Below are positions 1 through 64,000 of a DNA stretch of 64,000 bases, piece after piece; the stretch's first letter is position 1; each line of letters begins with the position of its first letter. The DNA is from Physcomitrium patens. Lineage: Eukaryota; Streptophyta; Bryopsida; Funariales; Funariaceae. Location of the stretch: assembly GCF_000002425.4 (NCBI RefSeq), contig NC_037269.1, forward strand, positions 5,143,623-5,207,622, read 5' to 3'. The position numbers and the translations under genes were made by a program. Below the pieces are notes generated by a model. The model made no database searches, had not been told where the DNA came from, and saw only the letters and a program-made list of their open reading frames with translations.

Positions 1-1407
1 TTTGTATCAAGCAGAAGCTTTGTGATTAGCTTCTGAAATATCCTAGGATATAAAGCGACAGTGAAGTGATCGGGCATGACATTCGTTCATGCCTTACAGT
101 CGTTGATAAATTGAAGCAACATGTAGTAAAACGTCGGAAGAGGCGAATGACAGAGATTTTCCTAGCAAGAACAAGACCAAGAAAAATAGCGGGGCTGACA
201 TTCCCTCCCGTGCTAACAGCCTCCACGATCACAATAGCGTCGACATGAGCGATGGCAATCATGAAAAAACATTAACTTCCAAGTTAGTTAGAGTCGGTGG
301 CTAAGGTAACAATTTTGTTCCAAGGTCAATTTTATATTCTGCTTCTTTCCTTTAATTGTGACCAAATAGCTGCTTTTTGAGATATTTTACTTCAACCCGA
401 AATTGCAAAAGATGTAAGCAATCTTATTAAGGAAGAAAACTTAAATATACAAACCGAAAATAAATTGTGATACTCATTTCAACTTTGCAACTTTCATTAA
501 GCAGAACTTTCTTCCTTGTATGTCACGCATGCAAAAAGTTAACATACACAGTTTACCTTTAAAACATGATCAGTCAGTGATCAAAGTGGCTTCAAAGACG
601 TGACTATCATTGTACTAACATTGAAATGAAGATTTAATCCTTCACAACATTATAAAGGTAAACGACCAATTCCAGTTGGTATTGTACACAAAATCAGATG
701 CACGTTTATTTTAAAAATCTCCGTGTAGTAGTTCTTGGGTTCATTATAATTCACTTTGCTTTATATAAAAGTGATATTTTCCCTTCAGCCATTTCAGAAC
801 ATAAGCAATCCGAAAATATTAAAAAAGTCCGCATTCTCAAATTAATCGAAAACATAAAAAGTAGCAAATCTATCAATACATAGTCACATTTAACAGCACG
901 TTATATGGGGATTCCAGAAGTAATGCGTAATATTAGTAGGGGCCATAAATCATACAACGAACTACTGCGTTTTGACATGTAGGATAAATAGCCGCGTTTC
1001 ACAACTACTATAATTGAGATTCCGGTTTCGGCTTGCCATTGGATGCAGTCCGAGACCTAGTGTATGTCCAAGTACTTCTGCCAACTTCATCACCAAGCAT
1101 CAGCGGTCCAGGTTTCAAATGTCCCGTGGCTTTCCCGGATTCAGAGAGACCAACCAGCGCCCACGAATCCAGTATAACCACGGCCTGTGATTTCGCGCAA
1201 CCGCCATTAAACCATCAAGTATTGTCTTACTCTTGGTATTGGTAAAGGGGCGCATGTACTGTCGGCGAACCACCATTGCGGTGGTCGTCTCGGAAACCCT
1301 CAGAAACCCGTGCCAAATCATTCGCCAACTCCTGATTCACCTATCAAGCTACCAAGCCTTCTGCACGACTGCGGTAATACACCACACTCGCCGCAGATAC
1401 AGAGGTA

Positions 1408-1746
1408 ATGAATAGTTATTCAGAGGTTGACTTTGTATGTCATACGGCACTTCCTATCTTGGGAGATTGTCGTCATTGGGTATGTGCATTGCAGACAGGA
1501 CCGACAACATTCGATATCATCACCTGAAATGGCGCCATTCTGCAACGAGATTTACAACTGGCTTCCTATCAAGGGGTGAAACTCAATATCCGCCTAACCC
1601 TGGTCGAAAAAGGATCACTGCAAGAGCTACCCCCTTCGTGGCAGGTTGGCGGGTCATCCCCACCCAATGGACAACAAAAAATCACCCAACACAGGAGCTC
1701 ACATCCAACCAACAGCCGCACCACTCCTCCGTGCACCGCACCACAC
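1408..1746 (+). pseudogene. Unidentified coding-like fragment with one in-frame stop
   Basis: From the ATG at 1408 one frame runs about 110 codons with a single TGA (about 1525) in a context where TGG would read on (DIIT-stop-NGAIL). The composition is protein-like (segments SEVDFVCHTALPIL and YQGVKLNIRLTLVEKG) and the GC content is above that of the surroundings. I do not recognise the family. It may be a remnant of a mobile element or of an old gene. The call rests only on frame continuity across one stop, so confidence is low. Confidence 0.3.
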
Positions 1747-1912
1747 TAGGCATCAGATCATTTCGTTCGCATCACAGACATCAGGCGCAAATTACCCATA
1801 TGAAAGTGTCTCGTCACTTGCCCCCCCAAACACCACAAATGGAAGCACTCAGTATGAGTAGGAGGTTTGATAGTTCACGGAGCGAGCTCTCCACCAAACG
1901 TTTTGTTTCTCC

Positions 1913-2410
1913 TCATTGCGCAACCCAAACAAAAAATAAAGCCAGCACACACTCAAGACAACATGTCCCTCTCCTCTGGGGTGTCGAGTCCCAGGGCCCG
2001 ATTATGCCGCATAAGCGGAGTAAGGGTACAGATAGGAATTCTATGTAGGCAACAGGGAAGGAGGAGGTCGCCATATCCAACCTCACCGAAGTGAGAGGAG
2101 GTGTGGTGAACTCGGCAATGTTGCCTCTAAACACACAAACTAGCATACCAGTATACATACACATCAGGACAAGAAACCCCACACGACCTGCCTCGGGACA
2201 CTCCACGAATGAGCCTTGAAGGAGAGGCAATGCTCCTTCACCGATGGGAGCTACACAATATACTGAGTGCCCAAGGAGGACGCCGTCGTCCATGACAGAC
2301 CAAGGGGCTTCGAGATTAGGGTTTCGAAGGAACGAGGAAGTCCAACGGTCCTGATGAACGAACAGAGGTTCTTCAGTCATCCTCCTTGCGTTTACATCTA
2401 CGTATTTCAT
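1913..2410 (-). CDS. Unidentified 165-aa open frame, doubtful
   Basis: An uninterrupted minus-strand frame of 165 codons starts at 2410. A hydrophobic stretch in the middle (VGFLVLMCMYTGMLVCVF) could span a membrane. No family is recognised, and no promoter, intron or second exon is evident. The region is locally GC-richer, which favours long open frames by chance. It may be a non-coding shadow of the same remnant that produces the plus-strand fragment just upstream. Confidence 0.15.
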   Translation of the reverse strand: MKYVDVNARRMTEEPLFVHQDRWTSSFLRNPNLEAPWSVMDDGVLLGHSVYCVAPIGEGALPLLQGSFVECPEAGRVGFLVLMCMYTGMLVCVFRGNIAEFTTPPLTSVRLDMATSSFPVAYIEFLSVPLLRLCGIIGPWDSTPQRRGTCCLECVLALFFVWVAQ

Positions 2411-3654
2411 CCTTCGCTCCTCCTGGAGTGTGAACCTCTGTTCAAGTGGGTGTCGAGATTGTTTCTTTGAAGCGCGCTCGGTTGGTTGTATTTGGAGACG
2501 ACAATATGAAGATTATACAATTCTAACACAACTGCCTCATTCATACACCAAGTGCAGCTTTCTTTCCTTTCCTTTCTTTTATTTTGATTGCTTGTAGTAT
2601 TGTCATCTTTGAACTACTTATAATTTATTTATTATTATCTTTCACAGAATACATCACCCTGCATGGAACATTACAGGCTTCCCCAGTTTTTGTAATCAGA
2701 AGATTCCTATTTTGGTTTTGAATCAACCATATCATATTGTCTTAATGTATTTGTAGGATATGCACTGATATCAAATTGTATGAATAAGCGTAGACTCAAT
2801 GAACCCTTACTTGTGATTTTAGAAAGATTTTCAAATGTGGTCAATCGAAGACTGATTGATTCTTCATTTTTGACACAAGAATTACATTGTGTGTTTGCTT
2901 TTTTGTTTCTTTTTTGTAAAATAATCCTGTTATCAGCTATAGAGTATATTTCGATTTAGTTTTTGAAGAGCTAAAGAAGGTTTGACTTTGTTTACAGTAA
3001 GTAGCTTCCACTTAGTTGTTAACCTGCACTATTTTGGTTAGTTCTTGAACTAAGTGGAGGAGTAAAATCATGGAACTTTTAACATGTGGCATATTTAAAA
3101 TGTATGATATAACACTGAAATCTACATAGCAAATATACTGATGTGTTTGTAATTTTTCAAATTTTATTGGCAATGGGGTTATTTAGTTTTAGGAATGATG
3201 TGTAAAGCTAGGTATTCACATTCAATAATGTTCTGCATAATCTCAAGTCTCAATGTAGACATTGTAAGTTAGAATCATACAAATATTTTCTTTGAATGCT
3301 ATACAACCTTCGGATTTGAAATAATAAGTGTAGTATTAATAAAATACACACTTGTGAAAAATTATATTGTATCTATAAACAAAGAAAAAAGAAACTTTAA
3401 TAAAAACTTAAATGAAATGTAGTAAAATGTAAAACAAAGATTTATAGCTTATAATTTTGGTTAGGATTCTGTATAAAAAAATAAGTAAGTTTACATATTG
3501 AGTATATTGTAGAGGTAGACATGATCATGAAGTATATATAATTTTGTTTTTAGCTCATGCTATATGCACATTCCAAATTACTTTCCATACATTCATTTTG
3601 TCTATGTGCATACCTAAGGCCTCTAATTGGCTGCTTTGCTTATTTCTTACAAGT

Positions 3655-3800
3655 GGATTTGTAGATAACTTCCTTCTTCTCTTTCTTGTCTCAGCACTAA
3701 TCTCAATTCCTCTGTGAGTCCTCAACTTTCTTCTCCTCTTCTTGGTCTTGGCATAGATCCTAGTTCTAATGTAAGTTGCTAACTTCTGCCTTCTTTGTCT
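3655..3800. repeat. Degenerate tandem repeat, period about 57-60 bp
   Basis: Three imperfect units share the pattern caacttctt-cttctctt-cttggtctcagca-taatc. Read on the minus strand they give a repeating basic peptide of the type KLRTxRxIxAxTKKRRR. The unit is too short and too degenerate to call a gene. Confidence 0.4.
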
Positions 3801-4212
3801 CAACAATTACTAGTTCAATTAGCAAATCAACCCATTTGAGGTCACTATTTTCTTAGGTGTGACTATAGCAATTTGATTATGTGTGTAGCCTTTGTTATCC
3901 ATCACTCAATGCATAATTGGTATAATAGTTGAATGTGCCAATAATAGAAGTCAAATTTGTATTATTTAAATTGTGGTTATGTTTCCTATGATCACTTTGC
4001 AAAGTTGTTACATAGAGACATGTACATGTTTTCATTGTTTTAGAATTATCTATGAGCAAATTACTTCTTTTTATCATCTTAGCATCGAATAAATTATTGC
4101 ATTTAATGCTTCATGAAAGAAAACAATGAGCAAGTTATGGAATAATTATGTAACTTAAGTTAGGACAAAAATAATTTTATTAGAGTTCTTTACATTCATC
4201 AAATATATCATG

Positions 4213-4260
4213 GCATGTTGTTGTTGTTGTTGTTGTTGTTTTTTTTTTTTTTTTTTTTTC
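4213..4260. repeat. (TTG)n followed by poly(T)
   Basis: About eight TTG/GTT units are followed immediately by an uninterrupted run of about 20 T, then CTTCTTC. This is a simple compound microsatellite. Confidence 0.9.
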
Positions 4261-5423
4261 TTCTTCTTTAATTGAATAATATCACACTCTAAGTTATTAT
4301 ATATTTTTGGATCTAATCTAGTGTCAATAGTTTGATGTATTTTTTCAACGACATATTATATGAATTAACTTCAATCTTGAAACAAAATCACTTGCGCAAC
4401 ATGGACAATTGTTGTTTGCTGTTTGGTATATATTTATTCATTCATTCTATTTTCTACCAGAAAAATTTAACAATAATGATTACCATGAACATTGGAAATG
4501 CATGCCTATTTGTGCTGCTGTTAAATTCAAAAGCAGCGAAGTTTATAATATACAGTGAACACATTAGTTCGACTATATTAGAAATTAATCCACAATGTAC
4601 GTATAGTAGTCTAAGACTGTAAAGAATTATATTTATATCACCATGTTAAACAAATCAGGATAAAACAGAAATAACTATAGTATCTAAATTTAGGAACGTA
4701 TAAGTTATTGAGTTTGATTCTTGAAGATAATATGAGAAATTTGTCAAAATTTGATAGTGTATCTTTTTATTTATCTAATTGATTAATTATATATTTAAAA
4801 TAAGGAAATGTATGCTTGTCATCAAATCTTTGAATTCTTTCATTCCACAGTATTATGACACAAAAACCATTCTCAAATCACAAACAAAACACAGCACCAA
4901 TTTCGTGGAACATGAACCACTGACAGAATAAATAAACTAGTTCACCATCTCTTTTTTTCTTTTTCTATGATTTGTATGCAAAGATTTGCAAAACAACACC
5001 CATTTGGTGAGAAGAAAAGCTCCCAACCCCAAAATCCACAAATAGAATCAGTCCACAAACTCAAATATCGCCACCTTGACGCACAGTCAGAGGCTGCAAA
5101 CCCTGAAACGGAGTTTGACCTAAAATGGGGATCTTTCGACATCCGAGACAATCAATCGATGAAGCACGAATGTGGTTTATCGGATTCTCGATCACCGTGT
5201 CGAAGCTTCGATCGGTGCCGACGCAGCGGACTTCGTGTGCAACGTGCGCGGGCCATGACGAACTGGGGCTTAGAATCCGCAGCGCTGCTCCGTCTTCTGG
5301 AATCATGCGTGAATCCTGCGCACTCTCGGTGAAACGTGCCAATACTTTCTAGATCGTGTGGTGGACGGATTGCCGGCGGCGACGATAGAAACGCAAAAAA
5401 CTGGGGCTCAATTCAAAGCCGAT

Positions 5424-7910
5424 TTACTGCAGATCGGACCCTTGCGCGGAGCGGTACAAGAGCTGGTCAATCGTGATGTCGAAGGCGTCTCTGTAAGGAG
5501 AAACGTCGCTGCCAGGGATGCTGTAAATCAAACCTGGAATGATACTGTTGATAATCGTCTCCCTCATTGCAGACCTCTCAGCGGTGGAGATCTTCTTCAA
5601 GACGTCGATGACGTTGATCCGCCCGGCTCTGACTTCGTCCTCGGAGATGTACACTGACCAGGATGATTCGTTCTGGGGCAAGTGCCAGGGGTATTGTAGG
5701 TAAGCGGTTTGAGGATGGAATAGGACCGGGATGCAGCCTGCGATCAGCGAGTCGAATAAGGAGCGCCGAGTTGGGGAGTCTCCGACTGGTTGCATGCAAA
5801 AATGGGTCATCAGGAACGCCTTGATGACGTATGCCGGTTGCTGGCAGAGATTCTTGTTGCATTCGACGAACCTGCAGTCAGCCTCCGAAAATGCTTCCCG
5901 GCATTGCTCAACAAGCGCGCTTCGGACGTTTGCTGGGTCGTCGCGGCGCTCTTTCCCGACGAAGGTAACGAGGCTGGTCCGTTCCTGGCGTTTCACGTGG
6001 TGAAGCCATGCATCGATGTCGGAGGCCGAGCTTGGGTGGAAGTACGTCGGGTGCGGTGCTCCGATATCGTCCTTGGCCCAGGGATTGCGCTCAATCAGCA
6101 CCCTCATCACCTTCTGGAGGTCAGGAAACTCGAGTAATCTGCTTCCCCAGCTCCCAGAATCCTGACGTCGGAAATCCCACGAGATTTTCCCCAACACAAG
6201 CACATGATCGATCCCTCCTCGTCGTGTCCAGGAAGGTTTATTCTCTAGCCAGCGTACGAGCTTCCACCCCAACGCATCGCGGTTCTCATTTGTAGCGTTT
6301 GGGTCGAAATGCCACCGAATCACATCCAGACCTCCATAATAAGGGATATAAAACAAAGATGCGAGGTCAGGATCCTCGGTACGGCACTTGTATTTCATAA
6401 TTCGAGCATGCGAGATGAGCTCCAAAGCATATTGGTGTGTGCTGAACCACCGATCGGCAGGTACGAAGATTTGTGTGCCGTTGTCCATTGAGTTTACAGG
6501 TTTTCCTATTCCCGAATCGGAGAAATAGTCACAGAGATTGAACCATGGGAACAAGGAGTCGCACCTGTTGATTAGCTCGGTATTGAACTCTGAGGGAAGA
6601 TCATAGACGAAAACATATTTTCCTTCACACGATTGCGCAGTTTCGCCAGTTTTTTTGATCGAGTATGGCAACGAATTTGCCCTTATCTCGTTAAAAATAT
6701 CCATCGCAGCTATGTTGACTTCCGTCATGCGATCTCCTGTGATGATTGAAGCTTTCACTTCTTGGACTGTAGCGTTCTGGTCATCACCCTCGGTGCTATC
6801 CAGAGCTGGGGATGAGTTCCCTTGTCGATCTGATTCATCAGACTCTGCTGTGGTTTGATCATAACCATCAGCTCCGTCCCGTGTGCTTTCTACAAGTTCC
6901 TCGTTTCCGACATAACCAGAACGAGCAAAGACCTGTTCTTCCTCATTTTCGTCGTCCTTCGGACGCTCCATTACAGGAGTCACCTCTCCAGCTTCCCCTC
7001 TGTCTATGCCGGACTGCGCGCCATAGAGGTCTTCATTTCTTTCAAGTGTGGGAGTCGCGGTCATTAAATTGTCATACTGCTCTGCAATTAAGTCTGTATC
7101 ATGTCCTGATTGGGCTGTGTCCTTGTCGACTTCGCCATCCTGAGCATTTATTCTCTCCTGCAAGCGACGGCAAGGGATTAAGGCTTACTGACAACTTTTG
7201 CAGTAGACACGAACACCAATTAATTTGGTAGAAGTAGCGCCGAATTTCCACGAATGATTAGAGTAAACTACAGTTAACTTTCACATGAAGGGTCCGTTTC
7301 TACATGAAGTACAATCCACTTGGAGATTTCGTCATCACCTTCATTGATCAGAAATCTGATTACTTACAGACTTAGCGAAATCTAAAATTTGCACGAAAGT
7401 TGGTGGTCAAGAACATATACAGTAACAGCGGAAAGGCTTGTTCGAAATCCTAAAAAGGTTGATTCAGCCAGCACATGTGATGCAGAGACAAGTGGCCATG
7501 CGTGATGAAGGACCTAAGAGATTAACGTAGGGCGTTCATGATGTGAAGCAACAAGAAGTGAAGAAAATCGTAGTCTAATGCAGCTCAAAAAGAAGCTAAA
7601 AAAGTAGGAGATAGTACAATTTCTTCGACAAGCACAGTACAAACCGAGAATTTTAGTGACCTAAGAGAAATCTTTCGATGAAACAAAAGGGTACCTTCAG
7701 CTGAAGGATAGTGTGTGCACCCATAGCTTCATTCTTCGACTTTGTGATGTCGTGAACCGGCCCAATGTTTACGCCGTCGAAGGGTGCCTTGGACGATGAA
7801 TTCCACACGACGAACAACAACAGTAGGTAGAACGGTACCAAAAACTTGAACTTCGCAGCTCCTAGAGTTATCTTTGAAGGCGCTACTCGGACGGCATACT
7901 TGTCACCCAT
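5424..7910 (-). CDS. GT47 exostosin-family glycosyltransferase, MUR3/KATAMARI1-like (two exons)
   Basis: Exon 1 is 7695-7910 (ATG at 7910) and exon 2 is 5424-7157. The 537-bp intron has a GT donor (CTGAAG|gtac) and an AG acceptor (cttgcag|GAGAG), both phase 0. The product is 649 aa. Residues about 21-36 (FKFLVPFYLLLLFVVW) form one signal anchor after a short basic N-terminus, giving the type II topology of Golgi transferases. An acidic stem (about 73-245) follows. The exostosin domain (about 249-620) holds GKYVFVYDLP at its start, FYIPYYGGLDV in the middle and the GT47 signature GDSPTRRSLFDSLIAGCIPV at 531-550. This family includes xyloglucan galactosyltransferases acting on cell-wall polysaccharide in the Golgi. 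The exact sugar and acceptor cannot be read from sequence, so no symbol is given. The stem is longer than in typical MUR3 proteins. No disabling lesion is seen. A non-coding first exon upstream of 7910 is possible. Confidence 0.9.
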
Positions 7911-9597
7911 TCTATTCTGCAGCTCTCTGAATCAATCCTGTGAGTCAATCACTTGCACACCCAATACTGTACATACCCCTTATGCAAATCTCACTGGATT
8001 GCCTCTCTAGAAGTCTCGGATGAAGAAGAATGGGTGGTCGATCATTGGCTCGTCAAGCTTCCCCTTTCCATCGCTTCTTCTACGATTCAACTACAATGGT
8101 CATTCTCTTGAAGGCAGTTCATCAGCGTTGGTTAGCGTAAACAAAGCTGAGTGGCTGCAGGCTGGTTCTCGATGTAGTTGCTATACATGAACTGTATACG
8201 TATATCGAGAAAGTTCTGGCGACTGATGTATGTGCAATGTGATTGCCGCTATTGTTTCTGTGAAGGCAATGACCGCTCCGAGAAATTTCTTATATACGGT
8301 ATGTCTCGACCAGCTTTAATTGGCTCTGGGAAGAAATGCAGATGCAATGGCCAATCGGTGAAAGAGTCAAAACTGTGACAGGGAACAAGCGAATACGTGA
8401 CCTACTTTCACGGCCCCTTGGGATTACCTACTCTAATAGCATCACCCGATTATTCAAACCGCGCAAAAATCAACCAACCGACCAACCTACCTCCACTCCA
8501 ATAGAACACTCGAGAAAGCTATAAACTGCAAGTACAATGTCAGGAGCGCGTCCTCGTACTCACGAAACGAAACGTCCAGCTAATCTGTCAAATCTTCAAC
8601 TGTGTACGAGAAACTAATCACTGCGACGCATTACCCTCCCACGCATCGACAAGACCCTTTCCTGGAAAACCATCCAAATATATCTGCATCAATTGGGGGA
8701 AAGAGTGTCTCTAGGAAAAAAAAAAAACGAATCATCGAGCTACAACCGGCAAACATCTGAAAAACACTCCCTTTAGGTGATCCCGAAAACCCACAAGCGG
8801 AGGAGACGTATGTCGATCTCGCACACAAATGTCACCGCTCCCCACCAACTCAATGGCGAACTGCAGCAATCCTGCCAGCGACGACTCTGGCAGCTCTGCA
8901 GAAGAGCAGAAAGACTCTCGTTCGGCCCGGCGCGAATACCGCAAGCTGGCACACAGGAGACGATTCATAGCTGGTGCCAGTAGCGGTGGGCTAAAGCCTG
9001 GACGAGGAAGACGAGAACCCAAGCAAAATTCTGTTTGACAACATCAGCAGCTCCAGCACTGGCTCCAACAGAATGCTGCAGGCGCCGAGACTGGGTGAAC
9101 GTCACACCCATCTGTTGTCGCTGCTGCGAGGGAGTTGGATCAGGTGGTGGCGTAAGCGTGAGTTGGCAATTCCAGGCTTTGCCTTCATGGCGAGGACCAT
9201 TAGATTCCCAAGACCAGAACCTAGCAGCAGAATCCAGTTGCAGGAGGAGGAGGAGAAGGAGGAGAGGAGTAACAACAATGGATACCTGCAGCAGCAACAG
9301 CAGCAGCAGCCTAGGAATCGACGCAAGCCTCACTTTGATCTACTCCCCTTCCTTCCCCTTCCCTGACTGTCTGTCTGACTTCGTGTTCATGTTCATGTTC
9401 AGCTCCAGTTTGATTTTCCCTTTAGCGATCTCCTGTTTTGCATGCCCCAACACATGAAATTGCGTGCGTGAAATTGCATGCCAGTCAACTGTTGTTTCTT
9501 CCCCTCCCGGTTCATTTTCTTGCATGAAATCTGAATTTACAATGTAAGAACCGATGAGAGGGACTGTTTATCAAGGATTTGGTGTCGTTCCATAGTG

Positions 9598-9648
<51 letters not shown>

Positions 9649-9660
9649 TTATATATATAT
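9598..9660. repeat. (TA)n microsatellite
   Basis: An almost pure TA dinucleotide run with three interrupting TTTA units. Confidence 0.9.
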
Positions 9661-9957
9661 CGTGTATTTTATTACATATTAGTGGGAAATTGTGAAGTTT
9701 GGCACTGCAAACTCTTGCACATCTATCTATTCACTTCCTCACATGTTCTCATATTCCATGGTTCTCTTGTTCTCATATTCTTGGGTTCCTTAGTTTCTTG
9801 AGTTCCCTTTGTTCCCTTCTTCATGGCCAATTAGAAGGCCTCTTTATCTCTTTCTGTTATACCCAAGTTGTCTTATATTATAAATTATATGATTCAAATT
9901 TTAAATTGTGCATAAAAATTTATAAATACATTTTGATGACTATAAACTATTATAAAC

Positions 9958-9959
<2 letters not shown>

Positions 9960-9994
<35 letters not shown>
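9960..9994. repeat. (TA)n microsatellite
   Basis: About 17 uninterrupted TA units. Confidence 0.9.
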
Positions 9995-9997
<3 letters not shown>

Positions 9998-10722
9998 GTA
10001 TGTATGTGTATGAACAATTTTTATGAATATGATTTTAGCAAAAAAATATTTTCCTTCATGAAAATTTTATCTTTATAAAACAAAACATTATTAACCTATA
10101 TTGTGGTTATTAAGAAGAGGTAATAGCTGAATTTGATAATTTTAAAGCACCAATTTTTTAAGCATGTTGATAAACTCTTGATTGAAGTTAGTTTTAATAT
10201 GTAATTTTAATGTTGATCCAAATTCTCATTATCAGATCCCATCATTTTCAAATGCAAAAATGTGCTCTCTTTTCAAGTTTTAAATTACATTGCTGGCTAT
10301 TATTTCTCATTAGTAAGAAAAATCTTATTTTTTTGCAGATTTGTAAGATAATCATAAACAAAACTGTAGAAAATATATTAGATACTAATATAATAAAATC
10401 TGTTATTTAAGAATTATTATCATTATTTTATATCATACAAATATTAACATAAATGGTTTTATCAAAATACTGCTGTATACGTATGACTTATCTGTCCACA
10501 GCAATTTCCTATATTTTTAATTTTTAATTTTTTAAAAATATAATTTTGGTTTTGAAAATAATATCATATATATATATATCAAAATAAGAATTGAAACACA
10601 AAACCAAAACACTTGCTTAAAGGCCCGTAATATTGAAATGAAAAGATAATCTAAAAGGTAGTAGCAAACTCTAAATAATCCCCCCCTTGTTCAAATTAGG
10701 GTCTTATATGTTGTTGAAGTAT

Positions 10723-10764
<42 letters not shown>
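10723..10764. repeat. (CA)n-(TA)n compound microsatellite
   Basis: About eight CA units are followed directly by about twelve TA units. Confidence 0.9.
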
Positions 10765-11331
10765 GTTTGTATACATTTTTTTTATATGTATACATACGAA
10801 ATGAAGATATACAGCATCCAAGGGTGTCAATGGACGGAGAGAGGACTGATTCCTTGGACATCAAGGATAAGACATAAATAATAACAATAATAGAATGAGC
10901 ACATCCAGATATTGATTTATTTATTTATTTTCTTATTGATTTATGTCCAGTCCACAGGTTGAAATCTTAACTCCATTGCCAGCTCAGATTCTGGTAAGTA
11001 GCAAATCCGCATCTGACATGACCATAAATGTCATCCCATTCTGTGAATTTTGCTTTGCTTGCACTGCTGCTATTTCTTTTATAAAGTATTTACTTTTTAA
11101 TTATACTTGACTTTTATTATACTTTTGTCCTCGAAATTAATTGGGATGGACCTCAACACTGCCAGGATTTCAAGCACACAGTACGAAAGGGGATTTAATT
11201 GGGTCTGTGGCAGAAATAAAAGTGCAGCAGCAGATGTTATTGATATTTTTAGTTTGACTGGTTGATCACCCATTTCAACTCTTATTGTTTTTTGAGATGG
11301 GTAAATAATTCCCTGTTTGTTTGTTTGCTTG

Positions 11332-11337
<6 letters not shown>

Positions 11338-11367
<30 letters not shown>
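11338..11367. repeat. Poly(T) run
   Basis: About 30 consecutive T preceded by TTTG and CTTG repeats. It could be the poly(A) tail of a minus-strand retrocopy, but no element body was identified next to it. Confidence 0.8.
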
Positions 11368-12619
11368 CTTCTATTAATATTTTCTTTTACTGCTCTTTCC
11401 AATGCTAAATCTTATTCTTGGAAATGTTTCTTAGCTGTAATTTTGCAGTTTTATTGTTTGATTTGAATTTCGTAGTTGGAGGAAACTGCTTTCTTTCTTA
11501 AACTATTCTTCCTGTAGTTGACTTTTTAATTTTAATTTTAATTTTTTTTTTCTGCACTTAGATGTTATTTTTTAAAAATTTTAAACAATGTTTTTGCTTA
11601 GGGGAATCTTTTTATTATTATTATTCTTGATGTTTTAATCCATATTTGTAAGAGATTATAGGCCTTTTAATGACTAACTTTTTTTCAAATTTCCAACACT
11701 ACTAGTGTATCAATGTTTGCATGTGTTTTTGCACTGTGCATGTTATTCTGAATCTATGTGATACTTGAAAGGATTTATTTATTTAATCACATTGATTTGA
11801 TCATGTGTATGATTTCTACAGTGATTAGCCTCAGAGTGAATTTATTAAGCTAACAAATAACAGACCTAGTTCCAATGTTTAACTAATACAGATTTTTGCA
11901 TTGTTACTTATTCAAGACACGTTAGAGCTTTCAATTTTAACTTTTCAACGTTGTTTTTAAGTTATGCAACATATGCATCCAAACTTCAATTACAATCTAT
12001 CTAATTTTTTAAAATATCTGTAAATTCCATTTGTGCTTACAAAAAAATAATTGTATCTTACATGACTCAAAAAATAAAATTAAAAATTCTTAGATTGAAA
12101 AAAATTAAATTTTGTGATTCAATCCATGATCATTTAAATATAAATAATACTAATTGCATATGTTTTTTTTTGTTTTTGTTTTTGTTTTTTTTTAATTATT
12201 AAAAATCTACTGAAGGTAATTGTAAATTCATGCAAAATTTAATTATTTTCAGTGCATTGTTCTCTATTTTGTAGTTGTGTGTTATCCACAAGGTCAATAA
12301 TATCATTTTATCCAAAGTGGCAAGTACAAAAGCAAGTAAATAAATAAAAGAATACAAAACAAACTTAGAATCTTGTCCTTGACATTTACATGTATTTTTA
12401 TTTTAAAATCCTGTTCAGAAAACGTTTTCTGAGTAATTTGTATTGATCTTGGATTCAATATATAAATATATAAATATAATTTATTATTCAAAAATTTAAT
12501 CTTTAATGATTAGTTTGAAATTATTTAAAATTATTCTTCGATTTTTTCCACCACTGCTCTACCAGATCAACAGTTGGAGTATACTTTAACAACTTGATTA
12601 ATGCTAATGCAATATTAAA

Positions 12620-12680
12620 TTGATCTTTTATACGAACTATTGGAACTATTAAAGCTCCAATAGTTCGTATAAAAGATCAA
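12620..12680. repeat. Perfect 25-bp inverted repeat with 11-nt loop
   Basis: Arms 12620-12644 and 12656-12680 are exact reverse complements (core GATCTTTTATACGAACTAT). The spacer is 11 nt. Flanking DNA is AT-rich and non-coding. It may be a foldback element remnant or a small-RNA-type hairpin. Confidence 0.85.
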
Positions 12681-13674
12681 ATCAGATGTGTTCTATGCAT
12701 TTGGAACAATAAAATTAGTTTGTTTTGAATTTTCTAAAAAACCAAAGTACACAAATGATTTTGGCCATCTTTGATCATCAAGAATATATTTAAGCAAATT
12801 AACACAATTTGTTATCAAGGAATTGTCAAATTTTAAAATTATTTGTTTGACCACATATATTATTATCAATCAATTTGGTTTTAAAGATTGGTGTGACAAC
12901 ATTTAGTGAATAAATTGGATAGCACCTATTTTAAAGATAAAATGATTAATTAAAAAATTAAAAAAAAATATTTTTTTAAAATATTATATTAAAGAATTTA
13001 TTTTTGAATGTTATTATACATCCTAAAGTGCTCTTAGATGGTATTGAATTATAGATTTGTAGTTTAGGTGGTTTGATTTTTTGTATATTTAAGTTCTGAT
13101 AATATTTTAGAAGTAAATAAATTACAATTAAATTTTATATTAAAATAAAATAATATTTTATTTTTCACAAATCAAATCAAATAGCTTCATGTTAATTTCT
13201 TAATATAAATCAATGATCTTGTTTTTATATATTTATAGATATATACAAATGACTTACATTTCTTAAATCAACGTGCTCTCATTATTTCATGAAGTTGTAA
13301 TAAAATTTAACTTTATTAAATTATAGTGCATATCAAGTAAGAATATAATTATAAAAAGTTGATACTAATATTAAAGAAAGAATAAGCTAGTAAGAATATT
13401 CATACCTAAGATAACAAAAATAAAATAAGCATTGGACTTGAAAAAATATATACAATTGTAAGTATTAAAAATAAAAAATTGATAGGTGGACATTCAACTT
13501 TTCTTACATGGACATCCCTCGCATATACATGCTTGTAAATAAAAACTAATATTTTTTAGAAATCATGATTTTTATTATATTTATTATTTTAATAATAAAT
13601 TTTAATATATCCTTATCCATTTATATTCTATGGTTCTATATTATCTCAACCTTGAATTCTTTTCTTCTTGCAAG

Positions 13675-13676
<2 letters not shown>

Positions 13677-13715
<39 letters not shown>
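13677..13715. repeat. (TA)n microsatellite
   Basis: About 19 TA units just left of the first transposon nest. Confidence 0.9.
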
Positions 13716-13719
<4 letters not shown>

Positions 13720-13819
13720 TAATTAAAATACAAAATATTATATTTTATTTTTCTTATTATTCATCAATTTCAAATAAGAATAATAAAAAAATTATTTAGA
13801 ATCAAGATTTGTTATTTTT

Positions 13820-13935
13820 GAGGAGGGTATTATATATATCTTTGAAATTTGTTGAAATATCAAGAATATTCTTATATTCTTGATAATTACAAATCTACCC
13901 TTGAACTTAATAAGATATAAGTAAAATCTTATTTT
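13820..13935. repeat. Left copy of an inverted repeat flanking nest 1
   Basis: The segment around TTGAAATATCAAGAATATTC and ATAATTACAAATCTACCCTT recurs in reverse orientation at about 35655-35785. The two copies bracket the whole 14-35 kb transposon nest. They may be ends of one older element or two dispersed copies of one repeat. Confidence 0.6.
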
Positions 13936-14373
13936 AGTTGAATCTATAGCCCAAATCATATATCACACAAATTTTGGCACAACACTTTTTGCATTCAATT
14001 TCTAGTCTACTTTCTATTCTTGTAGGCAATTGATTTTTTAGGTAGTTTTTTTCATCTCAAAGATAATTCTTAAGCACATGTTTATAGGTTTTTTTTTTGT
14101 CATAGTAGTCATCTTTGAATTTCATATTCTCACTAGTTCTTTTTTTTTTTTTATAAGGTAAGAGGCTTTTGAATGTTACTAAATGTTCTATTGTAATGCC
14201 AAATTGTTGAATTAAAGCCCTAGTTTATTTTATAGCTCAAGATGTATTATACTTTTGGCATTCTTTTTTCACTTTTTTTTCATAATAGGTTAATTATAGA
14301 GATATTTTGTGCTTATAGATCCTACTTCACATGTATAATTTAAAACAATAGTACAAATTTAGCATCAATGTGT

Positions 14374-14890
14374 TGTCAAGGACATGAACATCAAAGAATT
14401 TAAATATCAATATACTCTTGTGACACTCAAAAAGACTAAAAAATCACTCAAAGATGTTATAGTATTAAACTAGAATGGCTATTACCAAAGATAAGAAGAG
14501 TGGAAAGTCTTGAAACAAGACTAAGGACTAGAAAGGCATTGTCAAGAGCAAAGAAGGCTTCACTCTTGCCTCCATATATATTCTTAACTAGGAGCTATAT
14601 GACAATATCTTGTAGGACCTCCAAAACATGTTGACTTTGCAAGACATGTATCTTAATTTATAAAATAAGTTTTTTTATATGTACATCATATAGTTAGCTT
14701 ATTCTACAAGCTATCAATATGTGATTAATTTATTGATGAAGTTTCTATCCTATCAATTAACTATAAATATATATAAAGTCAAAGTAGCATCTATGAAGCT
14801 TATTTAAAAAATATTATGAAATAAATTTATTTTTATCTATTTCTACTTAATCATAAAGGTAAAAATCATAGTAAATATATGTCTATGAGA
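14374..14890 (-). repeat. 3' LTR of B-4
   Basis: In element orientation the LTR begins near the sequence corresponding to TGTCATGGACATA and ends CCTTGACA (plus-strand TGTCAAGG at 14374). A decayed polypurine tract (reverse complement of ttatcttcccttctagg) abuts its inner edge at 14891. It contains the TATA (plus-strand ccatatatat) and the TSS foldback common to family B. Confidence 0.8.
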
Positions 14891-14929
14891 TTATCTTCCC
14901 TTCTAGGAATAAATTCCATGAAGAGTAGT

Positions 14930-17900
14930 CATCATATATTGAGAAGATTCAAGATGTGGCAAATATAATTTGTCACATACTCTGATCTTTCTTCTCTTCA
15001 AAGATGGTTGATATATCCTTTTAGCTATTGATAGTGTCTTATACCAAGGCAAGAAGACCACTCAATTATTTGATTTTTTTTAAGGCCTTGGTAACTTCCT
15101 TAAAATAAAACATTTCAAAAACCATCAAGAGTTGTTTCAACATATAATAAAATCACCAAAGATTGGAAGTTTCTTCTAAGGTCGTGATATCAAATAAGTT
15201 GTATCTTTCCAATTATTCAAAGGAGGGTGTGTAATTCTTAAAGATCTTCATTTTGATTGTGTTGACTTAAAGGTTGTAATAATTGCAATATTTTGTTTAG
15301 TAAGTCAGCAAGTGATAGTTTTTAAATTAAATTTGCTAGTTGTTGGTTTTCCATCTCTTTACCATCATAAATATACAAAAATATCAAATAAGAATAGAAG
15401 ATAGAATACTATCTTTTTTTGGATTTTGTTTCTTTTATAGTAAAGATTTTCTATTCTTTATTTTAGTTTTGATAGATGTCATTGATGAAAAACCTCAACT
15501 TTTTTTGTTGTATTCGTAAGATTCTTTACTCGCTCCCACGTGCATTTACTAATATCATATCAATACCAATAAACAAGATATTTTAACCTATTTCAACACC
15601 GTCTTAAATTTGAAACTTCTTCTACATCAAATTCTTGATTATTATTCACTTTTATAAGAAGATGTGGCATTTGTCTTCTTTTTGAGATATTCATTGTCTT
15701 ATATGGCTCAAGATGAGAGACATGGAATACATGATGGATCTTCATAGATACTAATAGATATAATCAATAAGCAATAGGATTGATTTGTTCACTAATAATA
15801 AAAGATCTAAGCCTACAATAGTCCAACTTATTATAAAGATGAGTAATCTTGATATTACAATAAAGTAATTATATCTTATTATTCACATTGAATTGTGATT
15901 GTTCTTTGTGATAGATATGTGCATTGATTTTTTGTTATTCTTGACCTTCTTTTAATTGTATCTTCATCATTGCATGTAGCTCTAACAAATAATTTTCTAA
16001 ATCATTTGTGATAAGATTATCAACTTTTGAAAAGTCAAAAGTGTCAAGTCATGGATGATAACCATAATTAAAAAAAATATATATCTATTGAATGAAAGAA
16101 TATATCAAATTATTATATACAAACTCTGCCAATGAAAAGGAGTAGTTCAATCATCTTGATGATAATTAATGGTATACCTCAAATACTACTTCAAAACTTC
16201 ATTCATCTATTTTATTTGCCTATTAGTTTGAGAATGAAAAGTCAACAAGAATTTTATATCCACCTTTAATATCTTAAAAAACATTCTTTAAAATCTTGAT
16301 ATAAATTGAGGATCCTTTACTAATATAATATCCTTAAATAATTCATAATAGCAATAGATGTTAAAAAAATGCTTAATTATTTCTTCACCTATGATATATT
16401 TTTTACATTATAAAAAATGTGCCATCTTAGTAAAATAATATTCTATCATAAATATAAAATCATATGAACTTGAGATTAGAAGATCCATGATAAAATCCAT
16501 AGAAACAAAAAACCATGGTTGTTATAAAATAAGTAATCTTTGAAAAAATCCATAAGATTGATGACAAGGAGTTTTGAATCTTGAACAAATATTACATCAT
16601 TGTAAAAAGTCTTTGACTGCCTCCTATATTTGAAGCTACTAAAAATATCTAGATATTAATTCTAAAGTATTATTGTATCCAAAATATCTAATTGTTGGAA
16701 AGTCATGACAAGCTTGAAGAATATATAATCGTATTTTATCTTTTAGAATATATAATCACCTGTCAAACTAGAGTAAATTATTCTTAAACTTAAACTTAAA
16801 AGTATCATGAGATTTAAAAGAATTATTCTTCATATTATAAACAAGAGGATTTAAAGACATATTTGATTGAATTTACTTGACAAAAATTGAATCAATAGTC
16901 AATGCTGATTTTATTGTTTGAAGATGAAAATACTCTGGCTTCAAAAGAATAATTATTTGTTAATTAAAAGCTACATCTCTTTCTTTTGATACAAGATAAG
17001 AATGTCTAAATAGACATTTGATAAATCTTATTATTTTTTAAAATCTATTGTTAAACTTAAAATCAAATTTTGATAAAGATATATTCCAATGGGCTTGATA
17101 ATGATTTAAAATACACACTGACATGAAGTACTTGAGGTTCTTATGATCTATATACATAATAATTGGATTAGAAGCATCTTCTAGATGATGACGACATTCT
17201 TGAAATGAATCCATAATTATGAAAAATTCTTTGTTATGGATATCATGGTTAATTTGAGGTGTTGAAAATTTCTTAGAATGAAAAGCAATTAGGTGGAGTT
17301 TATTATCTACTTCTATTTTTGATAAAACAACACTCTTAACAAAGTTTGATGTGTTTGTTTTTATGAAGAATACCTTAGAAAAATCAATGCGATACAAAAT
17401 TAGAGCAAAAATAAATGCTCTCTTCAAAGCTTCAAAAGTTACTAATACTTCTTTGTTCTATTTAAGTTTGTTTTTATATGTTCAATGTATACAAAGACTT
17501 ATAACTTGAAAAAAGTTCTTAATGAAGATTCAATAATAATAGAAAAATTTCAAAAAATATTATACATCTTTAATTATTTTTGGAACCTTTCAATCCATGA
17601 TATTCTAGACTTTTTTAGGATCCATCATTAATCCTTTGTTAGAAATAATGTACCATAGAAAATCAACTTGAATAGTGTGTAATATATATTTTTCCATCTT
17701 TGCATATAATCTTGCATCTCTAAGTTTTTGTAAGACATAATGAATATGAAGTTCATGTTCTTCTGTGTTTTTAGAATATATTAGAATGTCATCTAAATAA
17801 CAAACAATAAAATCATCAAGAAACTCACATAAGATATTATTCATGAGATGTTGAAAAATAGCTGATATATTTGTGAGTCCAAAAGACATGACATTATATT

Positions 17901-18410
17901 TGAAATGTTTATATCTGATTCAAAAAGAAATCTTTTATTCATATATTTTTTTAATATAGAATAAGTTGTATGCTTCTTATAGATTTATATTTATATAGAT
18001 CTTTACTTGATTAAATTAATCAAGAAGTCCTAAGATCAAAGGTAGGGAATATCTATTCATGATAGTGATCTTATTAAGTCCTTGATAGTCTATGTACATT
18101 CGCAAAGTTCTATCTTTTTTCTTCATAAATAAGATAAGAGCTCATGTTGGAGATTTTCAGTGGCTTATGAAGTTCTTAGCTAAGTTCTCATCAATGTACT
18201 CATTTAGTGTAGCCAACTCATTTTGCAATAAATTATAAATAAGTCTAAATAATAGTTGAGTTCTTTCTTAGAAATGAATTGTATAATCGTAGAGTCAATG
18301 CTCTATAAGAACATCCATATTATTTTTTAAAAAACGTCTTAAAAATCTTGATATTAGCTATTAATATTACTTGACATCTTTCTACCATTAAAAATGAGTG
18401 TATCACCAAT
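14930..18410 (-). pseudogene. B-4 pol, 3' part: RT, RNase H, integrase, chromodomain (dead)
   Basis: Minus-strand fragments read as Ty3/gypsy pol with many stops and frameshifts. RT is at about 17600-18250 (SFGLTNISAIFQHLMNNIL, then CYLDDILIYSKN with the YLDD catalytic motif). RNase H is at about 17040-17430 (IKTNTSNFVKSVVLSK, a decayed form of the family's TDASDFALG-type motif). Integrase and the chromodomain region lie at about 15500-16650. A remnant of the post-pol accessory segment is at about 14980-15250 and still reads xHYQxLKGYINHL with a stop. No function is expected. Confidence 0.75.
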
Positions 18411-18488
18411 AGTGACTCAAAAAACTATTTCAATATTGACATATTTTGGAAAGAATGGTATATTATAAATAAATCATAGTAAATAATA

Positions 18489-19022
18489 TATTATAGACAT
18501 ATACATGTAAACCAATAATTATCTATATGATTAGATAAAAATAAATAAAAATAGGTTAATTCTATGATATCTTCTATAGAAGCTTTATAGACATTTTTTA
18601 GACTTTATAAGTATCTGTAATTGACTTTTTAGATTAGAAACGTGGTGAACAAGTTGGCCATGTGCCATACATGTTGGTAGCTTGAAGAACAAGCTAACTA
18701 TGTGGTCCACACACAAAAAACTTGCCTTGTAAGCTAAGGCATGTGTCTTATAAAGTCAACACATATTAGAAGTCCTATAGAACATCACTATATAGCTCCT
18801 AGTTATATAGTAAATATAGAGGCAAGAGTGAAGTGCTCTTCACTCTTGTTAATTCTTTTATTACTTCTAGTCTAGATTTAATAATCTTTAGTTTTTTTTT
18901 TCTTTTGGCAATAGCCATTCTAGTTTTTTTAATATACATATTACTTTATGCTATTTTGTCACCTTTCTTTTGATATAAAATTTTCAAATTTATGCATCTT
19001 CTTCTAGTTTATGTCCTTGACA
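18489..19022 (+). repeat. 5' LTR of B-5
   Basis: 534 bp, starting TATTATAGACAT (decayed from the TGTCATGGACAT seen in the 3' LTR) and ending CCTTGACA. A TATA-like TAAATATA lies at 18811. The foldback AAGAGTGAAG...CTTCACTCTT follows, then ACTCTTGTTAA at 18842. Confidence 0.85.
18842..18852 (+). promoter_or_regulatory. Predicted RNA 5' end / self-primer of B-5
   Basis: ACTCTTGTTAA starts 31 nt after the TATA-like box and pairs with the 11-nt site at 19025-19035 (10 of 11, the exception being a possible wobble pair). The role is inferred by analogy with Tf1. Confidence 0.6.
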
Positions 19023-19024
19023 CA

Positions 19025-19035
19025 TTGACAAGAGT
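19025..19035 (+). promoter_or_regulatory. Primer-binding site of B-5 (self-priming type)
   Basis: TTGACAAGAGT lies 2 nt inside the 5' LTR. It does not match the TGGTATCAGAGC expected for initiator-tRNA-Met priming but is complementary to the predicted RNA 5' end. Confidence 0.65.
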
Positions 19036-19400
19036 ACGCTTATAATATTAGAGTTTTTTCTCCTCTTGATTAAAAGTAGATTACCTCTTTTTCTTGATAA
19101 GACATAAGTGTATTAGAAGTTGTGGATTATCCTCTTTTAAACTAATATTATTTTTAATATCTTTTTTATTCTCAAGTTCCTTCTTTTACTTGCCTTAAGC
19201 AATATTAGATATTTATTTTTTAAGTATTATCATGATAGAGCTTGTTAAAATAAAGAGTACAAAGGTACAAATATAAGAATAATTAAAGGAGTTAATGCTT
19301 ACAATGCATCAACTTAGTTTATTACCATAAGGAACAATAAGAATAGTAAGAAGTAAAGATATAGATATGACTAGAATTGCTTCAACATCTACATCCAATT

Positions 19401-20057
19401 ATATCCTTTTGCTTATAGTGGAACATCCTTCTGATACTAAAGAACCAAGTGTTATCTTATTTGAGAAGTTTGATGGCACAAATTCAAAATTTTGAAGATT
19501 TATCAATCAAGTATAACTTGTGATTGAACTTCAATTCCAAAGCTATTCAACTCTAAGATCACAAGTTAGATTCATTGGTATACTTCTTTCAAGTTCAATA
19601 TTATTGTGGTTTTTATTTTTTTGAATGATGAGATCCGGTATTAGATAATTTGGAGGCTTTTTTAACAAAGTTTTGATCTATGTATAGAGAACATGATGCA
19701 ACTTATATTGCAACTAATAAGATTTATATTTTGTGATAAGGCAATCAATCTGTAACGTTATATACTTTATAATTTTGACAACTTGTAATTGATATCAAGC
19801 GGAATGATATTGCACTTATTATCCATTTTTATTATGAATTACAATATGAGATAAAAAAATTGATGCTCAACTTACCTGATCCACAAACATTGACTCAAGC
19901 AATTGACTTTGGTATGAAGTGTGACAATCAACTTTTTGAATTTTTATTTGAGAATCTGACAAGACAGCCTCAATGCTATTATAATTCAATAATAATACCA
20001 ATGCTTCTTCAATACATACATTCAAAAGTAAAAGATATGTAAGTTGATGTACTATGT
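19401..20057 (+). pseudogene. B-5 gag, N-terminal part (broken)
   Basis: Plus-strand gag remnant with many stops. Its readable core is MLNLPDPQTLTQAIDFGMKC at about 19863, shared with the other B copies and with element A (LPNPQTLNKAISQAVKCDN). It is interrupted by C-1 at 20058. The zinc-knuckle part resumes after 21296 (LCLYCREPKYTLQYCLKK, where the histidine of the CCHC knuckle is replaced by Tyr). Confidence 0.7.
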
Positions 20058-21296
20058 TGTCGTACTGTAAATACTTACAATATATAAAAATTAGTTAAAA
20101 CATATTATATATTAATAAATCTAGATGTGTGTTAGAGTGGCTAGTAGATTAAATTAAAAGGAGTTGGTATAAGAAACTTTACTTTATTTTTTTACTTGTT
20201 TTGATTTTGACATTAAAAAAATATATATATAGGACCTAAATGTTTAATATGAAGCCTTAGAAGAAGGTGGAAGCCTAAGGATGAAAATCTAAACTAATTG
20301 AAAGGGATGAAAACAAGGCATGGTCGGATGAAGGCAAGAAATGAGAAACTTCATCCCTATTGGTCGAATACCATACCCAATGGGCTTTGAAGAGGCTACC
20401 TGTGACCTTAACAAAGATTTTGGTGACTTTAAAGAGGGAATTTAGAGATTAGAAGCTAAGATTATAAATTTTAGGATTTGGGATACAATTTGTGTATAAA
20501 AATTAGAGAATTTGGAGTTAGGGTGAAGAAGTTATAGCCGTTTGAAGATAATGTATTAATTTAAGATATACTATTACTCTTTTAAGGATACGAGGAGTTT
20601 TACAATAGGTTTTGAAGATCGGAAGGTGCGACTGGAACGGCGATTTCAAGGCCTATATTTTTCACAAAAGAATTATTGCTTTTAGAGTTCATATGAAGGA
20701 GTTATAAAGAGTTGAAGGTGGCGCTTCTAAATCAAAGGCAATAAGTAAGCGGTTTTATTTGTAGTAATGGTTGGAGCCATAACTTGAGTATTCGGACGAA
20801 TTATTGGCTCAAAGTTTTTGGAGAATTTAAATTTTTGTGTTAAGAAGCTATATATATATAAATTTCGTGGCATTTGAGCTTATATTTTGTGAGATATGAA
20901 GAAAATTACACGCGGGTATATAAAGACAAGGGTTTCAAGCGATTGTTAGGGGTTTCAAGATCTGCAATGAATTTGTGGTTGAAAATTATTGTAGAAGTTA
21001 ACAAGAATACATTAGTACCTCATGTAAAATTTGAGTTTGTGTAGATAGTTGGATTAGGAGATATGAAGTATTGAAGTTTGGAAAAATCTCCACATAAGAA
21101 TATACAAGGTTTTGTAGGATTTTATCATATTTTGAGTGTTGTTGGTTATTTGAGGCTTGTGTATTTGGTGTAATTGCTCAAAAAGAAAAAATTTATATAT
21201 AAACTTAGGACTTCTCTTATTTTCAAGCTTGATTGAATAATTAGTGATAGCGAGAAGCCCAACATTTTCTTGAGGCAAACTCTCTCTATCACGACA
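20058..21296 (+). repeat. C-1, solo-LTR-like insertion in B-5 gag
   Basis: 1239 bp starting TGTCGTACTG and ending ATCACGACA, so the tips are inverted (TGTCGT/ACGACA). The flanks are ATGT (20054-20057) and ACGT (21297-21300), a 4-bp duplication differing by one transition. Gag reading frames resume beyond it. It has no coding capacity. It contains a family-wide landmark (CATACCCAATGGGCTT). It resembles C-2 and C-3 over its whole length. Confidence 0.75.
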
Positions 21297-21485
21297 ACGT
21301 TTCAAATCTCTTACTGAACAAAAAAAGACTCATCACCGTTAGGAAGATTTGTGCTTATATTGTAGAGAACCTAAATACACTCTTCAATATTGTCTAAAGA
21401 AGTGATGCAATTATAAAATGAAGAGTATAAATATCAAAAAAGATAATATATTAAAAAATAAAATTATCCAACTACAATAAGGACT

Positions 21486-22114
21486 GTGTGGTTGAAACCT
21501 TATATAACATCTAATCAAGGTCTTATTTTCTTTTTAGAATCCTCTCCTTCTTTTATATTAAAAATTATTTTAGAACCTATATATTATAAAGCCTTTGTTT
21601 TGTTAGATTCGAGAGCTTTAGCGTATTTTTTAGATGAAGAATTTGCTAAAAGACTTAGTATATCTTTAATAAAGAAAACTAAACGTGTTCATGTAGAAGT
21701 CATAGATGGTCGTTTGTTGTCTTTTGGAGATGTTATAGACAAAATCCTTCCTATAGAAGTAATAACCAATGGTCATAATAGTTTTTTGATATTTAATATC
21801 ATTGGATCTCCTTCTAATTCAATCATTTTAAGTTTATTGTACTTGAAAAAATAAAACCTTGAGTAGATTAGATTTCTCGTATTCTCAATTTTTTTAAAAG
21901 TATAACTAAGAATGTAATTAATCAAGTAGAAAATCACAAGTCTAATAAAATTCAACCTGTATTTGTAGGTGCAAGAGCTTTTTTGTATGCTACAAAAAAA
22001 AGATCACCTTTTGTTATTTATGCTACACCCATTTCTAATAATGTAAATACTTCAAGTAGCATTCCAAGCCAATATCAAGAATTTCAGGATGTATTTGAAA
22101 AAAAGAATGCGGTA
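21486..22114 (+). pseudogene. B-5 protease region (broken)
   Basis: The 122-codon open part reads as a retropepsin: VLLDSRALAYFLDEEFAKRL, where the catalytic triplet DSG has become DSR, then KKTKRVHVEVIDGR and PIEVITNGHNSFLIFNIIGS. Downstream (21950-22110) decayed text matches the linker before RT. D-1 interrupts at 22115. Confidence 0.75.
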
Positions 22115-24529
22115 TCATGTTGTGGTTCGGCTACTATATGAAAATAATGTAATTATGTACTTAATATATAATTTACTAAGTAACATGGTGAGAGCCATAT
22201 TCGTAGATTTTAGTTGGTTATAGAATATAATTTGATTATTACCTTCAAAAGAAGTTATTTAAAAAAATTACTATAGAATTTTTATAACTTTAATTTTCTT
22301 TTGATAGTGGCTTTTAAGAGTGGTTTTGGTTGATAGTAACTTCTAAATATTTAGAGTCACCTTTATTAGACATTGGCGATCTTTGAAAATTTATTTTGGT
22401 CCTTTTATTTGATGTTTAGAGCATAAATTATGTAAATCTTATAAGAAAAAAGATTGAAGAAGGGTTTTGGTAGCAAAGGAAGTAATTAGGGCACCAATAT
22501 AGATGAATGGAGATTGATGATAAAAATCTCCACTCCTATTGGTCAAAAATCATGACTAATGGACTTTGAGGAGGCTACCCAAGCCCATAATAGGGTTTAG
22601 GATTAGTTTTTTGGGGCCATTTGAGCTTTGAAGGCTAGGGTTGGCAAGTTTAAGTTTTTGGCTATGGCTTTGGTGCAAATCATATATGATTTGGAGTTTG
22701 TATGAAAGAGATATAGGCACTCAAAGTTAAGATATTGATTTCGGAGCTACTGTCACTCTTTTTAATATAACACACATGTACGGATGGCAATTGAGGTTCG
22801 GCAATTGCGACTCGAGAGAGCACTTTTGCGGCTACATTTTTTGTGTACTTCTTGCTAGATTTCAAATTAAAGTGAAGGAGTTATTGGATTTTGAAGTCAG
22901 TATTTGTAATCTTAGGATAGTAAGTGATCCGATTTATCATCTTCTATATTAAGATCCAAATTATCATCTTTTACCATATAGTCATGTTACAACATGACAC
23001 CATTATTGTATGACATGATTTGCTATCTGGAATTACATTAGATATCTAGCTGTAGAGAATTTAGCTTAAACCTTTATATGAATCTTTTCTTAGCTTCCAA
23101 AACTCCTTTGATTTGCATGAAACTCAAAATATAATAAAATCCCTTTAAAACTTATTTTTCCCGCAAAGGATTTTCTTGTCTCAAACTTTAAAAATTCATA
23201 ACTCTTGATCTAATCATTTAGTTTATTTCAAATTTATAGGATAGGTAGAATTCACTCTTAAATTTTACCACAAAAAAATCAATAAAAAATTCACTTCCAA
23301 TCTTTCAATTCTAGCAAAAATTACTTAAAAAAACTAGATATTGATACCCGAGGAAGGCTGATTATCAACTTGGGTCAAAATCAAACCTTGAAGTACAAAA
23401 CCGAGGGCCTATGGTAATTAGAGGGTTTTTTTGTAGATCAGAGAGTAAGGTTTGATAGCAAACTAGATAGGATTTCTATAAGCATTGGTTTCAGGTGATT
23501 TGGATTTGTAATGACTTTGTAAGAGCTTTATAATATCAAGTTTGTTTTCATATGACTTGGATTTTGTAAAATAAAATAGGGTTGACGTTTCTAGTGATTT
23601 CAATAATTTTTTAATAGATCTATAAGTGAAGTTTTGTAGGTTAATGGTTATAGTTGTGCTTAGCATGTATTATGAATCTTAGCTCGATTTAATGGTTGAA
23701 TTAAGACTTATTGAGGTTTAAATAGATCAAGGTCTCAAAGAGTAGAATTTTAGGTCTAATGAGGATTTTAAAGATTTCTTGCAATTTACTAATTGGATTG
23801 AATTGAAATTTATGTATAAAGATATTAGACTTATTTTTCTTTGTATATGAGAATTTTGAGATCAATCAAATGGTGAAAAAGAGAGATATTAGCTCTAGGA
23901 GATTAGCATCAAGGTCGGAAAAGGATGTCGGCTAATATCCAAGCACGTTTTTGAAACTATCATCTATTTGGTGATTTTGATCCTTTTTTAATTTTTTTGT
24001 GCTTGTTATCAATTTAAATGTTAAAAGACATACAAATTTGGAATTAAAATCAATTGTTCATTCATTAGTAATTGAGATTTAAATTTTTTATAAGAATTAC
24101 TAGGGTTTGATTTAGGATTTGGTTAGGGTTTGATTTAAGATTCAAGGTTTGCCTAGGATTTGATTTAGAGTTTGGTTAAGATTTGGTTTAGGATTTGTTT
24201 AGAATTTAAGATTTAGTTAGTTTTTGGCCTAAAGTTTGAATGAAGTCTAATAGGATTTTAACTAGAATTAAATTAAGATTGAATTGAGATATATTTGAGA
24301 TATATTTGTGATCATCCTAATATTTTTTTAAGATTTCTTATTATTTCTTTGCAATTCCTTTGAGATTTCATTGAATTTGATTAAAGCGTGATTAGTATTA
24401 TTATGGTCTAATTATAATTTATTTAGTATTCTATTAGAGTTAGGATTTTCTTGTTGCAATTTTCATTCTACTTTCCACAGCTAAGTGCTCGAAGCATTCT
24501 CAAGCAAGACTTCACGTATTACGATAGCA
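22115..24529 (+). repeat. D-1, second long insertion in B-5
   Basis: About 2.4 kb between the protease and RT of B-5, beginning TCATGTTGTGGTTCGGC and ending ACGATAGCA. It has possible 4-bp flanks GGTA (22111-22114) and GATA (24530-24533). The first 0.8 kb resembles the C repeats (pattern ATATAGGCACTCAAAGTTAA...ACTGTCACTC). The rest is different, with a run of degenerate GGATTTGATTTAG-like units near 24080-24250. No coding region was found. Boundaries are less certain than for C-1. Confidence 0.5.
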
Positions 24530-26911
24530 GATAGTCTTTCAAACCATTGTTTCTATGACTGCTCAATTGACCTTCAAAAAGGAGCACAAGTACCATTTGA
24601 ACCAATGTAAAATTTATCACAAAATGATTTGGCTGAATTCAAGGAATATATTGAAGAGAATCTAGCTAAGAACTTCATACGTCATTTCAAATCTTCAACA
24701 AGAGCTTCAATTCTATTTGTGAAGAAAAAAGAAAGATCATTGTGGATGTGTGTTGATTATCAAGGACTCAATAAGATTACTATTAAGAACAAATAACTAC
24801 TACCTTTAATATCTGGATTTTTTGATTAATTGAATCAAGCTAAGATCTATACAAAAATAGATCTACAAGGAACATATAATTTGGTATACATAAAAAAAAG
24901 AGATGAATGGAAGACTGTATTTCGAACCATGTATGGATATTTTGAATATAATGTCATACCTTTTGGACTTATAAATACACTAACAACTTTTCAACATCTT
25001 ATGAATGATATTTTTCAAGAATTTTTGGATAATTTTATTGTCTGTTATTTAGAAAACATCTTAATCTATTCTAAAAATATAAAAGAATATGAACTTTATG
25101 TTCACTGTGTGTTACAAAAATTAAGAGATGCAAGATTTTATACCAAGATAGAAAAGTGTATATTCCACACTACTCAAGTTGACTTCTTAGATTACATCAT
25201 TTCAAATAATGGACTTATGATAGATCCTAAGAAAATTCAAACTATTATGGATTAGAAGATTTCAAAAATGATACAAGATATCTAATATGTTAAGAAATTT
25301 GTCAACTACTATCAAATCTTCATCAAGGATTTTTTTTGAATTGTAGCTATACTTGGACATTTGACTTGTAAAGACAAACTTCAGTGGAATCAAGAAGCAA
25401 AATCAATATTTGAAGTTTTAAAGATATATTTTTTTTTTTTTGCACCAATCTTAAACCGCATTGACTTCTTTAAGGTATTTTTTATGGAAATAGATGCATC
25501 AGACTTTACTTTAAATGTTGTATTATTAAAAATGGGAATAGATAATAATCTTCATCTAGTAGCTTTTTATTTCAAGAAATTTTCATGAGCCGAGATTAAC
25601 TATGAAATCTACAACAAAAAGTTATTTGTAATTGTGGATTCTTTTTAAGAATGGCATCATTATTTAGAAGGCACTTCTAGTTCAATCACCATGTATATGA
25701 ATTAGAAGAACTTTGAATATTTCATATCAACTTGGATTTTGAATCATTGCCAAGCTCATTAGAACATGTCTTTCTCAAGATTTGAGTTCAATATCACTTA
25801 TTGACCAAGAAAACAACAAGATTTATCTAATACTTTTTTTAGATATTCTTATCTTGCATCTTTAGAAAGAAATGTAGCTTTTTATTAAGAAAGGATAATT
25901 TTATTGAAGCCAAAATAATTTTATGTTTGAGTAGTGAAATCAACATTAACTGTTGATTGAACTTTTTTGAAACAAATTCAATGAAGTATGTCCTCTAATT
26001 TTCTTGTTCATGATATCAAAAATACTTCTTTTAAGTCTTGTAATACTTTTAAGTTCAAGTTCAAAAATAATCTACTTTATTTTGAAAGATGCTTATGTAG
26101 GCCAGAAAAAAAACACGTTTACGTGTTCTTCAAGCACGTCATGGCTTTCTAATAGTATGATATTTTGGATACAATAAGTCTTTGGAGCTAATATCTAGAG
26201 ATTTTAGGTGGTCGCAAATGTGGAAGGCTATAAAAGACTTTGTTCAATCATGTGACATTTCATCAAAGTTAAAACCTCCTCGTCATCGATCTTATGGACT
26301 TTTTTAGCCATTACTTATTCCAAAACAACCATAGTCTTCTATTTCTATAGATTATATTATGGATCTTTTATTTTTTTGTTTGTATGATTTTATATTTGTG
26401 ATAGTAGATCATTTTATCAAAATGGCACATTTTATACCATGCACAAAATCTATCATAGGTGAAGAAATTACCAAGCTTTTTTTTGATAATATTTATTGAT
26501 ATTATAGATTATTATATCAAATAGAGGTACTTAATTTGTATTAAGATTTTAGAGAACTCTTTTTAAGATTTTAAAAATAAATATAAAGCTTTCTTCGACC
26601 TTTCATCTTCAAATTGATAGATAGATAAAGTGTGTTAACCAAGTTTTGGAGCAATATTTTAGGTGTACCATCAATTATCAATAAGATAATTGAACCCTCT
26701 TGCCATTGATAGATTATAATATAATATATTTTTCTATTCAATAAATATTTTTTTTTTTCTAATTATGATAATCATCTAAGATTTGATATTTTTAACTTTT
26801 CAAAAGTTGATAATCCTACAATAGATGGTTTGATAAATCATTTATCTGAGCTACATTGAACAATGAAGGTGCAATTAAAGAAAGCTCAAGAAAAACAAAA
26901 GATCAATACGG
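24530..26911 (+). pseudogene. B-5 RT, RNase H and integrase core (broken)
   Basis: RT runs from about 24600. The open part at 24830-25255 has YNLVYIKKRDEWKTVFRTMY, PFGLINTLTTFQHLMNDIF and CYLENILIYSKN, where the catalytic YLDD is YLEN. RNase H follows (25361-25588, MEIDASDFTLNVVLLKMG). Integrase is at about 26080-26910 with stops throughout. C-2 interrupts at 26912 in the region after the integrase core. It is dead by stops and active-site changes. Confidence 0.75.
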
Positions 26912-28167
26912 TGTCGTACTGTAAAAGCTTATAGTATGTAAAAATTAGTTAGAACATATAATATATTCATAAGTCTTGGTATAAGTTAGAATGATTAAAT
27001 AGATTAATTTAAAGAGAGTGGATTTAAGAAACTTTATTTTGAGTTTATCTTTTTACTTATAGCATTTCAAAAAAAATAATTATAGAACCCAAATGTTTAG
27101 TATGGAGCCCTAAGAGGAGATTAGAGCCTAAAGAAGAAATTTCTAACTAGTGGGAGGTTTATTGGGAGGGATGAAAGCAAGGCATGGTTGGATGAAGGCA
27201 AGGAATGGAAAACTTTATTCCTATTGGTTGAAGGCCATGCCCAATGGGCTTCAAGGATGCTGCCCGAGGCCTTATTAGGGATTAGGGTTTCTTCTTCGAA
27301 GTTATTTGAGCTTTGGAGGCTAAGGTCAGCAAGTTCAGGGTTTTGGGTATAATTTGGGTGAAGAGTTTGTATGATTTCAAGTTTTTTTGAAGGAGATATA
27401 GGTGTTCAAAGTTAAGGTGTTAAATGTGTATCTATTGTCACTCTTTGAAGCATAACATATGCGTACAAAGTGCAATAAAAGATCAGAAACTATAATTAGA
27501 GAGAACACTTTCTTGGATATATTTTACATATACTATTTGATGAATTCTAAGTCTAGATGAAGGAGTTATAGGGCATTGAAGACAATACATGTAATTCAAA
27601 GGCAGTAAGTGAGTCATATTGTTGATAGTAATAGTTGGAGCCATATCTTGAATTTTTTTATGAATTTTTGGCTAAAATTTTTCAAAAGTGTGAGTTATTA
27701 AGTTAAAAAGCTATATATCAAATTTTCATGGTATTTGAGTACTTATTTTGTGAGATATAAAGATATTAGCATGCAGGTATATGTAAGCTAGGGTTTAAAA
27801 CTACTGTTAGGATTTTGGTGATATCTCAAGATCCGTAATGAATTTGAAGTTGAATGTTTTTTTAGTAGTTTATGAAAGTATATCAGTACTTCATGTAAAA
27901 TTAAGGATTTTTGGATAGTCTGATCGTGAGATATGAGATGTTGAAGTTTGAAAAACATTTCTCATAAGGATATACAAGGTTTTAAGATACTATATCATAC
28001 ATTTGGATATTTTCTTAGTACTTGGGCTTATATATTGATGTAATTGCCCTAAAAGAAAATATATTATATATATAAACTTGATACTTTTATATCTTAGACT
28101 TCATTGAGCATTTAATAGTAGCAAGAAGCCCAGCGCTTTCTTGAGGCAAACTCTCTCTATCCCGACA
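26912..28167 (+). repeat. C-2, solo-LTR-like insertion in B-5 integrase
   Basis: 1256 bp, starting TGTCGTACTG and ending ATCCCGACA. Flanks ACGG (26908-26911) and ATGG (28168-28171) form a 4-bp duplication with one transition. The interrupted B sequence (gatcaatacgg / gatgccttttgaaag) is continuous in B-1. Confidence 0.75.
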
Positions 28168-29196
28168 ATGGATGCCTTTTGAAAGAAATAACCATAATTC
28201 AATGTAGGTGACAAAGTATGGTTACTTCTTCATAATATCAAGACTACTCATCCTTGTGATTAGTTGGACCACTGCAAGCTTAGACCTTTTTTTATTTGTA
28301 GACAAATCAATCTACTTGTTTATCAATTATATCTACTGAAGTCAATAAAGATCCATTCTATCTTCCACGTGTCTCTTTTTGAACCATACAAGATTGTGAA
28401 CATACGAAGAAGAAGATAAGCCCTACTTCTTTCTATAGAAGATGATAATAATAAAGAATTTGAAATAAAAGAAGTTCTAGACTCAAGGTGGCGCTAAAAT
28501 AAATTAGAATATCTTGTCCATTGGTATGGATTTGATATTAGTGAATGTACATGAAAGCCAATAAAGAATCTTATAAATACAACAAAAGTAGTCGAAGCTT
28601 TTTATTGATGATATCCATCAAAGCCATGATGAAGAATAGTAAGACTTTGTTATAAAAGAAACAAGGTCTAAAATAGATTATATTCTACCTTCTATTCTTA
28701 TTTTTGGTTTTTGTATATTTGTAATAGTAAAGAAATTGAGAACCAATAACCAATGAATTTGATTCAAGAGCTTTGTTTGCTGATTTGTTGAATGAAATAT
28801 TGCAATTGTCATAACCTTCAAGATGACACAATCAAGATGAAGATCCTTAAAAACGACATGTACTTCTTTGAATAAATGAAAAAATAAAATCCATTTGGTA
28901 TCATGACCTTGAAAGAAACTCCCAATGTTTGGTGATTTTACTAGAAGTAGGAATAATTCTTGACAATGTTCTAAATATTTTATTTAAAGGTGGTATGAAG
29001 ACTTCAACAAGAATTAAATAATTGGATGGTCTTCACACCTTGATATGAGATACTATCAATGGTTGAGAAGCCCTATCAACCATCTTTGAAGAAAATAAAG
29101 ATCAAAGTATGTGGCAAATATAATTTGCCACATCTTAGATTTTCTCAACATATGATGACCGCTCTTTATGGAACTTGTTCCCAGAATGGAGGATAA
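28168..29196 (+). pseudogene. B-5 integrase C-terminus/chromodomain remnant, accessory segment, polypurine tract
   Basis: Decayed integrase tail and chromodomain run to about 28600. At about 28820-29100 the post-pol accessory segment is visible in shifted frames (CLVILLEVG, then MRYYQWLRSPINHL). The purine tract gaatggaggataa abuts the 3' LTR. Confidence 0.6.
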
Positions 29197-29741
29197 TGTC
29201 ATGGACATAGACATATAAATCAATAATTATCTATATGATTAGATAAAAATAAATAAAAATAGATTAATTTCATAATATCTTCTATAGAAACTTTTTAGAA
29301 GCTTCATACATGCTACTTTGACTTTATAGTGTCTATAATTTATTTTTTAGGTTAAAAATATGGTCAACAAGTTACCATGTACCGCATATGTTAGTAGTTT
29401 AAAGAAGAAGTTAACTATGTAGTCCACACATAGAAAACTTGCCTTATAAGCTGAGACATGTATTTTGTAAAGTCAACATATATTATAGGTTCTATAGAAC
29501 ATTGCCACATAGCTCCTAATTAGAAAGTATATATAGAGGCAAGAGTGAAACCCTCTTTACTCTTGTTAACTTTTTTCTTGCTTCTAGTCTAAATTTGAGA
29601 GTCTTTACTTTTTTTATCTTTTAACAATAGCCATTCTAATTTCTTTTTAATATACATACTATTTTATTCATATTTTTTTACTTTTCTTTTGATAATTTTT
29701 TTTCAAGTTTATGCATCTTCTTCTAATTTATGTCCTTGATA
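29197..29741 (+). repeat. 3' LTR of B-5
   Basis: 545 bp, TGTCATGGACAT to TCCTTGATA. It is clearly alignable to 18489-19022 but with numerous differences, so the insertion is not recent. Confidence 0.85.
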
Positions 29742-29889
29742 TAATAAAATATGGTTTATATAATAAATAAAATATTCTTTCTCAGCTACTAAATGAGTCC
29801 AAGTTGAATCCATCAAGTGATTGTGGAGCTTTGTCTAATCTAATTTAATATAGTATTAAATTTTTTTTTTGAGTATAGTATCCACTTAT

Positions 29890-30930
29890 ATATCAATACT
29901 TTTTAGGATCTCTTTTGACCTTCATAATTGCTTCCAACCTCTTAAGCATACTTTTTATTAACTTTTGGCACAAAATTGCTTCAATATTATGCCATTTTGT
30001 AGCTATTCTTTCTTATAATTTTCAAAATCCCTTTGATTTTATCTTCTACATATTAAATTGGCATTTGAAGTACTTCCAAAGATGTTTAAAAAAAATAAGA
30101 TCAAGAAACTGAGCAAGTGAATCCATTACTTTAATTCCATGATAATCAAACCACTTCTATGCTAGTTTTGAGTTAAGCTTATGGTTATTATCTTGCTAAA
30201 AAATCACCTCTTCTTAAAAAATGCTAAATTCTTCAATGCTAGGAAGCATGTTTTTTTTAAGAATTTCCACGAATTTCTTGGCATTCATCCTTCTTTTAAC
30301 CTTTGCCATCTTTTTAATCTCATTCCATCTCATACAATCTTATACCATTATATTTCTACCTCCATGTTTAATTATTTCTTGGATCTTCTTATCTAACACA
30401 GATTGATCGTTTTGTTTCCACATCCATTTTCTGCCATCTAATTGAAATCTATTGACTTTTATCTCATCTAACCAAATAATCTTCTTTCAATCTTTCATAA
30501 TCTATTCTTTGTAATTTAGAGCAAAATCCAAGTATTTTTTTCGATAGCAAGTACATAGTAGTGGTTTTTTTTTTCTTCACCAAGGCTTTCATATTCTATT
30601 TCTTGAAAATATTTCAAATAATTTAAATTGAGACAAGATTATTGATAATATTGTTAAGATTTTTAGCAACCTCAATAGTATTTTTAGCCTTTCTTGTATT
30701 GATTTGGTAAATGATTTTCATTTTATCTACTATAATAAGTTTCTTTGATTTTCCTAATTTAGGATTTTTTTCATTGAAAGTGAATTTTTTTTGCTAGCCT
30801 AGAGATAGTAACTTTATTGTAGTCAAGTTCAAAAGTAATTCGGCTATAAGATTTTTGAAAATGAAGAAGAGCAAAGGTGATATTGTCTTAGAGAGAGGGA
30901 AGAATGGATTTCATAGTTTTTCAAGGAAAT
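29890..30930 (-). pseudogene. Tc1-like transposase remnant
   Basis: Minus-strand translation across frames reads as a Tc1-family DDE transposase. There is a WLDEIK segment (first Asp, about 30460), then KHGGRNIMVWDGM and GRMNAKKFVEILK-like text. The second Asp is in QDNNHKLNSKLA (about 30190). A stretch follows whose spacing gives 34 residues to the third catalytic position, where Lys (FFKHLWKYFK) replaces the expected Glu. LCQKLIKSMLKRLEAIMK resembles the usual C-terminal end. Many stops and frameshifts are present, and the mutated third catalytic residue also argues it is dead. DD34E spacing is typical of Tc1, not of the DD39D mariners common in seed plants. Confidence 0.8.
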
Positions 30931-31059
30931 ATCAAAGACACAAGAATCTAAGAAAGAAATATATCAAGATTAAAGACAACAATTAAGATTGATAGCAAAA
31001 GTGGTTCTAAAGACTCTTATTTAAACTATAATGAAGGTTATAGAAGTCTATGGTATTTT

Positions 31060-31210
31060 CTATAGAAGTTTTTTGAAGTCTAAAGAAGCTTCTAGAAGTC
31101 TAAAAAGACTTTTAAAAGTCTATAGAGTTTTCTAAAAGATTGTAAAAGATTCTATAAGTATCTAAAAAATTCTAAAAATTTATAGAAGATTCTAGAGGGT
31201 TCTAGAATGA
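31060..31210 (-). promoter_or_regulatory. Heat-shock-element-like array upstream of the Tc1-like transposase
   Basis: Correctly phased pentamers occur at 31085-31097 (GAA-GC-TTC-TA-GAA) and 31185-31207 (GAA-GA-TTC-TA-GAG-GG-TTC-TA-GAA). Degenerate TTCTA/AGAAG units lie between them. The array is on the 5' side of the transposase, and TAAATAAGAG follows it in transcription order, much as in the A LTR. Function is inferred only. Confidence 0.5.
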
Positions 31211-31595
31211 GAAAACTTGGAATATATATGTATCAAGAATTGTGATTAAGAATGGTACTTTTATAGCTACTAATAAGTATTAATGATGTCATTAGATTAG
31301 TAATAATATTTTCATAATAAATTTTATGATGATAGAATACTATAATATTGAGTAATTGCTAAAATCCAAAAATTAGACACCACACTTAAAAATTTGTTTC
31401 AATAATATTCCAAATTAGATTGATTATAGCTTTGCAATTACCTAATGGATTCTTTTCAACCTAAGCTCATTTGGTAGTTGTAAAAGAATACTTTATTTAT
31501 TATGCAAACCATATATCATTATTCTCTATAATTCATCTATAATACATCATTCTTTTCAAAATATGTCAATATTGAAATAGTTTTTTGAATCACCG

Positions 31596-33410
31596 TATAG
31601 CAAAAGTTGCCCTTCTTTTGTTGCATGCATGAAAACTCTTTCATCTATTAGTAAGAATTTGGATGTAGTAGGCTTATTTATATCTACTTTACTATCAAGA
31701 TTTTGGATTAAACTATAAGAAAAGTAAAGGTTACAAGAAATCCAATCTATTTGAAGATTTGTTTTTTTAACCATAATAATCCTAAAATAATTAGATTGGA
31801 TGGAGATCTTATGACATTAAATATTACTGTACTATTATAAACTTTAATTGCTACATTTAAACAAATAGTCTCATAAGTAATGTCTCTAGAAGACAACAAA
31901 TGACTATCTATGATTTCTACATATATGGATTTAGTTTTTTTGACTATAGATATTTCTTATTTTTTGATAAAATCTTTGTTAATAAACAGGCTCTAGCTCA
32001 TGAATCTTGTAACGAAAAGATTTTGTGATTTTTAGGTCTTAAATACACATCTATTATAAAAAAAGATGAAAAATTTTGAGGAAAGAATAGAACCTTTACT
32101 AGGTGTTGCACATGATTCCAACTACACGGTTCCTATTGTAGCTAGAAAAACTTATTTTTTAACATGTGGTCTTTTTTAGCATTTGTACTCCTCATTTTGT
32201 CATTGTATTACTTCTTTGAATAATATTAAGTAGTGTGCTTAGGTTCTCTTTAATATAAGCACAAATTCTCTTCATGACATCAAATCTTTGCCTATTTTGT
32301 GAGGAATTTAAAACATACTCTATCAATTTACATTAGTTCCAATTTTGATGAATAAGTTTTTGAAAACTTAAAAACTGGCATCATTACTTGACTTGTTCCT
32401 CTCCAACTAAGTCTTTATTTTTGATGTCTTTCAAGTAATCAATTATTTCATGCAATGGCTTAATCAATAAATTATTCTAAAGATTTTGTGTCTTATAGTG
32501 TCAATAACAAATCTTTGAAATTATCCTTCAATCCATATTGAAATTGATTGATAAGGGATTTTTCATTCTATTCCATGTTAGAAGCAATATTTTAGAATTT
32601 AGCAACATATATAGTGGTTGATTGTGATCTTTGTCATAAAGTTAAGAGCTTGGTCTGTGCTACTCTTTCTTAAATACTTTTTCTAAATGTAGCTATAAAT
32701 ACTTTAAAAGACTTACAAATCCTTTTCTATTAAAGCTAAAAACTAAGAAAAAATACTTTTAGATAGAAATGTATCTATGAACCAAACTTGAGTAAATCCA
32801 TCAAGGTATTGGAAGAGATGTAAGCTTAAATAGAACTTGATTTATTGCAAAAATCTTCAAAATTTTGATTTCATTCTATCAAACTTATTTGACATACTAA
32901 TCCATATCTCCATCATATATATAAAAATAAAACTTCTTAGATTTAGTTGTGAAGTTGATTTACTTGTTTCTTTCAACTACACAACTTCTTGTTATAGGTT
33001 ATAAACTTCTTTTTATATACATAGGATTAATGTTTCTATAGTTGGTACTTGTGATGAGTAAAATTCCTATTCTAAGAGTATTAATAAGTTTGTAAAGATT
33101 TGAAATAGTTGCAAATCTATTCTCACTTCCACTAAGTATAGCATTTATAATTTTTCCTTCCATTTTAAACAACTTAACAAAGTTATAAATTAGATTAAAA
33201 GAAGATAGTCCACAACCTTCAATATCAAATAAAAACTTCTACAAAGAGAGATAATCCACTCTTTCTAAAGAAAAAAAATCTATGTTAGAAAATTAAATAG
33301 TTTATTTAAAGATAAATAATCCACAACCTTCAAAATACAACAATAGAAGTGAGATAATCTATTCTCTTTTAAAACAAGATAAGAACAAAAAGTTAGTATT
33401 CTTATCAAAT
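31596..33410 (-). pseudogene. B-4 protease, zinc knuckle and gag (broken)
   Basis: The minus strand continues B-4 beyond the Tc1-like element: protease linker text (LQIDWISCNLYFS and a KVDINKPTTSKFLLIDERVF segment) at 31600-31780, degenerate protease to about 32060, and a zinc-knuckle region about 32250. Gag runs to about 32930, then a leader ending at the decayed priming site 33398-33408. No frame is intact. Confidence 0.65.
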
Positions 33411-33695
33411 TATTAATGACATAAATTTCAAAGTACTAAAATATCAATACACTCTTGTGTTACTTAAAAGGATTAAAAAATCACTGAAAGATGATATAAT
33501 ATTAAACTAGAATAGTTATTGCAAAAGACAAGAAAAATAGAAAGCCTTGAAATAAGACTAAGGACTAGAAAGGCATTAATAAAAGTGAAGAAGGCTTCAC
33601 TCTTACCTCCATATATACTCTTAACTAGGAACTACATAGCAATATCTTACAGAACCTTCAAAACATGTCATATTTACAAGACACGTATCTTAAAT
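33411..33695 (-). repeat. Truncated 5' LTR of B-4
   Basis: It begins at its inner edge TATTAATGAC (compare TGTTAAGGAC in B-1) and loses homology near 33695, so U3 is missing. The TSS foldback (gtgaagaaggcttcac at about 33578) is retained. Confidence 0.7.
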
Positions 33696-36600
33696 GCTTA
33701 TGTGAATGTTTGTAGATATAGGTCTAAGTTAATAAAGTCTTGAAGGATAATTCTTGAAAACTAAAAGGAGATGTTATTTTTCCAACTAAACTTCAAATCA
33801 ACTTAGTTGCTTTCAAGGCTTGTAGTAAATACTTTATTGTATCTACAAAGCTTCATGAACTACATAAATCTAATTGTATTTTGATTGTCAAATTTTTTAG
33901 AAAAATGCTCATAATCTAGAAAGATACAAAGAGTTGGTTGCTTCAACAATGACAGCAACCATATCTAAGTTGTAGAGTGCTTGAATTATTGAAAAAGGTG
34001 TCACGTAAAAATTTAAGTAACATATTGTTGTATTGTGGTTCGGCTATTATGTGAAAATAATGCACATAAATATTTAATGTACAATTTACTATACAATGTG
34101 ATAAGAACCACATTATTAGATTTAAATATGTCACAAAATATGGTTAGATTACTACTTTAAAGTGGTTAGTTTAAAAAGACTATTATTGAAGTTGATTTTA
34201 TGTTGATAATAGTTTATATATTTAGATCCACCTTTATTAGACATTGGTGACTCTTGAAATCTTGTTTTGTTTCTTTTATTTGATGTTTAGGACATATATT
34301 ATATAGATCTTATAAGAAAAAAATTGGAGATGAATTTTGGTAGCAAAAAGAGTAATTAGGGCATCTATATAGATGAGTAAAGATGGATGATAAAAATCTC
34401 CATTCTTATTGGCCAAAATTCATATCCAATGGACTTCAAGGAGGTTACGTGAGGCCTTATTAGGAATTAGAATTATTATTTTGATGTCATTTGAACCTAG
34501 GATGCTAAGATCAAAGATTTTAGATTTTTGGCTATGGTTTTGGTGCAAATTTTGAATGAATTAGAGTTTTTTTTGAAAGAGATATAGGCACTTCAAGGTA
34601 AGGTGTTGATTTTGTATCTACTGTCACTCTTTTGAACATAACACGTACATACAGAATGCAATGAAGAATTAGCGAGTAAAGTTGGAGAGAGAAATTTTTT
34701 GGCTACACTTTTTATATATTGCTTGATGAATTCTAAGCAAGGATGAAGGAGTAATATAAAGTTGAAGTCAGTACTTGCAATCTAAAGGGAGTAAGTGATT
34801 AGATTTACTAGTGGTTGTGTTTTGAGCTATATCTTAAGCAATTTGACAAGATTTTAGCTAAAAAATTCTTAGAATATTTATTATCATGTTAATAAACTTT
34901 ATACACAAATTTTGTGGCATTCGGAGTTTAGGTTTATGAAATATGGAGAAAATAGTGTTTGGATGCTTGTAAATTAGGATTTAAAGCACCTGCTAGTATT
35001 TCTAAGATGCTAAACAATCTATAGTAGATTTATAATTCAATTTTTTTTTACAGTAAAGTTTAAGGGTAAATTCTATATTATCTAGAAATTCGAAAAAAAA
35101 TAAACAATTGAATCAAGAAATATGAATTTCTAAAGTTTAGGAAGAAAAAATCCTTCGTGGGAGAAAAATATTTTGAAAGGATTTTTACTACAATTTGGGA
35201 ATTTTTGGCAAAATAAAGGGTTTTTTGGGAGCCAAGTCTTTAAATATATATTAAAGATGGAGATACACAACAATGGCAAAATTATGATGTAAAGATGGAT
35301 ATTTATATGAAGATTATGGATTTTCTTTGAACTTATAGAAAATCAAACTTACTAGCAAATAATTAGTTATGATTTGGTATAGCAAAGGATGTTAGGGTAT
35401 TTCTAAATGCTTTAGAAAGCCTTATGTATAAAGCTTATTAAATATAAAAGGGTTTTATCAATAGAATATCTTTTGATACTATTGTATTTTTTTGGCCTCT
35501 ATAATAAGAATACATCACTTATTGGAACTAATCCAATAAGGAAAATGTAAACTCTCTACAGTTAGATACTCAGTGTATTTTCAAATAGAAAATCATGCCA
35601 TACGACAATGTCGTTTGGGCCTCAATTTGACTTAGAATAGGATTGTGCTTATACCTCATCAAATTCAAGGGTAGATTTACAATTATCACAAAAGTGGGGT
35701 AGATTTGTAATTATCAAGGATACAAGGATATTCTTGATATTTCAACATACTTTAGGGGTGTATATAATAATTTTCCTATTTTTTATGGAGGTATAAATGT
35801 GAAGGGATTTCTATGCATTAAAAGGGAGGTTTCTACCTATTAGTTCTCTAAAAATAAAGCAAAAAAAATACCATAGGAAGTATATGATGAATAATAAATT
35901 GAAGGGGTAATAATAATATCAGCAATAAAGTTGCCAAATCAAACATTAAAATTAGAGAAAAAAAACTATTGAGGTTAGAAAAAGAAACATTGCAATTGAA
36001 GGTAGCATTAAAGTTGAAGAAGCATATTCAAATACACCAGACAAAAGACACATTTAATATTTAAGGTAAAATAAGAGGTACAATATGCAAACAATGTAAT
36101 AAAATTGTTGGTGCATAGAATATTGGACAATTAGAATTAGAAAAATATGGACATCTATTAAAACATAAGATTTGTTAAGATTCAAAAGAAAATGAAAAAG
36201 AAAAATTTAAAAGAGAAATTTTTTCATAAGCCAAATAAATTTTCATTTAAAAGAAAATATTTTCTTAATAAATTTGATTGGACAAAGAAAAATCTAACAT
36301 ATGTGTTGACATTTTAATTTTTAAAGAATTTTTTTATTCATCACAATACATAAATATGTATGATTTTTTCATTTTATTATACTTATAAAAGTTTTTTTTT
36401 GACTCAATAAACTTCATATCTAAATAAATAATAAAAAATTAAAATAGTAAATTATTATATCTAAATTTGTATAATACATTAATAAAAATTAATAATTATA
36501 TTAAATAAATAAATAAAATAGTATCTCTCTCAAGATAGAAATATATATATATATATATATATGAATAAGATGTATGTACCATGAAAATGAATAAAATAAA

Positions 36601-37255
36601 ATTTAAATTCAGTTTTGAACTTTTTATTTCAAAAAAATATAACAAATTAAGCAAAGAATTCAAAAGATTTAAAAAAAAAAAAAAATCTGATAAATGTTTT
36701 TGGAATAAAATGAATGATGGAAACAATCAGAAAATCAAGGATACATTTTTTAGAAAAAGATATAGAGGGAAACTATCATATTTAAATCAGTTTATAAGAA
36801 ATCAATACAAGAATCAAAATCAAATTAGTAATAACAAATCTTGAAATAAATTTATCAAAAAACCAACCAGCTTTAACAAAAATATTAGTAATAATACTTG
36901 ACATTTATATCTTAGTATTTTATCAAAAATAATAGTAATAAGAATAATATAAAAAATACCAAAATTGCATTGATTTTAAATGGGAAATGGGTTTGTAAAC
37001 TGGTCTAGTGTGTCGTTTCTGCAAATTGCATTGATTTTAAATGCTGTGACCGCCAGTACTTAAAACTATGTCGTCACAATACGACGACAGTGATTCAGAA
37101 CATGAAAAACAGGGCAAATAGAGACGAATCAGCAGGAAAGCATTGTTTTTCTATTTTTCATTTACGGCGATATATACACACTGGTTCGTTGAGAAATGAG
37201 AACCAAAGATAGAGCTCACAAGCTCTATTCCTACCTATTCTCTAAGCCTCAACTG
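33696..37255. other. Repeat-rich AT region, including D-2 and unclassified remnants
   Basis: A D-type repeat begins near 34028 (TTGTATTGTGGTTCGGC) and runs to about 35100 or beyond. A sequence inverted relative to the left flank of nest 1 lies at 35655-35785. Around 36060-36180 a plus-strand reading gives RGTICKQCNKIVGA then LLKHKIC, faintly like a BED-type zinc finger, but too short and broken to call. A (TA)n array is at 36540-36562. No gene is supported. From about 36970 the DNA becomes less AT-rich toward the CONSTANS-like gene. Confidence 0.5.
35655..35785. repeat. Right copy of the inverted repeat flanking nest 1
   Basis: The reverse complement matches 13820-13935 (TTGAAATATCAAGAATATCC, AATTACAAATCTACCC). 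Within this copy the stretch GGGTAGATTT-ACAATTATCA is itself repeated twice in tandem. Confidence 0.6.
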
Positions 37256-37951
37256 TTATATTCTCAAATCTCCAGGATTATCTAGTATAGTACACAATGA
37301 GAGACAAGAAATTTTTGTTTTAATGCTTTTTCTGTTATTTTTTCTGTTTTTTTTTTTTTTGTTTGTTTTTTTGTTTTTAATAAATCCCTTTCCTTCGTCG
37401 CAAGGAGATAAAAAATTTGCACTTCGTGCATAATGTCTGCAGCTGATAGCCATCAGTCTGCTGGAGACGATCCCTACGAGGAAGGCGCCCAATGCAGCCA
37501 TGTCCCTAATCTCTACGGATCTATTCCAGCATAGACCTGTACAGAAACCTCAAAATACCTCACAAAACCACATACCACCAGTGTTTTGTTCGTCAGTTTG
37601 GCAAGCATGTATATGATACATCTTTCCGCAGGCCTGTGGTTATTTCCATCATTTATAACCTCTCGTCACGCCAACTCACCCCAGCTCCTAGAAGAAAGCA
37701 ACCAGGCTCCACAGTGGTCGCTCAAATCGATAATAAAACTACTGCTAACGCACCCACTAGTACAGATCACCACCGACATCATCATCACCAAGTCTAAACT
37801 CGCCTACAGAAAAAAGTAGGTGCAGCTGAAAAATACAAATGCCGAGCGATGCACTTGCATCGAGTCGCTGCATGAGCCTACAAATAAATGAGTTTTTGGG
37901 AAGTGTCAGGCGCAATCTATACCCTCTTCACAATGAACTAAGCCTACATTT

Positions 37952-40106
37952 CTACAAGCTCCACTGCGGCTGAACCATTGGATCGTAATCGCAGGCTTGA
38001 CCCACCTTCACAAACCTCCCCTTCACTCTTGTGCGAATGTCTGCTCGAGCCTTGCGAGATTCATACCGTATCTTTTTGCCGAACCTGTAGAGCCAGGGCA
38101 CTAGTGTTAGATGTTGAACAAGTATGGCTTGTGAGGAAGCATATTAAAGAAAGGGACTAAAAGTGATGCTTGTGAGTGACAAGAGGAAGTCGAAGCACCT
38201 GCGTATCTTTTTCTTCTCCTTGTAGCGGAGCATAGCTGAATCTCGTGCTTGTGCAAATGTAACACTGTCTGGACTCCCAGACCCCAAGGAAGACTCTCCA
38301 CTGGGGGTGAGAAGCACGGGTGATAAATCGCACTCAACGTAGTCGCTGCTGTCCCCACTCACGGCCGAAGCTGTCCAAGACAATCCTGAATTCTCTTGAC
38401 TGGTGGTGAACTGGACGTTCATGGTGCTCATATCCATGTCATCCAGAGCCTTTCCACTTAATCGAAGGGCAGCTTCATTTTCGGCTGAGTGTCGACCAAG
38501 CCCTAACTTGTCTAATTGAGCCTGAAAGTTGAACTGATCATTACTCTGCAAAGCACGACAAAACCCAGATAAATACAACCATCATAGCTTCCAGGCAAGT
38601 TGTTGCAAGTCAACAACACATGAGAAACTTGAGAGCATTTGTCAATGATGGAATCTTACAGCGAGAGACCTAAAGAGCTCTGATTCAGGAATGCTTTGCA
38701 TGTGAGATTCACGTCCTGCGTCTGCTTCCATTGAAGTACAGGCGGAAAAAGTTGCTGCATTAGGGGCCTGGCTGCTAGCAAATATATCCTCGTAGTTTTC
38801 GAAAGACAAATTCACATCGGGCACATTAAACCCAGAGCATAAATCGCGCTCCTCTTCCTCACACATTCCTAGGTCTTGCATGTTCTGACCCCACAACTGG
38901 TCACAACACCTCAATGTCAGTTAAAAAAGCAAGGAAGTATGCAACATAAATGAAGTGTGAAGCTCTCGCAATGAAAAGAGTCATAAGCTTTGCACTCATC
39001 GAAAAAAGGCCGGATACATGAAACAAATACCGAAGCTCATGCACTTCAGGGTGAAATTTAAGGGGTAAAAACCTGATTAGCTTGACTGATGGAGTTGTTG
39101 CGCCAGAATCCATCCGTGCCTCGCTGGTAGCCATCGGCTTCAACCTCCACTTTGGCTACTCGACCTTGTACTAAACCTGCTTCCGGATTGTATGCCACGG
39201 AGCGAGAATTTTGAACAAGTTCCTGGTCCACGTGTCGTTGAGCAGGAACTGCGTAGTTGTTGAGCGGCTCTTGTTTCTCGAGAACGTTTGTCGAAGAATG
39301 CGGTTTACGAGGTGCGATGAGGTTTTCTGATTTGATAATTCGAACTGGATCCTGAGCTTGCAGTTTCTCTAACTGTTGAAACACTTCTCTCTCATGTCCC
39401 AGCTCTTTCGCAGTGCTTACGGAAACCATTTTCTGCAATAAATAAATCCAGACCAGAATCAGTTATACAAACAACACGCGTGTTGAAATGAATTGGAACC
39501 TACGCAGCACCAAAGGTGACGACGTGAATAAGGGTCGAATAAGATTATGCAAAGAGGAGACACCTTCAGGATTCGGGGAGGGCCCGGGCCAGACATATAG
39601 GCACCAACATTGAAGTTATCACCCGTTCTCTGAGCGGTGCAACTCTCTCTCACATCCACAGGGGCAATTGGGTTAAGTGCCACAGCTCCGATCCGCGGCT
39701 CCCATGAGTTCCACTGCATGCTTTTCTTAAAAGGTGACGATGCTAACACAGCTCCACCACGCTTCCGGACATCGTTGGCTTGAGATGCCCAAAGCATAGC
39801 AAGTTCGGTTGCAGTAGGGCAGCCAGTGAAGCATTCAAAACTGCGCCGCTGATGTTGATCAGTACCCAAGATGGGATTATGTATCTCGTCATCACAGGTT
39901 TCACACAGAGACGAGTGGCAAGATGGGCAGCGCACTGCCGCGGGACGAACATTGCAGGAATGACAGAGCAAAGTGCGGGAGTGCCGCTGCGCAAGCGCAT
40001 TTGCACCGTGAACTTGCCGATCGCATGTAAGACATAGTCGAGCCGAGTCAGCTCGGCAGTATACAGTCGCACGTCCCTCGCCGCAAAATTCACAAGCTGC
40101 TTGCAT
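37952..40106 (-). CDS. CONSTANS-like B-box/CCT transcription factor, COL9-type (five coding exons)
   Basis: Coding exons in order: 39564-40106, 39073-39432, 38660-38896, 38199-38545, 37952-38084. All introns are GT-AG. The first three junctions are phase 0 and the last splits an Arg codon inside the CCT domain. The product is 539 aa. B-box 1 has Cys5, Cys8, Cys17, Asp20, Cys25, Cys28, His33 and His42. B-box 2 has Cys48, Cys51, Cys60, Cys63, Cys68, Cys71, His76 and His85. [16 protein letters not shown] follows B-box 2, and [10 protein letters not shown] lies mid-protein, both typical of the COL9-15 group. The CCT domain (about 480-523) reads [31 protein letters not shown] and KGRFVK. Such proteins are nuclear regulators in light and photoperiod responses. 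The target here is unknown. No lesion is seen. Nested intron removal restores an uninterrupted frame, which strongly supports the model. The upstream 1.5 kb probably holds 5' UTR and promoter. Confidence 0.93.
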
Positions 40107-42000
40107 CTTGAAAAAAGTGCAGCTTCAACTTCCACTTTAACTTCAACGTCAGCCTGAAACTTTATCAGAAACTTCTTCGGGTATTCACTTCCCTAGCAAT
40201 CCCATGCCAAGTTCCGAAGATAACTTCCACGCCTCTCCGTCCAAGTCCTCTCTATTCTATTGCACTTCAAAAGCACCGCTTTGATTATTAAGTCCTGAAG
40301 TTCTTCAAATCTTGACCCCAGCCTCTTGCAAGAAGCAGCTCTGTATGCTGATACTCCTACACTTCCGTTTCACCTCAATTCAAGGATTGACACAAAAATA
40401 AAATTCCAATAACATCCTCCGCGACAAAACTTGATCCACGAAGATTCTTTAAGAAGCAGCTCCACTTGCCACCAAACCCCTCAAAGAAACAGAAATAAAA
40501 GAAAATGTCAGTTTCTAAACAAACGAGGAACCGATTTCGGCTTGAGATTCCCACACACACACCCGAGACTCACGATAAATGTATATCTTCGATTGCACGC
40601 AAAGTCATCCTTAACACTCAATATCGATGAGACAAGTATACGGTATATCTACACAAGTGACTCCGAATTCCCGATGCCCGGGGGAACTCATGGGAGATGA
40701 AATTGACTAGTACACAGTAAACTCACGTCTATCACATTACAAAACACGAAAGAATTACGCAAGACACTTTCAAAACACCAAGTCACCAATACATATCCAT
40801 TCAAACCGCAGAAAAACTGACCTTTCAGGTTGCTTACTGCGAAAAACAGCTTGCAGCAGTCTTGTGCGCCTCCTCTATAACAGCGCAACAATGCCAGTAG
40901 CTGTGCGAGCTAGCTGCAAATATCCTGCTCTTCAGTTGCACAGCAAAGCCTAAATCTCCAAACCAACCTCCGGCTCCACAATATCACAAACTCTTACTCC
41001 AACCCAATTCTCCAACCGACCTCCACTGCACTCAATAAAATCCTTCAACAGTTCACTCTCATCTCCGCTAAAACACGCTATCCCGCTCCACAATTAAACT
41101 ACCAACTCAATCGACTCAACCTGGGCCGCCCTTCAAACTGCAGTCGAACAAGAGATCACAACTCAAATCAATGAAATCGCAAACGAAACCAGTTGCGACT
41201 GGATACGAAAAAAATCAGACGGCGAAGGCGATTGCTCACCGGAATATCGACAATATCGAGCGAAGCTGCGCACTGCAAAGAAGGAAAAAAAACAAAAAAA
41301 CACCAAAAGGAGGAGGTGGAGAGGAGGGGAGATGATGAGATAACAAAAAGTGTCGAGTCATAAAACGGCAGCTCAACAGAGGAAAGCGGGAGGGAGGAGT
41401 TGTACACAGAATCAAACGGGGTGGAAACTAAGCACCAATCCAGGATTTTGCCATTTGCGAACTCTCTACTCCTCTTTGTGCGTCGTCGTCCGTCGCCAAC
41501 AGTAAATTCCTGCAAGTGCCAGATGGCGTAAAGCGCAATTGCCGAAAGTGAGGATTTCACACATGCGCTGAGCGCCGGTTGGTTACGTGCAGGACTGCGG
41601 CGTCAAAATATCTCACACCCTCTCTCGCTTTGTGGGTGGCCCCCACCTTCATCGCCGACCTTCCTCCCTCCCTTCCTCGCCATCGCCACAGCCGCATCCC
41701 TCCACGACGACGACGAAGATGACGAGGGAGCGGGTATCAGCTAAACCATTCCAAATACCCGCCCTTCACGACCACGACCTCGACGATAGAGAGGATATCA
41801 ACGTAAGCCCCACATGCCTTCCGTTCACGACGTAACCGGGTATCAATGCAGTCTTATTGCTCGAAGGTAATTGGAAGCAGCTGTTGTGGCGATTTGGCTT
41901 TGGTGAAGTGGCTCTACGTTCTTTGAATGTTCTATGTACACAGTAAACTCACGTTCTTGTATGCTCTATATATTTCTTATATAAAATAGCTTAGGGTCCC
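40107..42000. other. Upstream region of the CONSTANS-like gene
   Basis: GC-richer, single-copy-looking DNA expected to hold the 5' UTR (perhaps with an intron) and promoter. An 82-codon plus-strand frame at 41587-41835 and a minus frame at 41168-41560 are unconvincing. TACACAGTAAACTCACGT occurs twice, at about 40712 and 41937. No TATA box can be fixed without transcript data. Confidence 0.5.
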
Positions 42001-42014
42001 ACGTTCTTGAATGT

Positions 42015-42044
42015 TCATTGACATGCAAGTCTGCATGTCAATGA
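42015..42044. repeat. 13-bp inverted repeat with 4-nt loop
   Basis: Arms TCATTGACATGCA (42015-42027) and TGCATGTCAATGA (42032-42044) are perfect complements around AGTC. A GATAGAGTGATGATG tandem (three units, about 42050-42095) follows directly. Confidence 0.85.
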
Positions 42045-42269
42045 TATATAGAGTGATGATGGATAGAGTGATGATGGATAGAGTGATGATGGATGAATAA
42101 ATGGATGTGTTTGATCTGTTGGTAATGTATACATCTATTATCATGAATGTGGGTGGGGGTACAGTTGCAAGGGGGGTTCGTTCACACCGCCCGTTTAGAG
42201 AGGGGTTTTTTTATTTTGACGGGGATGTGTGTTGCTGAGGTGGCAGATGGCCAAAAGGGGAAATAAAGA

Positions 42270-42295
42270 AATATATATATATATATATATATATA
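42270..42295. repeat. (TA)n microsatellite
   Basis: About 13 TA units. Confidence 0.9.
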
Positions 42296-43626
42296 CCTCT
42301 CTATATATCTAAATATATAAGTAGCAGTTCCATGTATAGGTGGGTTGCTGTTGTCTGCATCATTTGGATGCTTTTCTTTCCTTCTTATGAGATAAGGTCT
42401 TTGAAGTGTTGTCATTTCCCCTTTTCCTTTCATCTGAGATTTTTTCATGTTTTTTCATGTTTTTTAATTTTTTTTAATTTTTTTTAATTTTTTTCATTTA
42501 ATTTTATGATGTTTCTTTTGGACTTGTGTTTTTTGTACCATTTTATTGAATAGGATTTCAAAATTAAAGATCATTATATATATTTCTTATATAAAATAGC
42601 TTAGGGGGACAAATACATGGGATAAACAAGAGGAGATAAATGACTTTATGATTTGCTAAATGCATCATTGTTTTTATCAAAAGGTTTCACCAAAAGTGAA
42701 CCAAAAATTAAATTCACTCTTAACTTTATTTAAGTTAAACAACAATCAGGGGGCAATTCTCTTCATTAATTTGTAACTTTCTTTGAATTAGCATCGATGT
42801 ATCAATTCTCTCAATGAAACTTGGCACGTTTAAACTATCCTTTCAAGTACATAATCAAATGTTACATTCACAATGCTACATATCATCTTTTAGTTGAACA
42901 AGAAGCATGATTCTTTAGAGAGGGCCTTTGAGTATGTGGTAGAAAGAAACAAGAAGTTGACTTGACCTTCTTCAACATTGAAAAGTAGAATAAAATGTTT
43001 TGTGATCACTGAGATTTCCAATGGCACTTGCATCTTGTACTATTAAAGAAAGAGACTCTAGTTCAAAGCTAAAAATCCACATTTTAAGAGATACATTCAT
43101 ATGATTTTTTAATCAAATAATATATATTAAAAAAGTTATTATTGTTGTTTCTTCAAAGTGTGTCACATAAATATTGGTTATATATATAACAATATTTTTT
43201 ATGTCAACATAGATTGTTTGTAGTACAAAGTACCATAATATTTTGGTTTATAAACTATATCCACTTCAGGTGTATATATGGCTTCGGCTTTTAGAATGAT
43301 GTTTTGATGAACTAAATCATTATTATTCTCTTTTGCCATTTTTTTTTTTTTTCACATGCTTATATAACTTAAGAGTATTAAATACTTTTCATATTATTGT
43401 ATTTGATTTAAAAGCTAAAGAGTCCTTTCGTGGATTGAACAACTTTAGTTTGAAATAAGGCGTGATGAGGTTTGAAGATCATTAGTTATGTCTTCAAAGA
43501 ATCCATTAAATATTTTGAATTGAGGCTTTTGTAATAGTTCTATTTTGCAGTGTAGGCAAAATCAATTATAAAGTGTATTTATTCAAGAATCCTTTTGAGT
43601 GTGTAGTTAGATGTTTTATCATATTT
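42296..43626. other. AT-rich spacer before nest 2
   Basis: No gene seen. A 29-bp direct repeat (TATATTTCTTATATAAAATA then GCTTAGGG) links about 41967 and 42577. Tandem TTTTTAATTTTTT units occur near 42460-42500. A poly(T) run lies near 43342. Confidence 0.5.
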
Positions 43627-45141
43627 TATCAAGAACATGAATCTCAAAAGAAGAAAATCCTCAATACACTCTTGTGTCACAGAAAGGAACTAAGAAGTCA
43701 CTCAAAGTTGATAAAATATTGAATTATAATGGCCATTGCCAAAAACAAGAAGACTAGAAAGTCTTGAAACAAGACTAAGGACTAGAAAGGCATTGATAAG
43801 AATAAAGAAGGCTTCACTCTTGCTTCCATATATACTCTCTAACTAAGAATTACGTGACAATATTCTATAGGATCTCGCACATGTGTTGACTTTGCTAACC
43901 ACATGTCTTAACTTGCATGATAAGTTATCTATATATGTACCACATAGATAACTTATTTCACAAGCTATTATATCAAATAAACTTGTTCCACAAGATATTA
44001 TGTGGAATAAACTTGTGTCTAAGACTTCTTCCATCTCAAATTCTTGATTATTATCTACTTCTATAAGAGGAGGTGGCATTTGTCTTCTTCCCAAGATATT
44101 CACTCTCTTAAATGACTCACGAAGAGATATAAGAAATACACGGTGGAACTTCATAGACTCCAATAGATGTAATCAATAAGTAATAGGATTAATTTGTTTA
44201 CAAATAGAAAAAGGTCTCAACCTACAATGTTGTACTATAGTTGCTTATAGTATATAAAAAAATAATTAAAACATATATTATATTTGTAAGTCTTGATGTA
44301 AATTAGAATGGTTAATAAATAAATTTAAAGAGATTTGATATAAGAAAATTTATTTGTAAGTTTATCTATTTTGATTATAATGTTTAAGTTATGTAGGATT
44401 TAGATATTTAGTATAGAGCTTAATAGAAGGTTGGAGTCTAAAGATGAGAGTCTAAACTATTAATGGGCTTATATCATGGACATATATTAACTATAATTAT
44501 TACCTAGGTAGTATGAATAGGTAGAAGTAGGTAAAAATAAATTAATTTCATAATATCTTCTAGAGTAGCTTTTTAGAAGCTTCATAGATGCTGCTTTGAC
44601 TTTACATGTATTTATACTTAATTGATAGGTTAGAAACTTGGTCAATAAGTTAACCACGTGCCATACATATTGGTAGCTTGCGAAACAAGCTAACTATGTG
44701 GCGTCTACATAGAAAACTTGCCTTGCAAGTTAAGATACATGTTGTGCAAAGTCAACACGTTTTTGGAGGTCCTATAGAATGTCACCACATAGCTTCTAGG
44801 TAGATAGTATATATAGAGGCAAGAGTGAAGCCTTCTTCACTCTTGTCAACTCCTTTCTTGCTTTTAATCTAGTTTCAAGGGTCTCTAGTTTTCTTATCTT
44901 TTGGTAATAGCCGTTTCAGTTTCTTTCTTAATATATATATTTAGTTATTTCTATTTTGTCATCATTCTTTGAAAAAAGTCTCACTTATTTATTTATTTTT
45001 ATCAAGTTCTTGTCCATGATAGCTTATTGGAGAGGATGAAAGTAAGGTATGTTTGGATGAAGGCAAGGGGTGAAGATCTTCATCCTTATTAGTCGAATGT
45101 CATACCCAATGGGCTTCAAGGATGCTATTTGAGGCCTTATT

Positions 45142-46572
45142 AGAAGGCTTTTTTGGTGGAGTTTTGATCCATGTATGGAGAACGTTTTGATGCAATTCGT
45201 GTTGCAACCAAGAAGATCTATATTTTACGACAAGGTAATCAATTAATAAAGTTGTATGCTTTACAATTTCAACAACTTATAATTGATATCAAGTGGAATG
45301 ATACAGCACTTGTTAGCCAATTTTTCTACAGATTACAAGGTAAATATAAGGTAAAAAATTTAATGGTCAATTTACTTGATCCTCAAACATTGAGTGAAGC
45401 AATTGACTTTGCTATAAAGTACATCAATCATCTTTTTGAATTTTGATCTAAGAAATGTACAAGTGGACCTAAACGTTACTATAATTTCTTCATCTAAGAA
45501 ACATTACTAAAAGACATCCTTCATATAGAAGTAGCAACTAATAGTCATAGTAGCTTTGTAATATTTAATATCATTAAATATCCCTTTAATCTAGTCATTT
45601 TAAATTCATCATGGCTAATAAAATATAATCCTAAAATAGATTGGACTTCTTGTAGTCTTGACTTTTCTGAAAGTATAACTAAGAACGTAGTTAATCAAGT
45701 AGAAAGTCAAAAGTCTAATACAATTAAATTTTTATTTGTAGGTGTAAGAGCTTCTTTGCATGCTGCAAAAAAAGGATCACTTCATGCCATTTATGTTACA
45801 TATATTTCTACTAGTGGAAAGACTTCAAGTCGCATTTCAATCGAATATCAAGATTTTCAAGATATATTTAAGAAGAAGAATGCAAATACTCTTCCAAAAC
45901 ATCGTTCCTATGACTGCTGAATTGACCTTCAAGAAGGAGCACAACTGCCATTTGAGCCAATCTACAGTTTATCACAAAATGAGCTGGCTGAACTCAAAGA
46001 ATATAATAAAGTGAATATAGCCAAGAACTTCATACGCCTTCCAAATCTCCAGCAAGAACTTCAGCTTTATTTGTAAAAGAAACAGATTGATCATTACAAA
46101 TAAATGTTGATTATCGAGGACTCAATGAAATCACCATCAAGAATAGGTACCTGCTACCTTTGATATCAGAACTCCTTGTTTGGTTGAATCAAGCTAAGAT
46201 CTCCATAAAAATAGATCTACAAGGAGCATACAATTTGGTACACATTAAAGAAGGAGATGAATAGAAGACTGCATTCTGAATCAGATATGGATATTTTGAA
46301 TACAACGTCATGCCTTTTGGACTTACAAATGTACCAACACTATTTCAACATCTAATGAATGATGTTTTTTGAGATTTTTTAGATGATTTTGTTATCTGTT
46401 ACCTAGATGATATCATAATCTATTCTAAAAACACGGAAGAACATAAACTTCATGTTCATCATGTGTTACAAAAACTAAGAGATGCGAGATTCTATGCTAA
46501 GATCGAAAAGTATATATTTCACACTAAGAGTCGACTTCTTTAGATATATCATTTCAAATGATGGACTTATGA
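45142..46572 (+). pseudogene. B-2 gag-protease-RT fragment (internally deleted)
   Basis: Gag from 45142 includes LLDPQTLSEAIDFAIKY (about 45375). Part of the matrix-to-capsid region and the zinc knuckle are missing, since the text jumps at about 45490 to the protease end (PIEVATNSHSSFVIFNI-like in a shifted frame). RT fragments at 46080-46570 include [31 protein letters not shown] and [12 protein letters not shown] with an intact YLDD. The sequence ends in ISNDGLM and is joined directly to an LTR start at 46573, without a polypurine tract. Confidence 0.7.
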
Positions 46573-46591
46573 TGTCACGAACATATATTTA

Positions 46592-47152
46592 TGTGAAGGA
46601 CAAGAACTCGATGAAAAAGTAATTCAAACAATAGAGCCTTCACTCAAAGAAAGCTAACAAAATATAAATAAATAAGTATGTATATTGAAAGAGAAACTTG
46701 AATGGCTATTGCGAAAGACTAGAAAATATAAAGACTCTTGAAACTAAATTAAAAATAAGAAAGGAGTTAACAAGAGTGAAGAAGGCTTCACTTTTGTCTC
46801 TATATATACTATCTAACTAGGGGCTACATGGCCATGTCCTATAGGACCTCCAATATGTGTTGACTTTATAGGACACATGCCTTGACTTACAAGACAAGTT
46901 TTTCTATGTGAGGGCCATATTGTTAGCTTGGTTTTCAAGCTAACAACATGTGTGGCACATGGCCAACTTGTTGACTACGTTTTTAATCTAAAAAATCAAT
47001 TAAAGACACCTATAAAGTCAAAGCAACATCTATGAAGCTTTTAGGAAGCTTCCATACTAAATACTATAAAATTATCTTTCTATTATCTACTTTTACTTAC
47101 TTCTACTTATTTGAATATGTAATTAGTGGCTTACGTGAATATGTCCGTGACA
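46592..47152 (-). repeat. 3' LTR of B-1
   Basis: In element orientation it starts TGTCACGGACATATTC and ends TCCTTCACA. The strong purine tract AGAAGGGGGAATAA lies just inside (plus strand ttattcccccttct at 47153). Confidence 0.9.
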
Positions 47153-47239
47153 TTATTCCCCCTTCTAGGAACGAGTTCCACGAGGAGCGGTCACCATATG
47201 TTGAGGAAATCTATAATGCAACAAATTATATTCGCCACA

Positions 47240-47590
47240 TACTCTAATCTTTATTCTCTTCAAAGATGATTGATATGGCCTCTCAACCATCGATAGTGTC
47301 CTATAGCACGGCAGGAAGACCACTTAATTATTTGATCATTGTTCAGGCCTTCATAACTTCCTTCGAATAGAACATTTGGAACACCATCATGAGTTGTTCC
47401 TACCTCTAGCAAAATCACCAAACATCGGGAGTCCCTTCCCAAATCGTGATATCAAACACGTTGTATATCGCCATCTATTCGAGGAAGAACATGTCGTTCT
47501 TGAAGATCTTCATGTCGATTGCGTCGTCTTGAAGGTTGTGACAATCATAATGTCTCATCCGATAGGTCAGTAAATAAAGGCTCTTGAGTC
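47240..47590 (-). pseudogene. B-1 accessory segment between pol and 3' LTR
   Basis: Minus-strand text CLVILLEVGTTHDGVPNVLF, then KWSSCRAIGHYRWLRGHINH, lies between the chromodomain and the purine tract. It is related to the segment after pol in element A (SLVIVFESEP...GHYHWLQGPMNHLPRE) and in B-5 and B-4. The longest open part is 47260-47442. The family is not recognised. Upstream stops show that this copy is broken or that the start is elsewhere. Confidence 0.5.
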
Positions 47591-47771
47591 GAATCCACTA
47601 GTTGTTGGTTCTCCATCTCTTGAGCGTCACAACTACAAAGAAGCTACAAACAAGGATTGAAAGTAGAATGTTATCTTGCCTAGATGTTGTTTCTTTTATA
47701 AAGAAGATTTTTATCTTAATTTTGATGGATTTCATTGATGAAAAGCCTCCACTACCTTTGCTGCATTTGCA

Positions 47772-48231
47772 GCTTCATCGAACTCATTTGACAGCATCTT
47801 TGTCGTGGTAGATCGGCTTACAAAAATGGCACATTTTGTTCCTTGCAAGAAGTTCAAGAAGAACTGACAAGAACTAGATTAATCAAATGAATACAAGAAC
47901 AACACCAGAGAGGTGAGCTAGAGCTCCAAGAGATGTGTTGTGGAGACTGAAGAACTCTTCAGCCTCGATTCCAATATATACTCTTATTTAGGAAGCTTCT
48001 CAAGCAACTTCTACCAACTAGGAAGCTTCTAGAAGGTTCCAGAGACTTGCTTCTAGAAGGTTCTAGAAACTTATCTCTAGAAGGTTCTAAGGACTATGTC
48101 CCGAACATCTTCTACCAACTAAGAAGCTTTTAGAAGGTTCCAGAGACTTGCTTCTAGAAGGTTCTAGAAGCTTGTCTCTAGAAGGTTCTAGAAACTTGTC
48201 TCTAAAAGGTTCTAAGGACTATGTCCCTAAC
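47772..48231. mobile_element. Chimeric A-family fragment: integrase piece fused to an inverted LTR
   Basis: About 80 bp (to about 47855) match the A integrase in plus orientation (compare 56080-56160: CATTTGACAGCATCTTTGTC, GTGGTAGATCGGCTTACAAA). They join, at AAGAAG microhomology, an A-type LTR in minus orientation (about 47850-48231, ending with the complement of TGTTAGGGACATAG). The LTR lacks its last ~50 bp. The whole insert sits in the B-1 chromodomain coding region without a clear target duplication. The LTR carries its own heat-shock-element array. Confidence 0.7.
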
Positions 48232-51200
48232 AGATTCTTTATTGGCTCCCATATGTGTTCACTAATATCATATCCACGCCAATGGATAAGATATTTCAAT
48301 TTATTTTGGCATCACCTTGAATCTAAGACTTCTTTTACTTTAAACTCTTCAATATTGTCCACTTCTATAGGAAGAGGTGGAGCTTATCATCTTCTTGGTA
48401 TGTCCACTGTCTTATATGGTTCAAGAAGAGACATGTGGAATACTGGATGGATTTTCATTGACTCCGATAGATGTAAACGATATGCAACAAGATTGATTTG
48501 TGTAGAAATAGAAAATGGTCCAAGCCTTCGATAGTCCAACATGTCACAAGGACAAGTGGTCTTGATATTGTGACGAAGTAGCCATACCTTATCATCCAAG
48601 TGGAATGGAAGTTATTCCTTTCAATAGACATCGCATTGACCTTTTGTTGTTCTTGAGCCTCTTTTAACTGCACCTTCATCATTGCATATAGCTCTGACAA
48701 ATGAATCACCGAATCTTTTGCAGCAGGATTATCAACTTTTGAAAAGTCAAAAGTATTAAGTCATGGATAATAATCATAATTAGTAAAGAAAGGTATTTTT
48801 TTTGTAGAAGAATATATCGTGTTATTGTAAAAAAACTCTATCAATGGCAAAAGAGTTGTCCAATCATCTTGTTGGTAGTTAATGGTACGTCTTAAATATT
48901 GCTCTAAAACTTAATTTACACGCTCCGTTTGTCTATTAGTTTGAGGATAAAATATCGAAGATAGTTTTATATCCACTTTTAAAATCTTGAAAAGAATCCG
49001 CCAAAATCTTGATACAAATTGAGTTCTCCTATCTAATATAATATCCTTGGATAATCCATGATAGCGATAGATATTGTCAAGAAAGAGCTTAGCTGTTTCT
49101 TTTTCTGTGATAGATTTTGTACATGATACAAAATGTGCCATCTTGGTAAAAAAGATCTACTATCACGAATATAGAGTCATAAGAACCTGAGATTGGAAGA
49201 TCCGTGATGAAGTCCATAGAAACAAAAGACCATGGTTGTTCTAGAATGGGTAATGGCTGAAGAAGTCCAAAAGGTTGATGACGAGGAGTTTTTGATCTTG
49301 AGCAAACATCACATGATTGTACAAAATCTTTGACTGCCTTCCACATGTCAGGCCACTAAAAATCCCTAGATATTAGCTCCAAAATCTTATTGTATCCAAA
49401 ATGTCTTGGTGCTAAGAAGTCATGACGAGCTTAAAGAATATGTAAACGTGCTTCTCCTTCTGGAACATATAGGCATCCTTCGAAATAAAGTAGGTTGTTC
49501 TTGAACTCAAATTTAGAGAGATCATGAGATCTAGAAGAATTATTCTTGATATCATGAACAAGAGGGTCTGAAGACAAACTTGATTGGACTGGCTTGAAAA
49601 AAGTTAAATCAACAGTCAATGTTGATTTTATTGCTTGAAGATGAAATTGCTCCGGCTTCAAGAGAACCATTCTTTGTTGCTCAAAAGCTGCATCTCCTTC
49701 TTTTGATACAAGATAAGAACGTCTAGATAACGCATTGGACAAACCTTGTTGTTTTTCTGGCCGATAAGTGATGATGAACTCGAATCTTGATAAAGATATG
49801 CTTCAACGAGCTTGACGACAATTTAATACGCGTACTGACATAAAATACTGAAGGTTCTTGTGATCCCTATATATGGTAATCAGATTGAAAGCACCTTCTA
49901 GATAATGATGCCATTCTTGAAAAGAATCCACAATTGCAAGAAGTTTTTTGTCATGTATCTCATAATTGATTTCTGCTGCTAAGAATTTTTTTGAATGAAA
50001 GGCTATTAGATGAAGTTTGTCATCTGTTCCCATTTGTGACAAAACTACACCCAGAGCAAAGTCTGATGCATCTGTTTCTATAAAGAATGCTTTGAAAAAA
50101 TCAACACGATACAAGATTGGTATAAAAACAAACGTTGTCTTCAAAGATTCAAAAGCAACTTCTGCTTCTTGATTCCATTGGAGTTTGTCTTTACAAGTCA
50201 AACGTGTAAGTAGAGCTATAACTCGAGAGAAGTCTTTAATGAAGATTTGATAGTATTTGACAAATCCCAAAAAAGCATTGGACATCTCTTACCATTTTTT
50301 GGATCTTTCAATGTATAATAGTTTGAACTTTCTTAGGATCCATCATAAGTCCATCATTTGAAATGATGTAACCTTAGAAATTGACTTGAGTAGTGTGGAA
50401 TACACACTTTTTTATTTTTACAAAGAATCCCGCATCTCTTAATTTTTGTAACACATGACTAACATGAAGTTCATGTTCTTCTGGATTCATAGAATAGATC
50501 AAGATTTCGTCTTGATAACAAACCACAAAATCTTCCAAAAACTCTCAAAAAACATCATTCATTAGATATTGAAAAGTTGTTGGTGTATTTGTAGGTCCAA
50601 AAGGCATGACGTTGTATTCAAAATGTCCATACCTAGTTCGAAATGTAGACTTCCATTCATCTCCTTCTTAAATGCGTACCAAATTATATGCTCCCCATAG
50701 ATCTATTTTTGTATAGATCTTAGCTTGATTCAGCTGATCAAGAAGTCCAGATATTAAAGGTAGTGGATACCTATTCTTGCTGGTAATCTTATTGAGTCCT
50801 CGATAATCAACACACATCCGCAATGATCCATCTTTTTTCTTCACAAATAGAATTGGAGCTCCTGCTGAAGATTTAGAATGGCGTATGAAATTCTTGGCTA
50901 GATTTTCTTCAATATACTCCTTGATTTGAGTTAACTCATTTTGTCATAAACTGTAGATTGCTCTGAAAGGCGATTGTGCTCCTTCTTGAAGGTCAATTGA
51001 GCAATCATAGGGACGATGTTCCGGGAGTGTATCCGCATTCTTTTTTTTGAATACATCTTGAAATTCTTGATATTGGCTTGGAATGCCACGTGAAGTCTTT
51101 ACATCATTAGAAACGGGTGTGGCATAACTAATATATGGTGATTTTTTCATAGCAGCATGCAAAAAAGCTTTTGCACCTATAAACATGGATTTAATTGAAC

Positions 51201-51580
51201 TGCACTTATGACTTTTTACTTGATCAACTACACTGGTAGTTACATTTTTAGAAAAAATAAGAGTTCGAGAAATCCAATCTATTTGAAGGTTGTATTTTTC
51301 TAACCACAATAAACCTAAAATGATTGGATTAGAGGGAGATTTAATGATATTAAATACTACAAAACTATTATGACTATTGATTATTACTTCTATAGGAAGG
51401 AATTCGTGAGTAATATCTCTAAAAAACAATGGACGACCATCTATGATTTCTACATGAACATGTTTAATTCTCTTTACTAAAGATATGCTATATCTTTCGA
51501 TAAATCCTTCATCTAAGAAACACGTTGAGACTCCTGAATCTAACAAGACAGAGGCTTTGTAATATTTAGGTCCTCAAATA
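48232..51580 (-). pseudogene. B-1 pol: protease, RT, RNase H, integrase, chromodomain
   Basis: The protease begins in the frame 50944-51546 with MLDSGVSTCFLDEGFIERYS (catalytic DSG present), then HVHVEIIDGRPLF. RT is at 50290-50940 with stops, its YLDD region changed. RNase H is at 49803-50285 (IETDASDFALGVVLSQMGTD, INYEIHDKKLLAIVDSFQEW). The integrase zinc region and core are at 48911-49350 (QSCDVCSRSKTPRHQPFGLL, SMDFITDLPISGSYDSIFVI, DIILDRRTQFVSRFW). The chromodomain is at about 48240-48400 (KYLIHWRGYDISEHIWEP, KNL) and is cut by the chimeric insert. Its first half extends right to about 48450. It is the best-preserved B copy, yet it still has several stops. Confidence 0.8.
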
Positions 51581-51962
51581 ACATTTAATGTTAAACAAAA
51601 AGAGGGTTCTGAGGAGAGAATAGGACCTTTACTAGATGTTGTGCAAGGTTCCAGCCACACAGTCCCCATTGTAGCTGGACAAACTCGTTTTCCAACATGT
51701 TCTCTTCTTTCATAGCCATACTCCTCATTTTGTGGTTGCGTCATTTCTTTCGACAATGTTGAGCTGTTGTTTTGGTTCTCCAGAATATTAACATAATCCT
51801 TCTTGACGGCGACAAGTCTTTTCTTGTTCAGTAAGAGATTTGAAACCTATTGCATCAATTTACATGTCTTCTACTTTCGAATGTATGTATTGAAGAGATG
51901 TTGGTGTTGCTATTGAATTATAGTGTTAGGGACATAGTCCTTAGAACCTTTTAGAGACAGGC

Positions 51963-52134
51963 TTCTAGAACCTTCTAGAGACAAGCTTCTAGAACCTTCT
52001 AGAAGCAAATCTCTAGAACCTTCTAGAAGCTTCTTAGTTGGTAGAAGATGTTCGGGACATAGTCCTTAGAACCTTCTAGAGATAAGTTTCTAGAACCTTC
52101 TAGAAGCAAGTCTTTGGAACCTTCTAGAAGCTTC
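51963..52134 (+). promoter_or_regulatory. Tandem heat-shock-element array in U3 of A (5' LTR)
   Basis: Alternating TTC/GAA with 2-nt spacers, four units each, occur at 51963-51980 (last unit GAG), 51987-52004, 52016-52033, 52088-52105 and 52117-52134. An example is TTCTAGAACCTTCTAGAA. This is the consensus bound by heat-shock factor trimers. The array ends about 40 bp before the TATA box. Heat response is inferred. Confidence 0.75.
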
Positions 52135-52175
52135 CTAGTTGGTAGAAGTTGCTTGAGAAGCTTCCTAAATAAGAG

Positions 52176-52218
52176 TATATATTGGAATCGAGGCTGAAGA
52201 ATTCTTCAGTCTCGACAA
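52176..52218 (+). promoter_or_regulatory. TATA box and predicted RNA start / self-primer of A (5' LTR)
   Basis: TATATAT at 52176-52182. AGTCTCGACAA at 52208-52218 begins 32 nt downstream and is exactly complementary to 52347-52357. Between them lies a near-perfect palindrome (about 52190-52215: CGAGGCTGAAG and CTTCAGTCTCG around AATT). The same arrangement is at 57915-57957 in the 3' LTR. Confidence 0.7.
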
Positions 52219-52346
52219 CTCATCTCTTGGAGCTCTAGCTCACCTCTCTGGTGTTGTTCTTGTATTCATCTGATTAATCTAATTCTTGCTAGTTCTTCTT
52301 GAATTTCTTAGTAGATATCAAGTCCGTATTCTCTGTCCATGACAGT

Positions 52347-52357
52347 TTGTCGAGACT
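52347..52357 (+). promoter_or_regulatory. Primer-binding site of A (self-priming type)
   Basis: TTGTCGAGACT is 2 nt inside the 5' LTR (which ends at 52344) and is complementary, 11 of 11, to the predicted RNA 5' end. An alternative tRNA-Met-like site, AGATATCAGAGC at 52369-52380, matches TGGTATCAGAGC at 10 of 12 positions but is 24 nt from the LTR, too far for normal tRNA priming. Confidence 0.7.
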
Positions 52358-52624
52358 TCACTCACCTCAGATATCAGAGCTAGTTTCTACTTTGTTAGAG
52401 TGTGGATTACCCCTCTGCTTGGAAGTGTACTAGCACTTTAGAGGTTGCGGATTACCCTACTCTAAACTGATACTTCTTTTGTTACAATATTGGAGTCTTA
52501 TTCTTCTTGGAGAGAGTGGATTACCCCTTTTCTTGAAGCTCTTAAGGCATTTTAGAGGTTGCGGAGTACCCTCCTCTAAACCAATATTGTCTTGTTGTGG
52601 AGTCATTTTTGTCCTTCTCTTAGA

Positions 52625-53650
52625 ATGGTTGGGGGCCAAGACATTAGTATGACGGAAAGTTCAGAGTCCAACTTAGATGCTATCATGAATGCCCTCGCTA
52701 CGTTATTGCAAAGAACTGCAGAGATTGAAGGAGTCGTGGCAAGGCTTTATAATGATGGAGCATCTGGGATGGCACAATCTAGGTTGCACCAGCCTCAAAC
52801 TTCTACACTTGGAGAAGCAACTTTGCCTCAGGTTCGACAAGCACCGCTGGTTCTACAACATAAGGAATCCCAAGTTAGCCTTCCGGACAAGTTCGATGGT
52901 ACACGTTCCAAGTTTCAAGGATTCGTCAACCAAATCAGATTGATAACAGTTTTACAGCCCGAACGCTATTCAACGGAGGAGTCACGTGTTGGGCTTGTTG
53001 GAACCTTACTTACAAGATAAGCTCTATCATGGTTTGCTCCTTTGTTTGAGAAACAATCGTCCATACTAAACAACTTTGAAACCTTTTTGGAGGCATTTGC
53101 GAAAGCATTTGGTGAACACGACAAGGTTCGATGGGCTACAACAAAGATTCGGTCACTACGACAAGGGATGCGTTCTACATCAGTCTATGCATCGGACTTC
53201 AGGCAATTAGCATGCGACATCAATTAGGACGAAGAAGCATTGATGAGTCAATTCTATTGGGGTTTAAAGGACGATGTGAAGGAATTGATGTTAACTCTTC
53301 CTAATCCGCAAACGCTCAACAAAGCTATTAGCCAAGCTGTGAAGTGTGATAATCACCTATTCCAACGTCGCCAAGATCAACGTTCAAGACAACATACGAT
53401 TCGCCACACCCCAACTATGTCGACAAGTAGCGTGAATTCACATTCAGAGGTAGAAGACATGCAAATTGATGCGGTACGTGTCAAATCTCTTACTCTAGAA
53501 GAAAAAAAGCGGCGTATGGAGGAAGGTCTATGCATGTATTGCGGTGAAGAAGGCCACAAAGTTGGAAACTGCCCCAAGAAGCAAAATCAACGTATTATCA
53601 AGACGAGGGGTGCGTTTATTCAGGAAAACAAGGATGCCCAGCCACAATAG
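52625..53650 (+). pseudogene. A gag (two in-frame stops)
   Basis: One frame from ATG 52625 to TAG 53650, about 341 codons, with premature stops at 53018 (TAA) and 53225 (TAG). Capsid text: VSLPDKFDGTRSKFQGFVNQ, WFAPLFEKQS, FLEAFAKAFGEHDK and LTLPNPQTLNKAISQAVKCD. A CCHC zinc knuckle CMYCGEEGHKVGNC (CX2CX4HX4C) near 53530 should bind RNA. Gag would form the particle that packages element RNA. Pol begins in a different frame, overlapping the gag end (reading CPATIGTVRLDSE). Confidence 0.85.
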
Positions 53651-56600
53651 GAACCGTGCGGTTGGACAGTGAAATATCGCAACAACAACTAGGTTCCTTT
53701 CTTTCCACTCAACTTGCCCTTTGTTATACAATCCCTTTGCTTATTGGCCCTCAGAAACTGAGAACCTTAGCATTATTAGATTCAGGAGCATTTGCTTGTT
53801 TTTGGATGAAGAATTTGCAAAGCGTCATTAGTACAAAAATCCAAACATGTTCACGTTGAGATCACAGATGGACGACCTTTATTGTCTGGTAGTGTCACCC
53901 ATGAATCAGAACCTATAGAAGTGACGTTTAAGGACCATAGTAGTCATATTATTTTCAATATTATTAGAACTCCATCAAATCCTATTATTCTTGGTCTTTC
54001 CTAATTGGAAAAGCATAACCCATTCATAGATTGGAAGTTGCAGAAGATGACCTTTCCTACAAAACCACCCAAGAGCAAGCCTAGTAGAAAACCCCGAATA
54101 GAGAAATCCTTATTTATTGGAGCAAGAGCATTTATAAGATTGTCCAAGGAAGGCACACCGTTTGTCATTTATGCGGCTCTAACTACCGGGGAGAAGATCT
54201 CGACAGCAAGTATACTGGAGCAATATAAGGATTTTAAAGACATATTTCAAAAAAAAAATGCCGACATGCTACCGGAACACAGACCATATGATTGCGCCAT
54301 AGACTCACAGGAAGGAGCACAACCGCCTTTTGGCCCAATCTACAATCTATCGTAGATGGAGTTGGCGGAGTTGCAGAAGTACATTGACGAGAATCTAGCC
54401 AAGAACTTCATCCGTCATTCAAAATCGTCAACTGGAGCACCCATCTTATTTGTGAAGAAGAAAGATGGCTCGTTGCGGATGTGCGTGGACTATCGAGGCC
54501 TCAATAAGGTAACAAAGAAGAATCGTTACCCGTTACCCTTGATTTCTGGTCTCTTAGAACAACTTGGACGTGCAAGGATCTTTACAAAAATTGATCTAAG
54601 GGGAGCTTACAACCTCGTACGAATCAAGGAAGGAGATGAGTGGAAGACAGCGTTCCGTATAAGGTATGGCCATTTTGAATATAATGTCATGCCCTTTGGT
54701 CTTATCAATGCTCCAGCGGTCTTTCAACATATGATGAATGACATTTTGTAAGAGTACCTTGACGATTTTGTTGTCATCTATTTCGATGATATTTTGATAT
54801 TCTCCAAAAATGAGGAAGTGCATGAAAAACACGTTCGTTTGGTATTGGAGAAACTACGCGAGCGAGGACTATATGCTAAGTTGGAGAAGTGTTTATTTCA
54901 CCAAATAGAGATGGAGTTTCAAGGATTCGTTGCAACTACGGAAGGCTTGAAGATGGACCCCAAGAAGGTGGAAGCAATTGTGTCTTGGGAGGTTCCAAAG
55001 ACGGTTAGAGACATACAATGCTTTCTTGGTTTTGCCAACTTCTGTTGGGTCTTTATCAAGAATTACTCTCAAGTTGCTGCTCCTCTCACTCGGTTGACAT
55101 GCAAGGATAAGCTGGAATGGGGACCTCTAGCAGAGAAGGCGTTTCAAAACCTGAAGACCGCATTTATTACGGCTCCAATCTTGGTACATACAGACTTTAC
55201 AAAGGCCTTCTATTTAGAAACTGATGCTTCGGATTTTGCTTTGGGAGCTGTACTTTCACAAATGGGAGAAGATAAGAAGCTCCATCCGGTTGCATTCTAT
55301 TCTCGAAAGTTCTTTGCTGCTGAAATCAATTATGAGATCCACGATAAGGAACTTCTTGCTATAGTGGATTCTTTCCAAGAATGGCGTCACTTTCTTGAAG
55401 GAGCTTCACATCCAGTGACCGTATACACAGATCACAAGAATTTGGAGTATTTCATGTCGGCTCGAGTTCTAAATCGATGTCAAGCTCGATGGAGTATATT
55501 GCTATCTAGGTTCGATTTTATTATCACTTATCGACCTGGAAAGCAGCAAGGACTATCTGATACCTTATCGAGGAGATGGTATCTTGTACCAAAGGCTGGA
55601 GAAGCAGCGTTTGATCAACAATGTACGACATTGTTGAAGCCAGAGCAATTTCAGCTTTGTGCTATTATTATGCCAATTGATGCTCACTTCCTGAATCAGG
55701 TGCGTGCCGTAACCATTGAAGATTCAGTAGCCATTGATATTAAGCAGCGTGCCAATGACGACAAGTTCAAGGTGGAGGGAGATCTTTTATACTTTGAAGA
55801 GCGGTTATATATCCCAAAAGGACCAGCACGACTCCGAGTTCTTCAATCTCGCCACGATTTTCCAGCTGCGGGACATTTTGGATTCAACAAGACCTTAGAA
55901 CTTATTTCTTGAGATTTTTGGTGGCCCCAAATGTGGAAAGATGTGAAATATTTTGTCCTCTCCTACGACATTTGTTCAAGATCCAAGAATCCTCGGCATC
56001 GCCCTTATGGACTCCTACAGCCATTGCCGATTCCACATCGACCATGGTCTTCAATTTCCATGGACTTCATCACGGACCTGCCATCATCGAACTCATTTGA
56101 CAGCATCTTTGTCGTGGTAGATCGGCTTACAAAAAAGGCACACTTTGTCCCTTGCAAGAAGACATCGTCTAGTGAAGTCACAGCAAGGCTCTTTCTCGAT
56201 AATGTGTATCGATATCATGGACTACCAGATGATATCGTATCAGATCGAGGAACCTAGTTCGTATCAAAGTTTTGGAGATCTCTCTTTGAGATACTGAAGG
56301 TGGATATCAAGCTTTCTTCGGCTTTTCATCCTCAAATTGACGATCAAACGGAACGGGTGAAGCAAGTCTTGGAACAATACTTACGATGCAGCATCAACTA
56401 TCAGCAAGACGATTGGACCACATATCTGTCGCTAGCCGAGTTTGTATATAAGTCGACTCAATACACACCATTCTTTTCCAACTATGGGTATCATCCAAAG
56501 CTTGATTTATTGAGTCCATCAACAAATAACAATCCAGCAGCTGAAGGATTTACGAAACAACTATCAGAGCTTCAAAATACGTTGAAGCTTCAATTACAAT

Positions 56601-57101
56601 CCGCTCAAGAATCCTATAAGGCGTCTGTAGATAGATTTCGAAATCAAGCACCTACTTTCAAAATTGGAGATAAAGCATGGCTTCTTCGACGAAATATCAA
56701 GACCAAGCGATCATGTGATAAGTTGGACTATCGAAAATTGGGACCATTTATCATCCAAAAGCAAATCAATTCAGTGGCGTACCGTCTGGAATTATCAGCT
56801 TCTATGAAGGTACATCCAGTCTTTCATGTTTCTTTGTTGGAGCCTTATCGAGAGTCATCTTTTTTTAGAAGAGTGCAATGTCCGCCACCTAGTATTGAGA
56901 TCGAGAACCACGAGGAATACGAGGTTGAAAAGGTGCTGGATTCTCGGCGAAGGTGGGGCAAGTTGGAGTAACTTGTTCATTGGTGCGACTACGACATTAA
57001 TGAGCAAACGTGGGAGCGAGCTGAAAATCTCACCAATGCGCCGCAAAAGGTACAAGAGTTTCATCAACAACATCTTCATAAACCTAAGCCGGTTCGACAA
57101 T
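53640..57101 (+). pseudogene. A pol: protease, RT, RNase H, integrase, chromodomain (six stops, frameshift)
   Basis: The protease has LALLDSGAFACF (about 53765), then a frame change near 53800. From about 53870 a single frame carries the rest. RT (about 54400-54960) has [40 protein letters not shown] and the catalytic motif YFDD at 54779-54790 instead of YLDD. RNase H has LETDASDFALGAVLSQMGED and YTDHKNLEYF. Integrase: the zinc region (about 55850-55985) reads YDIC where CDVC is expected, so one zinc-binding Cys is lost. Catalytic residues are seen in SMDFITDLPSS, DIVSDRGT and the Glu in TERVKQVLEQYLR. The chromodomain is at about 56900-57060 (YEVEKVLDSRRRWGKLE, stop, LVHWCDYDINEQTWERAENL). 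Stops are at 54002, 54353, 54749, 55910, 56255 and 56969. Confidence 0.88.
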
Positions 57102-57333
57102 AGCTTCTTTCTGAAGCTTGCTCACCCAAGAATATAAGAAAGGGAGAGATCACCACCAAAATTCGTAGTTGATGTGGTTATTTTCTCCAAGATAAAATAG
57201 AATTTTTTCAGTAGCGATAGTTTGGTCTTCTGATATGGATAGCCAAGAGATAGATACTATGTCAGTCACATTATCTCAACCAACTAGTTCACGAAGGTGA
57301 CCCCGAGATGAAGAACCACATGCACCATGATGA

Positions 57334-57561
57334 CGACGGAGGATACCAAGTAACCGATCACTGGTGATTGTATTTGAGTCCGAGCCTGCTTACGATGGTC
57401 AACCAGAAGGCATATTTGCAGGACAATTTCACAATAAAGACACGGAAGTTCATGCTTGGTTAGAAGTTGAAGGAGTGGGCCACTACCATTGGCTTCAAGG
57501 GCCGATGAACCACTTACCTCGTGAACAACAGTTGGAGTTCATAGGAGACGTTATGCGATAG
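57334..57561 (+). pseudogene. A accessory segment between pol and 3' LTR
   Basis: Open frame of about 75 codons reading SLVIVFESEPAYDGQPEGIF, then EVHAWLEVEGVGHYHWLQGP and MNHLPREQQLEFIGDVMR before TAG at 57559. It has no in-frame ATG after two TGA codons near 57330, so the true start is unclear. It is related to segments at the same place in B-1, B-5 and B-4. No known family is recognised. It could be a third element protein or a detached pol C-terminal domain. Confidence 0.5.
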
Positions 57562-57624
57562 ATCTTCATTTTCTTGAGTTAGTACTGATTAACAACAACA
57601 TTGCTTCTCAGAGACCTCGAAGCT

Positions 57625-57638
57625 AAAGGAGGGGGTGA
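57625..57638 (+). promoter_or_regulatory. Polypurine tract of A
   Basis: AAAGGAGGGGGTGA immediately precedes the 3' LTR and would prime plus-strand DNA synthesis. Confidence 0.85.
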
Positions 57639-58083
57639 TGTTAGGGACATAGTCCTTAGAACCTTCTAGAGACAAGTTTCTAGAACCTTCTAGAGACAAG
57701 CTTCTAGATTCTTCTAGAGACAAGCTTCTAGAACCTTCTAGAAGCAAGTCTCTGGAACCTTCTAGAAGCTTCTTAGTTGGTAGAAGATGTTAGGGACATA
57801 GTCCTTAGAACCTTCTAGAGATAAGTTTCTAGAACCTTCTAGAAGCAAGTCTTTGGAACCTTCTAGAAGCTTCCTAGTTGGTAGAAGTTGCTTGAGAAGC
57901 TTCCTAAATAAGAGTATATATTGGGATCGAGGCTAAAGAGTTCTTCAGTCTCGACAATACATCTCTTGGAGCTCTAGCTCACCTCTTTGGTGTTGTTCTT
58001 GTATTCATCTGATTAATCTAGTTCTTACGAATTCTTCTTGAACTTCTTGGTAGATATCAAGTCTGTATTCTGTGTCCGTGACA
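57639..58083 (+). repeat. 3' LTR of A
   Basis: 445 bp, TGTTAGGGACAT to GTCCGTGACA. The U3 duplication starts at 57639 and 57788. The first U3 unit is 149 bp against 125 bp in the 5' LTR. It holds the same heat-shock-element array, TATA (57915) and RNA start (57947). Confidence 0.93.
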
Positions 58084-58830
58084 TATAGTTATGTTGAGGT
58101 TCACTTGTACGGTTCTTAGATCAAAATTCAAAAAGGTGATTGTCGTACTTCATAGCAAAGTCAATTGCTTGACTCAATGTTTGAGGATCAAGTAAGTTGA
58201 GCATTAATTTTTTTACCTCATATTATAATTTATAGAAAAATTGGCTAATAAATGCAGCATCATCTCACTTGATATTAGTTGCAAGTTGTCAAAATTGTGA
58301 AGCATACAATATTACTGATCGATTGCCTTGTCATAAAATATGAATCTTATTGGTTGCAATACGAGTTGCATCATGTTCTCCATACATGGATCAAATTCTG
58401 CCAGAAAAACCTCTAGATTATCCAATATTGGATCTTGTTGTTCAAGAAAAGATGAAAACTACGATACTACTGAACCTCAAAAAAAAACGTACCAATGAAT
58501 CTAACTTGGGATCCTGGAGTTGAATAGCTTTGGGATTGAAGTTCAATCCAAAGTTGCACTCAATTGATAAAACCTCAAAACTTAGATCTGGTGCCATGAA
58601 ACTTCTCGGGTAGGGCAATTCTTGGTTCTCTAACACTGGAAGGGCGTTCCACCATAGGGGAAGGGACATGATTTGGTGCAGATGTTGAAGCAGCTCTAAT
58701 CATTTCTATATCTTCACTTCCTGCCAATCTTGTTGCTACTTCTGGTGGTAAATTTAGTTGATGCAATGCAAGCATTAACTCCCTCAATTGTTCTTACATT
58801 TATGCCATTGCACTCTTCATTTCAGCAACT
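58084..58830 (-). pseudogene. B-1 gag, N-terminal part (split from the rest by element A)
   Basis: Minus-strand gag from about 58830 leftward: MRELMLALHQLNLPPEVATR near 58787, ALPEKFHGTRSKF, and near the left edge the family motif DPQTLSQAIDFAMKYDNHLF. After A (58083-51924) gag resumes at 51923 with the zinc-knuckle region and the protease leader (YERREHVGKRVCPATMGTVW, within the frame 51574-51756). Several stops are present. Confidence 0.75.
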
Positions 58831-59037
58831 TCTATCATGATAACACTTAGAAATGAAAAGATGTCTAATATCACTCAAGACAAATAGAAGAGAGGACTTG
58901 AGAATAAAAAAAATACTAAAGACAATATCAGTTTAGAAGAAGGTAATCCATAACTTCTAATATGCTTGTGTCTTATCAAGAAAAAGGGGTAATCCACTCT
59001 TAATCAAGATAAGACAAAGCTTTGATATTGTAAGTGT

Positions 59038-59048
59038 ACTCTTGTCAA
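59038..59048 (-). promoter_or_regulatory. Primer-binding site of B-1 (self-priming type)
   Basis: On the minus strand TTGACAAGAGT lies 2 nt from the LTR edge at 59051. It is complementary to the predicted RNA start at 59227-59237 apart from one wobble-compatible position. Confidence 0.65.
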
Positions 59049-59050
59049 TC

Positions 59051-59611
59051 TGTTAAGGACGAGAACTTGATGAAAAAGTAATTCAGAGAAGTGAGCCTTC
59101 TCTCAAAGAAAGGTAACAAAATATAAATAAACAAGTATGTATATTGAAAGAGAAACTGGAATGGCTATTGCCAAAGACTAGAAAACATGAAGACTCTTGA
59201 AACTAGACTGGAAACAAGAAAAAAGTTAACAAGAGTGAAGAAGGCTTCACTCTAGTCCTTATATATACTATCTAACTAGAGGCTACGTGGCAATGTTCTA
59301 TAGGACCTTCAATATGTTTTGACTTTGTAGGACACATGCCTTGACTTACAAGGCAAGTTTTTCTATGTGTGGGCCACATTGTTAGCTTAGTCTTCAAGCT
59401 AATAACATGTGTGGCACATGGCCAATTTTTTGACCATGTTTCTAATCCAAAAAGTCAATTAAATACACCTATAAAGTCAAAGTAGCATCTATAAAGCTTC
59501 TAAGAAGCTTCCATATCAAATACTATAGAATTATCTTTCTTTTATCTACTTTTACTTACTTCTACCTATTTATATATGTAATTACTGACTTACAAGAGTA
59601 TTTCTATGAAA
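59051..59611 (-). repeat. 5' LTR of B-1
   Basis: 561 bp, the same length as its partner but with scattered differences and a decayed tip (plus-strand tttctatgaaa instead of tgtccgtgaca). TATA is on the minus strand at 59261-59268. The predicted RNA start ACTCTTGTTAA is at 59227-59237. Confidence 0.85.
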
Positions 59612-61047
59612 ATTTATTGTAATTATTACTTAGGTAATATGAATAGGTAGAAGTAGATAAAAGTAGATTAATTTCATAATATCTTTTAGAGAAGTTTTCT
59701 AGAAGCTTCATAGACGTTGCTTTGACTTTATATGTGTTTATACTTAATTAATAGATTAGAAACTTGGTCAATAAATTAACCATGTACCACACATGTTGGT
59801 AGCTTATGAAACAAGCTAACTATTTAGCACCCACATAGAAAACTTGCCTTGTAAGTTAAGATACATATTGTGCAAAGTCAACACGTTTTTGGAGGTCCTA
59901 TAGAATGTCACCACATAACTCTTAAGTAGATAGTATATATAGAAGCAAGAGTGAAGCCTTCTTCACTCTTGTCAACTCTTTTCTTGCTTTTAATCTAGTT
60001 TCAAGGGTCTCTAGTTTTCTTATCTTTTGGCAATAGCCATTTCAATTTCTTTCTTAATATATATATTTAGTTATTTCTATTTTGTCATCATTCTTTGAAA
60101 AAAGTCTCACTTATTTATTTATTTTTATCAAGTTCTTGTCCATGATAACTTATTGGAGAGGATAAAAGTAAGGTATGTTTGGAAGAAGGCAAGCGGTGAA
60201 GATCTTCATCCTTATTAGTCGAATGTCATACCCAATGGGCTTCAAGGATGTTGCTTGAGGCCTTATTAGAAATTAGGATTTTTTTTCCAAAATCATTCAA
60301 GGTTTGGAGGCTATGATCAGTAATTTTAGATTTTTGGATATAGATTGGGTGTAATATTTGTGTGATTTGGAGTTTTCATAAAGGAGTTATTGGTGCTCAA
60401 AGTTAAGGTGTCAATTTCATATCTACTATCACTCTTTGGAGCATAACATACACTTATAGAGAGCAACAAAAGATTGATAACCTAGATTGAAGATAGCACT
60501 TTTTTAGCTACACTTTTTATATATTATTTGATGAATTTGGAGTTTGGATGAAAAAGTTATAGAGAGTTGAAGTCAATCCATCCAAATCAAAAGCAGTAAG
60601 TAAGTGATTTTATTCATATCAATAAGTAGAGCCATATCTTAAGTTTCTAGATGAATTTTTAGCTCAAGCTTTTTAAAGAAGGTAGATTATTGTCTTAGTA
60701 AGCTAAATATATAAATTTTGTGGCATTTGAGTACTTAATTTGTGAAATATGAAGAAATTTATATATAAGTGTATGAAAACTAAGGTTTAAAGCTAATGTT
60801 AGGATTTTAGCCATATCTTAAGATTTGCAATGAATTTACAATTGAAATTTTTTGTAATAGTTGTTAAAAGTACATCTATACTTTTTGTAAAATTTGAGTA
60901 TGTTTCATCAGTCCAATTGGAAGATATGAGTTGTTGAAGTTTGAGAATAATATCCCATTAGAATATATAAAGATTTAAAGTTTTATTCATATTTTGGACG
61001 TTTTAGGGAACTTAAGACTTATACGTTTGGTGTAATTGCTCCTAAAA

Positions 61048-61087
<40 letters not shown>

Positions 61088-61176
61088 CTTGGGCTTTCTT
61101 ATCTCAAGTCTTGATTGAGCAATTAGTGATAGTGAGGAATCCAATTCTTTCTTGAGGCAATTTTTTCTACCATCAC

Positions 61177-63483
61177 AACGATAGTCCAACTTATCACAAG
61201 AACGAGTAGTCTTAATATAGCAAGAAAGTAATCATACCTTATCACTCATATTGAATTGTGGTTTCTCCTTGCAATAGGTATCCACGTTGGTCTTATGTTG
61301 TTCTTGAGCTTCTTTTAATTGTGTCCTCATTGTTGTATGTAGCTCTGATAAAGAATTTACTAAATCTTCTACCATAGGATTATCAACTTTTGAAAAGTCA
61401 AAAGTATCAAGTCATGGATGATAATCACAATTGTAAAAAAAAGTGTTTGTTGAATAGAAAAATTTACCAAATTATTGTATACAAATTCTTCTACTGGCAA
61501 AAGATTTGTCCAATCATCTTCATAATAGTTGATGGTATACCTCAAATATTGCTCCAAAACTTGATTTTTTCATTTTGTTTGCCCATCAGTTTGAAAATAA
61601 AAAGTCAAAGAGAGCTTTATATCGACTTTTAGAATCTTGAATAGGATTTTTTAAAATCTTGATATAAATTGAGTCCCTATATCCGATATAATATCTTCTG
61701 ACAATCCATGATAGCAATAGATATTATCAATAAAAAACTTAGTTTTTTCTTTACTTAAAAAAGTTTTTGTACATGGTACAAAACGAGCCATTTTGATGAA
61801 CCAATTTACAATTATGAATATAGAGTCATATGAACTTGAACTTAGAAGATCTGTAATAAAATCCTTAAAAATAGAAGACCATGGTTGTTCGGATATAGGC
61901 AAAGGTTGGAAAAGTCCATAGGGTTGATGATGAGGAGTTTTTGATCTTGAAAAAATATCACATGATTGGAAAAAGTCTTTTACCACCTTCTACATTTACG
62001 GCTACCAAAAAAACTCTAAATATAAGCTCTAAAGTGTTATTGTATCTAAAATGTCGTACTTTTGGAAAGTCATGACGTACTTGAAGAATATGTAAACGTA
62101 GTTCTCTTTCTAGAACATATAAATATCCTTTGAAATAGAATAGGTTGTTTTTGAACTCAAACTTTGAAATATTATGAGACTTAGCAGAAGAATTCTTAAT
62201 ATCATGAGCAAGAGGATCAGAAGACATATTTGATTGAATTTATTTGATAAAGGTTGAATCAACAGTTAATGTTGATTTCATTGCTTGAACATGAAAATAC
62301 TCTGGCTTGAAGAGGATTGTTCTTTGTTGATTAAAACCTATGTTTTTTTCTTTTGGTCCAAGATAGGAGCGTCTAGAAAGAGCATCTGATAAACCTTGTT
62401 GTTTTCCACCTCAATATGTAATCTTGAAATTAAATCTTAATAATGACATATTCCAACGGGCTTGGCAATGATTCAAAACACGTGCCAATATGAAATACTT
62501 GAGGTTCTTATAATATGTATATATTATGACTAGACTTAAAGTACCTTCTAAATAATGATGCCATTCTTGTAGTGAATCTATAATTGTAAGAAGTTCTTTG
62601 TTATGGATCTCATAGTTAATCTTCATTGCTAAAAATTTTATAAATTGAAAAGCTATTAGATGGAGTTTATAATTTGTTCTCATTTGTGACAATATTACAT
62701 ATAAGATAAAGTTTGATGCATCTATTTTTATAAAAATCTTAATAAAAAAGTTGACGCAATATAAAATTGGTACAAAAGTAAATTCTTTCTTCAAAGCAAT
62801 AAATGATGCTTTGGCTTCTTTATTCTACTCAAGATTGTCTTTACAAGTCAAATGTATAAGTGGAGCTGCAACTTGAGAAAAATTCTTGATAAAGATTCGA
62901 TAATAATTGGCAAAGCCCAAAAAGCATTGTACATCTCTTATTATTTTTTGAATCTTCCAATCTATGATAGTTTGAACGTTCTTTGGATCCATTATAAGGC
63001 CTTCATTGAAAATAATGTATCTCAAAAAGTCAACTTGAGTAGTGTGGAATATACACTTTTCTATCTTTTCATATAATCTTGTATCTCTTAGTTTTTATAA
63101 CACATGACAAATATGAACTTCATGTCATTTTGTGTTCTTGGAATAGATTAAAATACTGTCCAAATAACAAATCATCAAGAAACTCACAAAAAACAACATT
63201 TATTAGATATTGAAAAGTAGCTAGTACATTTGTGAGTCCAAAAGGCATGACATTATATTCAAAACGTTCATATCTAGTTTAAAAAGCAGTCTTCCATTCA
63301 TCTCCTTCTTTGATGCGGATCAAGTTATATGCTCCTCATAGATCTATTTTTGAATAGATCTTTGCTTGATTTAGTTGAAATCAAAGATAGACGATACCTA
63401 TTTTTAATGGTGATCTTGTTAAATCCTCAATAATCCACACACATCTACAGAGAGATCTGTCTTTTTTTATTATAAATAAGATA
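61177..63483 (-). pseudogene. B-3 integrase, RNase H and RT remnants
   Basis: Integrase is at about 61370-62000 with CDIFSRSKTPHHQPYGLFQP and VKDFFQSCDIF (zinc-binding CxxC kept). A gypsy-type linker is at 61958-62227. RNase H is at 62411-62794 (KIDASNFILYVILSQM, INYEIHNKELLTIIDSLQEW). RT thumb text MDPKNVQTIIDWKIQKIIRD is at about 62990. Frameshifts and stops separate the pieces, and the RT palm is cut at the right edge. Confidence 0.75.
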
Positions 63484-63627
63484 GGCCACAATGCTTAATC
63501 ACTAAAATAAATAAATCAATCAATCAATCAATCAATCAAATCAAATAACAACTCGAAATGGAACAAACTAAGTAAATTAAAGACAATATTTTCTAAAAAG
63601 TTTAAACCTTTGAGAAAAATGATAAAT

Positions 63628-63675
<48 letters not shown>

Positions 63676-63850
63676 CATAAAATTTGAATTAGTAAACTAA
63701 AGAAATTTTTTTACATTTGAATTTCCACTCTTTGTAAATTACAGTCTAAGTATTGCAAGGTTCTATGCTTTATGTACTTCTCCTATAATGATTAATTATT
63801 AATCAAAGATCATATTGAATAAGAACTTCTTCAAAATATATTTGGGTAAA

Positions 63851-63892
<42 letters not shown>

Positions 63893-64000
63893 AAACCACT
63901 TCTTTAATATATTTATTATATTCATTATCAAAAATTTAAGAAAACTAGAGAGAAGAATAATAATTATAATAATAATCTTATTAACAAGTAGTAACCATAT
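63484..64000. other. AT-rich right edge with microsatellites
   Basis: No gene. (ATCA)n near 63509-63540, (TA)n at about 63632-63673 and again at about 63852-63886. B-3 homology ends just to the left. Confidence 0.7.

Follow-up and report, generated by a model that had tools for sequence, protein, structure and literature searches.

A decayed Ty3/gypsy chromovirus of the moss Physcomitrium patens with a probable 11-nt self-primer conserved across its genomic copies

Introduction

Reverse transcription of Tf1 is self-primed: RNase H cleaves the RNA of the element after nt 11 and synthesis is extended from this 11-mer. The fission-yeast elements Tf1, Tf2, Tj1 and Tosmo carry a chromodomain and have an RNA 5' end complementary to a primer-binding site (PBS) downstream of the LTR, and the cited portions of the accounts of these elements also describe possible extra duplexes beside the PBS, forming a 'pretzel' (PMC10085805, PMC4600332). 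Among plants, self-priming was predicted by Neumann et al. 2019 for 12% of LTR elements and for most members of Tcn1, a group that they found in moss and club-moss; the rule applied there asked for 10 bp or more of complementarity with the 5' LTR, beginning 0-5 bp after it. The same prediction was made for the TAR lineage of plant Ty1/copia elements (Houba, Osr-1) (PMC6317226). The chromodomain aromatic cage, defined by Y24, W45 and Y48 (PMC3350952), was reported in that survey at frequencies of 95% (Tcn1), 59% (Chlamyvir) and 56% (Galadriel) of the elements, and for non-seed plants only (PMC6317226). Physcomitrella is known to carry Tcn1 elements (PMC3350952); for SM-Tcn1 of Selaginella neither tRNA priming nor self-priming was found by Novikova et al. 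2010 (PMC2864245). As far as the relevant parts of the respective reports go, the sequence TGGTATCAGAGC is the PBS of Tos17 and Lullaby (PMC3977881) and of the grapevine element Noble (PMC2576258).

In this study, an LTR retrotransposon (element A) was analyzed within a window of 64,000 nt, i.e. the whole stretch of P. patens DNA under consideration. Element A resembles the moss and club-moss Tcn1 elements (REXdb; PMC6317226) in being a plant chromovirus with an aromatic-cage chromodomain, a self-primer in the LTR and a complementary site 0-5 bp inside the element, and its 5-bp target duplication is of the length found in 93.4% of the plant elements of that survey. It shares with the fission-yeast elements the complementarity between the presumed RNA 5' end and a PBS downstream of the LTR, as well as the chromodomain, but only the central duplex is clearly common to the moss families, and a candidate third duplex in a fixed position was seen in family A alone. 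The TAR lineage belongs to the copia superfamily, whereas element A is of the Ty3/gypsy type. Since self-priming had been predicted for most moss and club-moss Tcn1 elements in the cited part of Neumann et al. 2019 (PMC6317226), a self-primed moss chromovirus is an already known kind of element, to which element A adds a new member. What the Tcn1 account, in its cited part, does not describe is the core of a tRNA-Met binding site beyond the self-PBS (PMC6317226), which is present in element A.

Results and discussion

Structure, age and classification of element A

The boundaries and the recognizable parts of element A are as follows:
51919..51923, no strand: target site duplication TATAG, left copy
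51924..52344, plus strand: 5' LTR (TGTTAG...ATGACA; TG...CA ends)
52176..52182, plus strand: TATA box TATATAT of the 5' LTR, 32 nt 5' of the self-primer
54356..54751, plus strand: reverse transcriptase fragment (RVT_1)
54752..55912, plus strand: open stretch encoding reverse transcriptase / RNase H
55913..56254, plus strand: integrase fragment with H2C2 and rve core, both slightly under the curated cut-offs
56258..56968, plus strand: C-terminal part of the integrase, with the SH3_Tf2-1 domain and the start of the chromodomain
56972..57100, plus strand: remainder of the chromodomain (PF00385), 3' of an in-frame stop
57625..57635, plus strand: polypurine tract AAAGGAGGGGG
57639..58083, plus strand: 3' LTR (TG...CA ends)
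58084..58088, no strand: target site duplication TATAG, right copy

The 5-bp TATAG duplication on both flanks pins the LTR ends independently. Alignment of the two LTRs shows 21 mismatches in 421 bases and one 24-nt gap, which marks element A as an old, decayed copy. Its domain order (RVT_1, RNase H, H2C2/rve, SH3_Tf2-1, Chromo) places the integrase before the chromodomain, and Ty3 is the closest relative of known structure for its protein pieces. All three cage residues, as read by eye, are present in the chromodomain (EYEVEKVLD, VHW and CDY), on both sides of the stop codon. Of 6467 protein matches, those named among the best 120 were of fern and of fungal origin (Rhizopus, Parasitella and Morchella). 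Domain content, the cage (which is not exclusive to Tcn1) and these fern and fungal matches make membership of element A in the Tcn1 (Tf1/sushi-related) clade likely, though not proven.

The probable self-primer and its binding site

Three short sequences are central to the proposed priming:
52208..52218, plus strand: self-primer AGTCTCGACAA, the presumed RNA 5' end
52347..52357, plus strand: primer-binding site TTGTCGAGACT, fully complementary to 52208-52218, beginning 2 nt past the LTR
57947..57957, plus strand: copy of the self-primer in the 3' LTR

A preliminary description of this DNA had reported the 11-mer AGTCTCGACAA at 32 nt after the TATA box, its exact complement 2 nt inside the 5' LTR and the same 11-mer, at the same spacing, in the 3' LTR, and all these coordinates proved exact. 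The corresponding starts in the 3' LTR are 57915 for the TATA box and 57947 for the primer copy. With the LTR end set by the TATAG duplication, exactly 2 nt separate the LTR from the start of TTGTCGAGACT. The 11-mer occurs in the window, at no more than one mismatch, at 4 sites (3 of them exact), compared with 0.74 expected.

With 11 bp paired, starting 2 bp after the LTR, element A falls under the published self-priming rule. By the rule for tRNA-primed elements (TGG... fitting a tRNA 3' end and lying within 0-5 bp of the LTR) it is not classified as such: TGG is absent from GTTTGTCGAGACTTCA, the first 16 nt past the LTR, so that no tRNA could prime at the LTR edge by its CCA end. The preliminary description had set the element against a norm of tRNA priming in plants, but self-priming is unsurprising in a moss, having already been predicted for most moss and club-moss Tcn1 elements in the cited part of the plant survey (PMC6317226).

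Conservation of the pairing across the host genome

Copies were sought in the host assembly (470 Mb, 101 contigs), and four samples of loci were scored: (i) 40 of 3083 candidates of a genome search, with the window copy included, (ii) 20 of 107 matches of the A protein, (iii) 40 of 150 matches of the protein of a second element of the window, X, and (iv) 20 of 138 matches of a fern protein. The loci were taken from among the matches listed, those of samples (iii) and (iv) by eye, and are non-random. In total, 113 of the 120 sampled 5' regions could be placed and 7 could not. A locus counted as placed if 9 or more of the 11 bases agreed with a known primer and site, a criterion that favours paired copies. 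With this bias, Watson-Crick pairing at 11/11 positions was found in 90 of the 113 placed copies, and 9 more were paired 11/11 with one G-U (99/113).

In the first sample the pairing was 11/11 in 30 of 40 copies, and each of the remaining 10 had a single one-sided change. The second yielded 19 placed loci out of 20, 11 of them perfect and 4 more with one G-U. Among the fern-protein matches, all 14 placed X-type copies and 4 of the 5 A-type copies were paired 11/11, and the open frames at these 19 placed matches range from 853 to 1189 aa; the pairing is therefore retained in little-decayed copies.

No two-sided change of a pair was found inside the A family in an alignment of 58 rows (55 distinct), from which L071, L074 and L082 were excluded as unplaced, and its pairing was no better than that of shuffled alignments (98.4% of cells in the real versus 98.5% in the shuffled ones). 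Two A-type copies, L109 and L110 (contig C20, near 2.90 Mb), share their orientation, primer, site and spacer at a distance of 6 kb from each other, and are possibly parts of a tandem LTR element.

A second family with compensated changes

The window contains two further, old elements (X and Y) of a second family:
59226..59236, minus strand: self-primer of the older element X, ACTCTTGTTAA
59038..59048, minus strand: primer-binding site of element X, TTGACAAGAGT
18842..18852, plus strand: self-primer of Y, another old copy of the X type, ACTCTTGTTAA
19025..19035, plus strand: primer-binding site of copy Y, TTGACAAGAGT

In both window copies ACTCTTGTTAA and TTGACAAGAGT form 10 Watson-Crick pairs and one G-U. 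This G-U was considered as a conserved feature and rejected: most sampled family members have C at that position, so it is a product of decay, and the commonest primer/site pair of the family is ACTCTTGTCAA/TTGACAAGAGT. One locus placed during the sampling of this family, L097, was found to be spurious. The X-family primer differs from that of the A family at positions 2, 6 and 8 (G/C, C/T and A/T), and the site carries the complementary change at all three. Primer and site are complementary over 11 nt in either family. In the X family the TATA box lies 31 nt upstream of the primer, and CA (occasionally TA or AA) plus 2 nt precede the site in the flanks displayed. The TATA spacing of 31-32 nt and the C/A start context fit, in both families, an RNA start at the self-primer.

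Covariation at the paired positions, which the preliminary description had proposed to look for across copies, thus exists as three compensated pairs between the A and X families and is absent within the A family. It consequently reflects a single split between the two families. The compensated changes are what would be expected of a functional pairing, although they represent one evolutionary comparison.

Element X itself (46592-59604, minus strand), with LTRs about 88% alike, is an old target that holds the nested element A and a rearranged scrap. The scrap (47775-48232) is of the A family and is not a clean solo LTR; it is set within another repeat. Its LTR part (48232-47847, minus strand) has lost the last 35 nt and has the self-primer AGTCTCCACAA, with one change, whereas its plus-strand part (47775-47852) comprises 78 nt that are 96% like the integrase region of element A and overlaps the LTR part by a few bases. 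It looks like an aberrant insertion product.

Proposed mechanism of priming

Transcription of element A would start at A52208, and the first 11 nt of the RNA would fold back onto the 11-nt site that begins 2 nt inward of the 5' LTR. As in Tf1, RNase H would then cut after nt 11 and the released 11-mer would prime minus-strand synthesis. We consider it very probable that element A is a decayed Ty3/gypsy chromovirus of a moss host, most likely of the Tcn1 clade, that used the first 11 nt of its own RNA for this purpose. The self-priming reading of the preliminary description is upheld as the best one, because the pairing is conserved across copies and compensated between two families and because GTTTGTCGAGACTTCA, being devoid of TGG, offers no fit for the CCA end of a tRNA at the LTR edge. 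Conservation and the three compensated pairs support, at the sequence level, the view that moss chromoviruses, among them copies whose open frames are long, self-prime their reverse transcription, and thereby render the prediction testable in a tractable laboratory moss.

The core of a tRNA-Met binding site behind the self-primer site

One additional conserved sequence lies in the leader:
52372..52380, plus strand: TATCAGAGC, core of an initiator tRNA-Met binding site, downstream of the self-PBS

In both families TATCAGAGC sits 10-14 nt past the self-PBS, and its start is 23-27 nt past the LTR end (27 nt in element A). The spacer between the self-PBS and the core varies by subfamily (TCACTCACCTCAGA, ACACTAACTTGAGA, ACCTTTATCTTAA, RCATTTTCACTGG and ACACYTACAA). 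The core is exact in 97 of the 113 placed copies (34/40, 17/19, 29/35 and 17/19 in the successive samples). The 3' end of a host tRNA-Met(CAT) gene (locus L128; also reported by ARAGORN on L131 and L133), complemented and with CCA included, reads TGGTATCAGAGCGAGG. On contig C93, loci L128-L130 are three initiator-type tRNA-Met matches with equal scores, about 13.1 kb apart; of these, ARAGORN was applied to L128.

Could the initiator tRNA-Met be the true primer, annealing at this core, with the 11-nt self-pairing being merely RNA structure? Beyond the conservation of the core in both families, the complete site TGGTATCAGAGC, present in L059 and L112, fits 12 nt of the tRNA-Met(CAT) 3' end plus CCA, and none of 5000 shuffles matched the tRNA-Met alignment score of element A or L112 (in an earlier test with a longer tRNA sequence, 6 of 5000 did for element A). 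The scores of three other leaders, with shorter matches, were reached by 30-91 of 5000 shuffles. The complete site, however, is restricted to these 2 of 113 placed copies, and element A has AGA where it has TGG, the CCA-pairing bases, so that a tRNA would have to be extended from a mismatched 3' end. Moreover, priming at the core would add about 20-24 nt to the LTR end, but the 3' LTR of element A ends with TGACA, followed directly by TATAG. We therefore regard tRNA-Met as the primer as hardly probable. A tRNA matching better directly after the LTR was what the preliminary description had named as evidence against self-priming; no CCA end fits there, and the tRNA-related sequence that does exist begins 27 nt past the LTR and, in element A, is devoid of the CCA-pairing bases.

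Given the mismatched 3' end in element A and an LTR end that is not where priming at the core would put it, TATCAGAGC is read as a relic of tRNA priming or as a second contact, and not as a working primer site. In the cited part of their reports, Tos17, Lullaby and Noble have TGGTATCAGAGC / TATCAGAGC in the leader, as do the moss elements (the fit to tRNA-Met was computed here and is not taken from those papers). In those elements the PBS is TGGTATCAGAGC, at the very start of the post-LTR sequence, whereas the moss core starts 23-27 nt past the LTR, behind the self-PBS. A tRNA-Met core beside a self-PBS was not found described in the titles, abstracts and main-text parts of the literature on self-priming and chromoviruses that was consulted. 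Tentatively, moss Tcn1 elements may keep behind the self-PBS an annealing site for initiator tRNA-Met that is either a fossil of a tRNA-primed ancestor caught switching or a place where the tRNA still binds (for packaging, for structure or as a back-up primer); in the one subfamily with the full 12-nt site, dual priming would be possible in principle. This arrangement offers a handle on how LTR elements pass between tRNA priming and self-priming.

RNA folding and extra duplexes

Two further features of element A are relevant to the structure of its RNA:
52333..52345, plus strand: small hairpin CTGTC-CAT-GACAG, adjoining the self-primer duplex on its 5' side
52246..52255, plus strand: CTCTGGTGTT, candidate partner of 52370-52379 (a third, Tf1-like 'pretzel' duplex)

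When the RNA of 52208-52357 was folded, the full 11-bp stem appeared in both the MFE and the centroid structure (z -2.41; 4 of 200 shuffles equally stable), while 52208-52400 as a whole showed no stability beyond that of shuffles (z -0.27). The hairpin and the 10-bp match between the LTR and the region after the PBS (52246-52255 / 52370-52379) are kept in the A subfamilies examined, without two-sided changes, and no partner for a third duplex was seen in a fixed position among the X copies displayed.

Folding by itself forms the stem, and the complementarity might be a structural or regulatory device in which the 5' 11-mer closes an RNA domain for packaging or translation. Such a role would leave unexplained why the site sits, in both families, where a PBS must be to define the LTR end, with a constant 2-nt gap and a constant length of 11 nt, and why the sequence adjoining the LTR of element A suits no tRNA CCA end; we consider it very improbable.

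The probability of a chance match is negligible: complementarity of at least 11 nt arose somewhere in the LTR in 35 of 20,000 dinucleotide shuffles, and looser scans of the window yield 9-10 nt pairs, many of them AT-rich, but an 11-nt match with the LTR partner confined to the start-site zone arose in none of 20,000, 90 of the 113 placed copies are fully paired, and the compensated second family already refutes chance. The window-wide scan for TATA box, primer and site returned A, X and Y together with AT-repeat pairs and lone 9-10 nt chance pairs, and is therefore unspecific under 11 pairs. Among viral contigs searched for relatives, 4 stretches had the pattern and none was confirmed.

Other features of the leader and U3 regions

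A search of 51900-52900 against Rfam gave just miRNA-like matches in the U3 repeats, far under the gathering scores. The leader of element A contains, at 52397-52586, two 76-nt repeats that are 79% alike, each with GTGGATTACCCC, and this motif was also found in the leader of element X; the repeats perhaps have a role in packaging. Heat-shock-type runs were absent from the single family X U3 examined. Both U3 regions of element A (51963-52134 and 57678-57873) contain perfect heat-shock-type elements, in which TTC and GAA alternate in 5-bp steps over up to 4 units. Each of them has 9 overlapping run starts with at least 3 units, and together they contribute 18 of the window's 29 plus-strand starts of this kind. 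Judging from these motifs, it may be guessed that element A was heat-inducible.
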